A stretch of DNA of 63,048 nucleotides, from IMG/VR virus record IMGVR_UViG_3300032322_002946, positions 1 through 63,048 of that record; one strand, 5' to 3'. This DNA comes from a virus. Position numbers and translations under genes: made by a program. Shown here piece by piece: positions 1-63,048 of this stretch (the first letter of the stretch is position 1; every line of letters begins with the position of its first letter). Below the pieces are notes generated by a model. That model was not told the DNA's origin. It ran no database searches and saw only the letters and a list, made by a program, of their open reading frames with translations.

Positions 1-1
1 T

Positions 2-589
2 GAAGTTGGAGCACTAGATGGATTTGGTGCCTCTAACACTTGGTTTTTCGAAATGGAGAGAAATTGGTCTGGTCTCCTTATAGAACCTAATCCAATTGAA
101 TACAACAAGAGAAATCAACATCCGAGACCAAATTCTATTTTTGAAAATTGCGCAATTTCAGATGAAGAGATGGATATAAACTTCTTGTCTATAGAAGGTC
201 CGTGTAATGTTCTAAGTGGTATTCTGGAATTTTATAATGAACAACACTTACAAAGAATTAATAGAGAATTGGATATGTATAAATCATACCCAGAAGGTCA
301 TGAATTATATTCTCGTAAAGAAACAATAAAAATGCAAGCTGTCAGACTACAGACTCTATTTGATAAATATAATATGAAAGAAATTGATTTGATTTCTATC
401 GATGTTGAAGGTGCAGAAACACAAGTTCTAAACTCAATTGACTTTGATAAAACCGATGTAAAAGTTTTTCTTATTGAAAATAATTATGGTTTAGAAAAAG
501 AAACTCAGTTTCTTATTTCAAAGGGCTATAAGTTGCTAGGTAACATTCAATGGGACTCAGTTTTCGTAAAAAATGACTTTTTAATCTAA
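2..589 (+). CDS. FkbM-family SAM methyltransferase, 5' end cut by window
   Basis: The reading frame is open from the left edge of the window, and the codons before the ATG at 53 encode EVGALDGFGASNTWFFE. This is the glycine-rich SAM-binding loop of FkbM methyltransferases, so the gene starts outside the window and the ATG at 53 is internal. A second family hallmark, IDVEGAE, lies about 50 residues before the C-terminus. FkbM enzymes O-methylate sugars or small molecules; the substrate here is unknown. The stop codon overlaps the next start by one base, so the gene belongs to the sugar cassette that follows. A second FkbM gene is at 2787. Confidence 0.85.
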   Translation, partial: EVGALDGFGASNTWFFEMERNWSGLLIEPNPIEYNKRNQHPRPNSIFENCAISDEEMDINFLSIEGPCNVLSGILEFYNEQHLQRINRELDMYKSYPEGHELYSRKETIKMQAVRLQTLFDKYNMKEIDLISIDVEGAETQVLNSIDFDKTDVKVFLIENNYGLEKETQFLISKGYKLLGNIQWDSVFVKNDFLI

Positions 590-1266
590 TGAAAAATATC
601 GTGTCTTATTCACTTTGGGGTGATCATCCTATGTATTGGATAGGAGCATTAAGAAACATCGAGGGTGTAAAAAAATACTTTCCTAATTGGATTTGTAGAT
701 TTTACATAGACAAAAATTGCAAACCAGAATTAATTGAAACTATCAAAGGTGAAAATGTCGAAGTTGTTTTAGTTGAATCAAAAGATTCTTTTCACGGTAT
801 GTTTTGGAGATTTTGGGCAGTAGAAGAATCTGATGTTGATATTTTTTTATCTAGAGATTGTGATTCAAGATTTTCTGACAGAGAAGTTTCTGCAATAAAT
901 GAGTGGTTAGAATCTGATAAAGACTTTCACATAATGAGAGATCACCCATATCACACAGTTCCTATTCTAGGTGGTATGTGGGGTTGTAGAAATGGAATTC
1001 TTCGAGGTGTTGGATTCTCAACAGCAATTGAAAAGTGGTCTAGATTTGACCGAAAAGGAATTGATCAAGATTTCTTAGGACAAGTCATATATCCATTTGT
1101 AAAGGACAAGGCTATGGAACATTCTGAATTTAATTTAAGATTCGGAGGAGAAAATAGACCTTTTCCAACTATAAGAAACAACTATGAATTCGTCGGAGAT
1201 GTATTTGACGAAAATGATGTTAGACATCCTGATTATTGGGTTTTAATAAAAAATATGAATAAATAA
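589..1266 (+). CDS. Putative glycosyltransferase with DxD-like motif
   Basis: This 225-residue protein opens with a Rossmann-like strand (NIVSYSLWG). Residues 71-94 read MFWRFWA followed by DVDIFLSRDCDSR, which fits the nucleotide-sugar and metal-binding DxD region of GT-A glycosyltransferases. The later GGMWGCRNG segment resembles the acceptor side of such enzymes. It sits between methyltransferases in a run of overlapping genes, so it probably adds one sugar to the glycan built by this cassette. Donor, linkage and acceptor cannot be read from sequence. The family assignment is by motif only. Confidence 0.6.
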   Translation: MKNIVSYSLWGDHPMYWIGALRNIEGVKKYFPNWICRFYIDKNCKPELIETIKGENVEVVLVESKDSFHGMFWRFWAVEESDVDIFLSRDCDSRFSDREVSAINEWLESDKDFHIMRDHPYHTVPILGGMWGCRNGILRGVGFSTAIEKWSRFDRKGIDQDFLGQVIYPFVKDKAMEHSEFNLRFGGENRPFPTIRNNYEFVGDVFDENDVRHPDYWVLIKNMNK

Positions 1267-1268
1267 TT

Positions 1269-1943
1269 ATGTGGAATGTAGAAGACAAAAATGGATTTGA
1301 ATATGAAAAAAATAATAATAGAGGTCAAATAAATTTAAATCAAAATTTTGGAAAATTAATTTTTGAACTCGCGAAAGATTTTAATAATAAAATTTTTGTA
1401 GATATTGGAACTTGGAATGGACTCGGCTCTACTAAATGTTTTATCGAAGCAATGAAATTAAATCAAAATTCCATTTTATATACTATAGAGAATAATACAG
1501 AAAAAATTGACTCAGCAAAAAACTCTTTAAGTAACGACATTGAATCTAATAAATTAGATGTGAGGTTTCTTAATGGAACATTTATATCTAATGATGAAAT
1601 AGACCGTTGGATTATTGATAATAAAATTGTATTAACAGAACAACAACAATATTGGCTTACAATAGATAAAACAAATTCAGAAAATCTTTTGAATATCAAT
1701 TTTGAAACAATTGACATTCTTTTAATAGATGGTAGTGATTATTCTGGTTATTTGGAACTTCAATTATTCAAAGATATTTCAAAATTTATTCTTTTAGATG
1801 ATGTTAATGGTCTAAAAAATAAGATGAGTAGAGAATATTTGATTAATTCTAGTGATTTCAAATTAGAACATGAGGATTTGAACGATAGAGATGGTTATAG
1901 TATTTTTTCTAATAAAAAATTAATTGACAAAAAAAATGATTAA
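1269..1943 (+). CDS. Class I SAM methyltransferase-like protein
   Basis: This 224-residue protein has a SAM-binding motif I at residues 43-54 (FVDIGTWNGLGS) and an acidic strand-4 motif LLIDGSD near residue 150. That order fits a class I Rossmann methyltransferase of the TylF/CmcI or Methyltransf_24 kind. The N-terminal peptide MWNVEDKNGFEYE and the C-terminal DGYSIF segment recur in a short relic at 3686-3817, which appears to be an internally deleted copy of this gene. The gene lies inside the glycan cassette. The acceptor is unknown. Confidence 0.6.
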   Translation: MWNVEDKNGFEYEKNNNRGQINLNQNFGKLIFELAKDFNNKIFVDIGTWNGLGSTKCFIEAMKLNQNSILYTIENNTEKIDSAKNSLSNDIESNKLDVRFLNGTFISNDEIDRWIIDNKIVLTEQQQYWLTIDKTNSENLLNINFETIDILLIDGSDYSGYLELQLFKDISKFILLDDVNGLKNKMSREYLINSSDFKLEHEDLNDRDGYSIFSNKKLIDKKND

Positions 1944-2766
1944 TCTACAAGAAGGCAATCTTAGAATAAAAAGTTTATTATCGGAAAATAAACCATTTGT
2001 AGCTTGTAAAATGGGAGCAGTAGAACAGCAAATTATGATATACAAATATCATAATAAACCCTGGGATAACAACCTTAGATGGCACGCTTCTAATCATGCT
2101 GGAGTTACACCTCCAACTGATGAAATACTAAATTTTTTCACAGATGTTTATACAGAGGCACTGAATAATACGGATTTACTATCTATTTGGTTTCCAGAAA
2201 ATATTAATTCAATGGAATATTTGATCTCTGAACATTATTGTAAAAATGCAGAATTTATGGGAGGTCTTCAATCTTTAGAACCATTCTACTTTGATGAACC
2301 CTGGAGTGAGGAACTTAAAGACAAAAAAGTCTTAGTAGTACATCCATTTGAAGAATCTATAAGAACACAGTATCTTATAAAAGACAAAATTTTTGAAAAT
2401 CAAAAGGTATTGCCAAATTTTGATTTAATTACATTTAAGACCTACCAGACTCATGGTGGTGGCAATACAGACTTACCTTGGGATTATTGCCTAAATGATA
2501 TGAATGAAAGAATTAGTAAGATAGAATTCGATGTAGCATTGGTTGCATGTGGGGCTTACGGTCTTCCTGTGTGTAGTCATATTAAAAATATGGGTAAGCC
2601 AGCTATTCACGTTGGTGGTGGATTACAAATTATGTTTGGTATCAAAGGTAATAGATGGGATAATATGGCCTCGGTGAATAAATACTACAATCAATATTGG
2701 AAAAGACCTTTTGACTCAGAAAAAACTAGAAATCACTCAGTTGTTGAAGGTTCGACGTATTGGTAA
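1936..2766 (+). CDS. GT-D-like glycosyltransferase-family protein
   Basis: The 276-residue product starts at the ATG at 1936, which overlaps the upstream stop region; an in-frame TTG at 1924 is a less likely start. An early FVACKMGAVEQQ segment and a late HVGGGLQIMFGIKGNRWDN segment match what I recall of GT-D-fold (DUF1792-like) bacterial proteins, where the C-terminal GG-LQ-x-FGIKG-x-RWD block is well conserved. It probably transfers a sugar in the same pathway as its neighbours. The family match is from memory of the motif and has not been searched. Confidence 0.5.
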   Translation: MINLQEGNLRIKSLLSENKPFVACKMGAVEQQIMIYKYHNKPWDNNLRWHASNHAGVTPPTDEILNFFTDVYTEALNNTDLLSIWFPENINSMEYLISEHYCKNAEFMGGLQSLEPFYFDEPWSEELKDKKVLVVHPFEESIRTQYLIKDKIFENQKVLPNFDLITFKTYQTHGGGNTDLPWDYCLNDMNERISKIEFDVALVACGAYGLPVCSHIKNMGKPAIHVGGGLQIMFGIKGNRWDNMASVNKYYNQYWKRPFDSEKTRNHSVVEGSTYW

Positions 2767-2786
2767 AAAATAAAAAAAATAAAATT

Positions 2787-3455
2787 ATGACAGTTTGGGA
2801 AAAATATAATATTGCTCAAAATGATTGGGATAGTCTTGTGTCTATCAAGTTTTCTGAGAACGTAGTTGTCGGTGGAACTTATTGTGATGTTGGTGCATGT
2901 AATGGAGTTATAACCAGATTCTTTAAAAATTTGACTGGTGAAAATGGTATGGTTTATGCTTTTGAATTAAATCCATTTAATTATAATGCAATTCAAAGCC
3001 TACACTCAGAAAAGTGTATTATTGAAAATTTAGCAATCTCTGATGAGATTTCAAAAGTAACAATTTATGGTGATGACCAAAGACAAGGAAATCACATTTC
3101 TAATATTGTTGGCCACGACACTGCTTTTAGAAAAATGAATGTAATCGGTGAAGCAAATTCTACTACTTTAGATGAATATTTCAAAGATAAAAAAGTAGAT
3201 TGTCTTAAAATAGATGTAGAGGGTGCCGAACTGAGAGTAATTAAGGGTGGTATAAACACGATACTTAATGCTAAATATGTTATCATTGAGTGTCATTTTG
3301 ATTCACAATGGCCTGAAATTTACGAATTCATTACTTCTCACAATATGGATTTCAGATACTTGGTTAATGACGAGCCTGTAAGATTAGAGGATATGATGCC
3401 ATCACCTGGAATTGGTAAAAATGGTAATCCATATCAAATGTACTTAAAAAATTAA
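2787..3455 (+). CDS. FkbM-family SAM methyltransferase
   Basis: This 222-residue protein is counted from the ATG at 2787; an in-frame TTG at 2760 overlaps the previous gene and is not preferred. Motif I is YCDVGACNGVITRFF, followed by an acidic FELNP end of strand 2, and the family signature IDVEGAELRVI lies near residue 143. It is complete and similar in design to the truncated FkbM gene at the left edge, so the cassette has two sugar O-methyltransferases of one family. Just after it lies a block of gene debris. Confidence 0.85.
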   Translation: MTVWEKYNIAQNDWDSLVSIKFSENVVVGGTYCDVGACNGVITRFFKNLTGENGMVYAFELNPFNYNAIQSLHSEKCIIENLAISDEISKVTIYGDDQRQGNHISNIVGHDTAFRKMNVIGEANSTTLDEYFKDKKVDCLKIDVEGAELRVIKGGINTILNAKYVIIECHFDSQWPEIYEFITSHNMDFRYLVNDEPVRLEDMMPSPGIGKNGNPYQMYLKN

Positions 3456-3463
3456 ATAAAATA

Positions 3464-3574
3464 ATGAACTTTTTTAATATAGACCTTCATATATCAATCA
3501 TAGCTGACATGAAGAAGATTTTTTCTGATTTAGAAAATATAGAGAACCGTTTGAAGGTAGAAAAAAATTTCTAA
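3464..3574 (+). pseudogene. Relic of the 5' end of the gene at 3818
   Basis: An ATG opens 36 codons beginning MNFFNIDLHISIIADMKKIF, which parallels the start of the gene at 3818 (MKLFNLDCHISVIADLKQIL). The similarity ends after about 25 codons and the frame runs into unrelated sequence and a stop. It looks like the head of a duplicated glycosyltransferase gene whose body has been deleted. It probably has no function. Confidence 0.7.
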
Positions 3575-3680
3575 GGCAATTAAATCATCTAAATTTTTCT
3601 TTGTTTTAAATGATGAAATCGATACGTGAAGATTACCTAAATTATGAAACAAATTTCATTTACAAAATATAAATTAAAGA
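3543..3680 (+). pseudogene. Relic of the 3' end of the gene at 5659
   Basis: The nucleotides around 3553-3597 closely match 6121-6170 (the GRKKFLREIKSSKF region of the exostosin-like gene). Those around 3620-3680 match 6313-6430, including the end of that gene and its downstream AAATATAAATTAAA. The two matching pieces are joined with most of the sequence between them missing, and the frame is broken. It is a degraded partial copy of the gene at 5659-6429. Confidence 0.65.
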
Positions 3681-3685
3681 ATAAA

Positions 3686-3817
3686 ATGTGGAATACAGAA
3701 GATAAAAATGGTTTCGAATTTGAAACTTTAAATAATAGAGGTCAAATAAACATAGAACTAGAGGACTTATCTTCGAGAAATGGATATAGTATTTTCAAAA
3801 AAATTAAAAAGAATTAA
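3686..3817 (+). pseudogene. Internally deleted copy of the methyltransferase-like gene at 1269
   Basis: A 43-codon frame begins MWNTEDKNGFEFE and passes through NNRGQIN, as at the N-terminus of the 1269 gene. It then jumps to EDLSSRNGYSIFKK, matching that gene's C-terminus (EDLNDRDGYSIF). About 180 codons, including the SAM-binding motif, are missing. The frame is still open, so a short peptide could be made, but it cannot be a methyltransferase. Its stop codon abuts the ATG of the next gene. Confidence 0.7.
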
Positions 3818-4894
3818 ATGAAACTATTTAATTTAGACTGTCACATTTCTGTGATTGCTGATTTGAAACAGATACTTGAAAATCTTGGTCACGAGGTCGA
3901 AAGTTGGTCAGTATCCGGTCATAATTGGGTGTTTGATAGAGAACCGACAAAAGTAGATATTGTAAATTCAAACACTTGGATGAATTTAGATGAATCAATG
4001 TGTGACCAATTCTATGAAAGATATAAACACGAACTATCTTCTTATGATGCTTTTATTTGTACTTACCCTCCCGCTTTTTCAATGCTTTATAAGCGATTCC
4101 AAAAGTCGATAATTTTACAAATACCTATAAGATACGAAGTTCCCTTTCATAATAATGTCGAAAAGTGGAATGGTTTTAACCAATATCTTAGAGATGGTAT
4201 TGATTCTGGTTTCATATTTCCAGTCGCTAACTCAGAATATGACAAAAAATATTTTGAATTTTTTGTTAAGAGGGAGTGTCAATTAATTCCTAATATTTGT
4301 GAATATACTAACACTACTTATAAACCAGAGTTTGAAAAGTTTTTATATTACAGTAGATTACCAGTAAGCTTCAACGGAGATTTTATTATTGATAAATCCT
4401 CATTGGGTAGATATAAGTTCTCAGACATAACTAAATTCAAAGGGATAATTATGATACCATATAATTGTTCAACTATGTCAATTTTTGAGTATTATACATC
4501 AAATATACCTTTATTTGTGCCGTCTAAATCATTTATGATAGAACTTTACTCAAATTTTAGTAATTATGTTTTATCAGAACTTAGTTGGAATAAAACATTT
4601 AATCTACCACCTTCTTCTGTTATTGATTGTGATAGAGAAAACGATCCAAATTCTTATAATAATATTGATATTATGAGAAGATGGATAGAGTTTTCAGACT
4701 TCTATAACGAAGACTGGATGCCGTTTATAACATATTTTGATTCACTAGAGGAACTACAATATAAACTAATAAATACTGATTTGAAAGATATTAGTAGTAA
4801 AATGGAAACTTTCAACATAGAAAGAAAAAGTAAGATTTATAGTCTTTGGCGAGAAAAAATTAAAGTAATTGATGAAAAATCTCGTAATAGGTAA
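3818..4894 (+). CDS. Putative glycosyltransferase (GT-B-like), unassigned family
   Basis: This 358-residue protein begins MKLFNLDCHISVIADLKQIL, typical of a Rossmann domain that senses and binds, followed by GHEVESWS as in GT-B enzymes. The middle has ICTYPPAFSMLYKRF and PVANSEYDKKYFEFF, which would fit a GT-B interdomain linker with a 'found a host name, now wait' type Ser-containing loop. A C-terminal segment (IIMIPYNCSTMSIFEYYTSNIPLFVP) resembles the donor-binding region of GT-B proteins, where a Glu precedes a small hydrophobic patch. It is in the glycan cassette, and a decayed copy of its start lies at 3464. Function is inferred from context and fold-like features. Confidence 0.5.
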   Translation: MKLFNLDCHISVIADLKQILENLGHEVESWSVSGHNWVFDREPTKVDIVNSNTWMNLDESMCDQFYERYKHELSSYDAFICTYPPAFSMLYKRFQKSIILQIPIRYEVPFHNNVEKWNGFNQYLRDGIDSGFIFPVANSEYDKKYFEFFVKRECQLIPNICEYTNTTYKPEFEKFLYYSRLPVSFNGDFIIDKSSLGRYKFSDITKFKGIIMIPYNCSTMSIFEYYTSNIPLFVPSKSFMIELYSNFSNYVLSELSWNKTFNLPPSSVIDCDRENDPNSYNNIDIMRRWIEFSDFYNEDWMPFITYFDSLEELQYKLINTDLKDISSKMETFNIERKSKIYSLWREKIKVIDEKSRNR

Positions 4895-5672
4895 CACATC
4901 ACAATTATCACATTATTTTCCTGATGACTACATCAAAATATCATCGAGAGACATAGATTTTGACTCAATTACTTCACAAAATTGGAACAGAATCTTTCTT
5001 TGTTTTGGTGAATCTAGAAAATTTATTAATGATATAAAAATTCACGATGATATAAACTTCTACTATACTCTTGAGGTTATTGATAAGTTGAAAGATGTTT
5101 CTAAAAACATAATAGTCTATTCTACTTGTGAATTATGGAATCACTACGATGGTAAAATTGATTTGTCTATGAAATTTGATTTTTATAGTACATCATACAT
5201 ACTCTCTAAATTTAAATTATCTAAATATTTAATGAATAATAAAAAAGATTATCATAATGTCTTTGTGTTATTTCCGTTCAATTTTAATTCTGTCTATAGA
5301 GATAATAATTTTCTCTTTGGTAAAATTTTCAACTCTATATTAAACAAAAAAGTAATTGAAATAGGTGATACATATTTCTACAGAGAAATTTTGCATCCTA
5401 AGTTCATAGTCAATGAGTCAATTAACGCAACCGAACATAAAATTGTTGGCACCGGAAGATTAGTATTTGTTAATGATTTTATCCGCGATTTATATTCAAA
5501 CTTCAATCTAAAATATGAAGATTATGTTATTGAATCATTTGGTAAATTCAATGAGTATGAGAAAAAGAAAGAGTATTATCTTAACTCAAATATTTGCCTC
5601 TACAAATATGATGACTTATTACTTGATACTATAAGCGATTTAAATAAAATTTTAAATAATGACCAAAGATGA
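4872..5672 (+). CDS. NAD(P)-dependent sugar reductase/epimerase-like protein
   Basis: The product is 266 residues from the ATG at 4872, overlapping the previous gene by 23 bases. The start (KNLVIGNTSQLSHYF) resembles the nucleotide-binding strand of the SDR sugar epimerase family, but it lacks a clean GxxGxxG. The later IIVYSTCELW and FDFYSTSYILSKFKLSKYL correspond to the Ser and Tyr-x3-Lys region, although the Tyr and Lys spacing is not canonical. It may be a diverged or structural relative of RmlD-type reductases. A better RmlD candidate sits at 7201. Confidence 0.45.
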   Translation: MKNLVIGNTSQLSHYFPDDYIKISSRDIDFDSITSQNWNRIFLCFGESRKFINDIKIHDDINFYYTLEVIDKLKDVSKNIIVYSTCELWNHYDGKIDLSMKFDFYSTSYILSKFKLSKYLMNNKKDYHNVFVLFPFNFNSVYRDNNFLFGKIFNSILNKKVIEIGDTYFYREILHPKFIVNESINATEHKIVGTGRLVFVNDFIRDLYSNFNLKYEDYVIESFGKFNEYEKKKEYYLNSNICLYKYDDLLLDTISDLNKILNNDQR

Positions 5673-6429
5673 ATTAATAACCTCTGATGACATCTTAAAA
5701 TTTTGTAATAATAATAACATATGTTATATTAAAACAGATTTTTTCTACACTGGTCAATTTATTTGGCGAGGTAAGATACATCCTGATAAAATAGATGACA
5801 TTATTGTTGTAGGCCACTCTGATTATCCTGTCACCGATGATATATCAAAACATTTCAAAAAGATATTTTGTGTTAATAGAAATAGTAATTCTGAAAATAC
5901 ATTTGGTATTCCATTAGGATTAACAAATGATTGTAATGACTCACCTATTCATAGAATTTATGGTAACAAGAAGGTGGTCATTGAAGTAATGAATGAAAAA
6001 ATATCTAAAACTAATCTAGCTTATATTAACTTTAATATATCTAATTACCCAATCGAAAGACAGCCTGTATGGGACAAATTCTCAACAAAAGACTGGGTCA
6101 TTTTAGGAAGTATAGAAAACACAATTGAAGGACGTAAAAAATTTCTAAGGGAAATTAAATCATCTAAATTTGTTTTTTGCCCCAGAGGTAATGGTATCGA
6201 TACACATAGACTTTGGGAGACTCTGTATATGGGTAGTTTTCCGATAGTTAGATATGAAGATGCTCATCATCTATTTACAGATTTGCCAATTTTATTTATA
6301 AATGATTGGGATGAGATCAGTGAAGATTACCTAAATTCAAAATATGATGAATACATAAATAAAGACTGGAATTTTGATAAATTAAAATTAAATTTTTGGA
6401 CAAATTTCATTTCACAAAATATAAATTAA
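5659..6429 (+). CDS. Exostosin-like glycosyltransferase
   Basis: This 256-residue protein overlaps the upstream gene by 14 bases. Around residues 170-200 it has FVFCPRGNGIDTHRLWETLYMGSFPIV, split here as FVFCPRGNG and DTHRLWE, which is the donor-binding signature of exostosin/GT47-like enzymes (F-x-x-C/P-R-G-x-G-x-D-x-H-R-x-W-E-x-x-x-x-G). It likely transfers a sugar from a nucleotide donor within the cassette. A fragmentary second copy of its 3' half lies at 3543-3680. Confidence 0.7.
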   Translation: MTKDELITSDDILKFCNNNNICYIKTDFFYTGQFIWRGKIHPDKIDDIIVVGHSDYPVTDDISKHFKKIFCVNRNSNSENTFGIPLGLTNDCNDSPIHRIYGNKKVVIEVMNEKISKTNLAYINFNISNYPIERQPVWDKFSTKDWVILGSIENTIEGRKKFLREIKSSKFVFCPRGNGIDTHRLWETLYMGSFPIVRYEDAHHLFTDLPILFINDWDEISEDYLNSKYDEYINKDWNFDKLKLNFWTNFISQNIN

Positions 6430-6442
6430 AATAAATTTTTTT

Positions 6443-7204
6443 ATGCAGAATAATGTTGATAATATTGCGGTAGGTGTAGTCACTTCATCTAATCTTAAAG
6501 AAAGATACTCGGCTTGTCAGCAGACTTGGTTGAAAGATTTTAATAATACTTTCTTATTTGGTGGAAACGGAAATGATAGTTCTTTGATTAATTTTGTTGA
6601 GGCTGGTGAAGATTATAATAGTCATTTTTTGAAGCAACAACTTGGATTAAAATATATGTATGAACATAATGATTCATATGACTGGTATTGTATGACAAGT
6701 TGTGATGCTATTCTCTTTAAAGAAAATACTCTTTCAGAGATTTACAAATATGACCATAATACTGATTTTTTATTAGCCCAACCTTGTGGATTCTGGTCAG
6801 ATAATCCAATTCGTGAAGTATCTGAATCTGAATCTACTTTCAGAGCTATATCTGGAGGTGGGGGATTCTTTATAAGTAACTCTCTTATGAAAAAAACTTA
6901 TGAAAAAATTGACCAGTTTAATCTACACTGGCGATCTGTATCTGGTAGCAATTATCCATATTCAGATGTAGCTATATCTTATATGTTGAAGAAATATTTC
7001 AATATAGATTATACGTTTATACCTCAATTATTAAGTCAATCTCCGAAACACTATGAGGGTGCTATTCAGGGTGATATAAATGCACAATGGTATGTAGATT
7101 ACCCTATTTCACTTTCAGAGTGTCTTAAAAAACCAATGAGTTTTCACTATATTAAACCAAATGAGATGCAAAGTGTATATGAAAAATACAAAAGTGTGTT
7201 ATGA
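6443..7204 (+). CDS. Fringe/GT31-like glycosyltransferase
   Basis: This 253-residue protein begins with VGVVTSSNLKERYSACQQTW, the opening expected of beta-1,3-galactosyltransferase/Fringe (GT31) proteins, where R-x-x-x-x-x-T-W is diagnostic. A middle DWYCMTSCDAILF is at the place of the usual acidic DDD motif but retains only one Asp, so metal binding may be altered. SGGGGFFIS and YSDVAIS follow, as in the family. The stop overlaps the ATG of the next gene (ATGA). Confidence 0.6.
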   Translation: MQNNVDNIAVGVVTSSNLKERYSACQQTWLKDFNNTFLFGGNGNDSSLINFVEAGEDYNSHFLKQQLGLKYMYEHNDSYDWYCMTSCDAILFKENTLSEIYKYDHNTDFLLAQPCGFWSDNPIREVSESESTFRAISGGGGFFISNSLMKKTYEKIDQFNLHWRSVSGSNYPYSDVAISYMLKKYFNIDYTFIPQLLSQSPKHYEGAIQGDINAQWYVDYPISLSECLKKPMSFHYIKPNEMQSVYEKYKSVL

Positions 7205-7884
7205 AAATAGTGATAACAGGTAAAAATGGAATGTTGAGTAATGAATTAGCAAAATTAGAACCATCAATTCTAAGACTCGGAAAAAATGATTTTGATATAA
7301 CATCTACTGATATAATTTATAAGTTGTCTGAATTGAATCCTGATATTATAATTCATGCTGGTGCAATTACTGATAATTTGGAAGTAACAAAAAATCCATT
7401 AGACTCAATTAAGACAAACATTATTGGAACTGCTAATATATCAGAATATTGTATTATAAACAAAAAAAGATTAGTGTATATTTCTACCGACTACATTTAT
7501 CCTGGTACAACTGGTGATTATAAAGAAACTGATCCTATTCTACCTAATAATCACTATGCTTGGACAAAATTAGGAGGAGAATGTTCAGTAAGATTTGTTG
7601 ATAATCATTTAATAATAAGGACTAGTTTTGGGTCAAATAAATTTCCTTATGAAAAAGCATGGACTAATCAAATAGTTAGCAAAGACTATGTTGATATTAT
7701 TGCAAAAAAAATACTTAGGGCTTCGATATCAGAGATTACCGGTATTTTAAATATTGGAACAGAACCAAAGACAATGTTTGAATATGCCAGTCGGAAAAAT
7801 AATATTAAACCTGGATATTTAGAAGAAAATAAAAACTTTAGCTTAAATTTAGAAAAATATGAAAAATTACTCAATAATAGATAG
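7201..7884 (+). CDS. rmlD: RmlD-like dTDP-4-dehydrorhamnose reductase
   Basis: The product (227 residues) has an N-terminal KIVITGKNGMLSNEL nucleotide-binding loop, then PDIIIHAGAITD, VYISTDYIYPG and YAWTKLGGE. The last two supply the Ser/Thr, Tyr and Lys of the SDR catalytic triad. RmlD proteins reduce dTDP-4-keto-rhamnose to dTDP-rhamnose. It is shorter than usual (about 290) and lacks part of the C-terminal substrate domain, so the substrate could be another deoxysugar. It overlaps both neighbours, consistent with one operon, and the next gene is a sugar C-methyltransferase. Confidence 0.75.
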   Translation: MKIVITGKNGMLSNELAKLEPSILRLGKNDFDITSTDIIYKLSELNPDIIIHAGAITDNLEVTKNPLDSIKTNIIGTANISEYCIINKKRLVYISTDYIYPGTTGDYKETDPILPNNHYAWTKLGGECSVRFVDNHLIIRTSFGSNKFPYEKAWTNQIVSKDYVDIIAKKILRASISEITGILNIGTEPKTMFEYASRKNNIKPGYLEENKNFSLNLEKYEKLLNNR

Positions 7885-9085
7885 ATGTCCAATAACCTCT
7901 AGTCCAGAAAAAATAAAATATTTTGATTTAGGTAACATACCTTTAGTAAATAATCTATGTGAGACAAGAGATAAATCACTTAGTGTGGAAAAGTATCCAC
8001 TTGATATAAACTATTTTCCTTTGTCTGGTGAATCATCACTTAGTATAGCAATTAACGGAGACTTACTTTTTTCACACTATTTATTTAAATCGGAAGTCAA
8101 TGTTCCTTATTATGAACATTGTAAAGAAATGTTCAGATATTCTCAGAATTATATAAAAAATAAAAAAGATATCAAAATAATCGATATTGGTGGCAATGAT
8201 GGAACTCTACTTGATGCTTTTAGAAGTTTAGGCGGTGAAAATTTATCATTGTTGAACATAGATCCGTCTAAAAATCTATGTGAGATTTGTCTGAATAAAA
8301 ATATTCCTGTTTTGAATGAGTTTTTTTCAAAGGAAATATCTCTAAAAATCAAAGATAAAGTAGATATTATAACATCAACTAATGTATTCCAACACTTATT
8401 AGATATAAACTCTTTTGCAGAAGGAGTTGAATATTTATTAAAAGATGATGGTATTTGGATACTAGAGTTTCCTTATTGGTTGCATGATATGAATACAAAT
8501 CAATTTGATCAAATATATCATGAGCATGTTTATTATCATAGTGTTAAACCAATGAAGATGATGATGGAAAAACATAATATGAAAATTATAAATGTTACTA
8601 AGCAAAATATCCATGGTGGTACATTAAGACTTATAATTGCTAAAGATAGTTCAAAGTTTAAGCCAGATTTCACGATAGATGCTTATTTAGAATATGAGAA
8701 GAAGTTTGACATTAGCTATCATATGAATTGGGGATATAGTGTAAAAAAACATATTCAAAAGTCGTCAGATCTTATCAAATCGTTGGTCAGAGAAAATAAA
8801 AAAATATTTGGATTCGGAGCCGCTGCTAAGGGATGTATTTATCTAAATACAATGAACATAGATTATAATCAGATTGAATATATAATTGATGATACAGATA
8901 TAAAGCAAAACAAATTTATACCAGGAACCGGTATAGAAGTGGTGAGTAGAGATATTCTTAAAGAAAATAAACCAGACTATATTTTAATCTTAGCTCATAA
9001 TTTCAAAGAACATATAATTGATTCATTAAAAGGTATTTATGATGGTAAGTTTATAGTATTGGTTCCGGAAATAGAAATACTATAA
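7859..9085 (+). CDS. TylC3/NovU-like sugar C-methyltransferase, zinc ligands degraded
   Basis: This 408-residue protein has the three parts of deoxysugar C-methyltransferases. The N-terminal part contains FDLGNIPLVNN and LLFSHYLFKSEVNVPYYEHC, the SAM motif IIDIGGNDGTLLDAF follows near residue 103, and the C-terminal domain carries HGGTLRL, FGFGAAAKG and YIIDDTDIKQ. Such enzymes add a methyl to carbon 3 of a 4-keto sugar. The N-terminal domain normally binds zinc with four Cys, but here only one early Cys (CPIT) remains and the usual pairs are missing. The gene overlaps RmlD by 26 bases. Confidence 0.8.
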   Translation: MKNYSIIDRCPITSSPEKIKYFDLGNIPLVNNLCETRDKSLSVEKYPLDINYFPLSGESSLSIAINGDLLFSHYLFKSEVNVPYYEHCKEMFRYSQNYIKNKKDIKIIDIGGNDGTLLDAFRSLGGENLSLLNIDPSKNLCEICLNKNIPVLNEFFSKEISLKIKDKVDIITSTNVFQHLLDINSFAEGVEYLLKDDGIWILEFPYWLHDMNTNQFDQIYHEHVYYHSVKPMKMMMEKHNMKIINVTKQNIHGGTLRLIIAKDSSKFKPDFTIDAYLEYEKKFDISYHMNWGYSVKKHIQKSSDLIKSLVRENKKIFGFGAAAKGCIYLNTMNIDYNQIEYIIDDTDIKQNKFIPGTGIEVVSRDILKENKPDYILILAHNFKEHIIDSLKGIYDGKFIVLVPEIEIL

Positions 9086-9102
9086 AAAAAGATATATAAA
9101 AA

Positions 9103-9771
9103 ATGAATAATAAATTTGAATTAAACCAACTAATACAACACGTTGAAGAATCAGTAGAAAATGCTAAAAATAATATCTCTAAATTAACATCGGAAATTTT
9201 GAGTATGTCTGGAATGTCTGGCAGTAAAACTAGGCATCTTTATAATAATATTTGTAATTTACCGGGTGCTAATTATTTTGAAATTGGAACCTGGAAAGGT
9301 TCTAGTTTTGTTTCCGCCCTTTATGATAATGATATCAATTCGATCGCAGTGGATAACTGGTCAGAATTTCATGGACCAAAAGATGAATTTCTATCTAATG
9401 TGAAGAAGTTTTGTCCTAATTCAAAATTTAACTTTATAGAAAAAGATAGTTTTTCAATTGAAGATGATGAAATTACTTCAATTTATGATAGTATTGACAT
9501 ATATCTTTATGATGGAAATCACACTTATGAGTCTCAAAAAAAAGCTATTACTTACTTTAACCATTTATTTTCAAAATATATTATAATAATTGTTGACGAC
9601 TTTAGAAGTGATACTCCAAATTGGGCAAATGTTAAAAAAGGCACTTTAGATGGTATAGAAGAATCCGGATTGATAGTTCATAAAAACATAGAGATAATAA
9701 CTTATCAAGAATCTAATGGACCTAATGAGTTCTGGAATGGATTTGGTCTTTTTGTTTGTGAAAAAATATAG
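9103..9771 (+). CDS. Class I SAM methyltransferase (Methyltransf_24-like)
   Basis: This 222-residue protein has an alpha-helical N-terminus, then YFEIGTWKGSSFVSAL (SAM motif I), SIAVDNW, IDIYLYDGNHTYESQKKA and IIIIVDDF. That order, with DGNHxYES and a later DD, is typical of Methyltransf_24-like enzymes found in polysaccharide clusters. It is the last gene of the plus-strand glycan cassette; the next genes are convergent on the minus strand. The substrate is unknown. Confidence 0.7.
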   Translation: MNNKFELNQLIQHVEESVENAKNNISKLTSEILSMSGMSGSKTRHLYNNICNLPGANYFEIGTWKGSSFVSALYDNDINSIAVDNWSEFHGPKDEFLSNVKKFCPNSKFNFIEKDSFSIEDDEITSIYDSIDIYLYDGNHTYESQKKAITYFNHLFSKYIIIIVDDFRSDTPNWANVKKGTLDGIEESGLIVHKNIEIITYQESNGPNEFWNGFGLFVCEKI

Positions 9772-9785
9772 ATAGTTTCTTATAA

Positions 9786-10385
9786 TTATATTCTTTGAAT
9801 AATTGTAGGTAATTGACTAAGTTCAAGAACTTTACTTTGAGTAAGTAAGAATTCTATGTCATAAAAATTAAAGTGGAAAGTTAATGTGAAGTCTTTTGCA
9901 TTAACTTTTTGTTGTGAGTAGTTAAAATTATTATCTGAAAGACCTTTAAGAATTATTTCATAAAATCTAATTGCATAAATACCATCTCTGTGAATATCAA
10001 CACAAGTAATCGTAAATGGATTAACAAAGGCATTCTCTGTGTCTAAATAGTGCTTAGAAATAACATCAAACATCAACCAATAGTTTAAATCAGAATCAAC
10101 ACTCCTAAAAGTGACAGTCAAGTCACGGGTAGTTGTAATATCTTGTACGTTTCTAGCCGGTTTGAAATTTCTTTCTTTACCTCTCATAGTGATTTGTTTT
10201 GGCATATCAAATGAAATACCGGGAAAATTCACCGATTTTATAGTAGAATTAAGATAATCAATAACATTTTCATATTGAATCCAATTCTTTTCTAAAACAG
10301 GGGTATAAGTTTCTAGTATTTCTAATGGTAGAAAATCACTAGGTAGATTAAATATAAACTGACTACTCTGACTACTTAATCTCAT
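9786..10385 (-). CDS. Phage tail-tube-like virion protein
   Basis: This 199-residue protein carries FPGISFDMPKQITMRGKERNF and a beta-rich sequence (DLTVTFRSVD, FTITCVDIHRDGIYAIRFYEIILKGL, FTLTFHFNFYDIEF). This pattern, with a PG loop and paired long strands, is what tail-tube or baseplate-tube proteins of the gp19/gp54 type show. It lies next to a large structural protein, in the same orientation and with a gap of only 7 bases. I read it as a virion tube component; a baseplate role is equally possible. Confidence 0.5.
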   Translation of the reverse strand: MRLSSQSSQFIFNLPSDFLPLEILETYTPVLEKNWIQYENVIDYLNSTIKSVNFPGISFDMPKQITMRGKERNFKPARNVQDITTTRDLTVTFRSVDSDLNYWLMFDVISKHYLDTENAFVNPFTITCVDIHRDGIYAIRFYEIILKGLSDNNFNYSQQKVNAKDFTLTFHFNFYDIEFLLTQSKVLELSQLPTIIQRI

Positions 10386-10392
10386 ATTTTAT

Positions 10393-12636
10393 TTATTTTT
10401 TTGGAATCAATAACGTTGTGTTTACACTAATATTAGAAGGTAATTTAACTACTTGACCCGGTTTTAATGCAACAGATGCGCTACCTAAATTGTTATATTG
10501 GACAAACTCTGTTACATTAACACCAACTTCTTTAGCAATTACTTTAGGACTAGCTAATGAATTTACTACATAATCTTTATATTGTGTTTCAGTTTTAGAT
10601 TGTGTATCATTTGTGGCTGGTATAGAACCAACACCAGATTTTTTAGTTGGTTCTACATCCCTACTGACATCATTTAGGTTAGTTACAGAACTTTTAATTG
10701 TGTTATCTAATTTGATTTCTTGTTTAGCTGGTTCTTGATTGGCTCTTCTTGTTATCGCTGCTGCTTGTGAATTAAGTTCGGCTACATTTTGTTTGTTATC
10801 AAATATTTTGAATAACCCAGTGTATATTACTGACGTATTACCCCTTGATGAACCAGTGATATAGAATACATTTATTCCACTATCGAAAATCTTTTTGATG
10901 TCTGTAAATTTATTTTGATTCAGTTTAAATACCAATTCACCTCTTTTTAAATCAATACTTTGCGATTCTGTGTATAATGGAAATGATAATTCTGTTTTAT
11001 CGTTTCTGATAATAAATTTAATTTCTCCAAAACCACTTAAATCAAAGTATTCTGGTTGTGTTGATAACCCAGTTGCAATAGAGAATCTAAATATGTTATC
11101 AAATGGATAAATGAGAACTTGTATTCTGCCATTACCATAAAAAGTTTTACTATCAAAAAGAGCATTCTCAGATTTAGCTATAACATTTAATCTATCTACT
11201 AATACAGGGAATGGAACTTCAACTGTTTGTATTGATACGTTATTAACCGGTGTTCCAACATTAGATGTAGCAACAGGATTACTGATATTTGCTGGTGCGT
11301 TTGATATAAGACCTCCAGTATTCACCGGTGAGGTCATAGAGTTCGCTAAATTTTGTGAAACTTGTTGTATGTTTGTAGATGTTCCTAATATAGTCGCAGC
11401 ACTTGCTGGTGAAATCTGATTAGCTGGTCTAGGTGGAAGAGGTTTTAGTTTTAACATACCCATAGAATTAGATAAACCAACTAGTGCTGGATCAACAGAG
11501 TTTTTAATATTATAAATCTTAGGTTTATTAGCCTTGTCTAAATTAATTTTAATAAGTTTCAGTGAATATTTTGATACTTCATCTTGTAACATACCATACG
11601 ATGCTCTTCTAATAATATATGAGTCATCAACCTGGTCAATTAATCTCATCTCAACATCAATAATTGCTGTAGTTGTTGAAAATTTTATGATTGGTCTAAA
11701 ATCTATAGGTTCAGAAAAATCTTGAGTTACAATAGTTGTAATAGTTTTTCCCCTAATATTCTGTTCAAACATAGTTATGTCATATTGAACATAGTATCTA
11801 CTACCCTCAAAATAAGCATCTTCAATAAATTGTCTAAATCCAGCAGCTGTTCCATCATAAGTTCCGTAAATTTCAAAAAAGTCACCATTTTCTGAATTTT
11901 TAACCATAAGACCTAAGTTCTGAAATTCAGGAGACTGAGGTATTGAAGTTGTAACTTTCGGAGCAACTAAATAAGTTGATATACCATTTATGGTTTGAAC
12001 CGAAGTTAAAAAATGAAAATCTATGAATATTGGTGAATTCAGATTCAGACCATTACCATCTGTTAGATTTGAATTAAGACTATCTTGTTTAGGTAAATTA
12101 TTAGTTCTTTGTGAAGCAATTGCATTTACTGATGGAATATTGATAGTGATATTTTTACCCCAGAGTTTCTCTTGAAATAGAAGCGGTGGTGCATTGAATC
12201 CCATTAGATATTGCTGACTAATATCAGTCATATCAAAATAGAAATTACTTATATCATAGGTTTTTTGATTTAGTATGTCAAATGCATAAACCTTTACATG
12301 AAATCCTAAGTATTCACCAAATGTCCAGTTAATTGGAAGGTGAATTTTTAATGTATCGTGTTTAGTTGGTGTTGTGGCTGAATAGTTCTTAAGTTGTAAG
12401 AAAGAATAATAATCTGGATTTACTTTTCCGTATCTGTTTGACACTTGATCTATCCTAAATAATTGATTTCCTTGTGTATTTCCAGTTACACTAGTTGAAG
12501 TAGCAACATATGAGTTATTCTTATCTTTATTATTGACTAAAATATCATAACTTTCAGTCAAAAAATTAGAATCATCATAAATATATTCAAGAAGAACGTT
12601 TTTATCTAACTTAACAAATTTTGAAGTTTTAGCCAT
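10393..12636 (-). CDS. Large virion protein with C-terminal LysM-like segment
   Basis: This 747-residue protein has no family I can name. The first half is beta-rich, with a Thr/Ser-rich middle (TSTNIQQVSQNL and Asn/Pro/Val stretches at about 400-470) and a basic, low-complexity linker at 600-670. The last 70 residues (SPKVIAKEVGVNVTEFVQYN, then LKPGQVVKLPSN) look like a LysM peptidoglycan-binding domain. A phage tail or baseplate part that touches the cell wall is the natural reading. It is transcribed toward the tail-tube-like gene. A TTTAATATATA box lies 22 bases before its ATG. Confidence 0.5.
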   Translation of the reverse strand: MAKTSKFVKLDKNVLLEYIYDDSNFLTESYDILVNNKDKNNSYVATSTSVTGNTQGNQLFRIDQVSNRYGKVNPDYYSFLQLKNYSATTPTKHDTLKIHLPINWTFGEYLGFHVKVYAFDILNQKTYDISNFYFDMTDISQQYLMGFNAPPLLFQEKLWGKNITINIPSVNAIASQRTNNLPKQDSLNSNLTDGNGLNLNSPIFIDFHFLTSVQTINGISTYLVAPKVTTSIPQSPEFQNLGLMVKNSENGDFFEIYGTYDGTAAGFRQFIEDAYFEGSRYYVQYDITMFEQNIRGKTITTIVTQDFSEPIDFRPIIKFSTTTAIIDVEMRLIDQVDDSYIIRRASYGMLQDEVSKYSLKLIKINLDKANKPKIYNIKNSVDPALVGLSNSMGMLKLKPLPPRPANQISPASAATILGTSTNIQQVSQNLANSMTSPVNTGGLISNAPANISNPVATSNVGTPVNNVSIQTVEVPFPVLVDRLNVIAKSENALFDSKTFYGNGRIQVLIYPFDNIFRFSIATGLSTQPEYFDLSGFGEIKFIIRNDKTELSFPLYTESQSIDLKRGELVFKLNQNKFTDIKKIFDSGINVFYITGSSRGNTSVIYTGLFKIFDNKQNVAELNSQAAAITRRANQEPAKQEIKLDNTIKSSVTNLNDVSRDVEPTKKSGVGSIPATNDTQSKTETQYKDYVVNSLASPKVIAKEVGVNVTEFVQYNNLGSASVALKPGQVVKLPSNISVNTTLLIPKK

Positions 12637-12658
12637 TTAAATATAGTAGAATTTTGAA

Positions 12659-12669
12659 TATATATTAAA
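12659..12669 (-). promoter_or_regulatory. Late-type TTTAATATATA box
   Basis: Minus-strand TTTAATATATA lies 22 bases upstream of the ATG of the large virion gene ending at 12636. The same box precedes at least nine other minus-strand genes here. Confidence 0.55.
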
Positions 12670-12685
12670 TAAAGAAACCTTTCTA

Positions 12686-13081
12686 TTAAGAAAGGCCTTC
12701 ACTTATTAATTTGTTAGTAACAAATTCTACTATTTTTTCATCAGGTATATCTGAGTGTTTCTGTTTAATATTTCTCCATAATTCTTGTTCTTCTATAGAC
12801 AATTTTTCTAATCTTTTATTAAGAGGTTCTATGATAGTTTCTAATCTTTTACCTTCTTCTTCTATATTATCGAGAATTTTTTGAATTTCTTGTAATAATA
12901 AACCAGATTCAAACTCTTTTCTTGTAGCTTTTTCTTGCACACCTTCTAATTGTTTTATGATGTCGTCTAAATTCTTAGTTACTTCTACAGCTTTTTTTCT
13001 ATACGTATCAAGTGAATTACTTGTTTTTAGATACTCTCTTCTAATTCTTATTGCTGATTTAACAAAAATATCATCAATCAT
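12686..13081 (-). CDS. Coiled-coil protein of unknown function
   Basis: The 131-residue product is mostly charged helix with heptad-like spacing (KKAVEVTKNLDDIIKQLEGV and IEEEGKRLETIIEPLNKRLE), so a coiled coil covers most of its length. No catalytic motif is visible. It overlaps the end of the gene at 13074-14021 by 8 bases and is probably co-transcribed with it. Its place beside virion genes suggests a structural or assembly role, which is an inference from location only. Confidence 0.65.
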   Translation of the reverse strand: MIDDIFVKSAIRIRREYLKTSNSLDTYRKKAVEVTKNLDDIIKQLEGVQEKATRKEFESGLLLQEIQKILDNIEEEGKRLETIIEPLNKRLEKLSIEEQELWRNIKQKHSDIPDEKIVEFVTNKLISEGLS

Positions 13082-14021
13082 TTTTAGTAGATTCTTTTTT
13101 AGCTCTAGGTTTTCTAGTAGTTGTCTTTTTTGGCAAATCTTTTGTCAAAACTGGTTCTTCTTCAATTGATAATGGTTCGTGTTTTTCGGTGACTGAGTCA
13201 GTAATTTGTGAATTAACAGAATCTTTAATATCTGCACCATATACTAAGTTTTTAATTTTTGATTTTATAGATTCTCTGATAGACGAAGGGTCTTCTAAGA
13301 TTTTATTAGTAAATTCATCTGCTAAAAAATCAATCATAGATATTTCATAGGAGTCTTCCATCATTTCGATAAAATCTAATCTAGGAATTCTCTCTGAAAT
13401 GTTTATACTAAAATTTAATTCAACATTTCTTTTAGTCTTTCTAAACATTGTAATGATTGGATCTTCAAACTGATTAGTGACTTGTGACACTACTTGTTTT
13501 GTTGGTTCTTGTACTTGCACAGGTGATTCTCTTTCAACTTCGATTCTAGTGATAGGTTCTTCTTGTTTGAAAGGTTTAACAACTGGCATATCTTCAGTGT
13601 CTTCACCGAGGATTTTAGCGAAAGCTGATTGTTGATTAACTATTTGTGAAGTGTTGTCCATTTCAACACCGTACTTTCTAGCCAATTCTGCCATTTCATC
13701 TTCTTCAGTTGTCATTATAATAGCACTTTCATTTGTAACCTGTGGCATGTTACCTCCAAACTTTGTTATAATCTCTTCGGGTCCATCTTGAATCATGTGT
13801 GTAGGTATATTTTTAATTTTTTCAGCTAAGAAATTATACGCACCTTGTGTGTTAAAAAAAGCAGAAGGATCTATTTCTTCTGTGTATTGTAACGGATCTG
13901 ATAACTGTCTTACATCAACTTTTTGTTTGTTTTCTAAAATGGCAATGTTTTCAAATGTATCAATCACCTTAACAATCTCTCCAGTTCTGTTATTTCTAAA
14001 TTTTCTATTAGCAAATTCCAT
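13074..14021 (-). CDS. Hypothetical protein, probably virion-associated
   Basis: This 315-residue protein begins with a compact beta-rich domain (FRNNRTGEIVKVIDTFENIA, then DVRQLSDPLQY). A long acidic, Gln/Glu/Pro-rich linker follows, then a conserved-looking helical block at about 190-260 (NVELNFSINISERIPRLDFI, MIDFLADEFTNKIL) and a basic Lys/Thr/Arg tail. I do not recognise the family. Position between gp32 and the tail genes and the modular layout fit an assembly or structural factor. Confidence 0.6.
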   Translation of the reverse strand: MEFANRKFRNNRTGEIVKVIDTFENIAILENKQKVDVRQLSDPLQYTEEIDPSAFFNTQGAYNFLAEKIKNIPTHMIQDGPEEIITKFGGNMPQVTNESAIIMTTEEDEMAELARKYGVEMDNTSQIVNQQSAFAKILGEDTEDMPVVKPFKQEEPITRIEVERESPVQVQEPTKQVVSQVTNQFEDPIITMFRKTKRNVELNFSINISERIPRLDFIEMMEDSYEISMIDFLADEFTNKILEDPSSIRESIKSKIKNLVYGADIKDSVNSQITDSVTEKHEPLSIEEEPVLTKDLPKKTTTRKPRAKKESTKND

Positions 14022-14096
14022 GGAATTATATTTTTTTTTCTCTTATTATTATATATGGTAAAAATGTTTTGTTTCATTAAATTTTTAAAACATCAT

Positions 14097-14124
14097 AAAA
14101 AAACCCACTCAATTTGAGTGGGTT
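14097..14124 (-). terminator. Rho-independent terminator after gp32
   Basis: On the minus strand AACCCACTCAA-AT-TTGAGTGGGTT is followed by seven T. It lies 25 bases past the gp32 stop codon. Confidence 0.85.
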
Positions 14125-14148
14125 AATTCATTTAATTAAGATATAATC

Positions 14149-15114
14149 TTAAAGGTCAGCGAAGAAGTCATCTTCATCTTCAGCTACTGATGTAGTTTGA
14201 GCTGGTGATGAAAAATTATCATCAAAACTGAAATCATCAGAAGATGGTGCTGATTCTGCTTTTGTTGAAGAGAATGAAGAAGAAGCTTTACCAGTTAAGA
14301 AATTAGAAATTTCTGTAATCTTAGCGTGTTGCTCTTGTGTTAGAGCTTTAGCTGCGAACTCTTCTAAGTCATGTTCTCTGTCAAGTAAGATATCTTTGAT
14401 TTTACCTTGAACACCTGCTTCAATTTTTCCTTCAACAAGTGGAGCATTTTTGAAAACACCTTTGTCTTTGAAGTAAATAGGAAGTGAAGTTGTGTCTGGT
14501 TTGAACATACTCATTTTGTAGTCTGGGTAGTTCTCATCACCTGTTTGGATTTCTTTAACTACCATAACGAAATCTTTTCCAGCTGCTAAGTCAAAAACAT
14601 TACAAGGTACTCCAGAGATTTCACCATTTTTCTCTGCCATGATTTTGTCTTTGATAGTCTTACCATATTGCATAATCATGATTTTACCAACTAATTCTGG
14701 TTGTTGCTCATCTTCAACTACTAAAACATAAGAATAGTATTTTTTAGAATACTTCAACATTTTAGATTTTTCCATTAAGATTGCATTTTTTGAATTCTGC
14801 ATTGTGTAGTAAAGGTCTGTAAGAGGACATTTCTCACCAAAGTTTTTTGGACTATCAAACCAACCAGAAAGTTCTTTCTGATTTTTGATGTCAACATAGT
14901 GAGTAATTTTCTCAATTGCTGATTGACCAACTTTACCTTCTTTGGTCAAATTAGGAAGAAATCTTACTACTGATCTCCATCCTCTTTTTTTGTCTTTCAC
15001 TTTAGAAAGATCTACACGATAGATACCATCGTTGTTTTTTGTTTGTGAACTTTCATTTAAGAAGTCCATTTTGCTGTCTAAACTGCCATTAAATAAGTCA
15101 TCTAATTCTGCCAT
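14149..15114 (-). CDS. 32: gp32-like single-stranded DNA-binding protein
   Basis: This 321-residue protein has the layout of T4 gp32: a short basic N-terminus, a core with RGWRSVVRFLPN and KYYSYVLVVED, and a Ser-rich linker leading to an acidic C-terminal tip (EDEDDFFADL), as in T4 gp32 (DDLDDLLAGL). The tip recruits replication proteins in T4. The zinc site of T4 gp32 (His and three Cys) is not conserved: only one Cys (KCPLTD) lies near the equivalent place. The gene stands alone between a hairpin-bearing leader and a terminator, as expected of a highly expressed, self-regulated gene. Confidence 0.85.
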   Translation of the reverse strand: MAELDDLFNGSLDSKMDFLNESSQTKNNDGIYRVDLSKVKDKKRGWRSVVRFLPNLTKEGKVGQSAIEKITHYVDIKNQKELSGWFDSPKNFGEKCPLTDLYYTMQNSKNAILMEKSKMLKYSKKYYSYVLVVEDEQQPELVGKIMIMQYGKTIKDKIMAEKNGEISGVPCNVFDLAAGKDFVMVVKEIQTGDENYPDYKMSMFKPDTTSLPIYFKDKGVFKNAPLVEGKIEAGVQGKIKDILLDREHDLEEFAAKALTQEQHAKITEISNFLTGKASSSFSSTKAESAPSSDDFSFDDNFSSPAQTTSVAEDEDDFFADL

Positions 15115-15137
15115 ATATTGCCTTTTATTTTTATTAT

Positions 15138-15152
15138 TCAGGTTTTACCTGA
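15138..15152 (-). promoter_or_regulatory. Hairpin in the gp32 leader, possible autoregulatory site
   Basis: TCAGGT-TTT-ACCTGA (plus-strand view) is a perfect inverted repeat 24 bases before the gp32 ATG. Between it and the start the message is A-rich and unstructured. T4 gp32 represses its own translation by binding a leader pseudoknot plus the adjacent unstructured AU-rich RNA, so this hairpin may play the same part. Confidence 0.45.
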
Positions 15153-15261
15153 TACTATTATATTAAGAATGATGAAAAAAGTTTAATAAAATTTGGTAGT
15201 TTGGTGATTTTTTACTAAAAATTCTAATCATTTTTAATTACTTATATCATATCTTAAAATA

Positions 15262-15537
15262 TTAAAATGTTTGATAAGTCTCTTCAATTTTTTTAGCCAA
15301 TGAATAATCTAAATCAGTAATTCTACCAACATCATGTGTAATTAATTTGAGTTTCAATGTATTATATTTCCATTCGATGTCTGGATGATGATTCATAATT
15401 TGACAAATCGGTGTAATTCTTGTAATAAACTGACCAACTTCAATAAAATCATTAAATTGATATGTTCTTTCTAAAAATTGACCTGCATCAGACCATTCAC
15501 TTTCAATAGATTCGTTAAATTTTTTAATTCTTTTCAT
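15262..15537 (-). CDS. Pterin-4a-carbinolamine dehydratase with capsid-targeting-like N-terminus
   Basis: This 91-residue protein is a recognisable DCoH/PhhB enzyme, with FIEVGQFITR, the NHHPDI motif (His50-His51-Pro52) and THDVGRITDLD (His68-Asp69). The catalytic His pair and the second His are all present. It normally recycles pterin cofactor for aromatic amino acid hydroxylases. It carries the window's shared leader (MKRIKKFNES), here ending F-N-E rather than (I/L)-x-E. It is the last gene of a five-gene minus-strand operon (15262-18941). A packaged metabolic enzyme is surprising. Confidence 0.85.
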   Translation of the reverse strand: MKRIKKFNESIESEWSDAGQFLERTYQFNDFIEVGQFITRITPICQIMNHHPDIEWKYNTLKLKLITHDVGRITDLDYSLAKKIEETYQTF

Positions 15538-15569
15538 TAAAATTTTTTATTTTTTTATTTTTTATCTGT

Positions 15570-16463
15570 CTAGAAGTTCAATAAAATTTTTAATGTATAA
15601 TCATATATTTGTGTATCCTCACTAAATTGTCTGTCAAATCTAGCTTTGTCCCAAATTACTTCCTCATAGTCTAAATAAGGAAGAATTGATTCTAACACTT
15701 CATCTAAATTACTTTCTAAATCAGATAGTTTCATAGTGCCAGTTTGGATAGAATCAGTGTAACCACCAATATCAATTGTTATACAAGGCTTATACATTTG
15801 TAAAATTTTATCAACAGAATAATCTCTTTTTTCATCTATGTCATATTCAGATACCCTTACTTTTCTGCCTTTGTAATCATCTGTGTCAAATTCTGCTCCA
15901 GCAAAAACACCCATTTCTTTATAATCATCAATGTTGAAGTTTTGACATTGCCATTTTTTGTCAGTTACATAATAGCTTTCGTCACTCTGTCTAAGAAAAT
16001 AATCAGGATATCCACCAATTCTTAGAGTTGGATAGACTATTTCCTTCATAATGTGAATAATAATTCTTGTTTTGTCACGCTCATCTATGTCTCTAACTGA
16101 AATTAATCCATTGAACTTATGTTTGTTGGCTTTATTGATTTTTTTATAATCACCATAAGCAACACTATACATCACCCATTTATTCTTTTCTTTTGGGACT
16201 TTATCATAGACATCCAACATTCTATCTTCGATGTATTCAATATCTACTTTTTTTAAGGCGGTTATTATTCTGTTTGTTAGTTCTAATATTTTTTCAAAGT
16301 AACCCTCTCCAATGAAATGGTCTGACCATTTTTTTAGTGAAACTAAATTAACATTAAGTATTTGTGTCCTACTCCATTCCCAGTTTTTTAGGTCTTCAAT
16401 CCAATCACCGATACCATAATTCTGAGATGATTCAAATATTTGATATTTTTTTAAGTATTTCAT
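15570..16463 (-). CDS. Hypothetical protein with capsid-targeting-like N-terminus
   Basis: The product is 297 residues and starts MKYLKKYQIFESS, with an exact I-F-E cleavage-type site at residues 9-11. I do not recognise the remainder. It is rich in aromatic and charged residues, has no signal peptide or membrane segment, and ends with an acidic helix-strand region (LSDLESNLDEVLESILPYLD). It overlaps the next gene upstream by 4 bases (ATGA type) in the operon 15262-18941. Confidence 0.75.
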   Translation of the reverse strand: MKYLKKYQIFESSQNYGIGDWIEDLKNWEWSRTQILNVNLVSLKKWSDHFIGEGYFEKILELTNRIITALKKVDIEYIEDRMLDVYDKVPKEKNKWVMYSVAYGDYKKINKANKHKFNGLISVRDIDERDKTRIIIHIMKEIVYPTLRIGGYPDYFLRQSDESYYVTDKKWQCQNFNIDDYKEMGVFAGAEFDTDDYKGRKVRVSEYDIDEKRDYSVDKILQMYKPCITIDIGGYTDSIQTGTMKLSDLESNLDEVLESILPYLDYEEVIWDKARFDRQFSEDTQIYDYTLKILLNF

Positions 16464-17434
16464 TCTATCTCTAATTCATTTAATATACTATCTAAAAGAT
16501 TAGTCTTTATTAGTATAACTTCATCTTCACACCAAGACTCTAACGAACTCTTTGTATAGTCTTCATCATCCGGGTCTAACTGAGAATATAAATCCATAGT
16601 TGAGGTAACATCACCCAACTTAAAGTTATTAAAAGAAGGATCTAAAAGTTGATTTAAGTTTTCTAAAAGATTCATATTTGGATTCCACATAATTCTTCCT
16701 CTTACCTTGAAGTATTTTTGAATCATTCTATCATCCATTTCAACACTTTCTAAAAATGATTTTAGTTTTTCCCAATTAGTATCAACACCTTCTGGTTCAA
16801 ATTTTTGAATCCATTTTCCTGGAATAGTCATTTCTTTAGAAAAAGTTTTACCATAAGAATCAGTACCTCTGCTCGTAAATTGAAATGGTGTTGGATCAAA
16901 TACATTTTGCACGGTTTTTAAGTCTCTCATTAGACTTGTCATATAGTAAGAAATACTTGGTCTTGAAGATTTACTTCTAAAAGCTGATCTATTAGGAAGT
17001 TTTCCAAAACATTCCCAAAAGTCACTTCTATCTCCAGTTGCTACTTTTGTAGTATCATAAGGTATTACAACATAATCAACTGCTTTTCCACCTTTAATAA
17101 AACCTGCACCATGTGAAAGTGCTCTTCCTGCCGAAGCAAAAACTAAAGATTTGTTTCTACGGGGCCAAACTTTCCACGAATCTAAGTTAGATATAAGTAA
17201 ATTATGAAAGTTAGTTACAGAGTAAGGAGCAATTCTATCAGAAGTTGATAACTTAGGATTAACTAAAACAAAGTCCCCACGGTCTTCATCTTTTCTAAAA
17301 ATTAAACAATCTTCAGTATAGTCCTTTCCCCAACTAAGAAATTTCTTACATTTTGTCGTAAGTATCTCAATTACTTCATCTTTTGTCAAAGTAGTAGTAT
17401 TTAGACTTTCATTTATGCTCTTTAAATGTTTCAT
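16460..17434 (-). CDS. Hypothetical protein with capsid-targeting-like N-terminus, paralogue of the 37728 gene
   Basis: This 324-residue protein starts MKHLKSINESL (I-N-E at 7-9). Residues about 40-160 parallel the 37728 gene: GDFVLVNPKL against GDYVFVDPKL, SNLDSWKVWPRR against SNLPSWKDYPRY, VDYVVIPYDT against IYEVIPFDD, and FWECFG against IWESFG. An early FR (LIFRK here, LFRG there) followed by a Ser-rich segment is faintly like an ADP-ribosyltransferase, but no full R-S-E triad is evident. T4 packages the ADP-ribosyltransferase Alt, so the idea is worth testing. Confidence 0.7.
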   Translation of the reverse strand: MKHLKSINESLNTTTLTKDEVIEILTTKCKKFLSWGKDYTEDCLIFRKDEDRGDFVLVNPKLSTSDRIAPYSVTNFHNLLISNLDSWKVWPRRNKSLVFASAGRALSHGAGFIKGGKAVDYVVIPYDTTKVATGDRSDFWECFGKLPNRSAFRSKSSRPSISYYMTSLMRDLKTVQNVFDPTPFQFTSRGTDSYGKTFSKEMTIPGKWIQKFEPEGVDTNWEKLKSFLESVEMDDRMIQKYFKVRGRIMWNPNMNLLENLNQLLDPSFNNFKLGDVTSTMDLYSQLDPDDEDYTKSSLESWCEDEVILIKTNLLDSILNELEIE

Positions 17435-17976
17435 TACTTAGTATATTCAAAATTTAATTTTTCACCATTTGATAATGAATAAGTTATCTTATCAACATTC
17501 TTAACTTCATACTTATAATCCGGTTTAATATATTTCTTACCTGTGCCACTTTTAACATAAGCAACTGTTATATGTGGTTTGTAATCAGGATATTCATTTG
17601 AGTTAGGAAACTTAGATAATTCATCGTGTAAATATTGTAAAGCACCATCCGGTATTACATTAAACTTAACAACGTCATAGTCTTTATTTTCAAAAATATC
17701 AATACCATCAACTTTTATATTTATATCAGCATCAAAATTCTCAAATACGGATTTAACTTGTTCCTCTGTTACACCTTCATGTAAACCATATAATATAGTA
17801 ACGTGTGGATTTTTTTGAATTCCGTGAGTATTATCTCCAGGTTCTTCATAAACATCATCAGGATTGATATAACTTGTAATTTCATTCCAATTACTAACAG
17901 GAACTTCAACCATAACACATCCGTATTCGTATCCGGATGATTCTTTTATAAATTGTATATAGTTTTTGATTATCAT
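17434..17976 (-). CDS. 2H phosphoesterase (LigT-like) with capsid-targeting-like N-terminus
   Basis: This 180-residue protein has the two His-x-Thr motifs of the 2H family, NPHVTILYG (His58) and KPHITVAYV (His135), about 77 residues apart. The family includes 2',3'-cyclic phosphodiesterases and the phage anti-CBASS enzyme Acb1, which cleaves cyclic oligonucleotide signals. The leader MIIKNYIQFIKESS carries an exact I-K-E site. The stop of this gene and the ATG of the next share the sequence ATGA. Substrate cannot be decided from sequence; Acb1-like activity is a guess from context. Confidence 0.8.
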   Translation of the reverse strand: MIIKNYIQFIKESSGYEYGCVMVEVPVSNWNEITSYINPDDVYEEPGDNTHGIQKNPHVTILYGLHEGVTEEQVKSVFENFDADINIKVDGIDIFENKDYDVVKFNVIPDGALQYLHDELSKFPNSNEYPDYKPHITVAYVKSGTGKKYIKPDYKYEVKNVDKITYSLSNGEKLNFEYTK

Positions 17977-18941
17977 ATTCTACCTTGTAATATTATTCTC
18001 ATCTCTCCGCCTCTGTTATTAAATGAAAAATTAAAATCTAAACCTGATTCACTTTGTAGTCTTTTAACAGATGTTAAAAAATCTTCAGCTCTATCATATA
18101 TTGGACCATCTGTTATATCACCAAATTCTTTGTTTGTTAAATCTTTAGTGTCCCAAATAATTTCTCCATCTGATGTTATTCTTCCGGTCCAGTCAATATA
18201 TTCTTTTCTTAATTCAGCAGGAACATATTCATCATTTTCTTTTAACATTATACAATTAAAATGAGGTGGATACTCTAGTGAAAATCTTTTTATAGATTGG
18301 TATGGGGCAAAAGAATTAGGATTTTCAGAACCAGATGACCAATACCACCCCTCATCTTCAAATTCTATGAAACATTCTTTTATGGTATCCATAAACTGAT
18401 TCCATATTTGATTCATCATATCAACGTTTTCAAAAGACTTTTCTATTTTGTATTTAGGATTCTTTGCCCATATTTCCCAGTTTCCTTCTTCAGTCGCATT
18501 AAAATAGACCTCCTCGGCTGATATTATTTCTTCTTTATCTTCATCATCAATTTCATGAAAATAAGCAACATCAAAAGGATTATAAGTGATTCTAACCATA
18601 TTCTCTGTATTGTTATTTGTTGGAATAACAATTCCTGAAACACCAGCGATTAAAGATCTTTTATCTGTTTTTTTAATAGTTTCAGCGCCCGCTTCAGATG
18701 TTTGAAAGAAAATTGGATCAGAAATTCTGACTTCATTTGTATATCTACCAGCATATCCTTCTTTTCTTCCATTTATGCTAGAGTCATAGATGCCAATTAG
18801 TCCGTTCCAACCATTTCTTTTGTGAGTTCTATTAGTATGAAACCATAGATGTTGACCAACTAAATCATTAGCATCAACATAACCTTCGCAATCTTTAAGT
18901 GAATCATAATAGACTTCCTCATACTTTTTGAGATATTTCAT
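17973..18941 (-). CDS. Hypothetical protein with weak capsid-targeting-like N-terminus
   Basis: This 322-residue protein starts MKYLKKYEEVYYDS, matching the shared leader in the first seven residues but without an (I/L)-x-E site. A middle block (LWFHTNRTHKRNGWNGLIGI, later RISDPIFFQTSEAGAET) has a His-rich loop and paired strands. I could not name the family. It is the first gene of the operon running down to 15262, just downstream of a TTTAATATATA box with only 5 bases between box and start. Confidence 0.65.
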   Translation of the reverse strand: MKYLKKYEEVYYDSLKDCEGYVDANDLVGQHLWFHTNRTHKRNGWNGLIGIYDSSINGRKEGYAGRYTNEVRISDPIFFQTSEAGAETIKKTDKRSLIAGVSGIVIPTNNNTENMVRITYNPFDVAYFHEIDDEDKEEIISAEEVYFNATEEGNWEIWAKNPKYKIEKSFENVDMMNQIWNQFMDTIKECFIEFEDEGWYWSSGSENPNSFAPYQSIKRFSLEYPPHFNCIMLKENDEYVPAELRKEYIDWTGRITSDGEIIWDTKDLTNKEFGDITDGPIYDRAEDFLTSVKRLQSESGLDFNFSFNNRGGEMRIILQGRI

Positions 18942-18946
18942 AAGAT

Positions 18947-18957
18947 TATATATTAAA
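18947..18957 (-). promoter_or_regulatory. Late-type TTTAATATATA box
   Basis: Minus-strand TTTAATATATA ends 5 bases before the ATG of the first gene of the 15262-18941 operon. Confidence 0.6.
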
Positions 18958-18981
18958 TATTGTCTATTAAAAATGATTTCT

Positions 18982-18989
18982 TATCTTTG
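18982..18989 (+). promoter_or_regulatory. Bacteroidota-type -7 box TATCTTTG
   Basis: TATCTTTG lies 15 bases before the ATG at 19005 and fits the Bacteroidota consensus TAnnTTTG. Confidence 0.55.
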
Positions 18990-19004
18990 TAAAAATTATT
19001 ACAA

Positions 19005-19196
19005 ATGGCAACAGAAAAAGAACTTATCAAATTAGAAAAAGAAATTCGTAGCAAAATGATTCAGATTAAAAATAAGAAGATAACTCCTGCTGAATCTGGA
19101 ATTGGCAAATTAATAAACTTGACAAAAAAACTGGATGAACCTCTGTTTGATAAATTAATGTTTGACTATAAAAAAATACTTTCTGAATTAAGATAG
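19005..19196 (+). CDS. Small charged protein of unknown function
   Basis: This 63-residue, lysine-rich protein is predicted to be mostly helical and has no Cys or recognisable motif. It starts at an ATG 15 bases after a TAnnTTTG promoter box and is flanked by minus-strand operons, so it is probably a single early gene. The end overlaps the 3' end of the convergent gene at 19188 by 9 bases. Confidence 0.65.
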   Translation: MATEKELIKLEKEIRSKMIQIKNKKITPAESGIGKLINLTKKLDEPLFDKLMFDYKKILSELR

Positions 19197-19676
19197 AGTT
19201 TCAAATCTATCAACAAGTTCAGAGTGTATCAATTGTGGTATTCTTTTCCACTCTTTATACCAAAAATCACAAACATAAACATCTTCACCATTTTGATCTT
19301 TTATAATTTCAACAACATTATATTCAGCAGAATCAAATGGACCGATTGCTTTAGTTAAAACTTTACCAATTATTGGCATCTTTGTTACGTCATTGCCACT
19401 ATATGACAGTGATTCAATATATCTAACATCAAATTCTTCTTCACCTGGTTCTTCATATTCAGAATCAAAATCAAAACCCATATTTACCAAACAAGACATA
19501 ACAGCGTCTGTATAAGCTAAATCTGATCCTCTTTCTTTCATGAATGATTCAAAAAACTCAGGAGTAATTAATTGTCCTGATTTTCTCATTTTTAATAACT
19601 GGGGATATAAATCACTAGCTATGTCCTCAGCTAAATCATGATAAATTTTTTCATTAAATTTTTTTAAGTGTTTCAT
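19188..19676 (-). CDS. Hypothetical protein with capsid-targeting-like N-terminus
   Basis: This 162-residue acidic protein starts MKHLKKFNEKIYHD; the site ends F-N-E, not (I/L)-x-E. The body has an alpha-helical N-terminal half (DLAEDIASDLYPQLLKM) and a beta-rich C-terminal half (YNVVEIIKDQNGEDVYVCDF). I do not recognise it. It is the last of three consecutive motif-bearing genes transcribed from 20268. Confidence 0.7.
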   Translation of the reverse strand: MKHLKKFNEKIYHDLAEDIASDLYPQLLKMRKSGQLITPEFFESFMKERGSDLAYTDAVMSCLVNMGFDFDSEYEEPGEEEFDVRYIESLSYSGNDVTKMPIIGKVLTKAIGPFDSAEYNVVEIIKDQNGEDVYVCDFWYKEWKRIPQLIHSELVDRFETLS

Positions 19677-19679
19677 AAA

Positions 19680-19976
19680 TTAAAAAAAGAATTTTAAGTC
19701 TCCTGAAGTCGGAGGCCAAGTTGTAAAACCTTCCAATTCGTCATAGGCACCTCTGTTCCAAAGAAGGTCAAAAGTAACATCATCACTTTTTCTATAAACT
19801 CTAACTGCGTAAGTGCCATCAACTCTTGGGTCTGGTACTACTTCTATTTTATTTTCAGGATTTTTATAATCAACATAATCTTCTAATTCGAGTAGAGCTT
19901 CATTTGGTAATATATCAAAACCATAAATTCTACTTTCATTTATTGAATAGGAGTCAAATTTTTTTAAGTGTTTCAT
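19680..19976 (-). CDS. Small protein with capsid-targeting-like N-terminus
   Basis: The 98-residue form begins at the internal ATG at 19976, one base after the previous gene's stop; a longer reading from 20006 would put ten residues ahead of the shared leader. The leader is MKHLKKFDSYSINES with an exact I-N-E site. The body contains a beta-rich segment (NKIEVVPDPRVDGTYAVRVY). Unknown function. It lies between two other motif-bearing genes. Confidence 0.7.
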   Translation of the reverse strand: MKHLKKFDSYSINESRIYGFDILPNEALLELEDYVDYKNPENKIEVVPDPRVDGTYAVRVYRKSDDVTFDLLWNRGAYDELEGFTTWPPTSGDLKFFF

Positions 19977-19977
19977 T

Positions 19978-20268
19978 TTATTTCTTTTTTTTACCTTCAC
20001 CAGCAAATGGACTTAATAAATGTTTTAAGTTCCAAGATGGTATGAATTTTTTATTATGTTTTTCATAATCCTCATATGATTCTATACCAGTATCGACTGG
20101 ATTCTGAATATACTGGATATTTGCTCCTTGTTTATTCATATCTGATATTCTATCACCTATATCAATTCCTTTAGTCATTTTTCTAAGTCTTTCCCATTGT
20201 TGAACCGTTCTTTCTCTTGGTAAAGATTCATTAATAGACTCATCATTAAACTTTTTTAAATATTTCAT
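19978..20268 (-). CDS. Small basic protein with capsid-targeting-like N-terminus
   Basis: This 96-residue protein starts MKYLKKFNDESINESL with an exact I-N-E site at residues 12-14, and ends with a run of lysines. A basic protein with this leader would suit a DNA-bound internal head protein, which is my inference. It is the first gene of the operon 19188-20268, behind a TTAATATATA box. Confidence 0.7.
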   Translation of the reverse strand: MKYLKKFNDESINESLPRERTVQQWERLRKMTKGIDIGDRISDMNKQGANIQYIQNPVDTGIESYEDYEKHNKKFIPSWNLKHLLSPFAGEGKKKK

Positions 20269-20275
20269 ACTAAAG

Positions 20276-20285
20276 TATATATTAA
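20276..20285 (-). promoter_or_regulatory. Late-type TTAATATATA box
   Basis: Minus-strand TTAATATATA ends 7 bases before the ATG of the operon at 20268. Confidence 0.55.
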
Positions 20286-20301
20286 TTTGAAATTGTTTAT
20301 T

Positions 20302-20309
20302 TATATTTG
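20302..20309 (+). promoter_or_regulatory. TAnnTTTG box 5 bases before a start codon
   Basis: TATATTTG is followed by five bases and then the ATG at 20315, so the transcript would begin at or very near the start codon. Confidence 0.6.
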
Positions 20310-20314
20310 TAATT

Positions 20315-20887
20315 ATGAAAATTTATTTAGTCAAAAGAAAACAAACAAATATCAGATGGTTCGATAATGAAATTGAATTGACTCAATTTTTGACCACTGA
20401 AAAAAATAAAGGAGAAAGAATTTCAGATTATACGGTAACTTCATTAGACGCAACATTGGAGTCATCTTGTTCTGGTGAGGAAATTTTATCACAGGTCAGT
20501 AATCAAATAGAATTAGATACAAAATTAAATTCTGTTTTAGGCGATGAATACTCTCAAAAAGTTTGTGAGTTTATTGAACTTTTTAATAAATTGGCGAAGG
20601 ACATACCATCTAAAACAAAAATACAAACAATTTTAGACTCCACTCCAGCCAATAAAACAGAATTTTCAAAGGTAATTAAAAGACACTCTGATTATTTTCT
20701 CTACAATGTATCATCCTCTGTTGAATGGTATCAATCATTATTATCTGTTTATGGTTTCAAAAAGTTAGGTGTAACTTGTACTATGGAGTATTATGACCCA
20801 GTGACTAGAGGTAGCAGATGGACTGGTTGTCGAACTCCTGAGATTATGACAAAAAACTTTAACAAAGCAAAATTAAATATTCAATAA
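20315..20887 (+). CDS. Hypothetical protein, single-gene unit
   Basis: This 190-residue protein starts 5 bases after a TATATTTG box and ends at a bidirectional terminator, so it appears to be transcribed alone. The N-terminal 60 residues (YLVKRKQTNIRWFDNEIELT) look like a compact sandwich, followed by helices; two Cys near the C-terminus (VTCTMEYYDPVTRGSRWTGC) could form a bond or metal site. No family recognised. Confidence 0.65.
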   Translation: MKIYLVKRKQTNIRWFDNEIELTQFLTTEKNKGERISDYTVTSLDATLESSCSGEEILSQVSNQIELDTKLNSVLGDEYSQKVCEFIELFNKLAKDIPSKTKIQTILDSTPANKTEFSKVIKRHSDYFLYNVSSSVEWYQSLLSVYGFKKLGVTCTMEYYDPVTRGSRWTGCRTPEIMTKNFNKAKLNIQ

Positions 20888-20917
20888 AAAAACCCACTCT
20901 TTGAAGTGGGTTTTTTT
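20887..20917. terminator. Bidirectional terminator
   Basis: AACCCACT-CTTTGA-AGTGGGTT has A-runs before and T-runs after, so it can stop transcription of both the 20315 gene and nrdB. Confidence 0.85.
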
Positions 20918-20932
20918 ATTTTTTAGTATTAT

Positions 20933-21889
20933 TTAGAAATCATCATCTAAATTATCAAAATCGATAGCTTTGTCTGATACTTTTTGATATTCAGAAACTC
21001 TTTTCTCAAAGAAATTTGTTTTTCCCTGTAGTGAAATCATATCCATAAAGTCAAATGGATTTTCAACACCATAGACTTTTTGACAACCCAACTGATTTAG
21101 CCAAAAGTCAGCAACATACTCAATGTATTGTTGCATTAACTTTGAGTTCATGCCAATTAAAGATACTGGTAATGAATCTGTCACAAACTCCTTTTCAATC
21201 TCAACAGCTTCACAGATAATTTCTTTGATTCTTTCTTCACTAACTTTATTTTGGATATACCTATTATGTAATAAGGTAGCAAATTGACAGTGTAATCCCT
21301 CATCTCTTGAAATCAACTCATTTGAAAATGATAATCCAGGCATCAATCCTCTTTTCTTAAGCCAGAAAATAGAACAAAATGAACCAGAGAAAAATATACC
21401 TTCAACTGCTGCAAAAGCAATCAGTCTTTCAGCAAAAATACTAGAATCTATCCATTTAAGTGCCCACTCTGCTTTTCTTTTTACAGATGGTACTGTTTGA
21501 ATTGCGTTGAAAAGATGGTCTCTTTCTTTTGAATCTTTAATGTAAGTATCAATAAGAAGAGAATAAGTTTCTGAGTGTATGTTCTCAATAGCAATCTGAA
21601 ATCCATAAAAACATTTAGCCTCTGGATATTGAACTTCTTTTAGAAAGTTTTCGGCTAAGTTTTCATTTACGATTCCATCTGAAGCAGCAAAGAAAGCCAA
21701 CACGTTTTTAATATAGTGTTTCTCATCTGCATTTAACTTCTCATTCCAATCTGTTAAATCTTGTGCCAAATCGATTTCTTCGGCAGTCCAAAAAGAGTGT
21801 TCGGCTGTTTTGTACATTTCCCATATATCGTTATATTTTAGCGGGAAAAGAACAAATCTGTTTGGATTTTCTGTTAGTATATGTTCCAT
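20933..21889 (-). CDS. nrdB: Class I ribonucleotide reductase small subunit
   Basis: The 318-residue product has all expected iron ligands and the radical residue: Asp71, Glu102, His105, Glu163, Glu197 and His200, plus Tyr109 seven residues after Glu102, as in E. coli NrdB. The motifs are ENIHSETY and SRDEGLHC. The C-terminal tail FDNLDDDF is the kind that binds the large subunit. It makes deoxynucleotides with NrdA, whose gene is not in this window and should lie elsewhere in the genome. Confidence 0.95.
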
Positions 21890-21959
21890 GTTATAATTTA
21901 TTTTGTTTTGTTTATAATTGTATCTTTTAAAATTGTTTTGTTTTTAGATTATTAATTTA

Positions 21960-21967
21960 TATATTTG
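21960..21967 (+). promoter_or_regulatory. TAnnTTTG box
   Basis: TATATTTG lies 16 bases before the ATG at 21984. Confidence 0.5.
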
Positions 21968-21983
21968 TAAAAAATCTAACTAT

Positions 21984-22253
21984 ATGGAAAAAAATATGAA
22001 AAAAATGAGAGAATTGGCCATTTTCCAAAACAAAATTTCTCTCAACAATGAATCAACAATGATTCTACACATCGATGATATGCCACCATTTGCATCCTGG
22101 TTTTTGACAACTTTTCATTATGTTGATAAAGTAATCTATCGTGGTCAAAGTAGTGATGCACCAACTGATATTCCAAATTTAAAAGATAGTTTACAGAAAT
22201 TAGGAAATCCAAAAAACATTCTTATAACCTATTCCGAGCAAGACACATATTAA
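21984..22253 (+). CDS. Hypothetical protein
   Basis: This 89-residue protein contains two short strand-like patches (STMILHIDDM and NILITYSEQD) separated by PFASWFLTTFHYVDKVIYRG. No motif recognised. It follows a TATATTTG box and is 2 bases ahead of the next gene, so the two are a pair. Confidence 0.6.
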   Translation: MEKNMKKMRELAIFQNKISLNNESTMILHIDDMPPFASWFLTTFHYVDKVIYRGQSSDAPTDIPNLKDSLQKLGNPKNILITYSEQDTY

Positions 22254-22255
22254 TT

Positions 22256-22675
22256 ATGAAGTTACTCTATGATAATAATCTCTACGATTGTAGCTGGAAG
22301 TCAAAAATGAAAACAGACTACTGGTATAATATGGCTATTGTCAAAGTGAAAGCCAGAATGCCTATCCAAAAATATAAAAAAATAATATTAGATATCAGAA
22401 TCAAAAACGAAGAGATTCAAAGTGGACTGAAACGGGGAACTGAAAATGAATTTGACTTTAATATTCTTATTAATGATGGTGAGTTTATTGATTGGTTAAG
22501 TCGTGATTCAGAGAGTGTAGAACTTTGGGAATTTAATTCTTTTTTAGAAAGAATATCTTACACATCTCAGTTCAATGATGGAACAGTAGTGGTAAATTTT
22601 GACTTACTTATAAAAGAACAAAGTTTATGTGATAAGTCACAACTAAGAGAAGTGTTATTAAATCAATTAGTTTAA
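22256..22675 (+). CDS. Hypothetical protein
   Basis: This 139-residue protein begins MKLLYDNNLYDCSWKSKMKT and continues with alternating strands and charged helices (RMPIQKYKKIILDIRIKNEE). I do not recognise a family. It is the second gene of the pair starting at 21984, and a strong hairpin terminator follows five bases after the stop. Confidence 0.6.
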   Translation: MKLLYDNNLYDCSWKSKMKTDYWYNMAIVKVKARMPIQKYKKIILDIRIKNEEIQSGLKRGTENEFDFNILINDGEFIDWLSRDSESVELWEFNSFLERISYTSQFNDGTVVVNFDLLIKEQSLCDKSQLREVLLNQLV

Positions 22676-22679
22676 AACG

Positions 22680-22708
22680 AAAAAAGGGAGTAGCGAATTC
22701 CCTTTTTT
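22680..22708 (+). terminator. Rho-independent terminator
   Basis: AAAAAAGGGA, loop, TCCCTTTTTT forms a stem followed by T-rich sequence after the 22256 gene. Confidence 0.8.
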
Positions 22709-22760
22709 CTATAGCCACCCGATTGGGGCGAAACTATAACGGGTCCTAAGCCGTTTTTTT
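22709..22760 (+). ncRNA. Structured intergenic element, possibly a small RNA end
   Basis: After the terminator comes a GC-richer stretch unlike its surroundings. TATAG (22710) can pair with CTATA (22732), ACCCG (22717) with CGGGT (22740), and AACGG with CCGTT before seven T. The mutually exclusive pairs could form a pseudoknot or switch. It abuts an HNH endonuclease gene, so it may be a remnant of a mobile element. Function is unknown. Confidence 0.25.
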
Positions 22761-23304
22761 AAAATTTATTTCCCTTTGATAGGTTATCCTTAGCCCACAA
22801 TGGTTGTAAGTTTGATAGAGCATTTATTGTACTAACTTTTGTGTTATCATCAAATTTTGATATTGGTTTCTTGTGGTCAATGTGCCATTTACCGTAATTG
22901 TCCCAACACATTCCATCTTTAAACTGAATCTCTATTCTCTGTTTAAGTTTAATCACATCATATCCTAAAAGTTTGAAGGTACTTGTATGTTTTTTTTGAC
23001 CCATAAGACACCTTCTAACCATGTCTCTTAAAACCATTCCGAGTTTAATTTTAAAGTTTTCTGTTCTTTTTCTCTTTCTTACCTCTTTATACCTTAACTC
23101 ATAATTCCTATTATTCGTTTTATATGACTCGGTATTTCTATATTTCTTCTTTCTCTCTAAAACTTTTTCTTTATTTTTCTCATAAAAGTCTTTTTGAATA
23201 TCAGAGCAACATTTCTTACAATATATCGCATAACCTGTTTTAGAATTAGAATTTTTATAGAATTTTGAACTATCCTTATCTGAAAGACATTTTTTACAAA
23301 TCAT
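22759..23304 (-). CDS. Free-standing HNH homing endonuclease
   Basis: This 181-residue protein has two N-terminal CxxC pairs (Cys3/Cys6 and Cys29/Cys32) forming a probable zinc ribbon. A basic central region follows, then WHIDHKKPISKF and NALSNLQPLWAKDNLSKG at the C-terminus, the HNH catalytic core. Such genes copy themselves into sites without a cognate copy by cutting DNA. It carries its own late-type promoter box, and the flanks look like inserted sequence (see the structured element at 22709). Confidence 0.85.
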   Translation of the reverse strand: MICKKCLSDKDSSKFYKNSNSKTGYAIYCKKCCSDIQKDFYEKNKEKVLERKKKYRNTESYKTNNRNYELRYKEVRKRKRTENFKIKLGMVLRDMVRRCLMGQKKHTSTFKLLGYDVIKLKQRIEIQFKDGMCWDNYGKWHIDHKKPISKFDDNTKVSTINALSNLQPLWAKDNLSKGNKF

Positions 23305-23308
23305 AGCT

Positions 23309-23319
23309 TATATATTAAA
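23309..23319 (-). promoter_or_regulatory. Late-type TTTAATATATA box
   Basis: Minus-strand TTTAATATATA ends 4 bases before the ATG of the HNH gene. Confidence 0.55.
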
Positions 23320-23382
23320 ACTTTTATCTATCACTACAATAAAATAAATGTAAATTAATGTCAAACTTAAATTAAAAAACAA

Positions 23383-23691
23383 ATGATTAAACACGAAATT
23401 AGAGTAGAATTAAACAAATCTGACGAATTAAGAACGATTATTGAAAAATCCTACTTTGAGGAAGGCCAAATGGGTAAAATTCTCGGAAAAAAACACTATT
23501 TAACTATTGATGAATCCGATGATGTCAATTTTACAATTTTCAAAGGACTTAATAATGCAACGGTAAAAGTCTCTAACTCTGAAGTAATAGATGGGAACAT
23601 GAGATTTATCGTTGATGAAACAGAAGGAAACATAAAATTATTTCCCATATCTGTCTATTGTATAAAAGAAGAAAAGTATATTTTCTATTAA
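23383..23691 (+). CDS. Hypothetical protein
   Basis: This 102-residue protein is acidic, beta-rich and without Cys-pair or charged-residue motifs that I know. It is 15 bases upstream of the IMPDH-like gene on the same strand and probably belongs to the same transcript. Unknown function. Confidence 0.55.
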   Translation: MIKHEIRVELNKSDELRTIIEKSYFEEGQMGKILGKKHYLTIDESDDVNFTIFKGLNNATVKVSNSEVIDGNMRFIVDETEGNIKLFPISVYCIKEEKYIFY

Positions 23692-23706
23692 AAATTAAAA
23701 CAAATT

Positions 23707-24783
23707 ATGGTTTCAGATTTTAATGACTTATTGATTACCCCTGCCAAAACGTCTTCTATACGTTCCCGTAGTGAGATTAATCCACACTATACTAAAGATG
23801 GTAATGATATGTTACCAATTATTGTGTCTCCTATGGACACCGTAATTTCTACAACAAATTGGAAAATGTTTATCAACAATAAATTACCGATTTGTTTTCC
23901 AAGAGGTATCAAACCAGAAGACTTCCCAGTTTCTGAACTAGTTTATCTAAATTGGTATAGTGATTCTATATTTTTTTCTTACTCTTTAGAAGAAACATCT
24001 GATCTTATTAAGATGTTGAAAAGTAAAAGAGAAGAGGATAAATACTTTGACTTCAAATACAATATACTAATTGATATTGCTAATGGACACATGCAACACT
24101 TAGTAGATTTGGTTAAAGAGTTAAGAGAATTTACAGGTGTTAAAATTATGGTTGGTAACATCGCTAACCCTAAAAGTTACAAAGTCTTATCAAAAGCAGG
24201 TGCTGACTACATCAGAGTTGGTATTGGATTTGGCGGTGGTTGTTTGACCGCTATGAATACTGGCGTTGGATATTCAATGGCTCAATTAGTCTTAGAATGT
24301 GCAGAAGAAAAAGAAAAATTAGATGCTTATGATTATCCAACTGCTAAAATTGTAGCTGATGGTGGATTTAGAGAATACTCTGATATTATTAAAGCCTTAG
24401 CTTTGGGAGCAGATTATGTAATGTTAGGGTCAATGTTGAATAAGTGTTTAGAATCCGCAGGTGATTGTTATGTATTAGGTTTGAAAATTCCACAACCATT
24501 AGCTGAGTTTCTTTACAAGAAAGGATTTCGAATAGAAAAGAAATTTAGAGGAATGTCAACTAAAGAAGTTCAAAGAAAATGGGGTAAATCAAACTTAAAA
24601 ACTTCAGAAGGTGTAGTCAGACTAAGAACAGTAAAATACACCCTGAGTGGTTGGACAGAAAATTTTGTAGATTATCTGAAGTCTGCTATGAGTTATACAG
24701 ATAGTAAAAACTTAGAACAATTTATTGGACAGGTCAAATGGACCCAAATTTCACAAAACTCTTTTCAAAGATTTAACAAATAA
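23707..24783 (+). CDS. IMP dehydrogenase/GMP reductase-family protein
   Basis: The 358-residue product has the TIM-barrel motifs of the family: DFNDLLITPAKT at the start, LPIIVSPMDT, DIANGH, VKIMVGNIA and ADGGFR. The catalytic loop is GIGFGGGCLTAMN with Cys179 as nucleophile. It lacks the CBS module of IMPDH, and its length (358) suits GMP reductase. It interconverts purine nucleotides, likely to balance the pool for phage DNA synthesis beside NrdB. Which of the two reactions it does is uncertain. Confidence 0.8.
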   Translation: MVSDFNDLLITPAKTSSIRSRSEINPHYTKDGNDMLPIIVSPMDTVISTTNWKMFINNKLPICFPRGIKPEDFPVSELVYLNWYSDSIFFSYSLEETSDLIKMLKSKREEDKYFDFKYNILIDIANGHMQHLVDLVKELREFTGVKIMVGNIANPKSYKVLSKAGADYIRVGIGFGGGCLTAMNTGVGYSMAQLVLECAEEKEKLDAYDYPTAKIVADGGFREYSDIIKALALGADYVMLGSMLNKCLESAGDCYVLGLKIPQPLAEFLYKKGFRIEKKFRGMSTKEVQRKWGKSNLKTSEGVVRLRTVKYTLSGWTENFVDYLKSAMSYTDSKNLEQFIGQVKWTQISQNSFQRFNK

Positions 24784-24810
24784 TACTAGTTCAAAAAGAA
24801 CTAAAAATTA

Positions 24811-24840
24811 AAAACCAATCATTTATTGATTGGTTTTTTT
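24811..24840. terminator. Bidirectional terminator
   Basis: AAAACCAATCA-TTTA-TTGATTGGTTTT with T-run after and A-run before lies between the convergent IMPDH-like and virion genes. Confidence 0.8.
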
Positions 24841-24858
24841 ATTTGTAATCAAAAAGTT

Positions 24859-25659
24859 TTATCTTTTAACCATGAAAAACCAGTTAGAGTTAGATTGTCC
24901 TTTGATTTCTTCTTCAACTTCTTTTACTTCTTCTTTTCCTTGATTTACTAAATCAGCTGCTTGTATCTTCACACCACCAGGGAGCGTAAAGTCGTACCTT
25001 CCAACTAAATTACCTAATTGTATTTTAGAGTAACCAACTACATATTTAAAGAAAAGGTCATCTCTGAATAAATTTTCAGCTGGTATATTTGCATAAGCTT
25101 CCATAACTACATCATACTTAACATTAGTTAAGATGTGAAGTCTATGATTTAACTGATTAAATTGGTATCTTAGGGTATATTTATTTAATTGATTCAACAT
25201 ATCAGACATAGAATCCAATATTGTTTTATATACACCTAATTCACCAATCGTTGTAACATAAGAAGACAGATAAGGTTGATTCGTAACACCTAAATTTACA
25301 GAAAGATTTGGTGTGTTAATACCTAATTGAAATAAACTTTGGCTTCTTACTTCATATAGATAAGTAACAGACTGAATCTCACAAGGAACATTCACGAAAT
25401 TATATTTTGTAAATTCTTCAGAAAAGAAAGCTTCTTTCTTAATCAGAAAATACATTTTCTGTACTGCAAATTGATACTGACGATAAAACCAAGGAAGAGC
25501 TCTTGTCTCAATTATTTGTCTTACACTCGCATCCGGTAAAGTCTTAGGTAATGCACACTGAATGGTCAGTTCATTTTGCACAAAATCAATAAACTCTTCA
25601 ATTGTATATCCTCCTTGATAAGGAACATATTCATCACCATAACCATTAGTAGTTGCCAT
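24859..25659 (-). CDS. Putative virion neck/tail-completion protein
   Basis: This 266-residue protein is predicted mostly helical with two long helical regions (IEEFIDFVQNELTIQCALPK and MSDMLNQLNKYTLRYQFNQL). Near the C-terminus are KIQLGNLVGRYDFTLPGGVKI and GQSNSNWF; they resemble the architecture of T4-type neck proteins such as gp13/gp14, where LG-x-x-x-x-Y motifs are common. It has its own late-type box 20 bases before the start. The assignment is by general feel and not by a certain motif. Confidence 0.4.
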   Translation of the reverse strand: MATTNGYGDEYVPYQGGYTIEEFIDFVQNELTIQCALPKTLPDASVRQIIETRALPWFYRQYQFAVQKMYFLIKKEAFFSEEFTKYNFVNVPCEIQSVTYLYEVRSQSLFQLGINTPNLSVNLGVTNQPYLSSYVTTIGELGVYKTILDSMSDMLNQLNKYTLRYQFNQLNHRLHILTNVKYDVVMEAYANIPAENLFRDDLFFKYVVGYSKIQLGNLVGRYDFTLPGGVKIQAADLVNQGKEEVKEVEEEIKGQSNSNWFFMVKR

Positions 25660-25679
25660 AAAATAATTTTACTTTAGGT

Positions 25680-25689
25680 TATATATTAA
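25680..25689 (-). promoter_or_regulatory. Late-type TTAATATATA box
   Basis: Minus-strand TTAATATATA lies 20 bases before the ATG at 25659. Confidence 0.5.
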
Positions 25690-25713
25690 TTTGGTCATTT
25701 CACTTATTTGAAG

Positions 25714-25721
25714 TATATTTG
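25714..25721 (+). promoter_or_regulatory. TAnnTTTG box 4 bases before a start codon
   Basis: TATATTTG ends 4 bases before the ATG at 25726. Because the box lies inside a longer possible reading frame from 25708, it favours 25726 as the real start. Confidence 0.6.
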
Positions 25722-25725
25722 TAAT

Positions 25726-25908
25726 ATGAAAGGTAGTCTTATAAATATCGGTAAGTTTTCTTTGAAAGACCATATAAAGGCCAATAAAAAAGCCTCTCGT
25801 GAAATTAGTCTGCAAAATTCTACCGGTTGGGTATCAAGTCATAAGGTTCATAAAACCGAAAAGAATTACACCAGAAAGGTGAAACATAAGTCTGACTATT
25901 TTATTTAG
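25726..25908 (+). CDS. Small basic protein
   Basis: The 60-residue protein is strongly basic (many Lys and His, ending KHKSDYF). It starts at 25726, 4 bases after a TATATTTG box, so the six extra residues of a longer frame from 25708 are probably untranslated. A small lysine-rich protein could bind nucleic acid, but no fold is recognised. It meets the convergent gene at 25905 with a 4-base overlap. Confidence 0.6.
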   Translation: MKGSLINIGKFSLKDHIKANKKASREISLQNSTGWVSSHKVHKTEKNYTRKVKHKSDYFI

Positions 25909-26585
25909 TCTTTTACTATCCTATTATATTCTTTAAGGTCCAAAGTCAATCCCCATTTTTTCATAATTCTTTTCAGTTCTAAATTTGGACTGGTCTTAAA
26001 TCTTCCATTATAATAGTTTTGACCAACAGGTATAGTGTGTGTAACTGATACCTCGTCTATAATAGCTGAGTTTTGGGGATATTGTAATATTTTTTGCCAT
26101 AATAAATCCAGGCCCCAACCAGACTTAGATTTATCAAAGCTGTCAAATACAAGTAGTAGAGATTGTTTATCCATCATAGGACACATTACCTCGACAAAGT
26201 TCGTATATCTCAAAAAACAATTTTCATGTTTTTTGGTAATGTTAAATGATTGAGGCCCTATGATGGATGGTTGTGATATGCTAAGATTATAATCGCTGTG
26301 TATTCTAAAAAGTTTATTTATCGAATCTGTGTCGGTGTCTATATCATCATCTGGAAACCAGAAATAATCATACGACAGAATAAAATTTATATTTTCTACA
26401 ATAAATTTTTTTATGATGTGCCATTTCTCACCATTATATCTATAATGATGTGGTGTAAATTGATCTAAGTCAAAATCAATATCTTCGTAACAAAGAAGTG
26501 CAATATCAAAATTAGTCTTTCCAGAAATCCAGTTTTTAAATAAAGAACTATTTCCAGTCGGAGTGATTATTAAATTTCTGCTCAC
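25905..26585 (-). CDS. DUF707-like glycosyltransferase
   Basis: This 226-residue protein has [22 protein letters not shown] at residues 72-93 (given here as FWFPDDDID), an acidic DxD cluster. [11 protein letters not shown] follows, then FVEVMCPMM, as in DUF707 and related GT-A proteins. It should transfer a sugar from a nucleotide donor. It is directly coupled to DnaJ (ATGA overlap), an odd pairing for a glycosyltransferase. Confidence 0.6.
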
Positions 26586-27649
26586 AATGAAAAGTTCTTT
26601 GATGTCTTAAGATTTTCTAAGACATCTCTTTCGTTAGGTGAAATATTTTTAGGTATCCTTACCGAGATATTAATTATTAAGTCACCCATTCCTAAATTAA
26701 CGTCTGGAATTCCTTTTCTATGAATCCTTACTCTTTTACCATGTTCTGTTCCAGGCTCTATAGTTATTGGCACTTCACCATGTGGTGTTCTTACTTTGAT
26801 GTTAGCTCCTAAAATGGCATCAATGACTGAAATTTCTTTTTCAACTAAAATATTATTTCCGTCTCTTTGAAAATAACTTTCTTTTATCTCTTCTACTACA
26901 ATAATCAAATCTCCTGGAATACCATCTCTTATGTGATTACCAAAACCAAGCATAGTTAATTGCATTCCATTTCCTACACCTTTTGGAATTTCAACATCTA
27001 CTACTTGTTCTGTTGTTTGTGTTCCCCTTCCAGAACAATAGTTACAGGTATTTACTATTCTTTTACCATTACCTGAACAATCAGGACAAGTCATTTCTTG
27101 TCTTATTTGTCCGAATGGTGTGTTTTGTAATACAACTCTACGACCAGATCCTCTACACGACAAACACTCTCTGACATCCGTTCCGCCTTTTCCATCACAA
27201 GGATTACATTTATCCTGTCTTTTATATTTAATTTTCTTAACAACACCATTTAAGATTTCATCTATAGTCAGTGTTACTCTTAATCTCAAATCAGAACCTT
27301 TTTGTCTTTGTGGTTGTGTTCTTCTGTTTCCAAAATTTCCAAAAATATCACCAAACTGACTAAAAATATCATCCATGTTGAATCCGTGACCGTAATTTTG
27401 ACCAAATGGATTTCCTCCACCTCCGAACGGAGAATCAGCTGATCCAAATCTATCATAGTTTGACTTTTTTTCTGGATTTGACAAAATGTCATATGCTTCA
27501 GCTGCTTCTTTGAATTTTGCTTCAGCATCTGGATTATTTGGATTCTTATCAGGATGCCACTTCATTGCTGCCTTCCTATAAGCTTTTTTAATTTCGTCAT
27601 CAGAAGAACCCTTTTCTACTCCTAATATTTTATAATAATCTTTACTCAT
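26582..27649 (-). CDS. dnaJ: DnaJ/Hsp40 co-chaperone
   Basis: The 355-residue protein has a full J domain with HPD (residues 1-65), a Gly/Phe region ([10 protein letters not shown]), four CxxCxGxG zinc-finger repeats between about 145 and 210 ([32 protein letters not shown]) and C-terminal client-binding strands. It is a type I DnaJ that delivers clients to DnaK and stimulates its ATPase. With GrpE (28520) and DnaK (38906) the phage has all three members of the Hsp70 cycle. Confidence 0.95.
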
Positions 27650-27668
27650 ACATTATTTTAATCAATTT

Positions 27669-27983
27669 TTATGCCAATAGTTGTTTTATCTTTGAGTCTC
27701 TATATATCTGCTTAGGTGTTTCTGTCAGTTTTATAAAAATCCACTTATTATAGTTAATGATAAATTCATCACCTTGTATTCTAGTAGTCATAATTGGCAT
27801 TTCATCAACTATTTCAGAAAATAGTTTATTAGCATCTTCTAATTTCCAGTCTGTGAGTTCTGATAATCTTTTACAGAAATAATCCATAAATGGAGTAGCT
27901 GTGTCGATTACCTTTGCTATACATTCGTCACACTTAAAACTATCAGGTGCCCAGTCAGATATTTCAATATACCAATCAATCAT
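27669..27983 (-). CDS. Hypothetical protein
   Basis: This 104-residue acidic protein has a CDEC motif near residue 19 and three Trp in the first half (YIEISDWAPDSFKCDECIAK). It overlaps the next upstream gene by 8 bases and lies 19 bases from dnaJ, in the GrpE-DnaJ operon. No family recognised. Confidence 0.6.
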   Translation of the reverse strand: MIDWYIEISDWAPDSFKCDECIAKVIDTATPFMDYFCKRLSELTDWKLEDANKLFSEIVDEMPIMTTRIQGDEFIINYNKWIFIKLTETPKQIYRDSKIKQLLA

Positions 27984-28569
27984 TAATCATTCTTTTTATT
28001 TTCATATCTCTAATTTCTGATTTTATGTCAGTTGAGTCTAAAACTTTTCTAACTAACTTAGCAACATAATTATCAACAATCAAAGTTATTGTTTCGATGC
28101 TTCTATCGATGTATTCAAAATCTTCTAAGGTATTTTTTGACTTTCTCAGGTAAAGAACTAAATAATCTAAAAACTCATCAATATCAAAATACAACCTAAA
28201 TAATTCTAATCTACCATCCTCTTTATAACCTTTAACTTGCGCTACGGTTGGATCAACAACAAATATCTTTGGAGGATCAACAAATACCTTACCGAATAAA
28301 CGTTTAACAGCTGGTAGTATTAAATCTAAAGTTTCATCTTCACCTTCATAAAAAGAACCTTTAAGTTCATCTAAATCAAAAATCGTCCACTTCTCATCTA
28401 TTACATAGATAAGTGTCATTTCAAAATATTCAAACCATTTATCTGTTATACCACCCGATAAGGAATCAATTAGGGCTAGTTTATAATCTTGATTTTTATG
28501 TATATCTAAAAATCCAGGTTTAGTCATTTTTTTGTAAAACGATTTTAGGATATCTGAATAGTTTTCCAT
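27976..28569 (-). CDS. Hypothetical acidic protein
   Basis: This 197-residue protein is rich in Asp, Leu and aromatic residues and appears helical throughout (EFLDYLVLYLRKSKNTLEDF). It overlaps the end of grpE by 50 bases, unusually long for this genome, so the two are translationally tied. Function unknown; co-transcription with chaperones may point to assembly, as an inference from position. Confidence 0.6.
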   Translation of the reverse strand: MENYSDILKSFYKKMTKPGFLDIHKNQDYKLALIDSLSGGITDKWFEYFEMTLIYVIDEKWTIFDLDELKGSFYEGEDETLDLILPAVKRLFGKVFVDPPKIFVVDPTVAQVKGYKEDGRLELFRLYFDIDEFLDYLVLYLRKSKNTLEDFEYIDRSIETITLIVDNYVAKLVRKVLDSTDIKSEIRDMKIKRMIND

Positions 28570-29026
28570 TCAACATATATCCTTTACTAACTACATCAAC
28601 AATTTTAGTTTCATTACCTGGTAAAACTGAAATTACTTCATGTACATCTTCATCATATTCTTCAGTTTGTACTTCTTCAATTCCTTGTGACTTAAGATAA
28701 TTAGTTAGTTTTTGATATATTACACTAACTCCTTCTAATACCTCTGGATTTTTTATAGCCTTCATTGCATGATTAAAGTCATTGTCCATGTCTAAAAGAG
28801 AAGTAAGAGTTTTTACTTTAGTGTTTGTAATCAGTTCTTCTTTTTCTTTAGCAGTTCTTCTTTTGAAATTTTCAAACTCTGCTGCCAATCTAAGATACTT
28901 CTCATTAGATTCTTTTAGTTGATCTTCTAAAACAGAAACATTTAGTCTTGAGTTATCATCTAAGTTAATTTCACCACTTTCACTTGTCAGGTCAAGACCT
29001 ACATTTTGAGCATTTTCATTTTCCAT
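28520..29026 (-). CDS. grpE: GrpE nucleotide-exchange factor
   Basis: This 168-residue protein has a low-complexity acidic N-terminus, a long coiled-coil helix (EKYLRLAAEFENFKRRTAKE) and a C-terminal beta domain with EEYDEDVHEVISVLPG and GYMLNGKLFRYPKIVL, all characteristic of GrpE. It releases ADP from DnaK. It is two bases from the 29029 gene and overlaps the following one by 50 bases. Confidence 0.9.
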   Translation of the reverse strand: MENENAQNVGLDLTSESGEINLDDNSRLNVSVLEDQLKESNEKYLRLAAEFENFKRRTAKEKEELITNTKVKTLTSLLDMDNDFNHAMKAIKNPEVLEGVSVIYQKLTNYLKSQGIEEVQTEEYDEDVHEVISVLPGNETKIVDVVSKGYMLNGKLFRYPKIVLQKND

Positions 29027-29028
29027 AA

Positions 29029-29514
29029 TTAATAATTAAATTTAAGTAATTTTCTTATGATGTTTGAGTTATAAAATTCATAGGTAACATTCTTATCTAC
29101 GATCTTATGAATTTCTAGTTTTTCTACTTCTGATTTTATACCATTGATATAATCAACTAATTCTTTAAGAGCATTAGCATAACTTGTATTTGGTTCCCAG
29201 TAATCAGGAAATTTATCCAAAAACTTATCAACAGCAATATCGAATGTTTTCTTTCTAATTAATAAAAAGTCTTTTTCTTTGATAGATTTATTAGTCAATA
29301 GTTCAACAGTATAAGTATTGAATTTGAAAATAAGATTATCCGTTTCAATTACTTTCAACAAACCAATAATTAGTGCGTCTCTTTCTGATAGTGTAAATTC
29401 TTTGTTTTCTTTTAATATTTTCTCTGCTTCTTTATCTGAGCCAACCGTATAATATACATAATTGTCCCAAACACATCTTCTGATTAAATCTTCCGGTGTT
29501 AATGTAATTTGCAT
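29029..29514 (-). CDS. Hypothetical protein, first gene of chaperone operon
   Basis: This 161-residue protein starts MQITLTPEDLIRRCVWDNYV and is mostly helical, with a Trp/Tyr-rich N-terminal segment and a DYWEPNTSYANALKEL region. I do not recognise the family. It is the promoter-proximal gene of the operon that contains grpE and dnaJ. About 160 bases of AT-rich non-coding sequence follow upstream to the 29679 gene. Confidence 0.6.
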   Translation of the reverse strand: MQITLTPEDLIRRCVWDNYVYYTVGSDKEAEKILKENKEFTLSERDALIIGLLKVIETDNLIFKFNTYTVELLTNKSIKEKDFLLIRKKTFDIAVDKFLDKFPDYWEPNTSYANALKELVDYINGIKSEVEKLEIHKIVDKNVTYEFYNSNIIRKLLKFNY

Positions 29515-29678
29515 TTGATTTTTTTTCTTTTTTATATGTCATAAACTATTCAAAGTTTAGATTGGTCAAAAATCAATCACTTTGTTATTTTGTTTTCAAA
29601 AATGAAGTTTTTCTGAAATATTTTCAATATATATGATACTTTTATTTTTAGTAAAAGCTATAAAAATATCTTAATAAA

Positions 29679-29909
29679 TTGAAAAACATTGTAAATTCAG
29701 AAGTAGATACACCTGATGGAAAAGCCACGTTAAAAGAAATCTATGTAACAGAATTAGGTTACATAATGGCAAAACTTTATTATCCTAAAAAAAGAGTTTT
29801 TATGAATCACCGAATAGGTTTATTACAAGAACTATTAGAGTCAGAAAATTTTACTCTTACAACTGAATGGTCAAAAAAAATAAATTTAGAAGAAAAGTTG
29901 GTTTTATAA
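29679..29909 (+). CDS. Hypothetical small protein, TTG start
   Basis: This 76-residue protein begins with TTG at 29679; no ATG lies near. It contains beta-strand-like patches (VDTPDGKATLKEIYVTELGY) and a basic KKRVFMNHR. A clean hairpin terminator overlaps its end, which supports it as a real gene. No function visible. Confidence 0.5.
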   Translation: MKNIVNSEVDTPDGKATLKEIYVTELGYIMAKLYYPKKRVFMNHRIGLLQELLESENFTLTTEWSKKINLEEKLVL

Positions 29910-29920
29910 CCAACTTTTTT
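29896..29920 (+). terminator. Rho-independent terminator
   Basis: AAGTTGGTT-TTAT-AACCAACTT with a following T-run; it ends the 29679 gene. Confidence 0.8.
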
Positions 29921-29928
29921 TATTTTTG
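29921..29928 (+). promoter_or_regulatory. TAnnTTTG box
   Basis: TATTTTTG, embedded in the end of the preceding terminator, lies 19 bases before the ATG at 29948. Confidence 0.5.
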
Positions 29929-29947
29929 TATTAACAAAGTTATAGAT

Positions 29948-30136
29948 ATGGAACTGACTGATAAAATCGAATTAAACAAAAAAATTAGAGCTTACAAAGG
30001 AACTAACAATTTTGTACTTTCATTGCAAAAACAACTCAAAACAAATAAATATTTAAATAAAGTAGAGTGGAAAGGAAAACAAGTGAAGATTCTGAGTGAT
30101 AAACAATATGAAGCAGCACTAACATCATTGGATTAA
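29948..30136 (+). CDS. Small basic protein
   Basis: The 62-residue product is counted from the ATG at 29948, because a TATTTTTG box lies 19 bases upstream within a longer frame from 29867. It is Lys-rich with few acidic residues. A hairpin terminator overlaps its last codon. Possibly a nucleic-acid binder; no fold recognised. Confidence 0.55.
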   Translation: MELTDKIELNKKIRAYKGTNNFVLSLQKQLKTNKYLNKVEWKGKQVKILSDKQYEAALTSLD

Positions 30137-30156
30137 GAGACTAATAGTCTCTTTTA
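30135..30156 (+). terminator. Rho-independent terminator
   Basis: AGAGACT-AAT-AGTCTCT followed by T-rich sequence after the 29948 gene. Confidence 0.7.
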
Positions 30157-30160
30157 TTTT

Positions 30161-30583
30161 TCATATTTTTTTTAATTTTATAGATATCCACATAATTGGA
30201 TAATCGACTTTTACTTCATCAGGCTGAAATGGTGCACCATATACACTTTTAATAAGAAATCCCTCATCAGTAATATTAACATCTTCAGATTTATATTTAT
30301 GAAATCGGTGATTTATAGAAACAATATCCACTAGATATCCTTCATTTGGTGCAAATTCTTTTAGTCTTAAAATACAATCAATAATATAATTATCGATTTC
30401 GATTGGTTTCAAGTAGCCTTGAAAATTCTTTATACTTATTAAATATTGATCGAATTTTTCTAAATGCTCTATATCAACTTGATATCCTAAATCTTCGAGT
30501 TCAAGAAACATATCTTTAACATCTGATTCTAAATCGGAGTTAGATATATTTTCAAATAAAATGTATGGTTTCAAGTATCTCAT
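30161..30583 (-). CDS. Hypothetical protein with capsid-targeting-like N-terminus, repeat-domain family
   Basis: This 140-residue protein starts MRYLKPYILFENIS with an exact L-F-E site. The body (DVKDMFLELEDLGYQVDIEH, then YLISIKNF, then IIDCILRLKEF and YLVDIVSI) has the same order of helix, strand pair and C-terminal helix as two regions of the 30589 gene and as the 35742 gene, so they form one paralogous family. It is third in the operon 30161-32785. Function unknown. Confidence 0.7.
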   Translation of the reverse strand: MRYLKPYILFENISNSDLESDVKDMFLELEDLGYQVDIEHLEKFDQYLISIKNFQGYLKPIEIDNYIIDCILRLKEFAPNEGYLVDIVSINHRFHKYKSEDVNITDEGFLIKSVYGAPFQPDEVKVDYPIMWISIKLKKI

Positions 30584-30588
30584 AAGTA

Positions 30589-31626
30589 TTAAACTTTTAA
30601 TTCAATTCTAAAATTAGTGAATGATATTAAATCACCGACATCTTCAAAGTCTTCTTGATTAGTGCATCCAAAGAACATTTCAATACCAGACCCGAAAAAT
30701 CTCAATGGTGATTCATCTTTTTCCCATCTGTATAAATTTGGATTTTTATCAATTGGTTCGTAATTTGTCTGTGTGTAATACCACTCAGTAAGTCTTGTAA
30801 TAGTTTCTTTAATCTCAAACCAAAAGAAAAGATTACCTGGATATTTTCCTCCTGGAGAGGTGGGTAATCCTGGCATTTCTCTATCAGGAGAACCATATGG
30901 CCTTGTGATATAAACTTCTAAATAAATATCAGTCTTATCATCTTTTACAAATTTATCTATACTTGATTTATCTTTTCTCATTCTTGATAAATTAACTTGC
31001 AAACCAACATCTTTTAAATCGAGCATTAAATCATCAACCATATACTCAAACTCATCTAAGTTAGATTCTTTTAATAATCTAAACTTAAGAAGTGGTTTAT
31101 CATTAATAGTAATATCACCTTTACTATTTTTACCAATTTTTTTAACTACCATTTTCTTGTTCTTAAAACGACCACCTAAAACGGTATCACCTACTTTAAT
31201 AGGAACTTTTATATCTTCATTTCTTACACCAATAGGTTTAACTTGAGGCTTGTAGTAAATATAAATATTTAAGTCATACATTTCTTCACCTGCAAACTCA
31301 ATTAAAAAATCTTCAAGTGGTAGATAAGTATCATCTGTTGGAAATCCAAAATCAATATGCCAGTTACTGCCAAATAAATAGTCTTTTAATCTTAAAATAA
31401 TATCTTTTATATCATCAATTGTAAAAAATCTTTGTTGATTATCTTTTAGACTTATCATTATACAATCACATCCACTAATACCATCTTGATAATAATGTAT
31501 ATTAGTTCTTATACTATAGTCTATTTCAACCTCATTGAATTCTAAACAAATATCACTAATAACATCAATTATGCTTTCGTGTGGATTTGAATGCTCAAAT
31601 AATTTATATGTTTTTAAGTGTTTCAA
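30589..31626 (-). CDS. Two-repeat hypothetical protein with capsid-targeting-like N-terminus
   Basis: This 345-residue protein begins with TTG at 31626, its first bases overlapping the stop of the preceding gene. The leader is MKHLKTYKLFEHS with an exact L-F-E site. Two copies of the repeat domain can be seen, one from about residue 16 to 120 and the second from about 185 to 300, joined by a basic linker (KKMVVKKIGKNSKG). The linker precedes another LLKES. It is the middle gene of an operon with a zinc peptidase and a ppGpp-hydrolase-like protein. Confidence 0.7.
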   Translation of the reverse strand: MKHLKTYKLFEHSNPHESIIDVISDICLEFNEVEIDYSIRTNIHYYQDGISGCDCIMISLKDNQQRFFTIDDIKDIILRLKDYLFGSNWHIDFGFPTDDTYLPLEDFLIEFAGEEMYDLNIYIYYKPQVKPIGVRNEDIKVPIKVGDTVLGGRFKNKKMVVKKIGKNSKGDITINDKPLLKFRLLKESNLDEFEYMVDDLMLDLKDVGLQVNLSRMRKDKSSIDKFVKDDKTDIYLEVYITRPYGSPDREMPGLPTSPGGKYPGNLFFWFEIKETITRLTEWYYTQTNYEPIDKNPNLYRWEKDESPLRFFGSGIEMFFGCTNQEDFEDVGDLISFTNFRIELKV

Positions 31627-32195
31627 ATTCCAATTTGTTTTTTTAATAAGTCAAAAAAGTCGGTAGGTTGAAGTCTCATAATATCAGAAGACATCATTCT
31701 ATAAACCATCTCACCAGCTCTTTCATTTCCTCTCAATCTCATCTCTTCAAAATTCATCTCTGTTTCAAATCCACATTGTCTCATAGAATTTATCGCAAAA
31801 TCATTAGCGTCTCTTTCTAACTGGTTGTATGCCAACATGAACGCATCTTTATCACCATCTAAAACTGTTTGATAATAACCTTGCATAAAATCACCCTGTC
31901 TGTGTTGGTCACAATGTCTAGATTCATGAAGTGCTAAAAACAATTTAATATGTGGTGGCATAGGTAGATTAGAGTTGATACAGATAGTGTCACCACCTAA
32001 GAAAACTCCAGCAATTGGTTGTTGTGTTCTGAAACTAAAGAAATGAATTTTAATTTCACTTCTATTTTGATTCCACCAATTAATGATAGAGTTGCATTTA
32101 AAGTCTGGCATTCTAATTTCTTGTAAGAATTGCTCAATAGTAATTTGACTATCTTGTAGTGATTCAAATAATTTGTATGGTTTTAGATGTTTCAT
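31623..32195 (-). CDS. Zinc metallopeptidase-like protein with capsid-targeting-like N-terminus
   Basis: This 190-residue protein has leader MKHLKPYKLFESL (exact L-F-E site) and a gluzincin-type active site, LALHESRHCDQH (His90, Glu91, His94). Glu127 in QLERDAND is the likely third zinc ligand about 33 residues later. HExxH proteins with this spacing are typical of minigluzincins and SprT/ImmA-like peptidases. It would cut a host or phage protein. If packaged, it would arrive with the DNA. The substrate is unknown. Confidence 0.8.
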   Translation of the reverse strand: MKHLKPYKLFESLQDSQITIEQFLQEIRMPDFKCNSIINWWNQNRSEIKIHFFSFRTQQPIAGVFLGGDTICINSNLPMPPHIKLFLALHESRHCDQHRQGDFMQGYYQTVLDGDKDAFMLAYNQLERDANDFAINSMRQCGFETEMNFEEMRLRGNERAGEMVYRMMSSDIMRLQPTDFFDLLKKQIGI

Positions 32196-32785
32196 TGAAA
32201 TTCATTAAATCTTTTTATTCTAAATAATGACTCTATATTATCTAACTTTGATTCTATATCAGCCAAAAGCAGTGATTGTATTCTGTTAAATCTTCTATGT
32301 GATTTAAGCACTTCTATTATATTTGATGTTTCTAGAAAGTATTTAGTTCTAAATCTTTCAGTTGCAGTAAAAGCATCTGAAATATTCTGTAGTCTGTCTG
32401 CTAACTTTATAATAAGTGCGTCATCTGACATATGTATCATTTTATCTATTAAATAATTTGTTTTACTTCCTTCATATTCATCATCAATTTCATCGCCATC
32501 TGATGTTAGTTCCCAAACTAGATTACCAACTCTGTTGCCAAAAATCTCTTTTAATTCAACAAGTCCAACATCTGGATCCTCATAACAATCTTCTAAAGTA
32601 TCATGAAGTAAGGCAGCGCATAGTAAGTCTTCATCGGTTGTATATTGTTTTACTATTGCATTAACTTTCACAACGTGAGCTCCAAAGTAAGGTTTATTGA
32701 TAAATTTTCTTATCTGACCTTTGTGAGCTTGTTTTGCAAAATTCCAAGCCATTTTTTCTTTTTCAGTAATTGGTCTATTAGCCAT
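32192..32785 (-). CDS. RelA/SpoT-type HD hydrolase (small alarmone hydrolase)
   Basis: This 197-residue protein has WNFAKQAHKGQIRKF, YFGAHVVKVN, CAALLHDTLED (residues 56-66, with HD at 61-62 and ED at 65-66) and IIKLADRLQN (Asp130). This is the set of metal and catalytic residues of SpoT-like (p)ppGpp hydrolases of Mesh1 size. It carries no synthetase domain and no leader motif. It would remove the host stringent-response alarmone. It starts the operon that also encodes the zinc peptidase and two repeat-domain proteins, behind a TTTAATATATA box. Confidence 0.85.
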   Translation of the reverse strand: MANRPITEKEKMAWNFAKQAHKGQIRKFINKPYFGAHVVKVNAIVKQYTTDEDLLCAALLHDTLEDCYEDPDVGLVELKEIFGNRVGNLVWELTSDGDEIDDEYEGSKTNYLIDKMIHMSDDALIIKLADRLQNISDAFTATERFRTKYFLETSNIIEVLKSHRRFNRIQSLLLADIESKLDNIESLFRIKRFNEFQ

Positions 32786-32789
32786 AGAT

Positions 32790-32800
32790 TATATATTAAA
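32790..32800 (-). promoter_or_regulatory. Late-type TTTAATATATA box
   Basis: Minus-strand TTTAATATATA ends 4 bases before the ATG of the HD hydrolase gene. Confidence 0.6.
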
Positions 32801-32845
32801 CTTCAACAATTAAAATGGATATAATAAAAAAATAAAATTTATATT

Positions 32846-33037
32846 ATGTCAAGTTATAATGTGGAAGAAGTAATGTCAGAAGCGGTAAGTTATCGTTATG
32901 AAAACAAAGAATATTTGTTAGAAACAATTATGAAACAACTGGGTATGACTGAGGAAGATTTAGAAAACGATCCTTCTTGGGTAAGAGCTAAAGTTAGAGA
33001 AGCTAATATTGATAAAGTATTAGATACTCAAAACTAA
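32846..33037 (+). CDS. Small acidic protein
   Basis: The 63-residue product is acidic and mostly helical (MSEAVSYRYENKEYLLETIM, then EEDLENDPSW). No motif. It ends at a clear hairpin terminator. Upstream is AT-rich with no obvious TAnnTTTG box. Confidence 0.55.
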   Translation: MSSYNVEEVMSEAVSYRYENKEYLLETIMKQLGMTEEDLENDPSWVRAKVREANIDKVLDTQN

Positions 33038-33043
33038 AAAATT

Positions 33044-33068
33044 AACCTCACTTCGGTGAGGTTTTTTT
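33044..33068 (+). terminator. Rho-independent terminator
   Basis: AACCTCA-CTTCGG-TGAGGTT followed by a T-run after the 32846 gene. Confidence 0.85.
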
Positions 33069-33080
33069 ATGCCTTTTTAT

Positions 33081-33088
33081 TATCTTTG
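33081..33088 (+). promoter_or_regulatory. TAnnTTTG box 5 bases before a start codon
   Basis: TATCTTTG ends 5 bases before the ATG at 33094. Confidence 0.6.
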
Positions 33089-33093
33089 TAATT

Positions 33094-33513
33094 ATGATTA
33101 CAAGAGAAAAGATTATTAAAGTACAAGATAAAATAAAAGAGGCAATTCGACAAATCGAAAAAGAAGAAAATGTAAAGATTGGATTTGGCTCTATTTCTTT
33201 TACACCTCAGAAATACCAAACTTCTATGAGTGTAACAACTTTAGATAAGTCAGAAAAGGTTGAATCAATCTTAGAAAAAACTTGCCGTTCTATTGGTTTT
33301 ACACAAAATATTATCGGAATGACATTTGAACTTAGAGGTGAAAAATACGAAATTACAGACATAAAAACTAAAAACAGAAAGTATCCTGTTATTGCAATTC
33401 GACAATCTACAAAAACGAGTTTTAAGTTTGATGTGAATTCAATTAAGAAGGCTATTGGTGGTGATAAAATTATAAACAGAAATAAAAATTTAGATAAACT
33501 AATTGGTGAGTAA
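33094..33513 (+). CDS. Hypothetical protein
   Basis: This 139-residue protein has an acidic N-terminal helix, beta-strands (NVKIGFGSISFTPQKYQTSM) and a basic C-terminus. A TATCTTTG box 5 bases upstream suggests a leaderless early transcript. Its stop shares a base with the next start, and four plus-strand genes (33094-35703) appear to form one unit. Function unknown. Confidence 0.6.
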   Translation: MITREKIIKVQDKIKEAIRQIEKEENVKIGFGSISFTPQKYQTSMSVTTLDKSEKVESILEKTCRSIGFTQNIIGMTFELRGEKYEITDIKTKNRKYPVIAIRQSTKTSFKFDVNSIKKAIGGDKIINRNKNLDKLIGE

Positions 33514-33905
33514 TGGATGTATATTTAGACGATAAAAAAATTCATTTAGACTGGGGGTTTCCTGAAAAGATTTCTCAATTAAAAAAAAGAGTGAGCATAA
33601 CTTTAGATATCTGTTTCTATATCTATGATCAAGAGATTAATAAAGAATTAGAATATTTAAAAACCATAGTCGAAGTACCAAATACTATTTATGTTTCAAA
33701 ATCTGACTATTATTGGTGGGTATTTGAAGATTGTAAATTAATTGATAAAAAAATAGAGAGAGATAAAAACTTCTATGATTATAAGGGAAGAGATATAGAT
33801 AAATGGAACTGCAAATTGACATTTTCATACAAAGATGTATATGGCTCTAACAAAAAGAATTTAATCGATAGAGAAATCAAACTAAAACAACTATTTGGAA
33901 ATTAA
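33513..33905 (+). CDS. Hypothetical protein
   Basis: This 130-residue protein contains several aromatic residues (YYWWVFEDCKL, WGFPEKISQL) and basic Lys-rich segments. I recognise no family. It sits between the 33094 gene and a nucleotidyltransferase, overlapping the former by one base. Confidence 0.55.
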   Translation: MDVYLDDKKIHLDWGFPEKISQLKKRVSITLDICFYIYDQEINKELEYLKTIVEVPNTIYVSKSDYYWWVFEDCKLIDKKIERDKNFYDYKGRDIDKWNCKLTFSYKDVYGSNKKNLIDREIKLKQLFGN

Positions 33906-33920
33906 GTTATATAATTTTAT

Positions 33921-34340
33921 ATGAAAAAAATTGGCTTTACTTGTTCTTGTTTTGATTTATTTCATGCCGGTCATATCATGATGTTGAAAGAAGCAAAATC
34001 AATTTGTGATTATCTAATTGTCGGATTACAAACTGACCCTACTAATGATAGACCAGAAAAAAACAAACCGGTACAAAGTGTATTTGAGAGATTTGTTCAA
34101 TTAGATGCTTGTAAGTGGGTTGATGAAGTAGTTGTTTATGCTACTGAAAAGGATTTACTCGACATCTTACACTCTTATCCAATTAATGTTAGAGTTGTTG
34201 GTAACGAATATAAAGAAAAAGATTTCACTGGTAAGGACTTAGAACATATCGAAATTTATTACAATTCAAGAAAACATTCTTTCTCAACAACAGAACTCAG
34301 AAAAAGAGTAATCGATAGATATAACAAAGATAATCAATAG
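33921..34340 (+). CDS. Cytidylyltransferase-like nucleotidyltransferase
   Basis: This 139-residue protein has the T-G/C-x-F-D-x-x-H-x-G-H motif (CSCFDLFHAGHIMM, with His15 and His18) and HSFSTTELRKRV near the C-terminus. These are both parts of the glycerol-3-phosphate cytidylyltransferase/ADP-heptose synthase fold. It links a nucleotide to a small phosphorylated sugar or alcohol, which would suit making an activated donor for the glycan genes. It is just upstream of RNA ligase, so a role in RNA 3'-end or cofactor chemistry cannot be excluded. Confidence 0.7.
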   Translation: MKKIGFTCSCFDLFHAGHIMMLKEAKSICDYLIVGLQTDPTNDRPEKNKPVQSVFERFVQLDACKWVDEVVVYATEKDLLDILHSYPINVRVVGNEYKEKDFTGKDLEHIEIYYNSRKHSFSTTELRKRVIDRYNKDNQ

Positions 34341-34368
34341 TTTCATTTTATATATAAGTAAATTTTCT

Positions 34369-34376
34369 TAAATTTG
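34369..34376 (+). promoter_or_regulatory. TAnnTTTG box 4 bases before a GTG start
   Basis: TAAATTTG ends 4 bases before the GTG that begins the RNA ligase gene at 34381. Confidence 0.55.
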
Positions 34377-34380
34377 CTTC

Positions 34381-35703
34381 GTGAAAATATTTAACTACAT
34401 AGAATTCATCAAAGAAAATACTTCATCTGTGAATAAAATACCTACTTATAGTGAAGCCGTCGAAATGTGCTCTGGAGATGAAGCACCATTCTACGAATCA
34501 AAATACGAAGTAGAGGGATATCCTGTGTCTGTTTTTAACTATCGACTTGCTCAGTATAAAGATTTTGATACGCCTGTCCCATCAAAACCAGAACTAAAAG
34601 GTTTTGAAATGAGAGGTCTAACTTTTGTATTTAATAAAGATGGAACTCTTTACAATAGGTATGTACTTCTTGAAAAGTTCTTTAACTTAAATCAAGTTCC
34701 TACTTCAATGTACTCTGTTGTTAAAGACTATAAAATCAGATATGTTAATAACAAAGAAGATGGTTCAATCGCAACATTTATAAAACTACCTAATAATAAA
34801 ATAGTTGGTAAATCAAAAATGGGATTTGATAATGAACAAGCAACTGGTATTAACAAAATCTATAAGACTAATAAGGATGTTAAATCTTTTGTTGATTGGT
34901 GTTTAAATAACGATATCGTTCCTATATTTGAATATGTCGCTCCACATAATAGAATTGTTTTAAGATACTCAAAAGAAGAACTAATACTTCTTCGTTTAAG
35001 AGATAATAAGACTGGAAAGCACATTGATATTAAAGAACATTTAGACAAAATTGGTTCAATCAAAATTGCCCCATTTGAGGATGATGATACATTAGATGAT
35101 TTGATTGAAAAATCTAAATCAGAAGTGGATAAAGAAGGATGGATTGTTCAATTTGATAATGATCATATGCTTAAAATAAAGACAGATTGGTATTTTCAAA
35201 GACACGGTCTTTTGACTAATGATATTTACGGAGAGCATATTATAATTGGATATATCTTAGATGATTTAATTGATGATATCTTAGGTCAAATACCAGAAGA
35301 TGAAGTAGAGGCTCATTTAAGAATCAATAAAATAATCTCAATTGTCAAAAGAACATTAAGAGAAAAGGTAGATGAAATCAATTCGGCGTACAAAGAATAT
35401 CTACAATCTGGTTTATCTAAAAAGGAGTATGCAATAAAGAATAGAACAAATCCTACTTTTCCATTTGTAATGAATTTGGAAAAAGCAGAAAACTTAAAAA
35501 AGATGTCAAGAGAAGAAATACTTGATATCTATGATGATATTGAATCTTATGAAAGATCTCTTAAAAGATGTGAACCATTTGATATGGCTAAAGAGTGGCT
35601 AAGAGATAAAACTAAAAGACTAGAAATAGCTAGAGAATGGTTGAAGAGTAAAGACTCAACACTTTTCTTTCAAGAGCCAGAAGAGTCAGAAGACGATAAC
35701 TAA
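34381..35703 (+). CDS. rnlA: T4 RNA ligase 1-like enzyme with capsid-targeting-like N-terminus
   Basis: This 440-residue protein starts with GTG and a leader MKIFNYIEFIKENT (exact I-K-E site). The Rnl1 ligase motifs are all present: KEDGS (Lys125 nucleophile), FEYVAP (motif III, Glu184 region), EGWIVQ (motif IV) and LKIKTDW (motif V). T4 Rnl1 rejoins tRNA cut by host anticodon nucleases such as PrrC. A leader on an RNA repair enzyme would let it act at the instant of infection, which I infer. It is later than Rnl1's usual 374 residues, with extra C-terminal helices. Confidence 0.9.
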   Translation: MKIFNYIEFIKENTSSVNKIPTYSEAVEMCSGDEAPFYESKYEVEGYPVSVFNYRLAQYKDFDTPVPSKPELKGFEMRGLTFVFNKDGTLYNRYVLLEKFFNLNQVPTSMYSVVKDYKIRYVNNKEDGSIATFIKLPNNKIVGKSKMGFDNEQATGINKIYKTNKDVKSFVDWCLNNDIVPIFEYVAPHNRIVLRYSKEELILLRLRDNKTGKHIDIKEHLDKIGSIKIAPFEDDDTLDDLIEKSKSEVDKEGWIVQFDNDHMLKIKTDWYFQRHGLLTNDIYGEHIIIGYILDDLIDDILGQIPEDEVEAHLRINKIISIVKRTLREKVDEINSAYKEYLQSGLSKKEYAIKNRTNPTFPFVMNLEKAENLKKMSREEILDIYDDIESYERSLKRCEPFDMAKEWLRDKTKRLEIAREWLKSKDSTLFFQEPEESEDDN

Positions 35704-35729
35704 GAGAGGTTTTTGACCTCTCTTTTTTT
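35704..35729 (+). terminator. Rho-independent terminator
   Basis: AGAGAGGT-TTTTG-ACCTCTCT with a following T-run ends the RNA ligase unit. Confidence 0.85.
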
Positions 35730-35741
35730 ATATATACTTTA

Positions 35742-36143
35742 ATGAGACATCTAAAATCATATAAATTATTCGAGTCTAGCTGGTATGATATGAAAGAATA
35801 TATGAATGTTCTTGGAGACCTATCTTTAAGTTTATGGGATAAAGATTTCAATGTTCAGATTGCAGATGAAATTATAAGTAGAGTAAATCAATGTATAGTT
35901 GTAAATATAGTTAAAAGAGGATCTAATGCTAAATTTACTTATCCAGAAATAAAAGAAGAACTATTAGATATGGTTCATTATATGGATTTACAAGGTTGGG
36001 AAATATTAAATATGGAATATACACATATTGCTTCTGGACCTCTTTATTGTAAATTAGATGGTGATAAATTAGTATCAGTTATGTCAGAAGAAGAAATAGA
36101 CTACCAATTTCACCAACTTATTGTAAAATTTAAACAAAGATGA
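35742..36143 (+). CDS. Hypothetical protein with capsid-targeting-like N-terminus, repeat-domain family
   Basis: This 133-residue protein starts MRHLKSYKLFESS (exact L-F-E). The remaining sequence (YMNVLGDLSLSLWDKDFNVQ, IVVNIVKRG, PEIKEELLDMVHYMDLQGW) follows the same helix-strand-helix order as the repeat domain of the genes at 30161 and 30589. It is the first gene of a four-gene plus-strand operon of leader-bearing proteins (35742-38495), preceded by TTATATATAC and ATG a few bases later. Confidence 0.7.
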   Translation: MRHLKSYKLFESSWYDMKEYMNVLGDLSLSLWDKDFNVQIADEIISRVNQCIVVNIVKRGSNAKFTYPEIKEELLDMVHYMDLQGWEILNMEYTHIASGPLYCKLDGDKLVSVMSEEEIDYQFHQLIVKFKQR

Positions 36144-36949
36144 AATATTTAAAAACATATAAATTATTTGAGGCTTATGTAGATAATCCAATCTTCATAA
36201 GATTTAGTCATGTTGATTTACTAAATGGTGAGTCAGAAATTGAATTTACACCAGGTGAAAGAAGAATGATTGGTCCCAAATTATTTAATGACATTTTAGT
36301 TAATATTGGATTTCCAGATAAAAGTAAATGTGTTCATTTTATGGACGAAGTATCTTATGATAACAATCCAAATTTAACTTCACTTTACGGAAAAAATCTT
36401 TATAATATAAAAGTCGATGATAACTCATTATTGGGTTGGTCTTTTGTAATGCCAATAAATGACTGGTTTTTTAGAGCTTATCAATTTTATAATAATGTGG
36501 AAAAAAATGATAAAGTAAAGTCATTATTAAGTCCAGAATTTTTTGAAATAGAACCTGAAAATGAAGTTTTTGAAACTAGTCCAGAAGCAGGTAAAGAAAC
36601 AGTAAATATTTTAATCAAAGACAATATGATTGGTTTTGGTAAATTATCTGACTTAATGAATTCACCTTACTGGGGGAAACTACCCCTATTTGCATGGACA
36701 AATGATAGTGTTAAAGTTTCTCTGAAGCCAAAAGAAGCAAAACAACCAAAAGAGGCAAAGGCTTATAAAAAACAAGCACTTTTAACACCAGATGATTTTG
36801 ATAGTTTAGGTGTTAGTAGAAGTAAAATAGGTCTTTTCTATAATTCTCCAGAAGGTAGAAAAATGTTGAGAATACAAGAGCATTTGCCTTATGACATTAA
36901 AAGAGAAGAGGCTTTGAGATTATTAAAAGTATGGTCTGAAAATTTATGA
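36140..36949 (+). CDS. Hypothetical protein with capsid-targeting-like N-terminus
   Basis: This 269-residue protein has leader MKYLKTYKLFEAY with an exact L-F-E site. The first 130 residues are aromatic and beta-rich. The C-terminal 60 residues are basic and Lys-rich (KPKEAKQPKEAKAYKKQALL) and end in an amphipathic helix, so it may bind DNA or protein. I recognise no family. It overlaps both neighbours by 4 bases. Confidence 0.65.
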   Translation: MKYLKTYKLFEAYVDNPIFIRFSHVDLLNGESEIEFTPGERRMIGPKLFNDILVNIGFPDKSKCVHFMDEVSYDNNPNLTSLYGKNLYNIKVDDNSLLGWSFVMPINDWFFRAYQFYNNVEKNDKVKSLLSPEFFEIEPENEVFETSPEAGKETVNILIKDNMIGFGKLSDLMNSPYWGKLPLFAWTNDSVKVSLKPKEAKQPKEAKAYKKQALLTPDDFDSLGVSRSKIGLFYNSPEGRKMLRIQEHLPYDIKREEALRLLKVWSENL

Positions 36950-37728
36950 GATATTTAAAGACATATAAATTATTTGAATCCAAAAATTTAGATTGTTTAG
37001 CAAATCAATTCTTAGATGAATATTCCTATCAATATGATTTGAGATTAGGTAAGTCTTTTGATAAAGAAAAGGCTAATTGTTCTTGGTTTACAAAAGAATT
37101 TTATAACTGGGCTAAATCAAAATCAATAGATGTCGAAATAGTTTATTTTGATTCAGATGTAGAAGCTCATATTGCTCCTATGATTGATGGTCAAATTATT
37201 GATTTCTCAGTCAAACAATTTACTAAGAATCGTGATGATGATTATTTAATTCTTACACCTAAAGACTATGTTAAATGGGGATATCCAAAATATGAAATTC
37301 TTTCTGAGTTTCCAGATTGGGCCACGGTAAAAGAGGCAGATGAAAGGGTAAAGTTTATCAATTGGTCTGATTTCAAAAAGACCGAGATGTATGATTGTTT
37401 AACAAAAGCACATTTTTATTATGATAGTGAAGAAGACAAAGAAGAATGGGGAGTATCAGACATAAACCAATATGGTATTGAAGGTGGCTCATACTTTTGC
37501 ACAACTGATAATTGTATAACACATTACAGAGACAATCCAGGTTATGATGGAGAGTATGACTTTGAATTAGATGATATGACAATTATAGCTTTATCTAACG
37601 ATGAATATATAATGCAAGATGAAAAAGTCAAAGAAATGATATTACAAAAAGCGGATGGGTTTTATTGTCCGGAGTATGATACTTATGGATTGGTTGTTTG
37701 GAATAGAAATAAGATTAAAATGATATAA
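36946..37728 (+). CDS. Papain-like cysteine-protease-like protein with capsid-targeting-like N-terminus
   Basis: This 260-residue protein has leader MRYLKTYKLFESK (exact L-F-E). ANCSWFTKEFYNWA (Cys45), EAHIAPMIDG (His75) and GQIIDFSVK (Asp86) are spaced as Cys-His-Asp in papain-fold peptidases and transglutaminases. A separate second half follows, ending in GLVVWNRNKIKMI. Overall catalysis is plausible but not proved. It is the third gene of the 35742-38495 operon. Confidence 0.55.
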   Translation: MRYLKTYKLFESKNLDCLANQFLDEYSYQYDLRLGKSFDKEKANCSWFTKEFYNWAKSKSIDVEIVYFDSDVEAHIAPMIDGQIIDFSVKQFTKNRDDDYLILTPKDYVKWGYPKYEILSEFPDWATVKEADERVKFINWSDFKKTEMYDCLTKAHFYYDSEEDKEEWGVSDINQYGIEGGSYFCTTDNCITHYRDNPGYDGEYDFELDDMTIIALSNDEYIMQDEKVKEMILQKADGFYCPEYDTYGLVVWNRNKIKMI

Positions 37729-38495
37729 TGAAATATTTAAAATCATATAAGATATTTGAAACTTACAATAGATTTGGTTCAAGAACTATTACTGAATCTG
37801 AATTTGATAAAATCAGAAAAGAGAATTGTAAAAACTGGACTAAGTGTGAGACTGAATTATTTAGAGGTATGTCAGATTTAGGAGACTATGTTTTTGTAGA
37901 TCCTAAACTGGGTGATTTCAGAAGTTCAATAGAAGATACAAATATACATTTAGAATTGATGTCCAATCTTCCGAGTTGGAAAGATTATCCTAGATATGAT
38001 AGATGTGTTATTGGTGGTTCTCCAGGAGCTGTTGGTTCTTATGGTGATGCTATTTATGAAGTGATACCATTTGATGATGTTAAAATTGGTGTTTGTCCTT
38101 ATCCAACTATTTGGGAGTCATTTGGAAATGATTTAATTAGTGACTGGGGTGGTGATATCTATTTAGTTGAGTATTTTTTAGGCTCTATTGGTTTAGATTC
38201 AGGTTGGATTCAAATTGGTGGTGAAACTCTTGAAAATAAATTAAAATCAATACAGGAATTTGATTTAGAAAAAGAAGAGGTAGATAATTTTATTATTGAA
38301 TGTGCTTTATTTCTTAAAAAGAAAAAAGAAGAAATAACTGGTAAAGATTGCTTTAATTTTATTAATGATTATCTTTTCAATCCTGTAATGAGGGGATTTA
38401 AGTTATTAAATTATGATGAGAATTTTAAGATAGAAAATCGAAGACAATTTTGGACAGAGGGACCAGTTTTACTTATCAAAGGTAAGTTATCTTAA
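37728..38495 (+). CDS. Hypothetical protein with capsid-targeting-like N-terminus, paralogue of the 16460 gene
   Basis: This 255-residue protein has leader MKYLKSYKIFETY (exact I-F-E). It shares a core with the 16460 gene (LFRGMSDLGDYVFVDPKL, SNLPSWKDYPRY, YEVIPFDD, IWESFGND). The LFRG opening faintly recalls an ADP-ribosyltransferase. It is the last gene of the operon and converges on the 38492 gene, with a 4-base overlap. Confidence 0.65.
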   Translation: MKYLKSYKIFETYNRFGSRTITESEFDKIRKENCKNWTKCETELFRGMSDLGDYVFVDPKLGDFRSSIEDTNIHLELMSNLPSWKDYPRYDRCVIGGSPGAVGSYGDAIYEVIPFDDVKIGVCPYPTIWESFGNDLISDWGGDIYLVEYFLGSIGLDSGWIQIGGETLENKLKSIQEFDLEKEEVDNFIIECALFLKKKKEEITGKDCFNFINDYLFNPVMRGFKLLNYDENFKIENRRQFWTEGPVLLIKGKLS

Positions 38496-38776
38496 AAGCT
38501 TCTAAAATCCTTTACACCACCGATATTTTGTAGAATTGGTGCTGCGTTTTTGATACCAGATACTGGTGTAATTGTTTTAACTTTATCAGGATTAACAACT
38601 GAGTTCATTTCATCTGGATACTCTGTAAAGTAATCAATTAAAAATTGCATGTTTTCTTCTTCTGATTTTTCATCATCCCATAGTTCTGAAAGATGTTGTT
38701 TATTCAACTCAACATAATCTTTTACCTTATTATTTAATATAGGATTCCAGTTAGACCACTCTTTTATAAATTTCAT
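38492..38776 (-). CDS. Small protein with weak leader resemblance
   Basis: This 94-residue protein starts MKFIKEWSNWNPIL; only the first few residues fit the shared leader and there is no (I/L)-x-E site, so its inclusion is doubtful. The body is acidic and helical. It has a TTTAATATATA box 4 bases from the ATG, like other late genes. Unknown function. Confidence 0.6.
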   Translation of the reverse strand: MKFIKEWSNWNPILNNKVKDYVELNKQHLSELWDDEKSEEENMQFLIDYFTEYPDEMNSVVNPDKVKTITPVSGIKNAAPILQNIGGVKDFRSF

Positions 38777-38780
38777 TAGT

Positions 38781-38791
38781 TATATATTAAA
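38781..38791 (-). promoter_or_regulatory. Late-type TTTAATATATA box
   Basis: Minus-strand TTTAATATATA ends 4 bases before the ATG at 38776. Confidence 0.6.
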
Positions 38792-38905
38792 CTTTTTCAG
38801 AGTCTATTTATATAAAATCAATGAAGTCAGGAATACTGACAATTTGTCACTTAAAAAACTTTGGCAAACAAATTGATATAACACATACTAAAAAATTAAA
38901 AATTT

Positions 38906-40789
38906 ATGAGTACAAAAAACACAATTATTGGAATTGACCTCGGAACCACAAATTCATGCGTCGCTGTGGTTGAAGGAGGAGAACCAGTTGTAATCTCTAA
39001 CTCTGAGGGTAAAAGAACGACACCATCAGTTGTAGGATTTACAGACAAAGACAGAAAAATTGGAGATCCAGCTAAGCGTCAGGCTGTAACTAATCCAAAA
39101 AAGACAATCTATTCTATTAAGAGATTTATTGGTAAAGATTTTTCTGTTTGTAAAGATGAGGTAAAGAGAGTACCTTATGCAGTTGAAAAAAGTGGAAATA
39201 ATGTACCTGGAGTTAGAATTGACGACAGACTATATTCACCACAAGAAATCTCAGCAATGATTCTGCAAAAAATGAAGAAAACAGCTGAAGATTATTTAGG
39301 TTATGAAGTAAACAGAGCGGTTATTACCGTTCCGGCTTATTTCGGTGATGCTGAAAGAACAGCGACTATTGAGGCTGGTGAGATTGCTGGACTTAAAGTT
39401 GAAAGAATCATCAACGAACCTACTGCAGCAGCTTTAGCTTATGGTCTCGATAAAAAGAACACTGACGCTAAAATCCTAGTATTCGATTGTGGTGGTGGGA
39501 CACATGATGTATCAGTATTAGAAATTGGTGATGGTGTATTTGAAGTTAAATCAACTGATGGTGATACTCACTTAGGTGGTGATGATTTTGACAACGCTAT
39601 TATCAATTGGATGGTAGAAGAGTTTAAGTCTGAAAACAATATGGACTTATCAAAAGATCCAATGGCCCTACAACGTCTCAAAGAGGCAGCTGAAAAAGCT
39701 AAGATTGAATTATCTTCTACTTCACAAAGTGAAATTAATCTTCCTTATATAACGGCTCAGGATGGATTACCACTTCACTTCGTGAAACAACTTACTAGAG
39801 CTAAATTTGACCAATTGACTGCTAGTTTAGTTGAAAGAACAATCGCATGTGCCAAAAGTGCTCTCAAGTCAGCTGGTTTGAAGCCATCTGATATCGATGA
39901 AGTAATTCTCGTTGGTGGTTCGACCAGAATTCCATCAGTACAAGAGGCTTTAGAAAAGTTTATCGGTAAGAAACCAAACAAATCAGTAAATCCAGATGAA
40001 GTTGTTGCTTTAGGTGCTTCTATTCAAGGAGCTGTTTTGACTGGTGGAATCACTGATGTTCTTCTTTTAGATGTTACACCACTTTCATTAGGTATCGAAA
40101 CTATGGGAAGTGTAATGACTAAACTAATTGAAGCTAATACAACTATTCCTACTCGTAAGTCAGAAACATTCTCAACAGCCGCTGATAATCAACCATCTGT
40201 AGAAATTCATGTTCTACAAGGTGAAAGACCAATGGCTAAAGATAACCGTTCGTTAGGTCGCTTCCATTTAGATGGAATCATGCCAGCACCGAGAGGTATT
40301 CCTCAAATTGAAGTAACTTTTGATATCGATGCGAATGGGGTTCTGTCTGTATCTGCAAAAGATAAGGCATCTGGTAAAGAAAATCAAATTCGAATAGAAG
40401 GTGGTTCTCAATTGACCAAAGAGGAAATCGAAAGAATGAAAGCTGAGGCTGAGGCAAATGCAGAGGCTGATGCTAAAGAAAGAGAAATGGTTGATAAGTT
40501 AAACATGGCTGATAGTTTGATTTTCCAAACTGAAAAACAGATTAAAGAATTTTCAGATAAACTAACAGAAGACGACAAATCAACCTTAAACTCTAACTTA
40601 GATGAACTGAAATCAGCTCATTCTGAGAAAGACTTAGAGAAAATTGATTTGACATCTCAAAAGTTAAATGAGAGTTGGCAGACAATTTCAACCAGACTTT
40701 ATCAACAACAATCAGAAACTGGTGAATCTAACCAGTCTGAGAGTCAAAATGATGAAGTTCAAGACGCAGACTTCGAAGAAGTAAAATAA
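38906..40789 (+). CDS. dnaK: DnaK/Hsp70 chaperone
   Basis: The 627-residue protein has every DnaK hallmark: [10 protein letters not shown] (residues 9-18), the phosphate loops, [23 protein letters not shown] and the substrate-binding domain. Its acidic C-terminus ends DADFEEVK, as in bacterial DnaK. The nucleotide-binding motif reads [10 protein letters not shown], with His200 where DnaK proteins normally have Phe (GGGTFDVS). Together with DnaJ and GrpE it gives the phage its own Hsp70 machine. It is far from its partners, single, and ends at a bidirectional terminator. Confidence 0.97.
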
Positions 40790-40808
40790 AACTTTTTTGA
40801 AATTAAAA

Positions 40809-40835
40809 AACCCAGTCATTTGACTGGGTTTTTTT
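40809..40835. terminator. Bidirectional terminator
   Basis: AACCCAGTCA-TT-TGACTGGGTT with a T-run after and an A-run before separates convergent dnaK and the 40837 gene. Confidence 0.85.
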
Positions 40836-40836
40836 A

Positions 40837-42078
40837 TTAATCATTATCATATGTGTCGTAATCTCCTCCTGTTTCCTTTAGATATTTCCCAGTGCCTTTC
40901 GCGTAATTATAAAGCCACGCATCATAATCGTTTAGATAACACATTGTATCTAAGTATGGATAAAATTCAAAATCACCTTCATCTATTTCAACCCTTAAAG
41001 AAGGATCACTGACTACATTAGAACCATTTGTTAATGGTGTCTCTGTGTCCATAGTTTGGTCTCTTTTCCACCACCAGTTATTTTTTTCAGCAAATTGTTT
41101 AAATAACTCTACATCAGAATCGTGTGTAGTATAGATTCTATCCATAAATTGAATTTTGTTGCCATTTAAGAAAGCATCCCAAAGTAAAGCTCTACCCTTT
41201 ATTTTATCAGATGTGTATTTACCATCTGTTAATTTTCCTTCATCATCGTAAAGAATCACAAGTGATACTTGTGGATTTTCTGTATAGATATTGAAAGTTT
41301 CACTTTCCATTTTAGCCATACAAGAGTTATTTAATGTTCCACCACCTCGTTTATAGTTTGTACTATCATACCATTTAGCAATATCTCCACCTTTAACAAC
41401 ATCAAATTGTTTTAAGGCGTCAGCTGCGAAATCATAAGTGGCTTTCCATTTATTTGTAAAATCTTCGATGTCTTTATCTGTAAAAGTTATTTTAGCAGAT
41501 TGTAAAATAGCTCTTACTAATCTTCCGATTTTCATTGGATTTCTAGAAGATGTCCATACTTCTTTTGGTTCTACTTCATAAGGCTCAATTGCTGCCGTAT
41601 TTATTACAGCAAGCCTTGGACTATCTGTTCCATATTCTTCAAAAAGAGCATATTTATTTGTTGATACTGGACTTTGTGCTTCTTTTAATACTACACCAAT
41701 CGTATCAACCTCAGGTGCCCAATTTTGTCTTCCATTTTTATCATAACCTAAAAGTGCAAATATTCTATCATTCTTATCACTATGTGTTAAATATCTTCCA
41801 TTATTGATGACTCTGTGAGTTTCAACTTTTTTACTTCTAAATTCTTGAGCCTTAGCGTCCATAATAAAGCTAACTGAATCTTTTTGGTCAGTTATATCAA
41901 TGTAATTATATCTTGTATCGATATCATTTCCTGATATTTTCAATAATTCTAAGGCCAATCTATCTTCTCTCATTTTAGACAAGATATTATTAAACTTATT
42001 CGAAAATACAATTTTAGACTCATTTAATAATTGTATTAAAATATTCTCGTTCAAAAAATCATTATACCTACGTATCAT
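40837..42078 (-). CDS. Hypothetical protein with capsid-targeting-like N-terminus
   Basis: The start is the ATG at 42078, because a TTTAATATATA box lies 5 bases upstream, within a longer frame from 42123. The 413-residue product then starts MIRRYNDFLNENI with an exact L-N-E site. In the body, GGTLNNSCM, SDKIKGRALLWDAF and MDRIYTTHDSD form a conserved-looking set that I have seen in phage proteins without a known function. The C-terminus is acidic (TGGDYDTYDND). It is separated from dnaK by a bidirectional terminator. Confidence 0.65.
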   Translation of the reverse strand: MIRRYNDFLNENILIQLLNESKIVFSNKFNNILSKMREDRLALELLKISGNDIDTRYNYIDITDQKDSVSFIMDAKAQEFRSKKVETHRVINNGRYLTHSDKNDRIFALLGYDKNGRQNWAPEVDTIGVVLKEAQSPVSTNKYALFEEYGTDSPRLAVINTAAIEPYEVEPKEVWTSSRNPMKIGRLVRAILQSAKITFTDKDIEDFTNKWKATYDFAADALKQFDVVKGGDIAKWYDSTNYKRGGGTLNNSCMAKMESETFNIYTENPQVSLVILYDDEGKLTDGKYTSDKIKGRALLWDAFLNGNKIQFMDRIYTTHDSDVELFKQFAEKNNWWWKRDQTMDTETPLTNGSNVVSDPSLRVEIDEGDFEFYPYLDTMCYLNDYDAWLYNYAKGTGKYLKETGGDYDTYDND

Positions 42079-42083
42079 AAATG

Positions 42084-42094
42084 TATATATTAAA
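42084..42094 (-). promoter_or_regulatory. Late-type TTTAATATATA box inside a longer frame
   Basis: Minus-strand TTTAATATATA ends 5 bases before the ATG at 42078, which decides that start over the one at 42123. Confidence 0.6.
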
Positions 42095-42145
42095 TAAATT
42101 TTAGACTTTATGTTTTTAATCATAAAAAAGTAAAAATATATATCT

Positions 42146-42400
42146 ATGATGAAAATTATTTACAAAAATTTAGTTAGGAAAAAAGTCATACAAATGATTA
42201 AGAAAATCGGTGGAGATGTTTCTGAAATTGTTTTAGACATAGAACTTTCTGAAATGACAATAAACACTATTGAGTGGTTAGATTCAGAAAAATGTCTGCT
42301 TGTTCACGTATTTGTAGATGATTTAGATCACTTTTATGAATTTGATGACTTATCAGAAAAAGATAAGTTAATAATACTTACAACTTTAAGTTTCTATTAG
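42146..42400 (+). CDS. Small acidic protein
   Basis: This 84-residue protein begins MMKIIYKNLVRKKVIQMIKK and becomes strongly acidic (VFVDDLDHFYEFDDLSEKDK). No family recognised. It overlaps the end of the convergent endolysin gene by 4 bases. Confidence 0.55.
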   Translation: MMKIIYKNLVRKKVIQMIKKIGGDVSEIVLDIELSEMTINTIEWLDSEKCLLVHVFVDDLDHFYEFDDLSEKDKLIILTTLSFY

Positions 42401-43431
42401 AGACTATTTAACATCTCAATAAGTTCTTTCTGTGGGAATAAGTCAAATTTATCTCTTCTGACTTGTGTATGAGTTCTTAAACCACCTAATGAAAACCATT
42501 TACTATTGTATTCAAACCATTCTTCATTGTAGATGCCTTTTTCAATTTCAATTTGCCATCTTTTATTTAAGTAAGTTATTAATCTAGCTGTTGAGTCTAA
42601 TTGTTTTTCTGTATATTTTTCCCAGTATTTATAACCTCTGAATGGCTTTGATAATTCACAAACATCTGATTCATTGACTTCTTTATTTACATAATTAATA
42701 AACTTACCTTCTTTAGTCAATCTAAGAGGACCATAGTTACAAATTTCAATACCAACAGATTTAGAATTTAAGTCTAAACTCATGTTGTGATTTATTCCTA
42801 AATGATAAGCCCAATATCTATCATCAAATGCTCTAAGAATTTTTCCATCCCAAAGTCCGTCACTTTTTGATGAGGAACTTCTACCAATTACAAAAGATGT
42901 TCCTACTCTTAGGGGTTTAATTTTACCATTTTTATCTAGTATTGCCTCTCCCTTTTCATCTTTTTGAAAGTCTTTATCCCAACCAGATATAGTCCAATCT
43001 GGTCTCGAACCACCAGCAGTGTGGTGTAACCAAATAGTATTTTTCTGAGTTGGTTTTTTATAGTATTCATCGTCTGGTAAAAGACAATCGTAAATTGTCA
43101 AACCATCATCTCCAATATAAGAAATTTCATGAGGTATATCTACTTTAACTACTGGTTTATAAGTATTTTGATTTTTTTCCTCAATTTTTTTATTTTCAAT
43201 CTCAACTGGTGTTGGATTAGGATTATAAGCTAATATTTGTGACCAGGTCTGAGGACCAACGACACCATCAGCTCTTACTCCAACTTTTCTTTGAAAATTT
43301 GTTACAGAAACTAATGTATTTTGACCAAAGAATCCATCTACTCTTTCTTTATAAAATCCAAACTCTTTTAGTTTGTTTTGAAGAAGTCTAACATCCTCAC
43401 CTGACATTCTAAGCATCATAATTCTTTGCAT
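42397..43431 (-). CDS. N-acetylmuramoyl-L-alanine amidase endolysin
   Basis: This 344-residue protein combines an N-terminal PG_binding_1 domain (about 5-68, GEDVRLLQNKLKEFGF and FFGQNTLVSVTNFQRKVGVR) with an Amidase_2 domain. The active-site LHHTAGG is at 135-141, SVGIEICNYG is in the middle, and LRTHTQVRRDKFDLFPQ provides a later zinc-ligand block. It cleaves peptide stems from peptidoglycan and should release progeny. No signal peptide is present, so it needs a holin, which is not obvious in this window. Confidence 0.85.
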   Translation of the reverse strand: MQRIMMLRMSGEDVRLLQNKLKEFGFYKERVDGFFGQNTLVSVTNFQRKVGVRADGVVGPQTWSQILAYNPNPTPVEIENKKIEEKNQNTYKPVVKVDIPHEISYIGDDGLTIYDCLLPDDEYYKKPTQKNTIWLHHTAGGSRPDWTISGWDKDFQKDEKGEAILDKNGKIKPLRVGTSFVIGRSSSSKSDGLWDGKILRAFDDRYWAYHLGINHNMSLDLNSKSVGIEICNYGPLRLTKEGKFINYVNKEVNESDVCELSKPFRGYKYWEKYTEKQLDSTARLITYLNKRWQIEIEKGIYNEEWFEYNSKWFSLGGLRTHTQVRRDKFDLFPQKELIEMLNSL

Positions 43432-43433
43432 GA

Positions 43434-43949
43434 TTATTCGAAATTATTTTTATATCTTTCTTTATTCCTCTTTTCCAGATAAGCCCTTAAATCTGCGTAA
43501 CTCACCGCACCTGGATTCTTTAATATATTTTCTGGATTACCATCTGGCTTAGGTTCTATCTTTTTGAGTTCGTCGTTTTTGACTTTTTCGTCATATTTAT
43601 CTTCCGCGTCTTTGAGTAAGAATCCTATGTAAGAGTCTATATTTTTCTTTCTAACAAATTCTGGATCATATTGGTAGATGAATTCTTCAAAATTTTGGCC
43701 TATAAATGCTGCAAAAGTATTATCTTTTATATAGTGATCTACATAAAATCTAATGTCACCAACATTTCCTTGCGCATATATTGTTGTTTTATAAATTGAA
43801 TTATAATGAATTGCAAATTTATCTGCATCATTCACAACTCTTCTTCCAGATTTATCTAGTGTTGAAACAAGTCCGAGATTTTGTCTAAAATATTTAGACC
43901 TTTTGAATTCTTGTGCAATCTGATACGAACAAACAATATTTAATCCCAT
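43434..43949 (-). CDS. Hypothetical protein beside endolysin
   Basis: This 171-residue protein opens IVCSYQIAQEFKRSKYFRQN and has a basic N-terminal and acidic C-terminal half. Two bases separate it from the endolysin, so both are probably co-transcribed. A virion role is possible because of its location; no family recognised. Confidence 0.5.
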   Translation of the reverse strand: MGLNIVCSYQIAQEFKRSKYFRQNLGLVSTLDKSGRRVVNDADKFAIHYNSIYKTTIYAQGNVGDIRFYVDHYIKDNTFAAFIGQNFEEFIYQYDPEFVRKKNIDSYIGFLLKDAEDKYDEKVKNDELKKIEPKPDGNPENILKNPGAVSYADLRAYLEKRNKERYKNNFE

Positions 43950-43987
43950 AACATATTTATTAATATTTAGACTTTCCCTAAAACAAA

Positions 43988-44012
43988 AAATCCCTATACA
44001 TTGTACAGGGAT
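43988..44012 (-). terminator. Terminator for the 44037 gene
   Basis: On the minus strand AATCCCTGTACAATGTATAGGG-ATT is followed by six T after the 44037-44603 gene. Confidence 0.75.
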
Positions 44013-44036
44013 TGTATTACAACTTACAAAATAAAT

Positions 44037-44603
44037 TTATTCAGTTTCTATTTCTAATTTTTCTTCTTCATCACCAAATTCATCATCTAATTCAATTTTA
44101 AGATCGATTATAAACTCTTCATCAATTTTCTTAATTTCTACATTTTTAGATATTTGACCTATTAGTTCGATGTCTTTTGTTAATAGACTATACTTTTTGA
44201 ATTTAATATAACACATTTTTACATCATCCATTGTAAAGTCTTTATTAGGGTCTTTTGGTAGTGCTTCTTTTAAGTCAATCATAATAATTAAATGATACAT
44301 AAACTCATCGTCTCTAAAGACTATGGTTAATGAATCATATAATTTGGAATATTTTGAAATTTCTGAACTCTCTAATCTAATTCCTAAATCTTTGAATGTC
44401 AGTTTTTCTTTATTTTTCTTAGAATCTTCTTGAGCTTTTTTAATAGACTTCTCTTCAGCTTCTTCCTCTTCTGTTTCGTTGGATTCTTCAAATAATCCAT
44501 CAATCTTTCTTTTTAATTTAGATAGAACAGAAGAAATATACGTTTCCGGTGTATCATTTAATAGTTCTTCGTTAATAAACTCTGTGAATTTTACAATTTT
44601 CAT
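44037..44603 (-). CDS. Acidic protein with capsid-targeting-like N-terminus
   Basis: This 188-residue protein starts MKIVKFTEFINEELL with an exact I-N-E site. The N-terminal third is Glu/Lys-rich low complexity (EESNETEEEEAEEKSIKKAQ), then a compact C-terminal domain follows. It has a TTTAATATATA box 4 bases from the ATG and its own terminator, so it is a single unit. Unknown function. Confidence 0.75.
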   Translation of the reverse strand: MKIVKFTEFINEELLNDTPETYISSVLSKLKRKIDGLFEESNETEEEEAEEKSIKKAQEDSKKNKEKLTFKDLGIRLESSEISKYSKLYDSLTIVFRDDEFMYHLIIMIDLKEALPKDPNKDFTMDDVKMCYIKFKKYSLLTKDIELIGQISKNVEIKKIDEEFIIDLKIELDDEFGDEEEKLEIETE

Positions 44604-44607
44604 AATG

Positions 44608-44618
44608 TATATATTAAA
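44608..44618 (-). promoter_or_regulatory. Late-type TTTAATATATA box
   Basis: Minus-strand TTTAATATATA ends 4 bases before the ATG at 44603. Confidence 0.6.
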
Positions 44619-44629
44619 TTCGATTTCTA

Positions 44630-44813
44630 TTATAAGTAAATTCTTTCAGAATTAATTGTTAAACCTAAGAATTCTTTTGCCTCTTCGTCAAACTCTTTTG
44701 GATCCTCTGTTGTAAGATATTTTATTGTTCCATTTTTAGAACAATTGATGTCAGATATTTTTAGATATTCAATATTTGCCAGTAAAATCACTAAAATTGT
44801 TAAGATAATTCAT
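44630..44813 (-). pseudogene. Frameshifted small gene (about 60 codons)
   Basis: A TTAATATATA box is followed six bases later by an ATG at 44813, but that frame closes after 14 codons (MNYLNNFSDFTGKY). The adjacent frame, which contains no start, runs on for about 58 codons with a hydrophobic opening (IILTILVILLANIEYLKIS) and ends at 44630. One inserted or missing base near the start would join the ATG to the long frame and give a small membrane-type protein. It may be a real mutation, a programmed shift or a sequencing error. Confidence 0.4.
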
Positions 44814-44819
44814 TAAAAT

Positions 44820-44829
44820 TATATATTAA
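44820..44829 (-). promoter_or_regulatory. Late-type TTAATATATA box
   Basis: Minus-strand TTAATATATA ends 6 bases before the ATG at 44813. Confidence 0.45.
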
Positions 44830-44843
44830 TAAAAAATTTTTAT

Positions 44844-44851
44844 TATATTTG
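44844..44851 (+). promoter_or_regulatory. TAnnTTTG box 5 bases before a start codon
   Basis: TATATTTG ends 5 bases before the ATG of the UV endonuclease at 44857. Confidence 0.6.
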
Positions 44852-44856
44852 TCAAT

Positions 44857-45783
44857 ATGAAGAATTTAGGATACTGCTGCATTTCACTCGGTTGTAATGA
44901 AGGTAAAAAGAAAAAAGAACAAATCTTAGTCAATCGAAGTATGGTGCGTAAGACTTTTGACACCAAAGGTCTTCAATATGTTTCAGAACTTATAATATTA
45001 AATATTAAAGACACATTGAAGGTATTAGATTGGAACATACAAAATGATATCTATGTTTATCGTATGTCTTCTGATTCATTTCCGTGGATGTCAGAATATA
45101 TGTTTGATGACTTACCAAACTTTGATATCATAAAGGATTTATTACAACAAGTCGGAAATAAAGTTAAACAAAATGGTATGAGAGTTTCGTATCATCCTGG
45201 ACCATTCAACGTATTAGCATCTGAAAGACAAGAAGTGATTTATCGTGCTATTGCTGAGTTAGATCAACACGCCTATCTTATGGACTTAATGGAATTGGAT
45301 CAATCTACATTCTACCCTATCAATATTCACATTGGTACTACAAAACCAACAACTTATGAAGCTGCTAAGAAATTCTGTCAAAGTTTTCAACTCTTATCAG
45401 AATCCTGTAAAAAAAGATTGACCGTAGAGAACGATGATTCACCAAATCAATTCTCAGTGAAGATGTTGTATGATTGGGTTCATACTGAAATCGGAATTCC
45501 AATCGTGTTTGACCAACATCACTTTAATTATGGACCACAAGACCAGACGATGGAAGAGGCTTTAAAACTTGCTTATTCTACCTGGAAAGGTGTAAGACCA
45601 CTTACACATATGAGTTCTCCAAAAACATTAGAAGATTTTACTGGAAAACAAACTGCTCATGCTGACTACATCTATGAAGAAATCAAAACTTATGGTTTAG
45701 ACTTTGATACAGAGATTGAGGCTAAAGCTAAAGACTTAGCGGTTTTTCGATACAGAGAACAATTTAAGATTATAAAAAGTTAA
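44857..45783 (+). CDS. uvdE: UV-damage endonuclease (UvdE/UvsE)
   Basis: This 308-residue protein begins NLGYCCISLGC, as UVDE proteins do, and has the metal ligands and core strands of the TIM-barrel family: YHPGPFN, NIHIG, LTVENDD, VFDQHHF, and late HMSS and AHADYI. It nicks DNA 5' to UV lesions without a glycosylase step and so starts an alternative excision repair. It is transcribed alone from a TAnnTTTG promoter. Confidence 0.9.
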   Translation: MKNLGYCCISLGCNEGKKKKEQILVNRSMVRKTFDTKGLQYVSELIILNIKDTLKVLDWNIQNDIYVYRMSSDSFPWMSEYMFDDLPNFDIIKDLLQQVGNKVKQNGMRVSYHPGPFNVLASERQEVIYRAIAELDQHAYLMDLMELDQSTFYPINIHIGTTKPTTYEAAKKFCQSFQLLSESCKKRLTVENDDSPNQFSVKMLYDWVHTEIGIPIVFDQHHFNYGPQDQTMEEALKLAYSTWKGVRPLTHMSSPKTLEDFTGKQTAHADYIYEEIKTYGLDFDTEIEAKAKDLAVFRYREQFKIIKS

Positions 45784-45792
45784 TATCAAAAA

Positions 45793-46263
45793 TTATTTTT
45801 TATTGACAGATGGATCTTCCATTTTTTGAATTAGATCATCTACTAATCTAGAAACTGCTTCAGGCTTTTCATCTTTCTTAAACTTAACCTTAATTTTAGC
45901 ATTTCCTAAATTTGAATCCTTTTTATTTTGAGAATCAAAATGAATTGATCCTATACTATGATATCTATCTTTTCCTAACAAAGATTTTTTAACTTCTGAA
46001 TCATTATCTTCATGGTCTAGTAACAATCTAGCTTCAAAATCAACTTCGAGTTCGTCTAATCCAACTGATGAATGATCAGCGAGAACATAAAGAGGAATGA
46101 CTATATCCTTATCACCGACTTTGAAAGTTTTAGTGATAGGTGTTCCATCTGCTTTAAAATAATTTTTAAGATTATCAATATGTTGTCTTTCAGAAATTCT
46201 TCTGGCAACAAGAGCTGCTTCATTCAAAGCACTTATTAAATCATCAATGTTTAGTTTAGACAT
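45793..46263 (-). CDS. Hypothetical protein, partial resemblance to DUF2589 proteins
   Basis: The 156-residue protein has IVIPLYVLADHSSVGLDELE then VDFEARLLL in the middle, a beta-strand layout like parts of DUF2589-type proteins (inner IPLxxL then VDF). The C-terminus is basic. It lies directly downstream of a clear DUF2589 gene and of a hairpin terminator, so the two are paired by location. Function is unknown for the family. Confidence 0.5.
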   Translation of the reverse strand: MSKLNIDDLISALNEAALVARRISERQHIDNLKNYFKADGTPITKTFKVGDKDIVIPLYVLADHSSVGLDELEVDFEARLLLDHEDNDSEVKKSLLGKDRYHSIGSIHFDSQNKKDSNLGNAKIKVKFKKDEKPEAVSRLVDDLIQKMEDPSVNKK

Positions 46264-46265
46264 AA

Positions 46266-46290
46266 AAAAAGGGACTTATTGTCCCTTTTT
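46266..46290 (-). terminator. Terminator or attenuator between DUF2589 genes
   Basis: AAAAAGGGAC-TTATT-GTCCCTTTTT has T-runs on both strands and lies between the 46314 gene and the start of the 45793 gene. Confidence 0.7.
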
Positions 46291-46313
46291 ATATTAAAAA
46301 AAACTAAATTTGT

Positions 46314-46922
46314 TTATTCGTTTTTATTATCTCCAGTTGGTACAACTGATGGTTCCATCATCATTTGTAACATATCAGATAATTTTAACATACCTTCAGT
46401 TGGTGGTAATTGTTCAGCATGTACTTTCACATTATATTTAGCTGAGTTATCTGTACTTCTAGTATTTTCTTTGTGAGTCGCGATTTTACCACTCATTGAA
46501 ACTTTATATTTCATTCCCCAGAAACCACCAGAAACTTCAGCACTTGCTTCAGCAGACGTATCTGTTGAATCTTTAGAGATATCAGTTTGTTTAACTTCCA
46601 TAGAGAACTCGATATCAGCACTTGTGATTGAAAGAGCTGGTAGTGGAACCAATGGTAAAAGAGGAACCTTAGAGTTAATTTCTTGTAGTTCTTGTTTTCC
46701 TGTTTCAGGATTGATTACAAATCTGTTTAAAGTTACATCTAAACTATTTGCTACTTTAGGTGAATTTTCATCACCACCTTTAGGTGTTGTGAAGGCTACT
46801 TGAGAGATATATTTCCAAGTAACATCATTCAATTGTGCTTGACCTTTTGCCATACCAACAAGTGGTTGAACAATTAAATCTTCAATAGGAAGTCCAGCGA
46901 ATTGTTGTGCGATATCTGCCAT
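46314..46922 (-). CDS. DUF2589 family protein
   Basis: This 202-residue protein matches the DUF2589 pattern that I know from bacterial proteins: FAGLPIEDLIVQPLVGMAKG at the start, VTWKYISQVAF, VPLLPLVPLPALSITSADIEF with SMEVKQTD, and the TRSTDNSAKYNVKVHAEQLP block before PTEGML. DUF2589 has no assigned activity. It has a late-type promoter box 18 bases upstream and a terminator behind it. In a phage this suggests a late or virion product. Confidence 0.8.
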   Translation of the reverse strand: MADIAQQFAGLPIEDLIVQPLVGMAKGQAQLNDVTWKYISQVAFTTPKGGDENSPKVANSLDVTLNRFVINPETGKQELQEINSKVPLLPLVPLPALSITSADIEFSMEVKQTDISKDSTDTSAEASAEVSGGFWGMKYKVSMSGKIATHKENTRSTDNSAKYNVKVHAEQLPPTEGMLKLSDMLQMMMEPSVVPTGDNKNE

Positions 46923-46940
46923 ATTTTATATTTTTATTTT

Positions 46941-46951
46941 TATATATTAAA
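46941..46951 (-). promoter_or_regulatory. Late-type TTTAATATATA box
   Basis: Minus-strand TTTAATATATA lies 18 bases before the ATG at 46922. Confidence 0.5.
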
Positions 46952-46957
46952 GAAAAA

Positions 46958-47158
46958 TTACCTAAATTTTGCAATTTTTGACATTTTTTTCTTAATTTCT
47001 TCCATTTTCCTTAATGTTTCTAAGGTTTCTCTCTTCATTTCATCTGTCATTTTAAAATTAAAAATTAAACCACAACCCGGACAAATAGATTCCGGTTGGT
47101 TTAATATGAATTGTAAATCCATACCTAATTTTGTTTTACACACTGGACAACCAAACAT
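46958..47158 (-). CDS. Small zinc-ribbon protein
   Basis: This 66-residue protein has two Cys pairs, CPVC (residues 4-7) and CPGC (26-29), spaced 18 residues apart as in a zinc ribbon. A basic coiled helix follows to the end. It may bind nucleic acid or act as an adaptor. It lies 7 bases from the next gene in the cluster 46958-50641 that includes NusG and RNase H. Confidence 0.65.
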   Translation of the reverse strand: MFGCPVCKTKLGMDLQFILNQPESICPGCGLIFNFKMTDEMKRETLETLRKMEEIKKKMSKIAKFR

Positions 47159-47165
47159 AAGTTAG

Positions 47166-47609
47166 TTATATATTGTTTTCTAATTCCTCTGGGTGTAATA
47201 GACCTCTGCCATATTTCTGAAATCTTTCAACATATCTCGTTTTAACTCTATCCGAAATAGGAATAGGTGCTCCTTCTTCATCTAATTTAACGAAGACCAT
47301 CTTAGTTGAACAAACCAAACTTTGTTTCCCAGTATGAACATTGTGTTTTCTAGCCTCAAGGTTTATAGTAACAGAAGTTTTACCAAACTTATCTACTGAG
47401 GCATATATCTTTATAAGATTTCCAACTTTTACTGGATTCTCAAAAACGACTTCTTCAATTTTCTTTGTGACCATTTTAGCTGAGTCACAGATTTGACAGG
47501 CGTAAGCGGCAGCTGCCTCATCTAAAAAAGACATCATATTTCCTCCAAACAAATTACCATGAACACCTAAGTCCAAAGCCATACAAATTTTTGTTGTTAC
47601 TAATTCCAT
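47166..47609 (-). CDS. Hot-dog acyl-CoA thioesterase
   Basis: This 147-residue protein contains LGVHGNLFGGNMMSFLDEAA and VFENPVKVGNLIKIYASVDK with KTSVTINLEAR, the pattern of YciA/BFIT-type hot-dog thioesterases. The active-site Asp/Glu region is in FLDEAAAAYA. It hydrolyses acyl-CoA to free acid and CoA. That is rare in phages and suggests a change to host lipid metabolism or the CoA pool. Its neighbour upstream is a DOT1-like methyltransferase. Confidence 0.75.
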   Translation of the reverse strand: MELVTTKICMALDLGVHGNLFGGNMMSFLDEAAAAYACQICDSAKMVTKKIEEVVFENPVKVGNLIKIYASVDKFGKTSVTINLEARKHNVHTGKQSLVCSTKMVFVKLDEEGAPIPISDRVKTRYVERFQKYGRGLLHPEELENNI

Positions 47610-47615
47610 GTTATT

Positions 47616-48302
47616 TTATTTTATTTTATAGTATTTAAATGGTAGTTTTTCTTTCATCCAAGACACTTCAATTTTTATCACATCATCCGGTATAAGACTA
47701 TTTTCTGATATTGAAATTAAATGTGTTCCTGGTTTAAGTATATTTAATATGTTTTCAATGTCTTCGTTCTCAAATAATAAATCATTCATAAAAACAAAAT
47801 TCACATTTGAAAAGTCAAAATCTAAGGCATCTAAATTAAAAAAATTGACGTTGTTAAAATTGAGTAGTGTTTTTTCTTTTATCCAATTAGAATAAAGATG
47901 TCTAATCTTTTGTATTTCTAATCCTATAAAACTATTAAACTGACTTATGATAGCCATATGTAAAACAATTTTACCATTTCCAGATCCCACATCACAAAAG
48001 TTTATTAACTCTTCATTATCAATTTTACCCTTTATAAACTCATATAATGTTTCAACTCCTCTTTGAGTAATCTCACCATAACCGAGTTTGGTATATTGTT
48101 CATCTAAGTCAATTTCTACTTCGACTCCAGAGTTTAAGTAAGATTCGAGTGGGGTGTTGTTTTCTAATTTATCTTTATCTTCTTCTGACAAAGTATGCCA
48201 TATGCCGATCTCTAAAGCTATTGACTTTGCTGTAAAAAGGTTATTTTCATAAACTCTTTTTAAACTTTCAAACTTTTCAATATTTTTAAGAAAGTCAATC
48301 AT
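47616..48302 (-). CDS. DOT1-like class I methyltransferase
   Basis: The 228-residue product has YGEITQRG near residue 75 and the SAM motif FCDVGSGNGKIVLHMA (102-117), then IGLEIQKIRHLYS, which is the DOT1/histone-lysine methyltransferase-like arrangement. In bacteria and phages such proteins modify protein lysines or unknown targets. It overlaps the dCMP deaminase by 8 bases. Its substrate in this host is unknown. Confidence 0.65.
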   Translation of the reverse strand: MIDFLKNIEKFESLKRVYENNLFTAKSIALEIGIWHTLSEEDKDKLENNTPLESYLNSGVEVEIDLDEQYTKLGYGEITQRGVETLYEFIKGKIDNEELINFCDVGSGNGKIVLHMAIISQFNSFIGLEIQKIRHLYSNWIKEKTLLNFNNVNFFNLDALDFDFSNVNFVFMNDLLFENEDIENILNILKPGTHLISISENSLIPDDVIKIEVSWMKEKLPFKYYKIK

Positions 48303-48708
48303 ATTTAATTATTTCTAAACCGGCTTCTTTTAGAAAGTCTAATCCAGATGTATCTTTATAATCTTCTAAATAAACCAATTTTTTTATTCCAGATTGTAAG
48401 ATTAATTTAGAACAATCTTTACAAGGTGAATGAGTTTGATAAAGAGTGGCTCCTTCACAAGAGTGACCATGTTTTGCACATTTTAAGATAGCGTTTGCTT
48501 CTCCGTGAATTACATACCAATGAGTTTCACCGATTGAGTTTTCACAACAATTGTCAAAAGAAGTTGGTGTTCCATTATAACCATCAGAAATAATCATGCC
48601 ATTTTTAACGATTAGAGCACCAACTTGTTTTCTATTACAATGAGATAACTTTGACCACTCTTTGGCCAAACTCAGATAAGCTCTGTCATATCTCTCTTGT
48701 TTATTCAT
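48295..48708 (-). CDS. dCMP deaminase
   Basis: This 137-residue protein is counted from the ATG at 48708; an earlier ATG at 48735 lies inside the NusG gene and would add nine residues. The zinc site is HGEAN (His68, Glu70) and HSPCKDC (Cys96, Cys99), and IISDGYNGTPTSFDNCCEN is typical of dCMP/ComEB deaminases. It makes dUMP for thymidylate synthesis. It follows the NusG gene without a gap. Confidence 0.9.
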   Translation of the reverse strand: MNKQERYDRAYLSLAKEWSKLSHCNRKQVGALIVKNGMIISDGYNGTPTSFDNCCENSIGETHWYVIHGEANAILKCAKHGHSCEGATLYQTHSPCKDCSKLILQSGIKKLVYLEDYKDTSGLDFLKEAGLEIIKYD

Positions 48709-48709
48709 A

Positions 48710-49264
48710 TTACTTTTTATCAATTTGCATAACATCTAATTCAATAGGTGTTTTTCTACCAAAAATTGATACAGCGACTTTTACTCTTTGTCCTTCAATT
48801 TTTTCAATAGTACCAACCATTGATTGAAAAGGACCATCTAAGATTTTAACCTCTTCTCCTGCAATGAAAGGATTTTCTATTTCTTTCTCAGCTTCTTCAA
48901 CATAACCAATCATTCGATTTACTTCATTTTGAGAAAGTGCTTGAATTTCACCTGATTTATTTGTTAAAAATCCAGTAGCTCCATTACATTCTTTTAAGAA
49001 ATATTTCAACTCTCCAACTGCATTTGATTGGATGAAAATATAACCAGGATAAAGAACTTTCTCTCTTTTAACTTTTTTACCAGCTTTTATATAAAAAGTC
49101 TTTTCCATCGGGACTATAACTTGTTGAATTTTTCCTAGCAATTCTCCTTTTTCTCCGGATTTGATGATTTTTTCAGATACGCTTCTCTCACGATTAGCTT
49201 GAGTTCTAACAATATACCATTTAGATGTTGATTTCTGATTTGATTCTAAAACTGTGTGTTCCAT
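48710..49264 (-). CDS. nusG: NusG-family transcription factor
   Basis: This 184-residue protein has the NGN domain (WYIVRTQANRERSVSEKI, VLYPGYIFIQ) and a C-terminal KOW domain (FIAGEEVKILDGPFQSMVGT, GRKTPIELD). NusG binds RNA polymerase and modulates pausing, Rho action and antitermination. A phage copy could retune host RNA polymerase toward late genes. A homologue is unusual in T4-like phages but is found among Bacteroidota phages, as far as I recall. Confidence 0.95.
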   Translation of the reverse strand: MEHTVLESNQKSTSKWYIVRTQANRERSVSEKIIKSGEKGELLGKIQQVIVPMEKTFYIKAGKKVKREKVLYPGYIFIQSNAVGELKYFLKECNGATGFLTNKSGEIQALSQNEVNRMIGYVEEAEKEIENPFIAGEEVKILDGPFQSMVGTIEKIEGQRVKVAVSIFGRKTPIELDVMQIDKK

Positions 49265-49274
49265 ATTTAATTTA

Positions 49275-49664
49275 TTATTGTTTTTCTAATTGTTTGTAGT
49301 ATTTGAGTTCTTCTTTAATGAACTCTGGAAAATTTGAGATTAGGTAGTCTAAGTCTTCTGGTTTCACCTTTAACTTTTCAATTAAAAGTTTATACTCTTT
49401 TTCAGGTAGGTCTGTTTCTTTTTTAGGGGATTTAGACCAAAACCATTGAGGATAACCTTTATCTTTCATAAAATAAAACCAGATATCTAAGGCTACAGAT
49501 TTATTTATTGTTTTTAGGTTAAGAAGTTGTGATTTTTCGTGATATTTTTTACTAAAGTAACGATTGAAGATAAAGAAAAACTTCTCTTTATCTTCATCGG
49601 TTATCTTATTCCAATCATTTCTGTTTTTGAACATTGCGTTAGCTACATCTATCAACTCTGCCAT
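49275..49664 (-). CDS. Probable gp62-like clamp-loader small subunit
   Basis: This 129-residue protein has FFFIFNRYFSKKYHEKSQLL, then QWFWSKSPKK and LKVKPEDLDYLISNFPEFI. It recalls gp62-like clamp-loader subunits of T4-related phages, where an F-x-x-N-R-x-x-S motif early and a W-x-K motif are conserved. It is directly upstream of NusG and downstream of RNase H, two replication or transcription genes. The assignment is by resemblance and needs a profile search. Confidence 0.45.
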   Translation of the reverse strand: MAELIDVANAMFKNRNDWNKITDEDKEKFFFIFNRYFSKKYHEKSQLLNLKTINKSVALDIWFYFMKDKGYPQWFWSKSPKKETDLPEKEYKLLIEKLKVKPEDLDYLISNFPEFIKEELKYYKQLEKQ

Positions 49665-50641
49665 TACTTACCATTTTTTTCGAAAACTTCTGACATTTTA
49701 TTAACTACCGGATTTGGTAAGTTACTTAATCTTAAGTCAATCAATTTAACATTAGATTGGATATTTTCAACAATTTTCTCAATCTGTGTCTTACTTAGTT
49801 TCTTTTTCTCACAAATCAAATCAGCGATATTTTCATAAAGATCAGGATCTTCTAAATTTATCTCGCCAAATTCTACAATATACTCATCATATATAGTTTT
49901 AGCACCTTTAGCTCCTATTCCTCTTTTTTTACCATTTTTGTTTTGTGACCAAACAGAACTGATGTTATCACTTTGGTCCCCAGATATAATCTTTATCACT
50001 AAAGATTCCATAGAGTCTATTTCTAAGATTTCATATTTTGTCAAAAATCTCTGTAATAGTTGAATGAAGTCAGAGTTATCATTAAGATTAAAAATATCAT
50101 CGTTTGGTAAATCATTGACTTTGCTAATAAAAATTTGATAATTTTTAGGCATAAATAGTTTCTCTTTATTATACATTTCATTAGTCATGATATTGATGAA
50201 AAGAGGTTCCATAGAATATGAAACAATTTGTTTTATATCGTGATCGTTAGAAACGATGATTGTGCTTCTTCCTTCTGAGTTTGACCTACTACACAAAAAG
50301 GAAATCCAGTCATCACCTTCAACGTGAGGTGCTTCTAAAACTTTTATAGGTTGTGGTAAAGACTTCTTAAATTCATCGTAAGCTGAATAAACAAATGCCC
50401 AATCGATGTCTGAATCTTTTTTTCTTTGACTTTTGTATTCTTTAATAAGTTTCTTTCTCCACGACTTTTCTTTTGAATCTGAAACTAGATAAATGTTAGC
50501 AAATGGATACCATTTTCTATAATTATTGACTGTATTTTCCAATGATTTGTGTAAAGCACCAAACAGAAGGTTATTCTTATGTAAAGTGAAAACCAATCTA
50601 CTAAGAATATAATTTCCGTCTATGATTAAATCACATGTCAT
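49664..50641 (-). CDS. rnh: RNase H/FEN-type 5' nuclease (T4 RNase H-like)
   Basis: This 325-residue protein has the acidic metal-binding residues of the FEN/XPG family in order: LIIDGN, SDSKEKSWR, EGDDWIS, SNDHDIKQ and SGDQSDNIS. A later helix-hairpin-helix-like segment (GIGAKGAKTI) contacts DNA. T4 RNase H removes RNA primers and 5' flaps during lagging-strand synthesis. Its stop touches the start of the gp62-like gene, forming a replication cluster. Confidence 0.9.
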   Translation of the reverse strand: MTCDLIIDGNYILSRLVFTLHKNNLLFGALHKSLENTVNNYRKWYPFANIYLVSDSKEKSWRKKLIKEYKSQRKKDSDIDWAFVYSAYDEFKKSLPQPIKVLEAPHVEGDDWISFLCSRSNSEGRSTIIVSNDHDIKQIVSYSMEPLFINIMTNEMYNKEKLFMPKNYQIFISKVNDLPNDDIFNLNDNSDFIQLLQRFLTKYEILEIDSMESLVIKIISGDQSDNISSVWSQNKNGKKRGIGAKGAKTIYDEYIVEFGEINLEDPDLYENIADLICEKKKLSKTQIEKIVENIQSNVKLIDLRLSNLPNPVVNKMSEVFEKNGK

Positions 50642-50697
50642 TTTAAAATTTTATTTTTTTATTATATCAAAAAATAAAACTTAAGTTTGTGAATGTC

Positions 50698-50982
50698 TTA
50701 TTTTATAATTTCATCAATCTTATTTTCCCTGTCTATAGCTAATAAATTTTTTTTTATTACTTCTTCGACTTCGATAGGAAACGTAATATTCTGTTTTACA
50801 AGTTGTTCATAGAATGGTTTTCCTAATACGTTTAAGATTGAGATTGTGATGGCTAATTCTGTATCTGGGTTTGACTCTATCTCTACCCATTCACCTAGTA
50901 CAAAATATTTAGACTTATCGGAATATTGATAGTTATAAGATACGTTTAGACTAGAATTAGAGTGATAGTTAGGTAATTTCAT
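50698..50982 (-). CDS. Small acidic protein with shared C-terminal tail
   Basis: This 94-residue protein contains a hydrophobic strand-rich middle (LAITISILNVLGKPFYEQLV) and ends in DRENKIDEIIK. The same type of tail (RE-x-K-I-x-E-I-x-K) ends the small proteins at 53446 and 53699. Function unknown. Confidence 0.55.
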   Translation of the reverse strand: MKLPNYHSNSSLNVSYNYQYSDKSKYFVLGEWVEIESNPDTELAITISILNVLGKPFYEQLVKQNITFPIEVEEVIKKNLLAIDRENKIDEIIK

Positions 50983-51011
50983 ATCACTTATATTTTGTCT
51001 AAATGTTTTGT

Positions 51012-52562
51012 TTAAATAACTCTAAAATATCTAGGAGTTGAGAACATATCGGTTTCAATTGAAAGTGCGAACCTCATAATTTTAGTAATTAGTCTATCAC
51101 ATTCTTCAGAATCAATGGTGTGTAATTGTAAAAGAGCTAAAACAACTTGCATAGATTGAATTCTTGATATCAACTTGTTTTTACTATCACTAATATCTTT
51201 TGCTCTATTAAATGGTACAACAACAGTTATTTCACTTCTAATCGAAGCACTTGATTGTTGCATTATTTCTACTTTAAGTAACTTCACTGTTTTCCTTAAA
51301 TCTTCTAAGTCATATGATTCTAATTCTTTATAAGATTGTAGTTCTGTTAATCCTTCATATTGATTAATCAGTCTCTTTAAGGAAGTGAATGAAATTTTAC
51401 CATGTCTTGATTTTGAACCTTCGACCTCAGCATCTATATTATTTCTTTTACTGGTATCAGATGAATCAATAGTTATTTTTCTATCTTTGACATCGACATC
51501 CTTATTCTTTCGATGTTTCCAGAATGACCTGGTAAAAATCTGAGACCCTATACCTCTCATATCCTCTCCTACCACAAAGTATTTTAAGTAAAAGTCTGGT
51601 AAGGATTTATCAATTTCTTTGTTAATGATTATTTTATAATCTTTTTTGTAACCAATTTTTTTAAGAGAAATACTTACTAATTTCTTATCATCAAATACAC
51701 TATCTAAATATTTTACTAATTCATCAATAGTTTTACAATTGTTAATTTCACTTAGTATGGCATTTTGATGTTGTACTGATATTAAATAAGCATCAGATGG
51801 TAGAAATTTATGAAAGTCAATATCACTAAACCCACCTAACTTCGATAGTTCTTTATATTTGTTTTTAATTCTAACAAAAGGTGAGTCCATCTCCTTATAT
51901 GATGTGTGGTAAATTCTATATTGTTTACTTCTATCTAAATAATTATAAAGACTAGAATACATTCTATTGGGTATTCTATAAAATGTAGATAACCAGTCTG
52001 GAGAATCAGCAAATAGGTCAAACAACTCTTCATTAATTTCTTGTTTATTATTTACAAAAATTAAATTTTTAGCGTCATCTAAATATTTTTTAAAGTTTCT
52101 TCTTACGTTTTCTATATTTAGTGCTTCAGATGGATTTAATTGTTTTATGGCTAAGAATAAACACTGAAGTGTCTCAAACTCATTTAATAATCTACCAGGA
52201 CCAGAAGAACCAAAATCAGTAGTTTTTTTGAATTGATTTAGTCTAAATTCAGTTCCATCTTTTTCTTTGAAAACGTTTTTATATCTTGTCCCTTGTGTAA
52301 AATAATCTTTGGCTTTATCAACGTCATACTTACCATCGGTTGTTATTTTATCATCTACAACTTCCCCTGGTTCAGACCAACCAGTTTCATCTTTCATTTT
52401 ATCAACTACAACAGGTCTATTATTGTTAAGAGTGATTTCACTCTTTGATTTAAGTTTATTGACTAAAATATCACCTCTTTTCTGACCTGCTCTATCTTTA
52501 GATAGTTCTGCAAGATTCAATTCAGCCTCTTCTAAAAAAACTCTATATCTGTGTAATTTCAT
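51012..52562 (-). CDS. Putative PD-(D/E)xK-like nuclease with capsid-targeting-like N-terminus
   Basis: This 516-residue protein starts MKLHRYRVFLEEAE with an exact L-E-E site. DFGSSGPGRLLNEFE (117-131) then PSDAYL (Asp257) and LVSISLKKIG (297-303) have the spacing of a PD-(D/E)xK nuclease core (Asp, then S/E-x-K). Rest is helical. If real, an injected nuclease could cut host DNA early in infection. No family recognised with confidence. It follows a TTTAATATATA box with 6 bases to the ATG. Confidence 0.55.
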   Translation of the reverse strand: MKLHRYRVFLEEAELNLAELSKDRAGQKRGDILVNKLKSKSEITLNNNRPVVVDKMKDETGWSEPGEVVDDKITTDGKYDVDKAKDYFTQGTRYKNVFKEKDGTEFRLNQFKKTTDFGSSGPGRLLNEFETLQCLFLAIKQLNPSEALNIENVRRNFKKYLDDAKNLIFVNNKQEINEELFDLFADSPDWLSTFYRIPNRMYSSLYNYLDRSKQYRIYHTSYKEMDSPFVRIKNKYKELSKLGGFSDIDFHKFLPSDAYLISVQHQNAILSEINNCKTIDELVKYLDSVFDDKKLVSISLKKIGYKKDYKIIINKEIDKSLPDFYLKYFVVGEDMRGIGSQIFTRSFWKHRKNKDVDVKDRKITIDSSDTSKRNNIDAEVEGSKSRHGKISFTSLKRLINQYEGLTELQSYKELESYDLEDLRKTVKLLKVEIMQQSSASIRSEITVVVPFNRAKDISDSKNKLISRIQSMQVVLALLQLHTIDSEECDRLITKIMRFALSIETDMFSTPRYFRVI

Positions 52563-52568
52563 ACAGAG

Positions 52569-52579
52569 TATATATTAAA
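52569..52579 (-). promoter_or_regulatory. Late-type TTTAATATATA box
   Basis: Minus-strand TTTAATATATA ends 6 bases before the ATG at 52562. Confidence 0.6.
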
Positions 52580-52587
52580 TCCGTTTG

Positions 52588-53118
52588 TTATATAATTTGA
52601 TTCAATTTGATTTGACGATAAAGTGTCTCAAATTCATTTCTGATTATAGAATCATAATCATAGTAATCTTTTTTTGAATAGTAGTCCCAATGTTTTCTTA
52701 GAACTCTTTTCTTTTGTTTGTCTAAGATAGGTTTTAATTTATGAAAACAATTCCTATCTCCAATCCAATCTGTCATATTTTTGATTAAATCAAAATCTAT
52801 TTTTTGAAAACCCAAAAAGAAGTTCTTATTGGCATACGAAAACAAATAATGTGAGATAACTAAATCTTCATAGTCTTCTTCAAATACACCAGATGGATTC
52901 GATAACTCTGGAATAGTAAAATAGAATTTAAGTTGCTTACTAATTAGGAAACTTACTAATTTAATGACAGGTTTTGGTAATCTATTATCTAAGAATACAT
53001 AAACAATATCATTATCAATAAAACAAATCGGTATTTTTTGATACTTTTTCCAATAAAGAAAATTATCATCAAATATCCAATTATCAGAATTGTTTGGTAT
53101 TAACTCAGATAATATCAT
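52588..53118 (-). CDS. Hypothetical protein
   Basis: This 176-residue protein has a WIFDDNFLYWKKYQKIPICF start, strand-rich first half (IVYVFLDNRLPKPVIKLVSF) and a basic helical C-terminus (KKRVLRKHWDYYSKKDYYDY). Nothing more could be identified. It overlaps the 53105 gene by 14 bases. Confidence 0.55.
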   Translation of the reverse strand: MILSELIPNNSDNWIFDDNFLYWKKYQKIPICFIDNDIVYVFLDNRLPKPVIKLVSFLISKQLKFYFTIPELSNPSGVFEEDYEDLVISHYLFSYANKNFFLGFQKIDFDLIKNMTDWIGDRNCFHKLKPILDKQKKRVLRKHWDYYSKKDYYDYDSIIRNEFETLYRQIKLNQII

Positions 53119-53428
53119 ATTCTTTTAATATTTTTATAAAAGTTTTCTTACTATGTTCTCTTGTTCTTTTTTTAGTCCCGTTTCTATAATATTCTTTACT
53201 CTTATTGGGTGAATATTTAACTTTATTCTTTGTATCGCAATTTGTAGTGGATAAAGTCTTTGCTTTAAACTCAGTACTAGTCTTAATAAAGTCTTTAAGA
53301 AGTGGATTGGTAAGTCTCCTATCATTTGCATCATAGAATCCCCAGTAATATCTTTTTACACTGAGTTTTATTCTACGAATGGTGTGAACATCTTTTATAT
53401 GTCTGCGCCAGGCACGATTTCTTGACAT
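53105..53428 (-). CDS. Small basic protein
   Basis: This 107-residue protein is strongly basic from end to end (MSRNRAWRRHIKDVHTIRRI and NGTKKRTREHSKKTFIKI). It probably binds nucleic acid. No fold recognised. It lies 17 bases downstream of the 53446 gene, in a run of small minus-strand genes that follow the topoisomerase large subunit. Confidence 0.6.
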   Translation of the reverse strand: MSRNRAWRRHIKDVHTIRRIKLSVKRYYWGFYDANDRRLTNPLLKDFIKTSTEFKAKTLSTTNCDTKNKVKYSPNKSKEYYRNGTKKRTREHSKKTFIKILKEYDII

Positions 53429-53445
53429 AAGGACAAATATAAAAA

Positions 53446-53634
53446 CTATTTTAGAATTTCTTCAATTTTTTTCTCTCTATCTAATTGGAATGTATCAATT
53501 TGAAACATTGGACATTCATCAATTCTCGAAGGTCCTAAGTATTTACCCCATACTGATTTTCCTTCATATTTATAAGCATTACTATCAGGAGTATTTGTAT
53601 GTGGATGAAAATTTAAATCAGTTACAATTTTCAT
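53446..53634 (-). CDS. Small protein with shared C-terminal tail
   Basis: This 62-residue protein starts MKIVTDLNFHPHTN and ends LDREKKIEEILK. The tail is like those at 50698 and 53699, and the start resembles the 23-residue gene just upstream (MKFVIKSSHHHHKD). Its start overlaps the stop of that gene by ATGA. Function unknown. Confidence 0.6.
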   Translation of the reverse strand: MKIVTDLNFHPHTNTPDSNAYKYEGKSVWGKYLGPSRIDECPMFQIDTFQLDREKKIEEILK

Positions 53635-53702
53635 TTTGAAAAATCTAATTCAATTAACTGGTCTTTATGGTGGTGATGACTTGATTTTATTACAAATTTC
53701 AT
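53631..53702 (-). CDS. Tiny 23-residue protein with four His
   Basis: The frame MKFVIKSSHHHHKDQLIELD plus FSK fits exactly between two genes, with ATGA overlap at both ends (stop of the 53699 gene with this start, and this stop with the next ATG). That fit, in a run of translationally coupled small genes, makes it credible. The His run could bind a metal. It is too short for most gene finders. Confidence 0.6.
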   Translation of the reverse strand: MKFVIKSSHHHHKDQLIELDFSK

Positions 53703-53914
53703 TTTAGTAATTCTTCTAATTTTTCATTTCTAATTTCATCTAAAAATATGAGTTCCGAAATATCAACTGATGTTGTAGAACCATCATCAGTTATGATAAA
53801 ATAAATATTCTTATCAAATTGATCTTGTCCTTTTATTTGATAAAATTTACCCGGAGTCAGATAAGGTGGATAGACGGGATATGTCTGTGGGTCTAAGATG
53901 ATTTTTGCTTTCAT
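53699..53914 (-). CDS. Small protein with shared C-terminal tail
   Basis: The 71-residue protein begins MKAKIILDPQTYPVYPPYLT and ends DEIRNEKLEELLK, close to the tails of the 53446 and 50698 proteins. The body is a beta-rich segment (GKFYQIKGQDQFDKNIYFII). It ends in ATGA with the 23-residue gene. Probably a small duplicated family of unknown role. Confidence 0.6.
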   Translation of the reverse strand: MKAKIILDPQTYPVYPPYLTPGKFYQIKGQDQFDKNIYFIITDDGSTTSVDISELIFLDEIRNEKLEELLK

Positions 53915-53935
53915 AAAATTATTATTTGTGTATAG

Positions 53936-55780
53936 TTATTTTAACAATTCTGTTTTTCTTAAATCTGAATTTTTTCCAAACCAAATATCTAAGGAGTTAG
54001 ATGATACATCATCTTTAGTAATCAAAGTAAGTTTAGGACTATTAATAATATCTTGATATTCATCATCAACAAGAGCCGCTAAACCTTTTTTATATTTAAT
54101 CTCCCATTGCTTTAAGTCTGTCTTAGATTCCCATTGGTTGTATTCGTCTTGTGAATAAAAAAGTACCTTCTTCTTTGTTTTAGTTCTTGGAATAGCAACT
54201 ACAATTGGTGTCTCTACTTTGTATATCATCCTTCTATCAAACACATCTGGCCAATATTTGTAAAAGAAATTTATTAAAAGACCAGCAATTGAATTTCCAT
54301 CAACGTCAGCATCAACATAGAAAAGTATTCTACCATATCTTAAATCTTTTACATCTATTTTTTGTCCTAGTTTTAGACCAATAGAAGCCATAAGATTTAC
54401 AACCTCAGTGTTCTGAACTAATTTTTGATTAGTCATCTCAGAGACATTTACAAATTTACCTTTCAAGGCGAAAGCACCCATTGTTTGTGGATCTCTGTAT
54501 TTTCTAAAAGCTGAAATTGCAGAGTCTCCCTCAAAAAGACCAATCGAATATTTCCATCTCTCCTTACCTTTAGCATCAATTAACTTTTCAACTTTAATCT
54601 TATCAAGTTTTTTATTAAGTTCTCTTTGTAGTTTAGAGTCTTCAGCTGTTTTCTTTTGTTGGATCCAGTCTAAAATTGAATTGACGATCTCAGACTTAAG
54701 TATTTGACCAATAAGTTTTTGTGATACCTCAAATGTTGAACCAAAATCTTTAATCTCTGTTATCAGTTTTTCTTTAGTTTGTGATGAGAAACTAGGATTT
54801 ATAACCGTTGCATCTAAAAATAAAAACATGTGATTCTTCAACTCTGATGGTTTCACGTCAACTTTGTGTTTCTTCATAAAGAACTCTCTCATTGAAGAAA
54901 TGATTTGACCCATAACATAATCGACGTGTGTCCCACCATCATATGTGTCTGTGGTATTAGCAAAACTGACTTGTTGAAATCCGTTTTCAGAAAGAGCAAC
55001 TCCTATTGACCAGGTTTTATTCTTATTTGATTCATAGAAATAATCTTTAGTATAGAATTTTATGTAATCTTCGAATGAGTTGAAATTTATTTTAGTCCCA
55101 TTGAATGTGAATTTTATTTCTGGATTTGTTCCGGCAAGATCATAAACTCGTTTTTCAATCATTTTGAAGTGATCGTCATCTATTTTATCTATACCAAATT
55201 GTGATAAATCCGGTTTATACTTTATCTCTGTATGATTTAATTTTGATTTTTTAACAACTGGATTACTTCTATCTCTCATATTATTTGAGAAAGTCTGTAT
55301 GAAGTGATTTTTACCATCACAAGTTGAAATGGTGAATTCTGTTGAAAAAACATTGGTTAATTTAGCACCTAATCCATTTAACCCAGCAACTGTTCTTTCA
55401 TCACTATCATCATAGTTACTACCGGACATTAAATTACCAAAGATAACTTCTGGAACATATTGATCGTGCTCTTTATGAATCACCACTGGAATCCCTCCGT
55501 TATCCTTTACTGAGATTATATTATTATCAACATCCACTGAAATATCAATCTTATTTAGATTTTTATTTCTTTTATGTTCATCAACTGAATTTGTAACTAC
55601 TTCATCAAATATTTTAACAAATGATGGTATGAATGTGATTTCTCTTTGAACAACTTGTTCATTTTCTACTACATTTTTGATAGATGTGTTCGGTTTATTA
55701 GACCCTACATATGTTTGTGGTCTTAAAAGTATATGTGTTATTTGGTCTAAAACTTTATATTTATCTTCAATTTTTTTCAC
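53936..55780 (-). CDS. 39: Topoisomerase II large subunit (gp39-like, GyrB-type)
   Basis: This 614-residue protein has a GHKL ATPase (DEVVTNSVDE, VKDNGGIPV, GLNGLGAKLTNVFS) and a Toprim domain (FEGDSAISAFR, YVDADVDGNSIAG) in one chain, unlike T4, where gp39 and gp60 split these. It starts with GTG. It should join with the gp52-like subunit at 59391 to relax or decatenate DNA. Its 5' end overlaps a gene fragment (see next). Confidence 0.92.
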   Translation of the reverse strand: MKKIEDKYKVLDQITHILLRPQTYVGSNKPNTSIKNVVENEQVVQREITFIPSFVKIFDEVVTNSVDEHKRNKNLNKIDISVDVDNNIISVKDNGGIPVVIHKEHDQYVPEVIFGNLMSGSNYDDSDERTVAGLNGLGAKLTNVFSTEFTISTCDGKNHFIQTFSNNMRDRSNPVVKKSKLNHTEIKYKPDLSQFGIDKIDDDHFKMIEKRVYDLAGTNPEIKFTFNGTKINFNSFEDYIKFYTKDYFYESNKNKTWSIGVALSENGFQQVSFANTTDTYDGGTHVDYVMGQIISSMREFFMKKHKVDVKPSELKNHMFLFLDATVINPSFSSQTKEKLITEIKDFGSTFEVSQKLIGQILKSEIVNSILDWIQQKKTAEDSKLQRELNKKLDKIKVEKLIDAKGKERWKYSIGLFEGDSAISAFRKYRDPQTMGAFALKGKFVNVSEMTNQKLVQNTEVVNLMASIGLKLGQKIDVKDLRYGRILFYVDADVDGNSIAGLLINFFYKYWPDVFDRRMIYKVETPIVVAIPRTKTKKKVLFYSQDEYNQWESKTDLKQWEIKYKKGLAALVDDEYQDIINSPKLTLITKDDVSSNSLDIWFGKNSDLRKTELLK

Positions 55781-55912
55781 TATTTGAAATTTCTTTTTTA
55801 ATTAATTCTATTAATTCACACTGTTTTGTTTTAATATCCTCATCACTATATACAAAAAAATACTTATACCCATTACTTTCTGCTAAATCTTTTTTAAGAT
55901 TATCTAGTAATT
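55769..55912 (-). pseudogene. C-terminal fragment of a homing-endonuclease-like gene
   Basis: A minus-strand frame ending at 55769 codes NGYKYFFVYSDEDIKTKQ and CELIELIKKEISNSEK but has no start codon after two in-frame stops. The text is like the C-terminus of phage very-short-patch-repair-like endonucleases (N-G-Y-x-x-x-x-x-x-S-D, then a C-terminal helix). It overlaps the GTG start of the topoisomerase gene by 12 bases. It seems to be the tail of a decayed gene. Confidence 0.45.
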
Positions 55913-55941
55913 ATCATGATAAATGGTAGTCATATCTTTTT

Positions 55942-56025
55942 TTATAAAAAGACGACCTGCCCTTGAGTTACTACATAGTCTGGAGCAAATCCTAGTTTTT
56001 CTTTTAGTTTTTTAAATAGTTTCAT
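55942..56025 (-). CDS. Tiny basic protein ending in VVTQGQ motif
   Basis: A 27-codon frame, MKLFKKLKEKLGFAPDYVVT plus QGQVVFL, starts at 56025. Its end recurs 60 bases upstream as LVVTQGQAF (56057-56083), without a start, so the segment was duplicated. The rest of 55781-56114 holds only the endonuclease fragment and AT-rich sequence. It is uncertain whether it is translated. Confidence 0.35.
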   Translation of the reverse strand: MKLFKKLKEKLGFAPDYVVTQGQVVFL

Positions 56026-56114
56026 AAGTATAATTCTTTTTTGTATTTATTAAAAAGCTTGTCCTTGAGTCACTACAAGAAGGATTTTAAAATTAAAAAA
56101 TAAATATATATTAT

Positions 56115-56969
56115 ATGAAATATGTTAAAACTTTTGAGAGCTTTAATTTAAATGAAACATTAGATATGTTTACTTTACCAGTAGATCCTACACCTGGCTC
56201 AGAAGATGTTTTATCTGATATAAGTCAATGGGTTTCTGAGACTGGTGAGTTTATTTGGAATAAAATTAATGAATTTATAGATTGGTGTAAGAAGATACTA
56301 AATAAAGAAAACTTAAAAGAATACTTTTCTAAATTATTTGAAGCAATTGGTGAGTTATCTAAGATTCAATTAAACAGAGCATCAAATTTATTCTTTAGTA
56401 AAGACTATCACGATGTTGAATGGAATGATATTAATTTAAATAATGTTAAAAATCTTTATTCAAAAATAAGTAATAGTGTAAAGGAGTTTACAACTGATAA
56501 GAGTTGGAGTTTCAAAGATGATGAAAACAAGTTACAATCTAAAGAAGGTTTAGATGATAAAAGTCTTCAATTGAAAAAAGTGATTAATCAAATAATTGGG
56601 TTTTTAGGTAAGTCAGCAATATCAGTAATAATATCTAAAATAGTTTCAGCTTCTTTAATTGCGTTAGGTGTTACTACTGCTCCAATAGTTTCTACAATTA
56701 CATCAATATTAATTCTTATATTATTTATTTGGGCTTCTAAGAAAAAGGTTAGTCTTGAAGTTAAGGTAATGAAAGATGTTAGAGATGTTCCTGGTTATCA
56801 ACCAAAAGGATTAATTGGTAGAATAACTGGATGGAGTGAATTTGCTGAAAAGAAAGTAAAAGAGTATCAAGACTTTACTCAGGGTGATTCACCATTTCAA
56901 AAGTTATATAGACAAAAGTTAAAAGAACAAAGTGAGAAAATTAAATCAGAACAACTTTCATTTTCTTAA
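56115..56969 (+). CDS. Membrane protein with capsid-targeting-like N-terminus
   Basis: This 284-residue protein starts MKYVKTFESFNLNETL with an exact L-N-E site at 12-14. Residues about 160-215 form at least one long hydrophobic stretch (AISVIISKIVSASLIALGVT and STITSILILILFIWASKK), and the C-terminus is basic. It should insert in a membrane. Being followed by a second leader-bearing membrane protein, it may be injected to act at the host envelope. Confidence 0.7.
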   Translation: MKYVKTFESFNLNETLDMFTLPVDPTPGSEDVLSDISQWVSETGEFIWNKINEFIDWCKKILNKENLKEYFSKLFEAIGELSKIQLNRASNLFFSKDYHDVEWNDINLNNVKNLYSKISNSVKEFTTDKSWSFKDDENKLQSKEGLDDKSLQLKKVINQIIGFLGKSAISVIISKIVSASLIALGVTTAPIVSTITSILILILFIWASKKKVSLEVKVMKDVRDVPGYQPKGLIGRITGWSEFAEKKVKEYQDFTQGDSPFQKLYRQKLKEQSEKIKSEQLSFS

Positions 56970-57026
56970 AAAATAAGTTAAAAAATAATATATAATTAAA
57001 ATACAAAAAATATAATACGAATAAAC

Positions 57027-58070
57027 ATGAAGAAGATTGTTAAAAACTTTACTGGATTCTCTAAACTTTATGAAAACGAGAATCAAGATGAACTAATCAA
57101 GAAAGGTCGTGAAGCTTTAGAACAAGCTGAAGATGACGCTAAAAAAATCACATCTGAAGATACAGGAATTGTAGATAAATTAAAAGATGCTGCTAAAAAT
57201 AATAATAATAATACACTTTCTAAAGAAGTTAAAGAATCAGTTTCAAACCCTTCTTTATCAACAGTTAAAGGATTAACTAATTTAGTATTGAAGTTAAAAG
57301 ACCATGTGATTCCAAAATTACCAGTTTTAAAAGGTAGTTATCCTGAAGGATGGAAACTTAGTTCAGGAGATAATTTTTTACCTGATTCTACTTATAAAGC
57401 TTATGATATGAGGGTACATGATAGTTGGGGAACTGGTGAGACTTATCTTAGTTACAAAGATGAAAAAGGTAATAGAATTGGTTTTTATGTTAGACCAACA
57501 ACTGAAGAAATAAATCATGCTAGAGGAATATTTGTAGAAGCTTGTGAAAGAACAAAGTGGATTTCTTTTTTAAGAACAACTGGTGTTGTTTCTGGTGTCG
57601 TTCTTGCTGCTGCGGGTGTTGCTGTTATCTTATATGGTATCTATTCTAAATATCAAGCTTTTGATGAGTGGAAACAATCTTTCTATGATAAAGGTCAAGA
57701 TTATCCTAAAACAATTACCAGTGACCCCTTTGATTTTGGTAGATCAGATGGTGGTAAAATAAATAGCTATGGGTACGAGGGTGGTCATACTTATTACAAC
57801 CGTCCTGATTTTAGTGAAAACCCTATGACAGGATATGGTGTACTTGGTGGAGAACTTAGTAAAGATGTACTTGCTGGAGCTGGTGGTATCTTAGGTGGTG
57901 TTTTATTAAGTTTAGGCTCTTCTAAGATTGATAGTGATAAAGAAATTATGAATCAAATAGCATCAATTGCTGGTTTATTAAAAGCATCACTTGAGCCACT
58001 TGGAATGAATGTTTCTGACTTAAAAACTGCTGGTGATATTACTGCTGTTTTAACTACTAATCAAAATTAA
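57027..58070 (+). CDS. Membrane protein with capsid-targeting-like N-terminus
   Basis: This 347-residue protein starts MKKIVKNFTGFSKLYENENQ with an exact L-Y-E site at 14-16, longer than usual. Hydrophobic segments lie at about 190-215 (GVVSGVVLAAAGVAVILYGI) and 276-300 (LAGAGGILGGVLLSLGSS). The middle (YEGGHTYYNRPDFSENPMTG) is aromatic-rich. It is paired with the preceding gene, and a hairpin terminator follows. Export or pore-like roles are speculation. Confidence 0.7.
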   Translation: MKKIVKNFTGFSKLYENENQDELIKKGREALEQAEDDAKKITSEDTGIVDKLKDAAKNNNNNTLSKEVKESVSNPSLSTVKGLTNLVLKLKDHVIPKLPVLKGSYPEGWKLSSGDNFLPDSTYKAYDMRVHDSWGTGETYLSYKDEKGNRIGFYVRPTTEEINHARGIFVEACERTKWISFLRTTGVVSGVVLAAAGVAVILYGIYSKYQAFDEWKQSFYDKGQDYPKTITSDPFDFGRSDGGKINSYGYEGGHTYYNRPDFSENPMTGYGVLGGELSKDVLAGAGGILGGVLLSLGSSKIDSDKEIMNQIASIAGLLKASLEPLGMNVSDLKTAGDITAVLTTNQN

Positions 58071-58090
58071 TAATCTAAAAATATAAAATT

Positions 58091-58123
58091 AAAAAGGACA
58101 GAGTTTTACTTTGTCCTTTTTTT
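58091..58123 (+). terminator. Rho-independent terminator
   Basis: AAAAAGGACA, loop, TTGTCCTTTT with a following T-run ends the 57027 gene. Confidence 0.8.
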
Positions 58124-58271
58124 GTTTATTAACATTTTTTATAATTTACTAATAATTTAATTTATTAATTTTGTTAAAATTATTAGATATGACACTTATA
58201 ACAATTCAACCTAAAGAGAGAGTAACCAATAATTGCTACTATTGGAAAAAACGGAGCTAATGCCATAGGAA

Positions 58272-58535
58272 TTATTCTGTGTATGGCTTTAATAACTCCA
58301 ATTTTAATATCTGTTCTTCTTTTAGAGTCTCTCGTCGTGAAAAATCGCATTCAACAAAAGTAAAATTACGACCATTTTCTTCTAAATACTTTGCTAAATT
58401 ACCTCTGTGTGCGTGATATAAGTGTTTTTTTATTTCTTCTTCGTCTTCGACACCTAATCTTCTTAATTCAGCTATAATATTATCATCAAATTTTTCCAAA
58501 ATTAGAAAACTATCATATTTTTTCAACTTCTTCAT
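58272..58535 (-). CDS. Small protein with capsid-targeting-like N-terminus
   Basis: This 87-residue protein starts MKKLKKYDSFLILEKFD with an I-L-E site at 12-14. The body has a helix-rich N-terminal half (IIAELRRLGVEDEEEIKKHL) and a strand pair (RNFTFVECDF). I do not recognise a family. It stands alone, followed by an unexplained 200-base gap to 58071 holding a hairpin at the end of the previous unit. Confidence 0.6.
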   Translation of the reverse strand: MKKLKKYDSFLILEKFDDNIIAELRRLGVEDEEEIKKHLYHAHRGNLAKYLEENGRNFTFVECDFSRRETLKEEQILKLELLKPYTE

Positions 58536-58628
58536 AATTTAATATAAACTTAACAAAGGCATCTATAAAAAACCTATCACAAATTTAGAAATCAGTACTT
58601 GTGATAAACAACAATTTATAAATAAGAT

Positions 58629-59363
58629 ATGAAGGTTAAAACATTATTTATATCCGATATACATTTAGGAACTAGTAAATGCCAAGCAGATAAATTACTA
58701 AACATTTTCAAATCGTATGAGTTTGAAAGACTTGTGATTGTTGGTGATTTTATTGATTTGACTTCGTTGAAGAGAAAGTTTTATTGGAAACCGGAACATT
58801 CTACAGTAATACAAAAGGTTCTGAGATTTTCAAGAAAAAATGTAGAAGTAGTTTATGTCTTAGGTAACCACGACTATTATTTAAGGGGATTGATTGAAGA
58901 AGAAAATATAAACTTAGGAAACATCTTAATCTGTGATGAATATTTTCATACAACAATATCAGGTGAAAAAATTTACATATGTCACGGAGATCAATTTGAT
59001 GGATTTATTAGATTACATCCATTTATTTATCTTTTAGGTGACTGGGCATATGAAATGAGTTTCAAGATAAACAAATGGTATAATAAATTAAGAAGAATTT
59101 TTGGACTAGAATATTGGTCACTTTCCCAATACCTAAAGTCAAAAGTTAAAAATGCCATTTCATTTATAAATGACTTTAAAATTCTATCAATTAAAAAAGT
59201 AGAAGAAATGAATTGTGATTCAATTATGATTGGTCACATTCACACTCCAGCGATAGAAAAGATTGGTAAATTTACTTATTACAACACTGGAGACTTTTGT
59301 GAAACTTGTTCTTTTCTATATGAGGACTTTAAGGGCAGCATTAACTTAGTAATTGTTGAATAA
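58629..59363 (+). CDS. Metallophosphoesterase (LpxH-like)
   Basis: This 244-residue protein has the calcineurin-type metal motifs in order: LFISDIHLG, VIVGDFIDL, VLGNHDYY, ICHGDQFDG and MIGHIHTPAI. The overall size and the W-rich middle fit LpxH/UDP-diacylglucosamine hydrolase-like proteins, but many relatives act on other phosphodiesters. It precedes the topoisomerase subunit by 27 bases on the same strand. Confidence 0.85.
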   Translation: MKVKTLFISDIHLGTSKCQADKLLNIFKSYEFERLVIVGDFIDLTSLKRKFYWKPEHSTVIQKVLRFSRKNVEVVYVLGNHDYYLRGLIEEENINLGNILICDEYFHTTISGEKIYICHGDQFDGFIRLHPFIYLLGDWAYEMSFKINKWYNKLRRIFGLEYWSLSQYLKSKVKNAISFINDFKILSIKKVEEMNCDSIMIGHIHTPAIEKIGKFTYYNTGDFCETCSFLYEDFKGSINLVIVE

Positions 59364-59390
59364 AAACAAAGTTTGTCTTTTCTCATATAT

Positions 59391-60740
59391 ATGTCTATGA
59401 TGAAAGAAACTTCAATTACAAACTTCCTATCAAAAGAGTATAAAGAATTCGCTATGTATTCAATTGAAGGTAGAGCTATACCTTCTGTTATTGATGGATT
59501 CAAACCTACTCAAAGAAAAATAATTCACATATCTGGTCAAATTTGGAAATCAGGAAACGAAAAAACAAAAAAGGTATTCCAGTTAGCCGGTGTTGTTGCT
59601 GACCAGGCTTACTATCACCACGGAAACGCATCACTTGAAAATGCCATCATCACAATGGCTCAGAAATTTAAGAATAACGCGCCTCTTTTAGAAGAGGAGG
59701 GTCAGTTTGGTTCAATCAGAAGTCCTCAGGCTGGCGCACCTAGATATATTGGAACTAAACTAAACGAGAACTTTAAGTTACTTTATAAAGACTCAGAACT
59801 TTTAGAATTCAAAGAAGAAGAAGGTGAGCAAATAGAGCCTAGATTTTTTCTACCTATAATTCCAACCGTGTTAATTAATGGATCATCCGGTATAGCTGTT
59901 GGATTTGCTTCAAATATTCTAAATAGAGATGTTAAAAGTATTATTGAGTGTTGTCAGAAGATTTTGACTGGTAAAAAAATATCTGAAGTAAAACCATCTC
60001 TTTATGGATTTACAGGTGAGTATATTCAAGATTTAGAAAATAATAAAAAGTGGTTTATCCGTGGTAGATTTACCAGAACAAACACAAGTACGATAAAAAT
60101 ATCTGAATTACCACCATCATTAACATACGAAAAATATGAAGAAATTCTTGATAAGTTAGTAGATGATAAACTTATAGTTTCATATGATGACAATTGTAAA
60201 GACAATATTGATTATACAATTAAATTTACAAGAGCAGATTTAGAAAAGTTAGATGATGATAAATTACTAAAATTATTAAAACTCGAAGAGACATCAACTG
60301 AAATATATTCTACTCTCGATGAGTTTGGAAAATTGAAGATATTTGAATCTACATCTGAAATTATAGAATACTTTGTCAATTTCAGATTGACATATTATCA
60401 CAAAAGAAAACAATTTTTACTTGATAAGTTAAACAGAGAATTAAAAATCTTATCTAACAAAGGTAGATTTATTAAAGCAATTATTGATGGTAAATTAAAA
60501 GTCAATAATGTTGCTAAAGCTCAAATAATTGAAGGAATAGAAGCTATGGGACTAGATAAGATTGATGATTCATATGATTACTTATTAAGAATGCCTATTT
60601 ACTCATTAACTAAAGAAATGTATGATAAATTAAAAGAAGACTTTAAGTTAAAGAAAGAAGAAATTGTGAAGTTAGAAGCAACTGATCCTAAGGATATGTA
60701 CTTAGATGATTTAAACGAACTGAAAAAGAAATTTAAGTAA
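59391..60740 (+). CDS. 52: Topoisomerase II medium subunit (gp52-like, GyrA-type)
   Basis: The 449-residue protein is counted from the ATG at 59391; a TTG at 59373 is a less likely start. It has SIEGRAIPSVIDGFKPTQRK, FQLAGVVADQAYYHHGNASL and GAPRYIGTKL, whose Tyr (in PRYIG) is the catalytic residue for DNA cleavage. A long coiled segment follows. It pairs with the gp39-like protein at 53936, which is on the opposite strand. Confidence 0.92.
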   Translation: MSMMKETSITNFLSKEYKEFAMYSIEGRAIPSVIDGFKPTQRKIIHISGQIWKSGNEKTKKVFQLAGVVADQAYYHHGNASLENAIITMAQKFKNNAPLLEEEGQFGSIRSPQAGAPRYIGTKLNENFKLLYKDSELLEFKEEEGEQIEPRFFLPIIPTVLINGSSGIAVGFASNILNRDVKSIIECCQKILTGKKISEVKPSLYGFTGEYIQDLENNKKWFIRGRFTRTNTSTIKISELPPSLTYEKYEEILDKLVDDKLIVSYDDNCKDNIDYTIKFTRADLEKLDDDKLLKLLKLEETSTEIYSTLDEFGKLKIFESTSEIIEYFVNFRLTYYHKRKQFLLDKLNRELKILSNKGRFIKAIIDGKLKVNNVAKAQIIEGIEAMGLDKIDDSYDYLLRMPIYSLTKEMYDKLKEDFKLKKEEIVKLEATDPKDMYLDDLNELKKKFK

Positions 60741-60759
60741 ACAACTTAATTTCTTTTTC
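60722..60759 (+). terminator. Rho-independent terminator overlapping the gp52 stop
   Basis: GAAAAAGAAATTTAAGT, loop ACA, ACTTAATTTCTTTTTC forms a long stem through the stop codon of the gp52-like gene. Confidence 0.7.
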
Positions 60760-60763
60760 ATTA

Positions 60764-61450
60764 TTAATTTATTTTATAAATGTAGTATTTATGAATACCT
60801 ACATAGTCTTCTGTTTCCAATATATTGGTGAATGAGTCCTTAATCATATTCCTGTATAAATTTATCTTTTTCTTATTTTCAGTATCTCCAACTGATAACA
60901 ATTCACCTTTTATTTGATTTTCATAAAAGTCTAATAGTATCCAAGATATCTTTCTAAAAATAGGAAATAAATCATTTAATTTGGTCTCTTCACCAATTAT
61001 ATCTTCCAATATTTTAAACTCGCTGTTTGTTAGATTGCCTTTTTTTAAGAATTCTATAAGGTTATATTCATAATCATTCCATTGATTTCTAGTTGTAAAT
61101 ATAACATTGAATGTTTCTCTATTATTTATAGGAAAATAGACAAGAGATATAATATACGGAATACTATTCGAGAAAAATGATACAATATAATCAGACTTAC
61201 CTTTAATGAGAAAAGATGGTTGTTTTATAAAACTGTAGTCTACTTTTTCTGGTGTAATCTTAATTTCGTTTATAAACTTACCAAATTTTAATATCGCAGG
61301 TAATGATGTTCCGTTTTTGTTATACATACCTGAATGATAAATATCTTCACCAAAATGTTCCTTTAACATTTTATCTGTATATCCACTTCTTTTAAGCTTT
61401 CTATATTCTATGAACTTTTCCTTAGTCCATCTTTCATTATAATCATTCAT
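60764..61450 (-). CDS. Hypothetical protein
   Basis: This 228-residue protein begins with a basic region that looks like a helix-turn-helix (FIEYRKLKRSGYTDKMLKEH), then beta-rich segments and two long helices. No family recognised. Upstream, minus-strand TTTAATATATATAAAA at about 61592-61606 could be its promoter, 140 bases before the ATG, so it would have a long leader. Confidence 0.55.
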   Translation of the reverse strand: MNDYNERWTKEKFIEYRKLKRSGYTDKMLKEHFGEDIYHSGMYNKNGTSLPAILKFGKFINEIKITPEKVDYSFIKQPSFLIKGKSDYIVSFFSNSIPYIISLVYFPINNRETFNVIFTTRNQWNDYEYNLIEFLKKGNLTNSEFKILEDIIGEETKLNDLFPIFRKISWILLDFYENQIKGELLSVGDTENKKKINLYRNMIKDSFTNILETEDYVGIHKYYIYKIN

Positions 61451-61627
61451 TATCTTTATTCATCTTTATATTTGAAAATACCATTTATGTTTGAAACTTT
61501 ACCAATCACACCAAATTATATCAATTTGATGATTATTTTATTTTCTATAGATAATTTTTAAAAATTTATATAATCAATCCTGAACTTTTATTTTATATAT
61601 ATTAAATAGCCTTTTGTAAACTTTTAT

Positions 61628-61635
61628 TATATTTG
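61628..61635 (+). promoter_or_regulatory. TAnnTTTG box
   Basis: TATATTTG lies 17 bases before the ATG of the tiny gene at 61653. Confidence 0.5.
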
Positions 61636-61652
61636 TAAGATATAATTTAGTA

Positions 61653-61751
61653 ATGGAGAAAATGAAAAGATATGAGGATTTCAAGAATGAAAGTAATGAA
61701 ACTGATTACCTCACTAAAGAAGAACTTGAAAGAGTAAGATGGACTAAATAA
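61653..61751 (+). CDS. Tiny leader-like protein (32 residues)
   Basis: The frame starts MEKMKRYEDFKNESNETDYL and ends EELERVRWTK. It resembles the shared leader (M-K-R-Y-x-x-F-x-N-E-S), but the site is K-N-E, not (I/L)-x-E. It has its own TAnnTTTG box. It may be a cut-down member of the leader-bearing set or chance. Confidence 0.45.
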   Translation: MEKMKRYEDFKNESNETDYLTKEELERVRWTK

Positions 61752-61800
61752 TTGTTGACGAAGAACTTTATAATAAATTATCTAATTAATATTTTTTTAC

Positions 61801-61808
61801 TATATTTG
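61801..61808 (+). promoter_or_regulatory. TAnnTTTG box
   Basis: TATATTTG lies 12 bases before the first ATG (61821) of the RlaP-like gene. Confidence 0.55.
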
Positions 61809-61820
61809 TAAAATATTCAA

Positions 61821-62921
61821 ATGATAATAATGAGACAAGAACTATTTAATCTTATTGAAGGTAAATCTCCTGGATCAAGACCACTATATCTTGTTATCCG
61901 TGGTTCTCATGCATATGGAACTAATGTCCCAACTTCAGATATTGACTATGCTGGTGTTTTTATTCAATCACTTAGTGACATTTTAGGAAATTCTTACAAA
62001 GAACAAATCAATGATGATAATAATGATATTGTGATCTATGAAATTCGAAGATTTTTAGAACTATTACAAAGTAATAATCCAACCGTATTAGAACTCTTAA
62101 ATACCCCAGAAGATTGTGTTATTTATAAACATCCTATCTTTGATGAAGTTCTAAATAACAGAGATAAATTCATAACTAAAATCTGTGCTAAGTCTTTTGG
62201 TGGTTATGCTAAACAACAAATCTCAAAAGCAAAAGGCCAAGATAAAAAACAAAACTGGGAAAAGGATAGAGTTAGTAGAAAAACCCCAATCGATTTTTGT
62301 TATATTCACAAAGGTGAGTACTCTTACAACTTAAAAGAGTATTTAGAAAAACATAATATACCTCAACAACTTTGTGGTTTGTCAAAATCTCCTCATGGTA
62401 AAGATATCTATGCTCTTTTCTTTAGTGAAGAGTTTGTAAAATTTAAAGGTATTGAGTTTGAAAATTCTAACGATATTCGACTTAGTTCTATTCCAAAAGA
62501 TTTACCTGAGAGTTGTTTTATAGGTCATATCTCTTATAATAAAGATGGTTATTCACAACATTGTAAAGACTATTTATCTTATCAAACTTGGTTACAAGAA
62601 AGAAATGAGTCTCGTTGGGTTGATGTAAAATCTCACGGTCAAAAGATTGATGGTAAAAATATGATGCATTGTGTTAGATTAATGCAGATGGCTCGTGAAA
62701 TTGCCGAAGGTAAAGGAATTAATGTTCGTAGATTAAATGCTGATGAATTAATTTCAATCAGAAAAGGTGAAGTTGATTTACAAACTTTAATTAATAATGT
62801 TGAGTCAGAAATTGTAGAAATCGATAATCTATTCGATGCTTCTAACTTACCAGACAAAGTTGAACCTAACTTAATAAATGAGATTCTAATTTTTATCAGA
62901 AAAAATATTTATAATATATAA
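61821..62921 (+). CDS. RlaP-like nucleotidyltransferase
   Basis: This 366-residue protein has the polymerase-beta-type signature GSHAYGTNVPTSDIDYAG near residues 28-45, with Asp40 and Asp42 as metal ligands. The remainder is like RlaP/COG3541 nucleotidyltransferases, which are often found with RNA repair genes. It may add nucleotides to RNA ends. The first ATG is at 61821; the next in frame at 61830 is also possible. It is far from RNA ligase. Confidence 0.75.
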   Translation: MIIMRQELFNLIEGKSPGSRPLYLVIRGSHAYGTNVPTSDIDYAGVFIQSLSDILGNSYKEQINDDNNDIVIYEIRRFLELLQSNNPTVLELLNTPEDCVIYKHPIFDEVLNNRDKFITKICAKSFGGYAKQQISKAKGQDKKQNWEKDRVSRKTPIDFCYIHKGEYSYNLKEYLEKHNIPQQLCGLSKSPHGKDIYALFFSEEFVKFKGIEFENSNDIRLSSIPKDLPESCFIGHISYNKDGYSQHCKDYLSYQTWLQERNESRWVDVKSHGQKIDGKNMMHCVRLMQMAREIAEGKGINVRRLNADELISIRKGEVDLQTLINNVESEIVEIDNLFDASNLPDKVEPNLINEILIFIRKNIYNI

Positions 62922-62924
62922 TTT

Positions 62925-63048
62925 ATGAGTTTTGATATAATATTAATAATAGTTTCATCTGTATTTCTAGGAATCTCAATAAATAGATGGTGGTCTTCTT
63001 TAATTGATACCAGAAACAAAAAGAAAAAAATTAATAATAAAAATAAAA
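62925..63048 (+). CDS. Small membrane protein, truncated by the window end
   Basis: The frame begins MSFDIILIIVSSVFLGISIN with one N-terminal hydrophobic helix, then RWWSSLIDTRNKKKKIN and lysines. It starts 3 bases after the RlaP-like gene, so it is likely co-transcribed. No stop is seen before the right edge. A one-pass membrane protein of unknown role. Confidence 0.5.
   Translation, partial: MSFDIILIIVSSVFLGISINRWWSSLIDTRNKKKKINNKNK

What the first reader, a model, noticed from the sequence alone, without database searches (positions are those of the whole stretch)
17434..17976. Leader-bearing 2H phosphoesterase, a candidate injected anti-CBASS enzyme
The 2H fold with two His-x-Thr motifs is that of Acb1, the T4 enzyme that degrades cyclic oligonucleotide alarm signals. 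Here it carries the I-K-E leader. An enzyme of this sort delivered with the DNA would act before any phage gene is expressed.
Basis: partly seen in the sequence, partly recalled or inferred. Interest (0 to 1): 0.75.

Follow-up and report, generated by a model that had tools for sequence, protein, structure and literature searches.

The report
Capsid-leader RNA-type 2H phosphoesterase
A very large phage carries a phosphoesterase behind a short tag like the one T4 uses to load proteins into its head; the same tag sits on the phage's RNA-repair enzymes, so the enzyme is more likely an injected RNA-end repair tool than the proposed immune-signal destroyer, which is not excluded.

Summary
ORF 17434-17976 (-) encodes a 180-aa 2H phosphoesterase (HVT 58-60, HIT 135-137) behind a disordered leader ending in I-K-E. 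Huge phages (476-642 kb) carry 58-81% identical copies. The leader is real. N-terminal (L/I/F)xE leaders recur far above shuffled expectation in this window and its relatives. The relatives encode a T4-type S77 prohead protease and a gp23-type capsid protein whose propeptide ends in the same motif. Head targeting and injection are therefore well supported, though inferred.

The anti-CBASS reading is only partly supported. The protein passes Pfam's Acb1 cut-off, and E. coli RNA phosphodiesterase ThpR does not match that model. But it scores higher as generic 2'-5' RNA ligase superfamily, is structurally no closer to Acb1 than to Usb1, LigT or CPDase, and lacks Acb1's adenine contact and lid tryptophan. 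RNA context dominates. Relatives fuse it to a DEDDh exonuclease or a CCA-adding transferase. In this clade the exonuclease, CCA transferase and T4-type RNA ligase 1 (in this window, leader VKIFNYIEFIKE) carry the same leader, while every Rnl2-type ligase examined lacks it.

Best reading: one piece of an injected RNA 3'-end/tRNA repair kit (0.45). Cyclic-oligonucleotide degradation: 0.27. New variant of a known kind.

The parts
17434..17976 (-). 2H phosphoesterase gene, 180 aa
17941..17976 (-). N-terminal leader MIIKNYIQFIKE, predicted capsid-targeting propeptide with cleavage after E12
   Evidence: disordered in model; (L/I/F)xE conserved before the core; matches capsid-protein propeptide sites in relatives and T4 gp24/IPI/gp23
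17797..17805 (-). first HxT motif, HVT (residues 58-60)
   Evidence: H58 and T60 invariant in 55 sequences
17566..17574 (-). second HxT motif, HIT (residues 135-137), in YPDYKPHIT
   Evidence: P134, H135, T137 invariant; F/Y129 in 54 of 55
18946..18957 (-). promoter-like box TTTAATATATAA just upstream of the operon head (18941) that includes the 2H gene
   Evidence: a similar box precedes the 2H operon in most relatives examined
17973..18941 (-). operon head, start MKYLKKYEEV (leader without a clear site), Phage_L5_gp82-like domain; overlaps the 2H start by 4 bases
16460..17434 (-). leader-bearing gene of unknown function (MKHLKSINE|SLN), overlaps the 2H stop by 1 base
15570..16463 (-). leader-bearing gene of unknown function (MKYLKKYQIFE|SS)
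15262..15537 (-). leader-bearing pterin-4a-carbinolamine dehydratase homologue (MKRIKKFNE|S)
   Evidence: PF01329 80.5 bits; leader
34381..35703 (+). T4-type RNA ligase 1 with the same type of leader (VKIFNYIEFIKE|N, GTG start)
   Evidence: PF09511 E 1.8e-18, phrog_562 E 2.6e-55; leader also on the orthologues of G002, G004, W01, W02
61821..62921 (+). RlaP-type RNA-repair nucleotidyltransferase (context)
   Evidence: PF10127 73.7 bits

Best explanation
A catalytically intact 2H phosphoesterase of a T4-type huge phage, probably infecting Bacteroidota. It is made with a capsid-targeting leader, drawn into the prohead, trimmed after I-K-E by the S77 prohead protease, and ejected with the DNA. In the cell its main job is most likely on RNA 3' ends: opening 2',3'-cyclic phosphates left on tRNA or other RNA by host defence ribonucleases. 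It would be one of a set of co-packaged RNA 3'-end enzymes: the 2H enzyme, a DEDDh 3'-5' exonuclease, a CCA-adding nucleotidyltransferase and a T4 Rnl1-type ligase. Shown: ORF, predicted fold, intact HxT/HxT, leader statistics, shared cleavage-type motif, fusions and co-tagged enzymes. Inferred: packaging, cleavage, ejection, substrate.
For: Leader: recurs above chance, with synonymous codons varying among copies. Relatives encode an S77 protease and a gp23 with propeptide sites QINE|N, SINE|N, SLNE|S. T4 IPIII needs only its first 10 residues for packaging, and gp21 cuts after L/I-X-E (PMC9026906). RNA partners: 2H is fused to a DEDDh exonuclease in L002, L004, L007, L046, and the exonuclease is a nearby gene with its own leader in L005, L053, L056. 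2H lies in the same protein as a PolyA_pol/CCA transferase in L063, L072, L095, L111. Stand-alone CCA transferases of G004, W01, W02 start MKLKRYNQFLE|S or similar, and the two tested show no HD domain; HD-bearing CCA enzymes remove 2',3'-cyclic phosphates at tRNA 3' ends (PMC10673834). Rnl1 carries the leader here and in four relatives; all Rnl2-type ligases read in G004, W01, W02 lack it. Most top PDB fold hits are RNA-acting 2H enzymes.
Against: No HAD-type PNKP was found in the close clade, so 5'-OH/3'-phosphate healing would need other enzymes; a leader-bearing P-loop kinase exists (L223). Iyer et al. 2017 (PMC5512222) never saw such phage 2H domains associated with RNA ligases. The exonuclease and the CCA transferase are not in this 63-kb fragment. 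Polyvalent fusions also include ART and GNAT domains, so fusion alone does not fix the substrate. The profile is nearer Acb1 than ThpR is.
Confidence: 0.45

Rival explanations
1. One reading: an injected Acb1-like nuclease that destroys CBASS cyclic oligonucleotides before any phage gene is expressed.
For: PF23474 (Acb1) above cut-off at 30.8 bits and 52 of 55 family members match it, while E. coli ThpR and a P. horikoshii LigT fragment do not. T4 W74 and F107 base-stacking positions are aromatic here (F95 55/55; F/Y129 54/55). Profile-profile match to T4-like Acb1, hhalign 96.3%. Acb1 proteins with a leader exist: Morganella phage Mm5 MSKLIRFNQFINE|S and L182 MSFSDFLKE|T. Iyer et al. 2017 already suggested that phage 2H domains may degrade defence nucleotides.
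Against: PF13563 scores higher (38.9 against 30.8 bits). TM to Acb1 0.45/0.56 against 0.65 for CPDase, 0.61 for Usb1 and 0.58/0.63 for BCSR5, which its depositors call Acb1. E141 and lid W147 have no counterpart in the alignment; the family has its own conserved KxGxGKKY loop. Cargo and fusion partners are RNA enzymes.
Confidence: 0.27
2. A ribonuclease or 3'-end trimmer of the Usb1 type, or a 2'-5' oligonucleotide or ADP-ribose cyclic phosphodiesterase, injected to act on host RNA or another signal.
For: Usb1 is the best PDB fold hit by E-value, plant Appr>p CPDase the best by TM-score. Iyer et al. 2017 favour Usb1-like RNase or 2-5A degradation for phage 2H domains. A 2H domain is fused to a phage portal in L125.
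Against: No feature specific to Usb1 or 2',5'-PDE was tested or seen; sequence identity to Usb1 in the fold alignments is 7-11%.
Confidence: 0.15
3. The leader is not a capsid-targeting sequence (it is, for example, a compartment or expression tag), and the enzyme is an ordinary phage protein made during infection.
For: Leaders are very numerous (about 11-18% of genes), more than the handful of T4 internal proteins; some 2H relatives lack a leader (L009, L011, L086); the gene lies beside replication genes such as gp32.
Against: The (I/L)xE|S/N motif equals the capsid-protein propeptide site of the same phages; leader genes are enriched for the TAATATATA box (odds ratio 3.0, p 2e-6); Rnl1 and CCA transferases of more distant phages start without the leader.
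Confidence: 0.13

Closest known systems
T4 Acb1 (gp57B) and T4-like Acb1 proteins, PF23474
   Same: 2H fold, HxT/HxT tetrad, aromatic residues at the W74 and F107 positions, above the Pfam cut-off
   Different: no counterpart of E141 or lid W147; longer, with its own KxGxGKKY loop; T4 Acb1 has no capsid leader; different gene neighbourhood (gp32 side rather than gp57A/dNMP kinase)
Phage 2H domains of polyvalent and solo proteins (Iyer et al. 2017, PMC5512222); Maribacter phage Molly/Colly 2'-5' RNA ligase superfamily protein
   Same: closest sequence and fold family outside the huge phages (Colly_1 TM 0.69/0.77); same domain appears in giant multidomain proteins predicted to be injected
   Different: here stand-alone behind a T4-style leader; fused or co-tagged with RNA 3'-end enzymes
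LigT/ThpR RNA 2',3'-cyclic phosphodiesterases (PF02834, TIGR02258) and Usb1/CPDase
   Same: fold and catalytic motifs; among the best PDB fold hits
   Different: below the curated cut-offs of PF02834 (23.1 against 23.3) and TIGR02258 (28 against 65.7)
T4 internal proteins IPI-III with the capsid targeting sequence (PMC9026906, PMC3012670, PMC12373910)
   Same: short N-terminal basic/aromatic leader ending in (L/I)xE, on unrelated proteins, in phages with an S77 protease
   Different: known T4 cargo is anti-restriction proteins; here the tagged cargo includes enzymes of RNA repair and is far more numerous
T4 tRNA repair (Pnkp and Rnl1)
   Same: Rnl1-type ligase present in the window
   Different: no PNKP HAD phosphatase found in the close clade; 2H could replace the cyclic-phosphate step; the ligase here has a capsid-type leader

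Membership tests
Acb1 (PF23474) | HxT/HxT catalytic tetrad | tested here: met
   H58, T60, H135, T137 invariant in 55 sequences
Acb1 (PF23474) | score above the family's curated cut-off and best family of its kind | tested here: inconclusive
   30.8 bits, cut-off 27, but 2_5_RNA_ligase2 scores 38.9
Acb1 (PF23474) | base-stacking aromatics Y12, W74, F107, W147 | tested here: inconclusive
   W74 and F107 positions aromatic (F95, Y129); Y12 perhaps Y18; W147 not matched (residue roles from PMC9117128)
Acb1 (PF23474) | E141 adenine contact | tested here: not met
   the position I align with it (168) is L here and mostly K/M/R in relatives; sequence alignment only
Acb1 (PF23474) | closer in fold to Acb1 than to other 2H enzymes | tested here: not met
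   7t27 TM 0.45/0.56 against about 0.53-0.65 (query-normalised) for CPDase, Usb1, LigT
Acb1 (PF23474) | cleaves cyclic di- and trinucleotides and protects from CBASS | not testable with these tools
   needs an enzyme assay and plaque assay
2'-5' RNA ligase superfamily (PF13563) | score above curated cut-off | tested here: met
   38.9 against 27 bits
LigT/ThpR RNA 2',3'-CPDase (TIGR02258, PF02834) | score above curated cut-off | tested here: not met
   28 against 65.7; 23.1 against 23.3
T4-type capsid-targeting leader | short N-terminal leader ending in (L/I)xE before a folded domain | tested here: met
   IKE at 10-12, leader disordered
T4-type capsid-targeting leader | phage has an S77 prohead protease and a capsid protein with the same cleavage motif | tested here: met
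   protease and gp23 in huge relatives; propeptide site INE|N inferred from sequence. Not in the 63-kb window itself, which is a fragment
T4-type capsid-targeting leader | protein is in the virion, trimmed, and ejected | not testable with these tools
   needs virion proteomics

The most novel reading that the evidence does not exclude
Huge T4-type phages load their capsids with dozens of leader-tagged proteins, including an RNA-repair kit (2H phosphoesterase, Rnl1 ligase, CCA-adding transferase, DEDDh exonuclease, P-loop kinase), so that host tRNA or RNA damage by abortive-infection nucleases is reversed before phage genes are expressed.
Probability: 0.38. Interest if true: 0.8.

Novelty: new variant of a known kind. 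Interest (0 to 1): 0.55.

Why it matters
Injected counter-defence proteins are known from T4 (anti-restriction) and predicted for polyvalent proteins, but I know of no case of RNA repair enzymes preloaded in the head (not found in the papers searched, which is not proof). The leader would let the injected protein set of uncultured huge phages be read from sequence and tested by virion proteomics. It also warns against annotating every phage 2H protein near Acb1 as anti-CBASS.

Tried and rejected
Acb1 orthology: rejected as a filing because the curated 2_5_RNA_ligase2 model scores higher, the fold is not closer to Acb1, and E141/W147 have no counterpart. ThpR/LigT orthology: below cut-offs. RtcB-linked repair: no RtcB in any record searched. 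PNKP-linked repair: HAD_PNKP only in the distant W03. Leader as shared DNA rather than protein motif: codons vary at leucine and lysine positions. tRNA genes nearby: none in the window. Confirmation that the TAATATATA box is a late promoter was inconclusive: of ten motif-bearing genes tested, one was a tail fibre, one a peptidase, one a homing-endonuclease-like gene, seven unknown. BCSR5 phosphodiesterase (9q2g/9q2y) has no paper in the library.

Full report
Observation. The ORF at 17434-17976 (-) is real: 180 aa, ATG start, with HVT at 58-60 and HIT at 135-137. It overlaps its neighbours by 4 bases upstream and 1 base downstream in a same-strand block. Pfam gives 2_5_RNA_ligase2 38.9 bits and Acb1 30.8 bits (both cut-offs 27), LigT_PEase 23.1 (cut-off 23.3). 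NCBIfam TIGR02258 gives 28 bits against a cut-off of 65.7. The window is a 63-kb IMG/VR virus record. It is evidently a piece of a huge phage: the nearest relatives are LR745206 (634,780 bp, 67% identity), LR756502 (642,428 bp, 58%) and IMG/VR contigs of up to 476 kb at 73-81%. More distant relatives include Maribacter phages (about 40%), which makes Bacteroidota hosts likely but not shown. A broader alignment search found 348 related stretches in viral contigs but only 8 in genome contigs, so the family is mainly viral.

Fold and catalytic state. The AlphaFold2 model built on 55 sequences has mean pLDDT 89.7 and a disordered leader. All four HxT residues are invariant. PDB fold hits are Usb1, archaeal LigT, YjcG, BCSR5 phosphodiesterase, LigT, CPDase and Acb1, all with modest TM-scores; CPDase (1jh7) has the highest TM (0.65) and Acb1 7t27 is 0.45/0.56.

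Is it Acb1? Arguments for: 52 of 55 relatives match the Acb1 profile, whereas E. coli ThpR and a P. horikoshii LigT fragment do not; hhalign against seven T4-like Acb1s gives 96.3%; the positions of T4 W74 and F107, which stack on the bases (PMC9117128), are F95 (55/55) and F/Y129 (54/55). Arguments against: E141, which contacts adenine, and lid residue W147 have no counterpart in the alignment; the family has its own conserved loop KxGxGKKY after the second HxT. It is therefore an Acb1-neighbour family, not shown to be Acb1.

The leader. MIIKNYIQFIKE|SS resembles T4 gp24 MAKINELLRE|S, IPI ...ITE|A and gp23 FLTE|A (T4 sequences read). T4 gp21 cuts after L/I-X-E, and the first 10 residues of IPIII suffice for packaging (PMC9026906). 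The huge relatives have an S77 protease (below the curated cut-off in four of them, E 1e-4 to 4e-6, but close to the gp23 gene) and a gp23-type capsid protein. Its propeptide carries EYAEFHQINE|NAY, HSINE|NAY, QIHE|N or SLNE|S (cleavage inferred). Leader counts: window 16/87 against 1.7 from shuffles, relative G004 53/472 against 8.9, LR745206 regions 41/284, Molly_1 1/189 against 2.0. Codon choice varies within leaders, so selection is on the peptide. Leader genes are enriched for an upstream TAATATATA box (odds ratio 3.0, p 2e-6; 47 exact TAATATATAC copies in G004 against 5.1 expected). TTTAATATATAA lies directly before the operon head at 18941, and similar boxes precede the 2H operon in most relatives. 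That this is a late promoter is a guess.

RNA context. In L002, L004, L007 and L046 the 2H protein continues into a DEDDh exonuclease, with the junction keeping a leader-like site (ESLNE|NKMWYK, ESINE|N, GLNE|N). In L005, L053 and L056 the exonuclease is a separate nearby gene whose own leader ends in the same INE|N or LNE|N. In four giant phage proteins (L063, L072, L095, L111) the 2H domain is in the same chain as a PolyA_pol/CCA transferase, the next recognised domain after it in three, with ART or GNAT domains in some. The stand-alone CCA transferases of G004, LR745206 and LR756502 start with the leader; those of two more distant phages do not. The T4-type RNA ligase 1 has the leader in this window (34381-35703, VKIFNYIEFIKE|N) and in four relatives, but not in distant W04. 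All Rnl2-type ligases read in G004, LR745206 and LR756502 lack a leader. RtcB is absent from the records searched. The window also has an RlaP RNA-repair nucleotidyltransferase. CCA enzymes normally use an HD domain to clear 2',3'-cyclic phosphates at tRNA 3' ends (PMC10673834); Pfam finds no HD domain in the two phage CCA enzymes tested, which would leave that step to the 2H protein. This is inference.

Independent support for packaged Acb1s.

Prior work. Iyer et al. 2017 (PMC5512222) predicted that polyvalent proteins with such domains are packaged and injected, and that phage 2H domains act as RNases, on 2-5A, or on defence nucleotides; the 2021 jumbo-phage survey (PMC7824862) assigns 2H enzymes to 2',3'-cyclic phosphate clearing and RNA repair. 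What is added here is the T4-style leader, its match to the capsid cleavage motif, and the set of RNA enzymes that share it.

Verdict. Observation confirmed; delivery likely but unproven; RNA 3'-end repair preferred (0.45) over anti-CBASS (0.27).

Noticed in passing
window 34381-35703 (+): T4-type RNA ligase 1 starts at GTG with the leader VKIFNYIEFIKE|N; orthologues in four relatives keep the leader, and a distant one (W04) lacks it.
   Followed up: yes
window, upstream of 18941, 20268, 32785, 38776, 44603, 52562 (all -): A TTTAATATATA(A/C) or ATTAATATATAC box lies a few bases upstream of many start codons; it is about nine times over-represented in relative G004 and enriched before leader genes; possible phage-specific promoter.
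   Followed up: partly
window 35742-38495 (+): Four tandem genes of unknown function each start with M(K/R)(Y/H)LK(T/S)YK(L/I)FE; probable expanded cargo cassette.
   Followed up: no
window 15262-15537 (-): A pterin-4a-carbinolamine dehydratase homologue carries the leader, an odd candidate for packaging.
   Followed up: no
window 61821-62921 (+): RlaP-type RNA-repair nucleotidyltransferase (PF10127, 73.7 bits).
   Followed up: partly
L041 220-732; L182 2001-2453: T4-type Acb1 proteins that carry an N-terminal leader with a gp21-type site (Morganella phage vB_Mm5 and an IMG/VR contig).
   Followed up: partly
L125 3579-5537: In a Rhodococcus aetherivorans contig a 2H domain is fused to the C terminus of a phage portal protein.
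   Followed up: no
L063, L072, L095, L111: Giant phage proteins (979-2520 aa) combine a CCA/PolyA_pol transferase and a 2H domain, some with ART-PolyVal or GNAT domains.
   Followed up: partly
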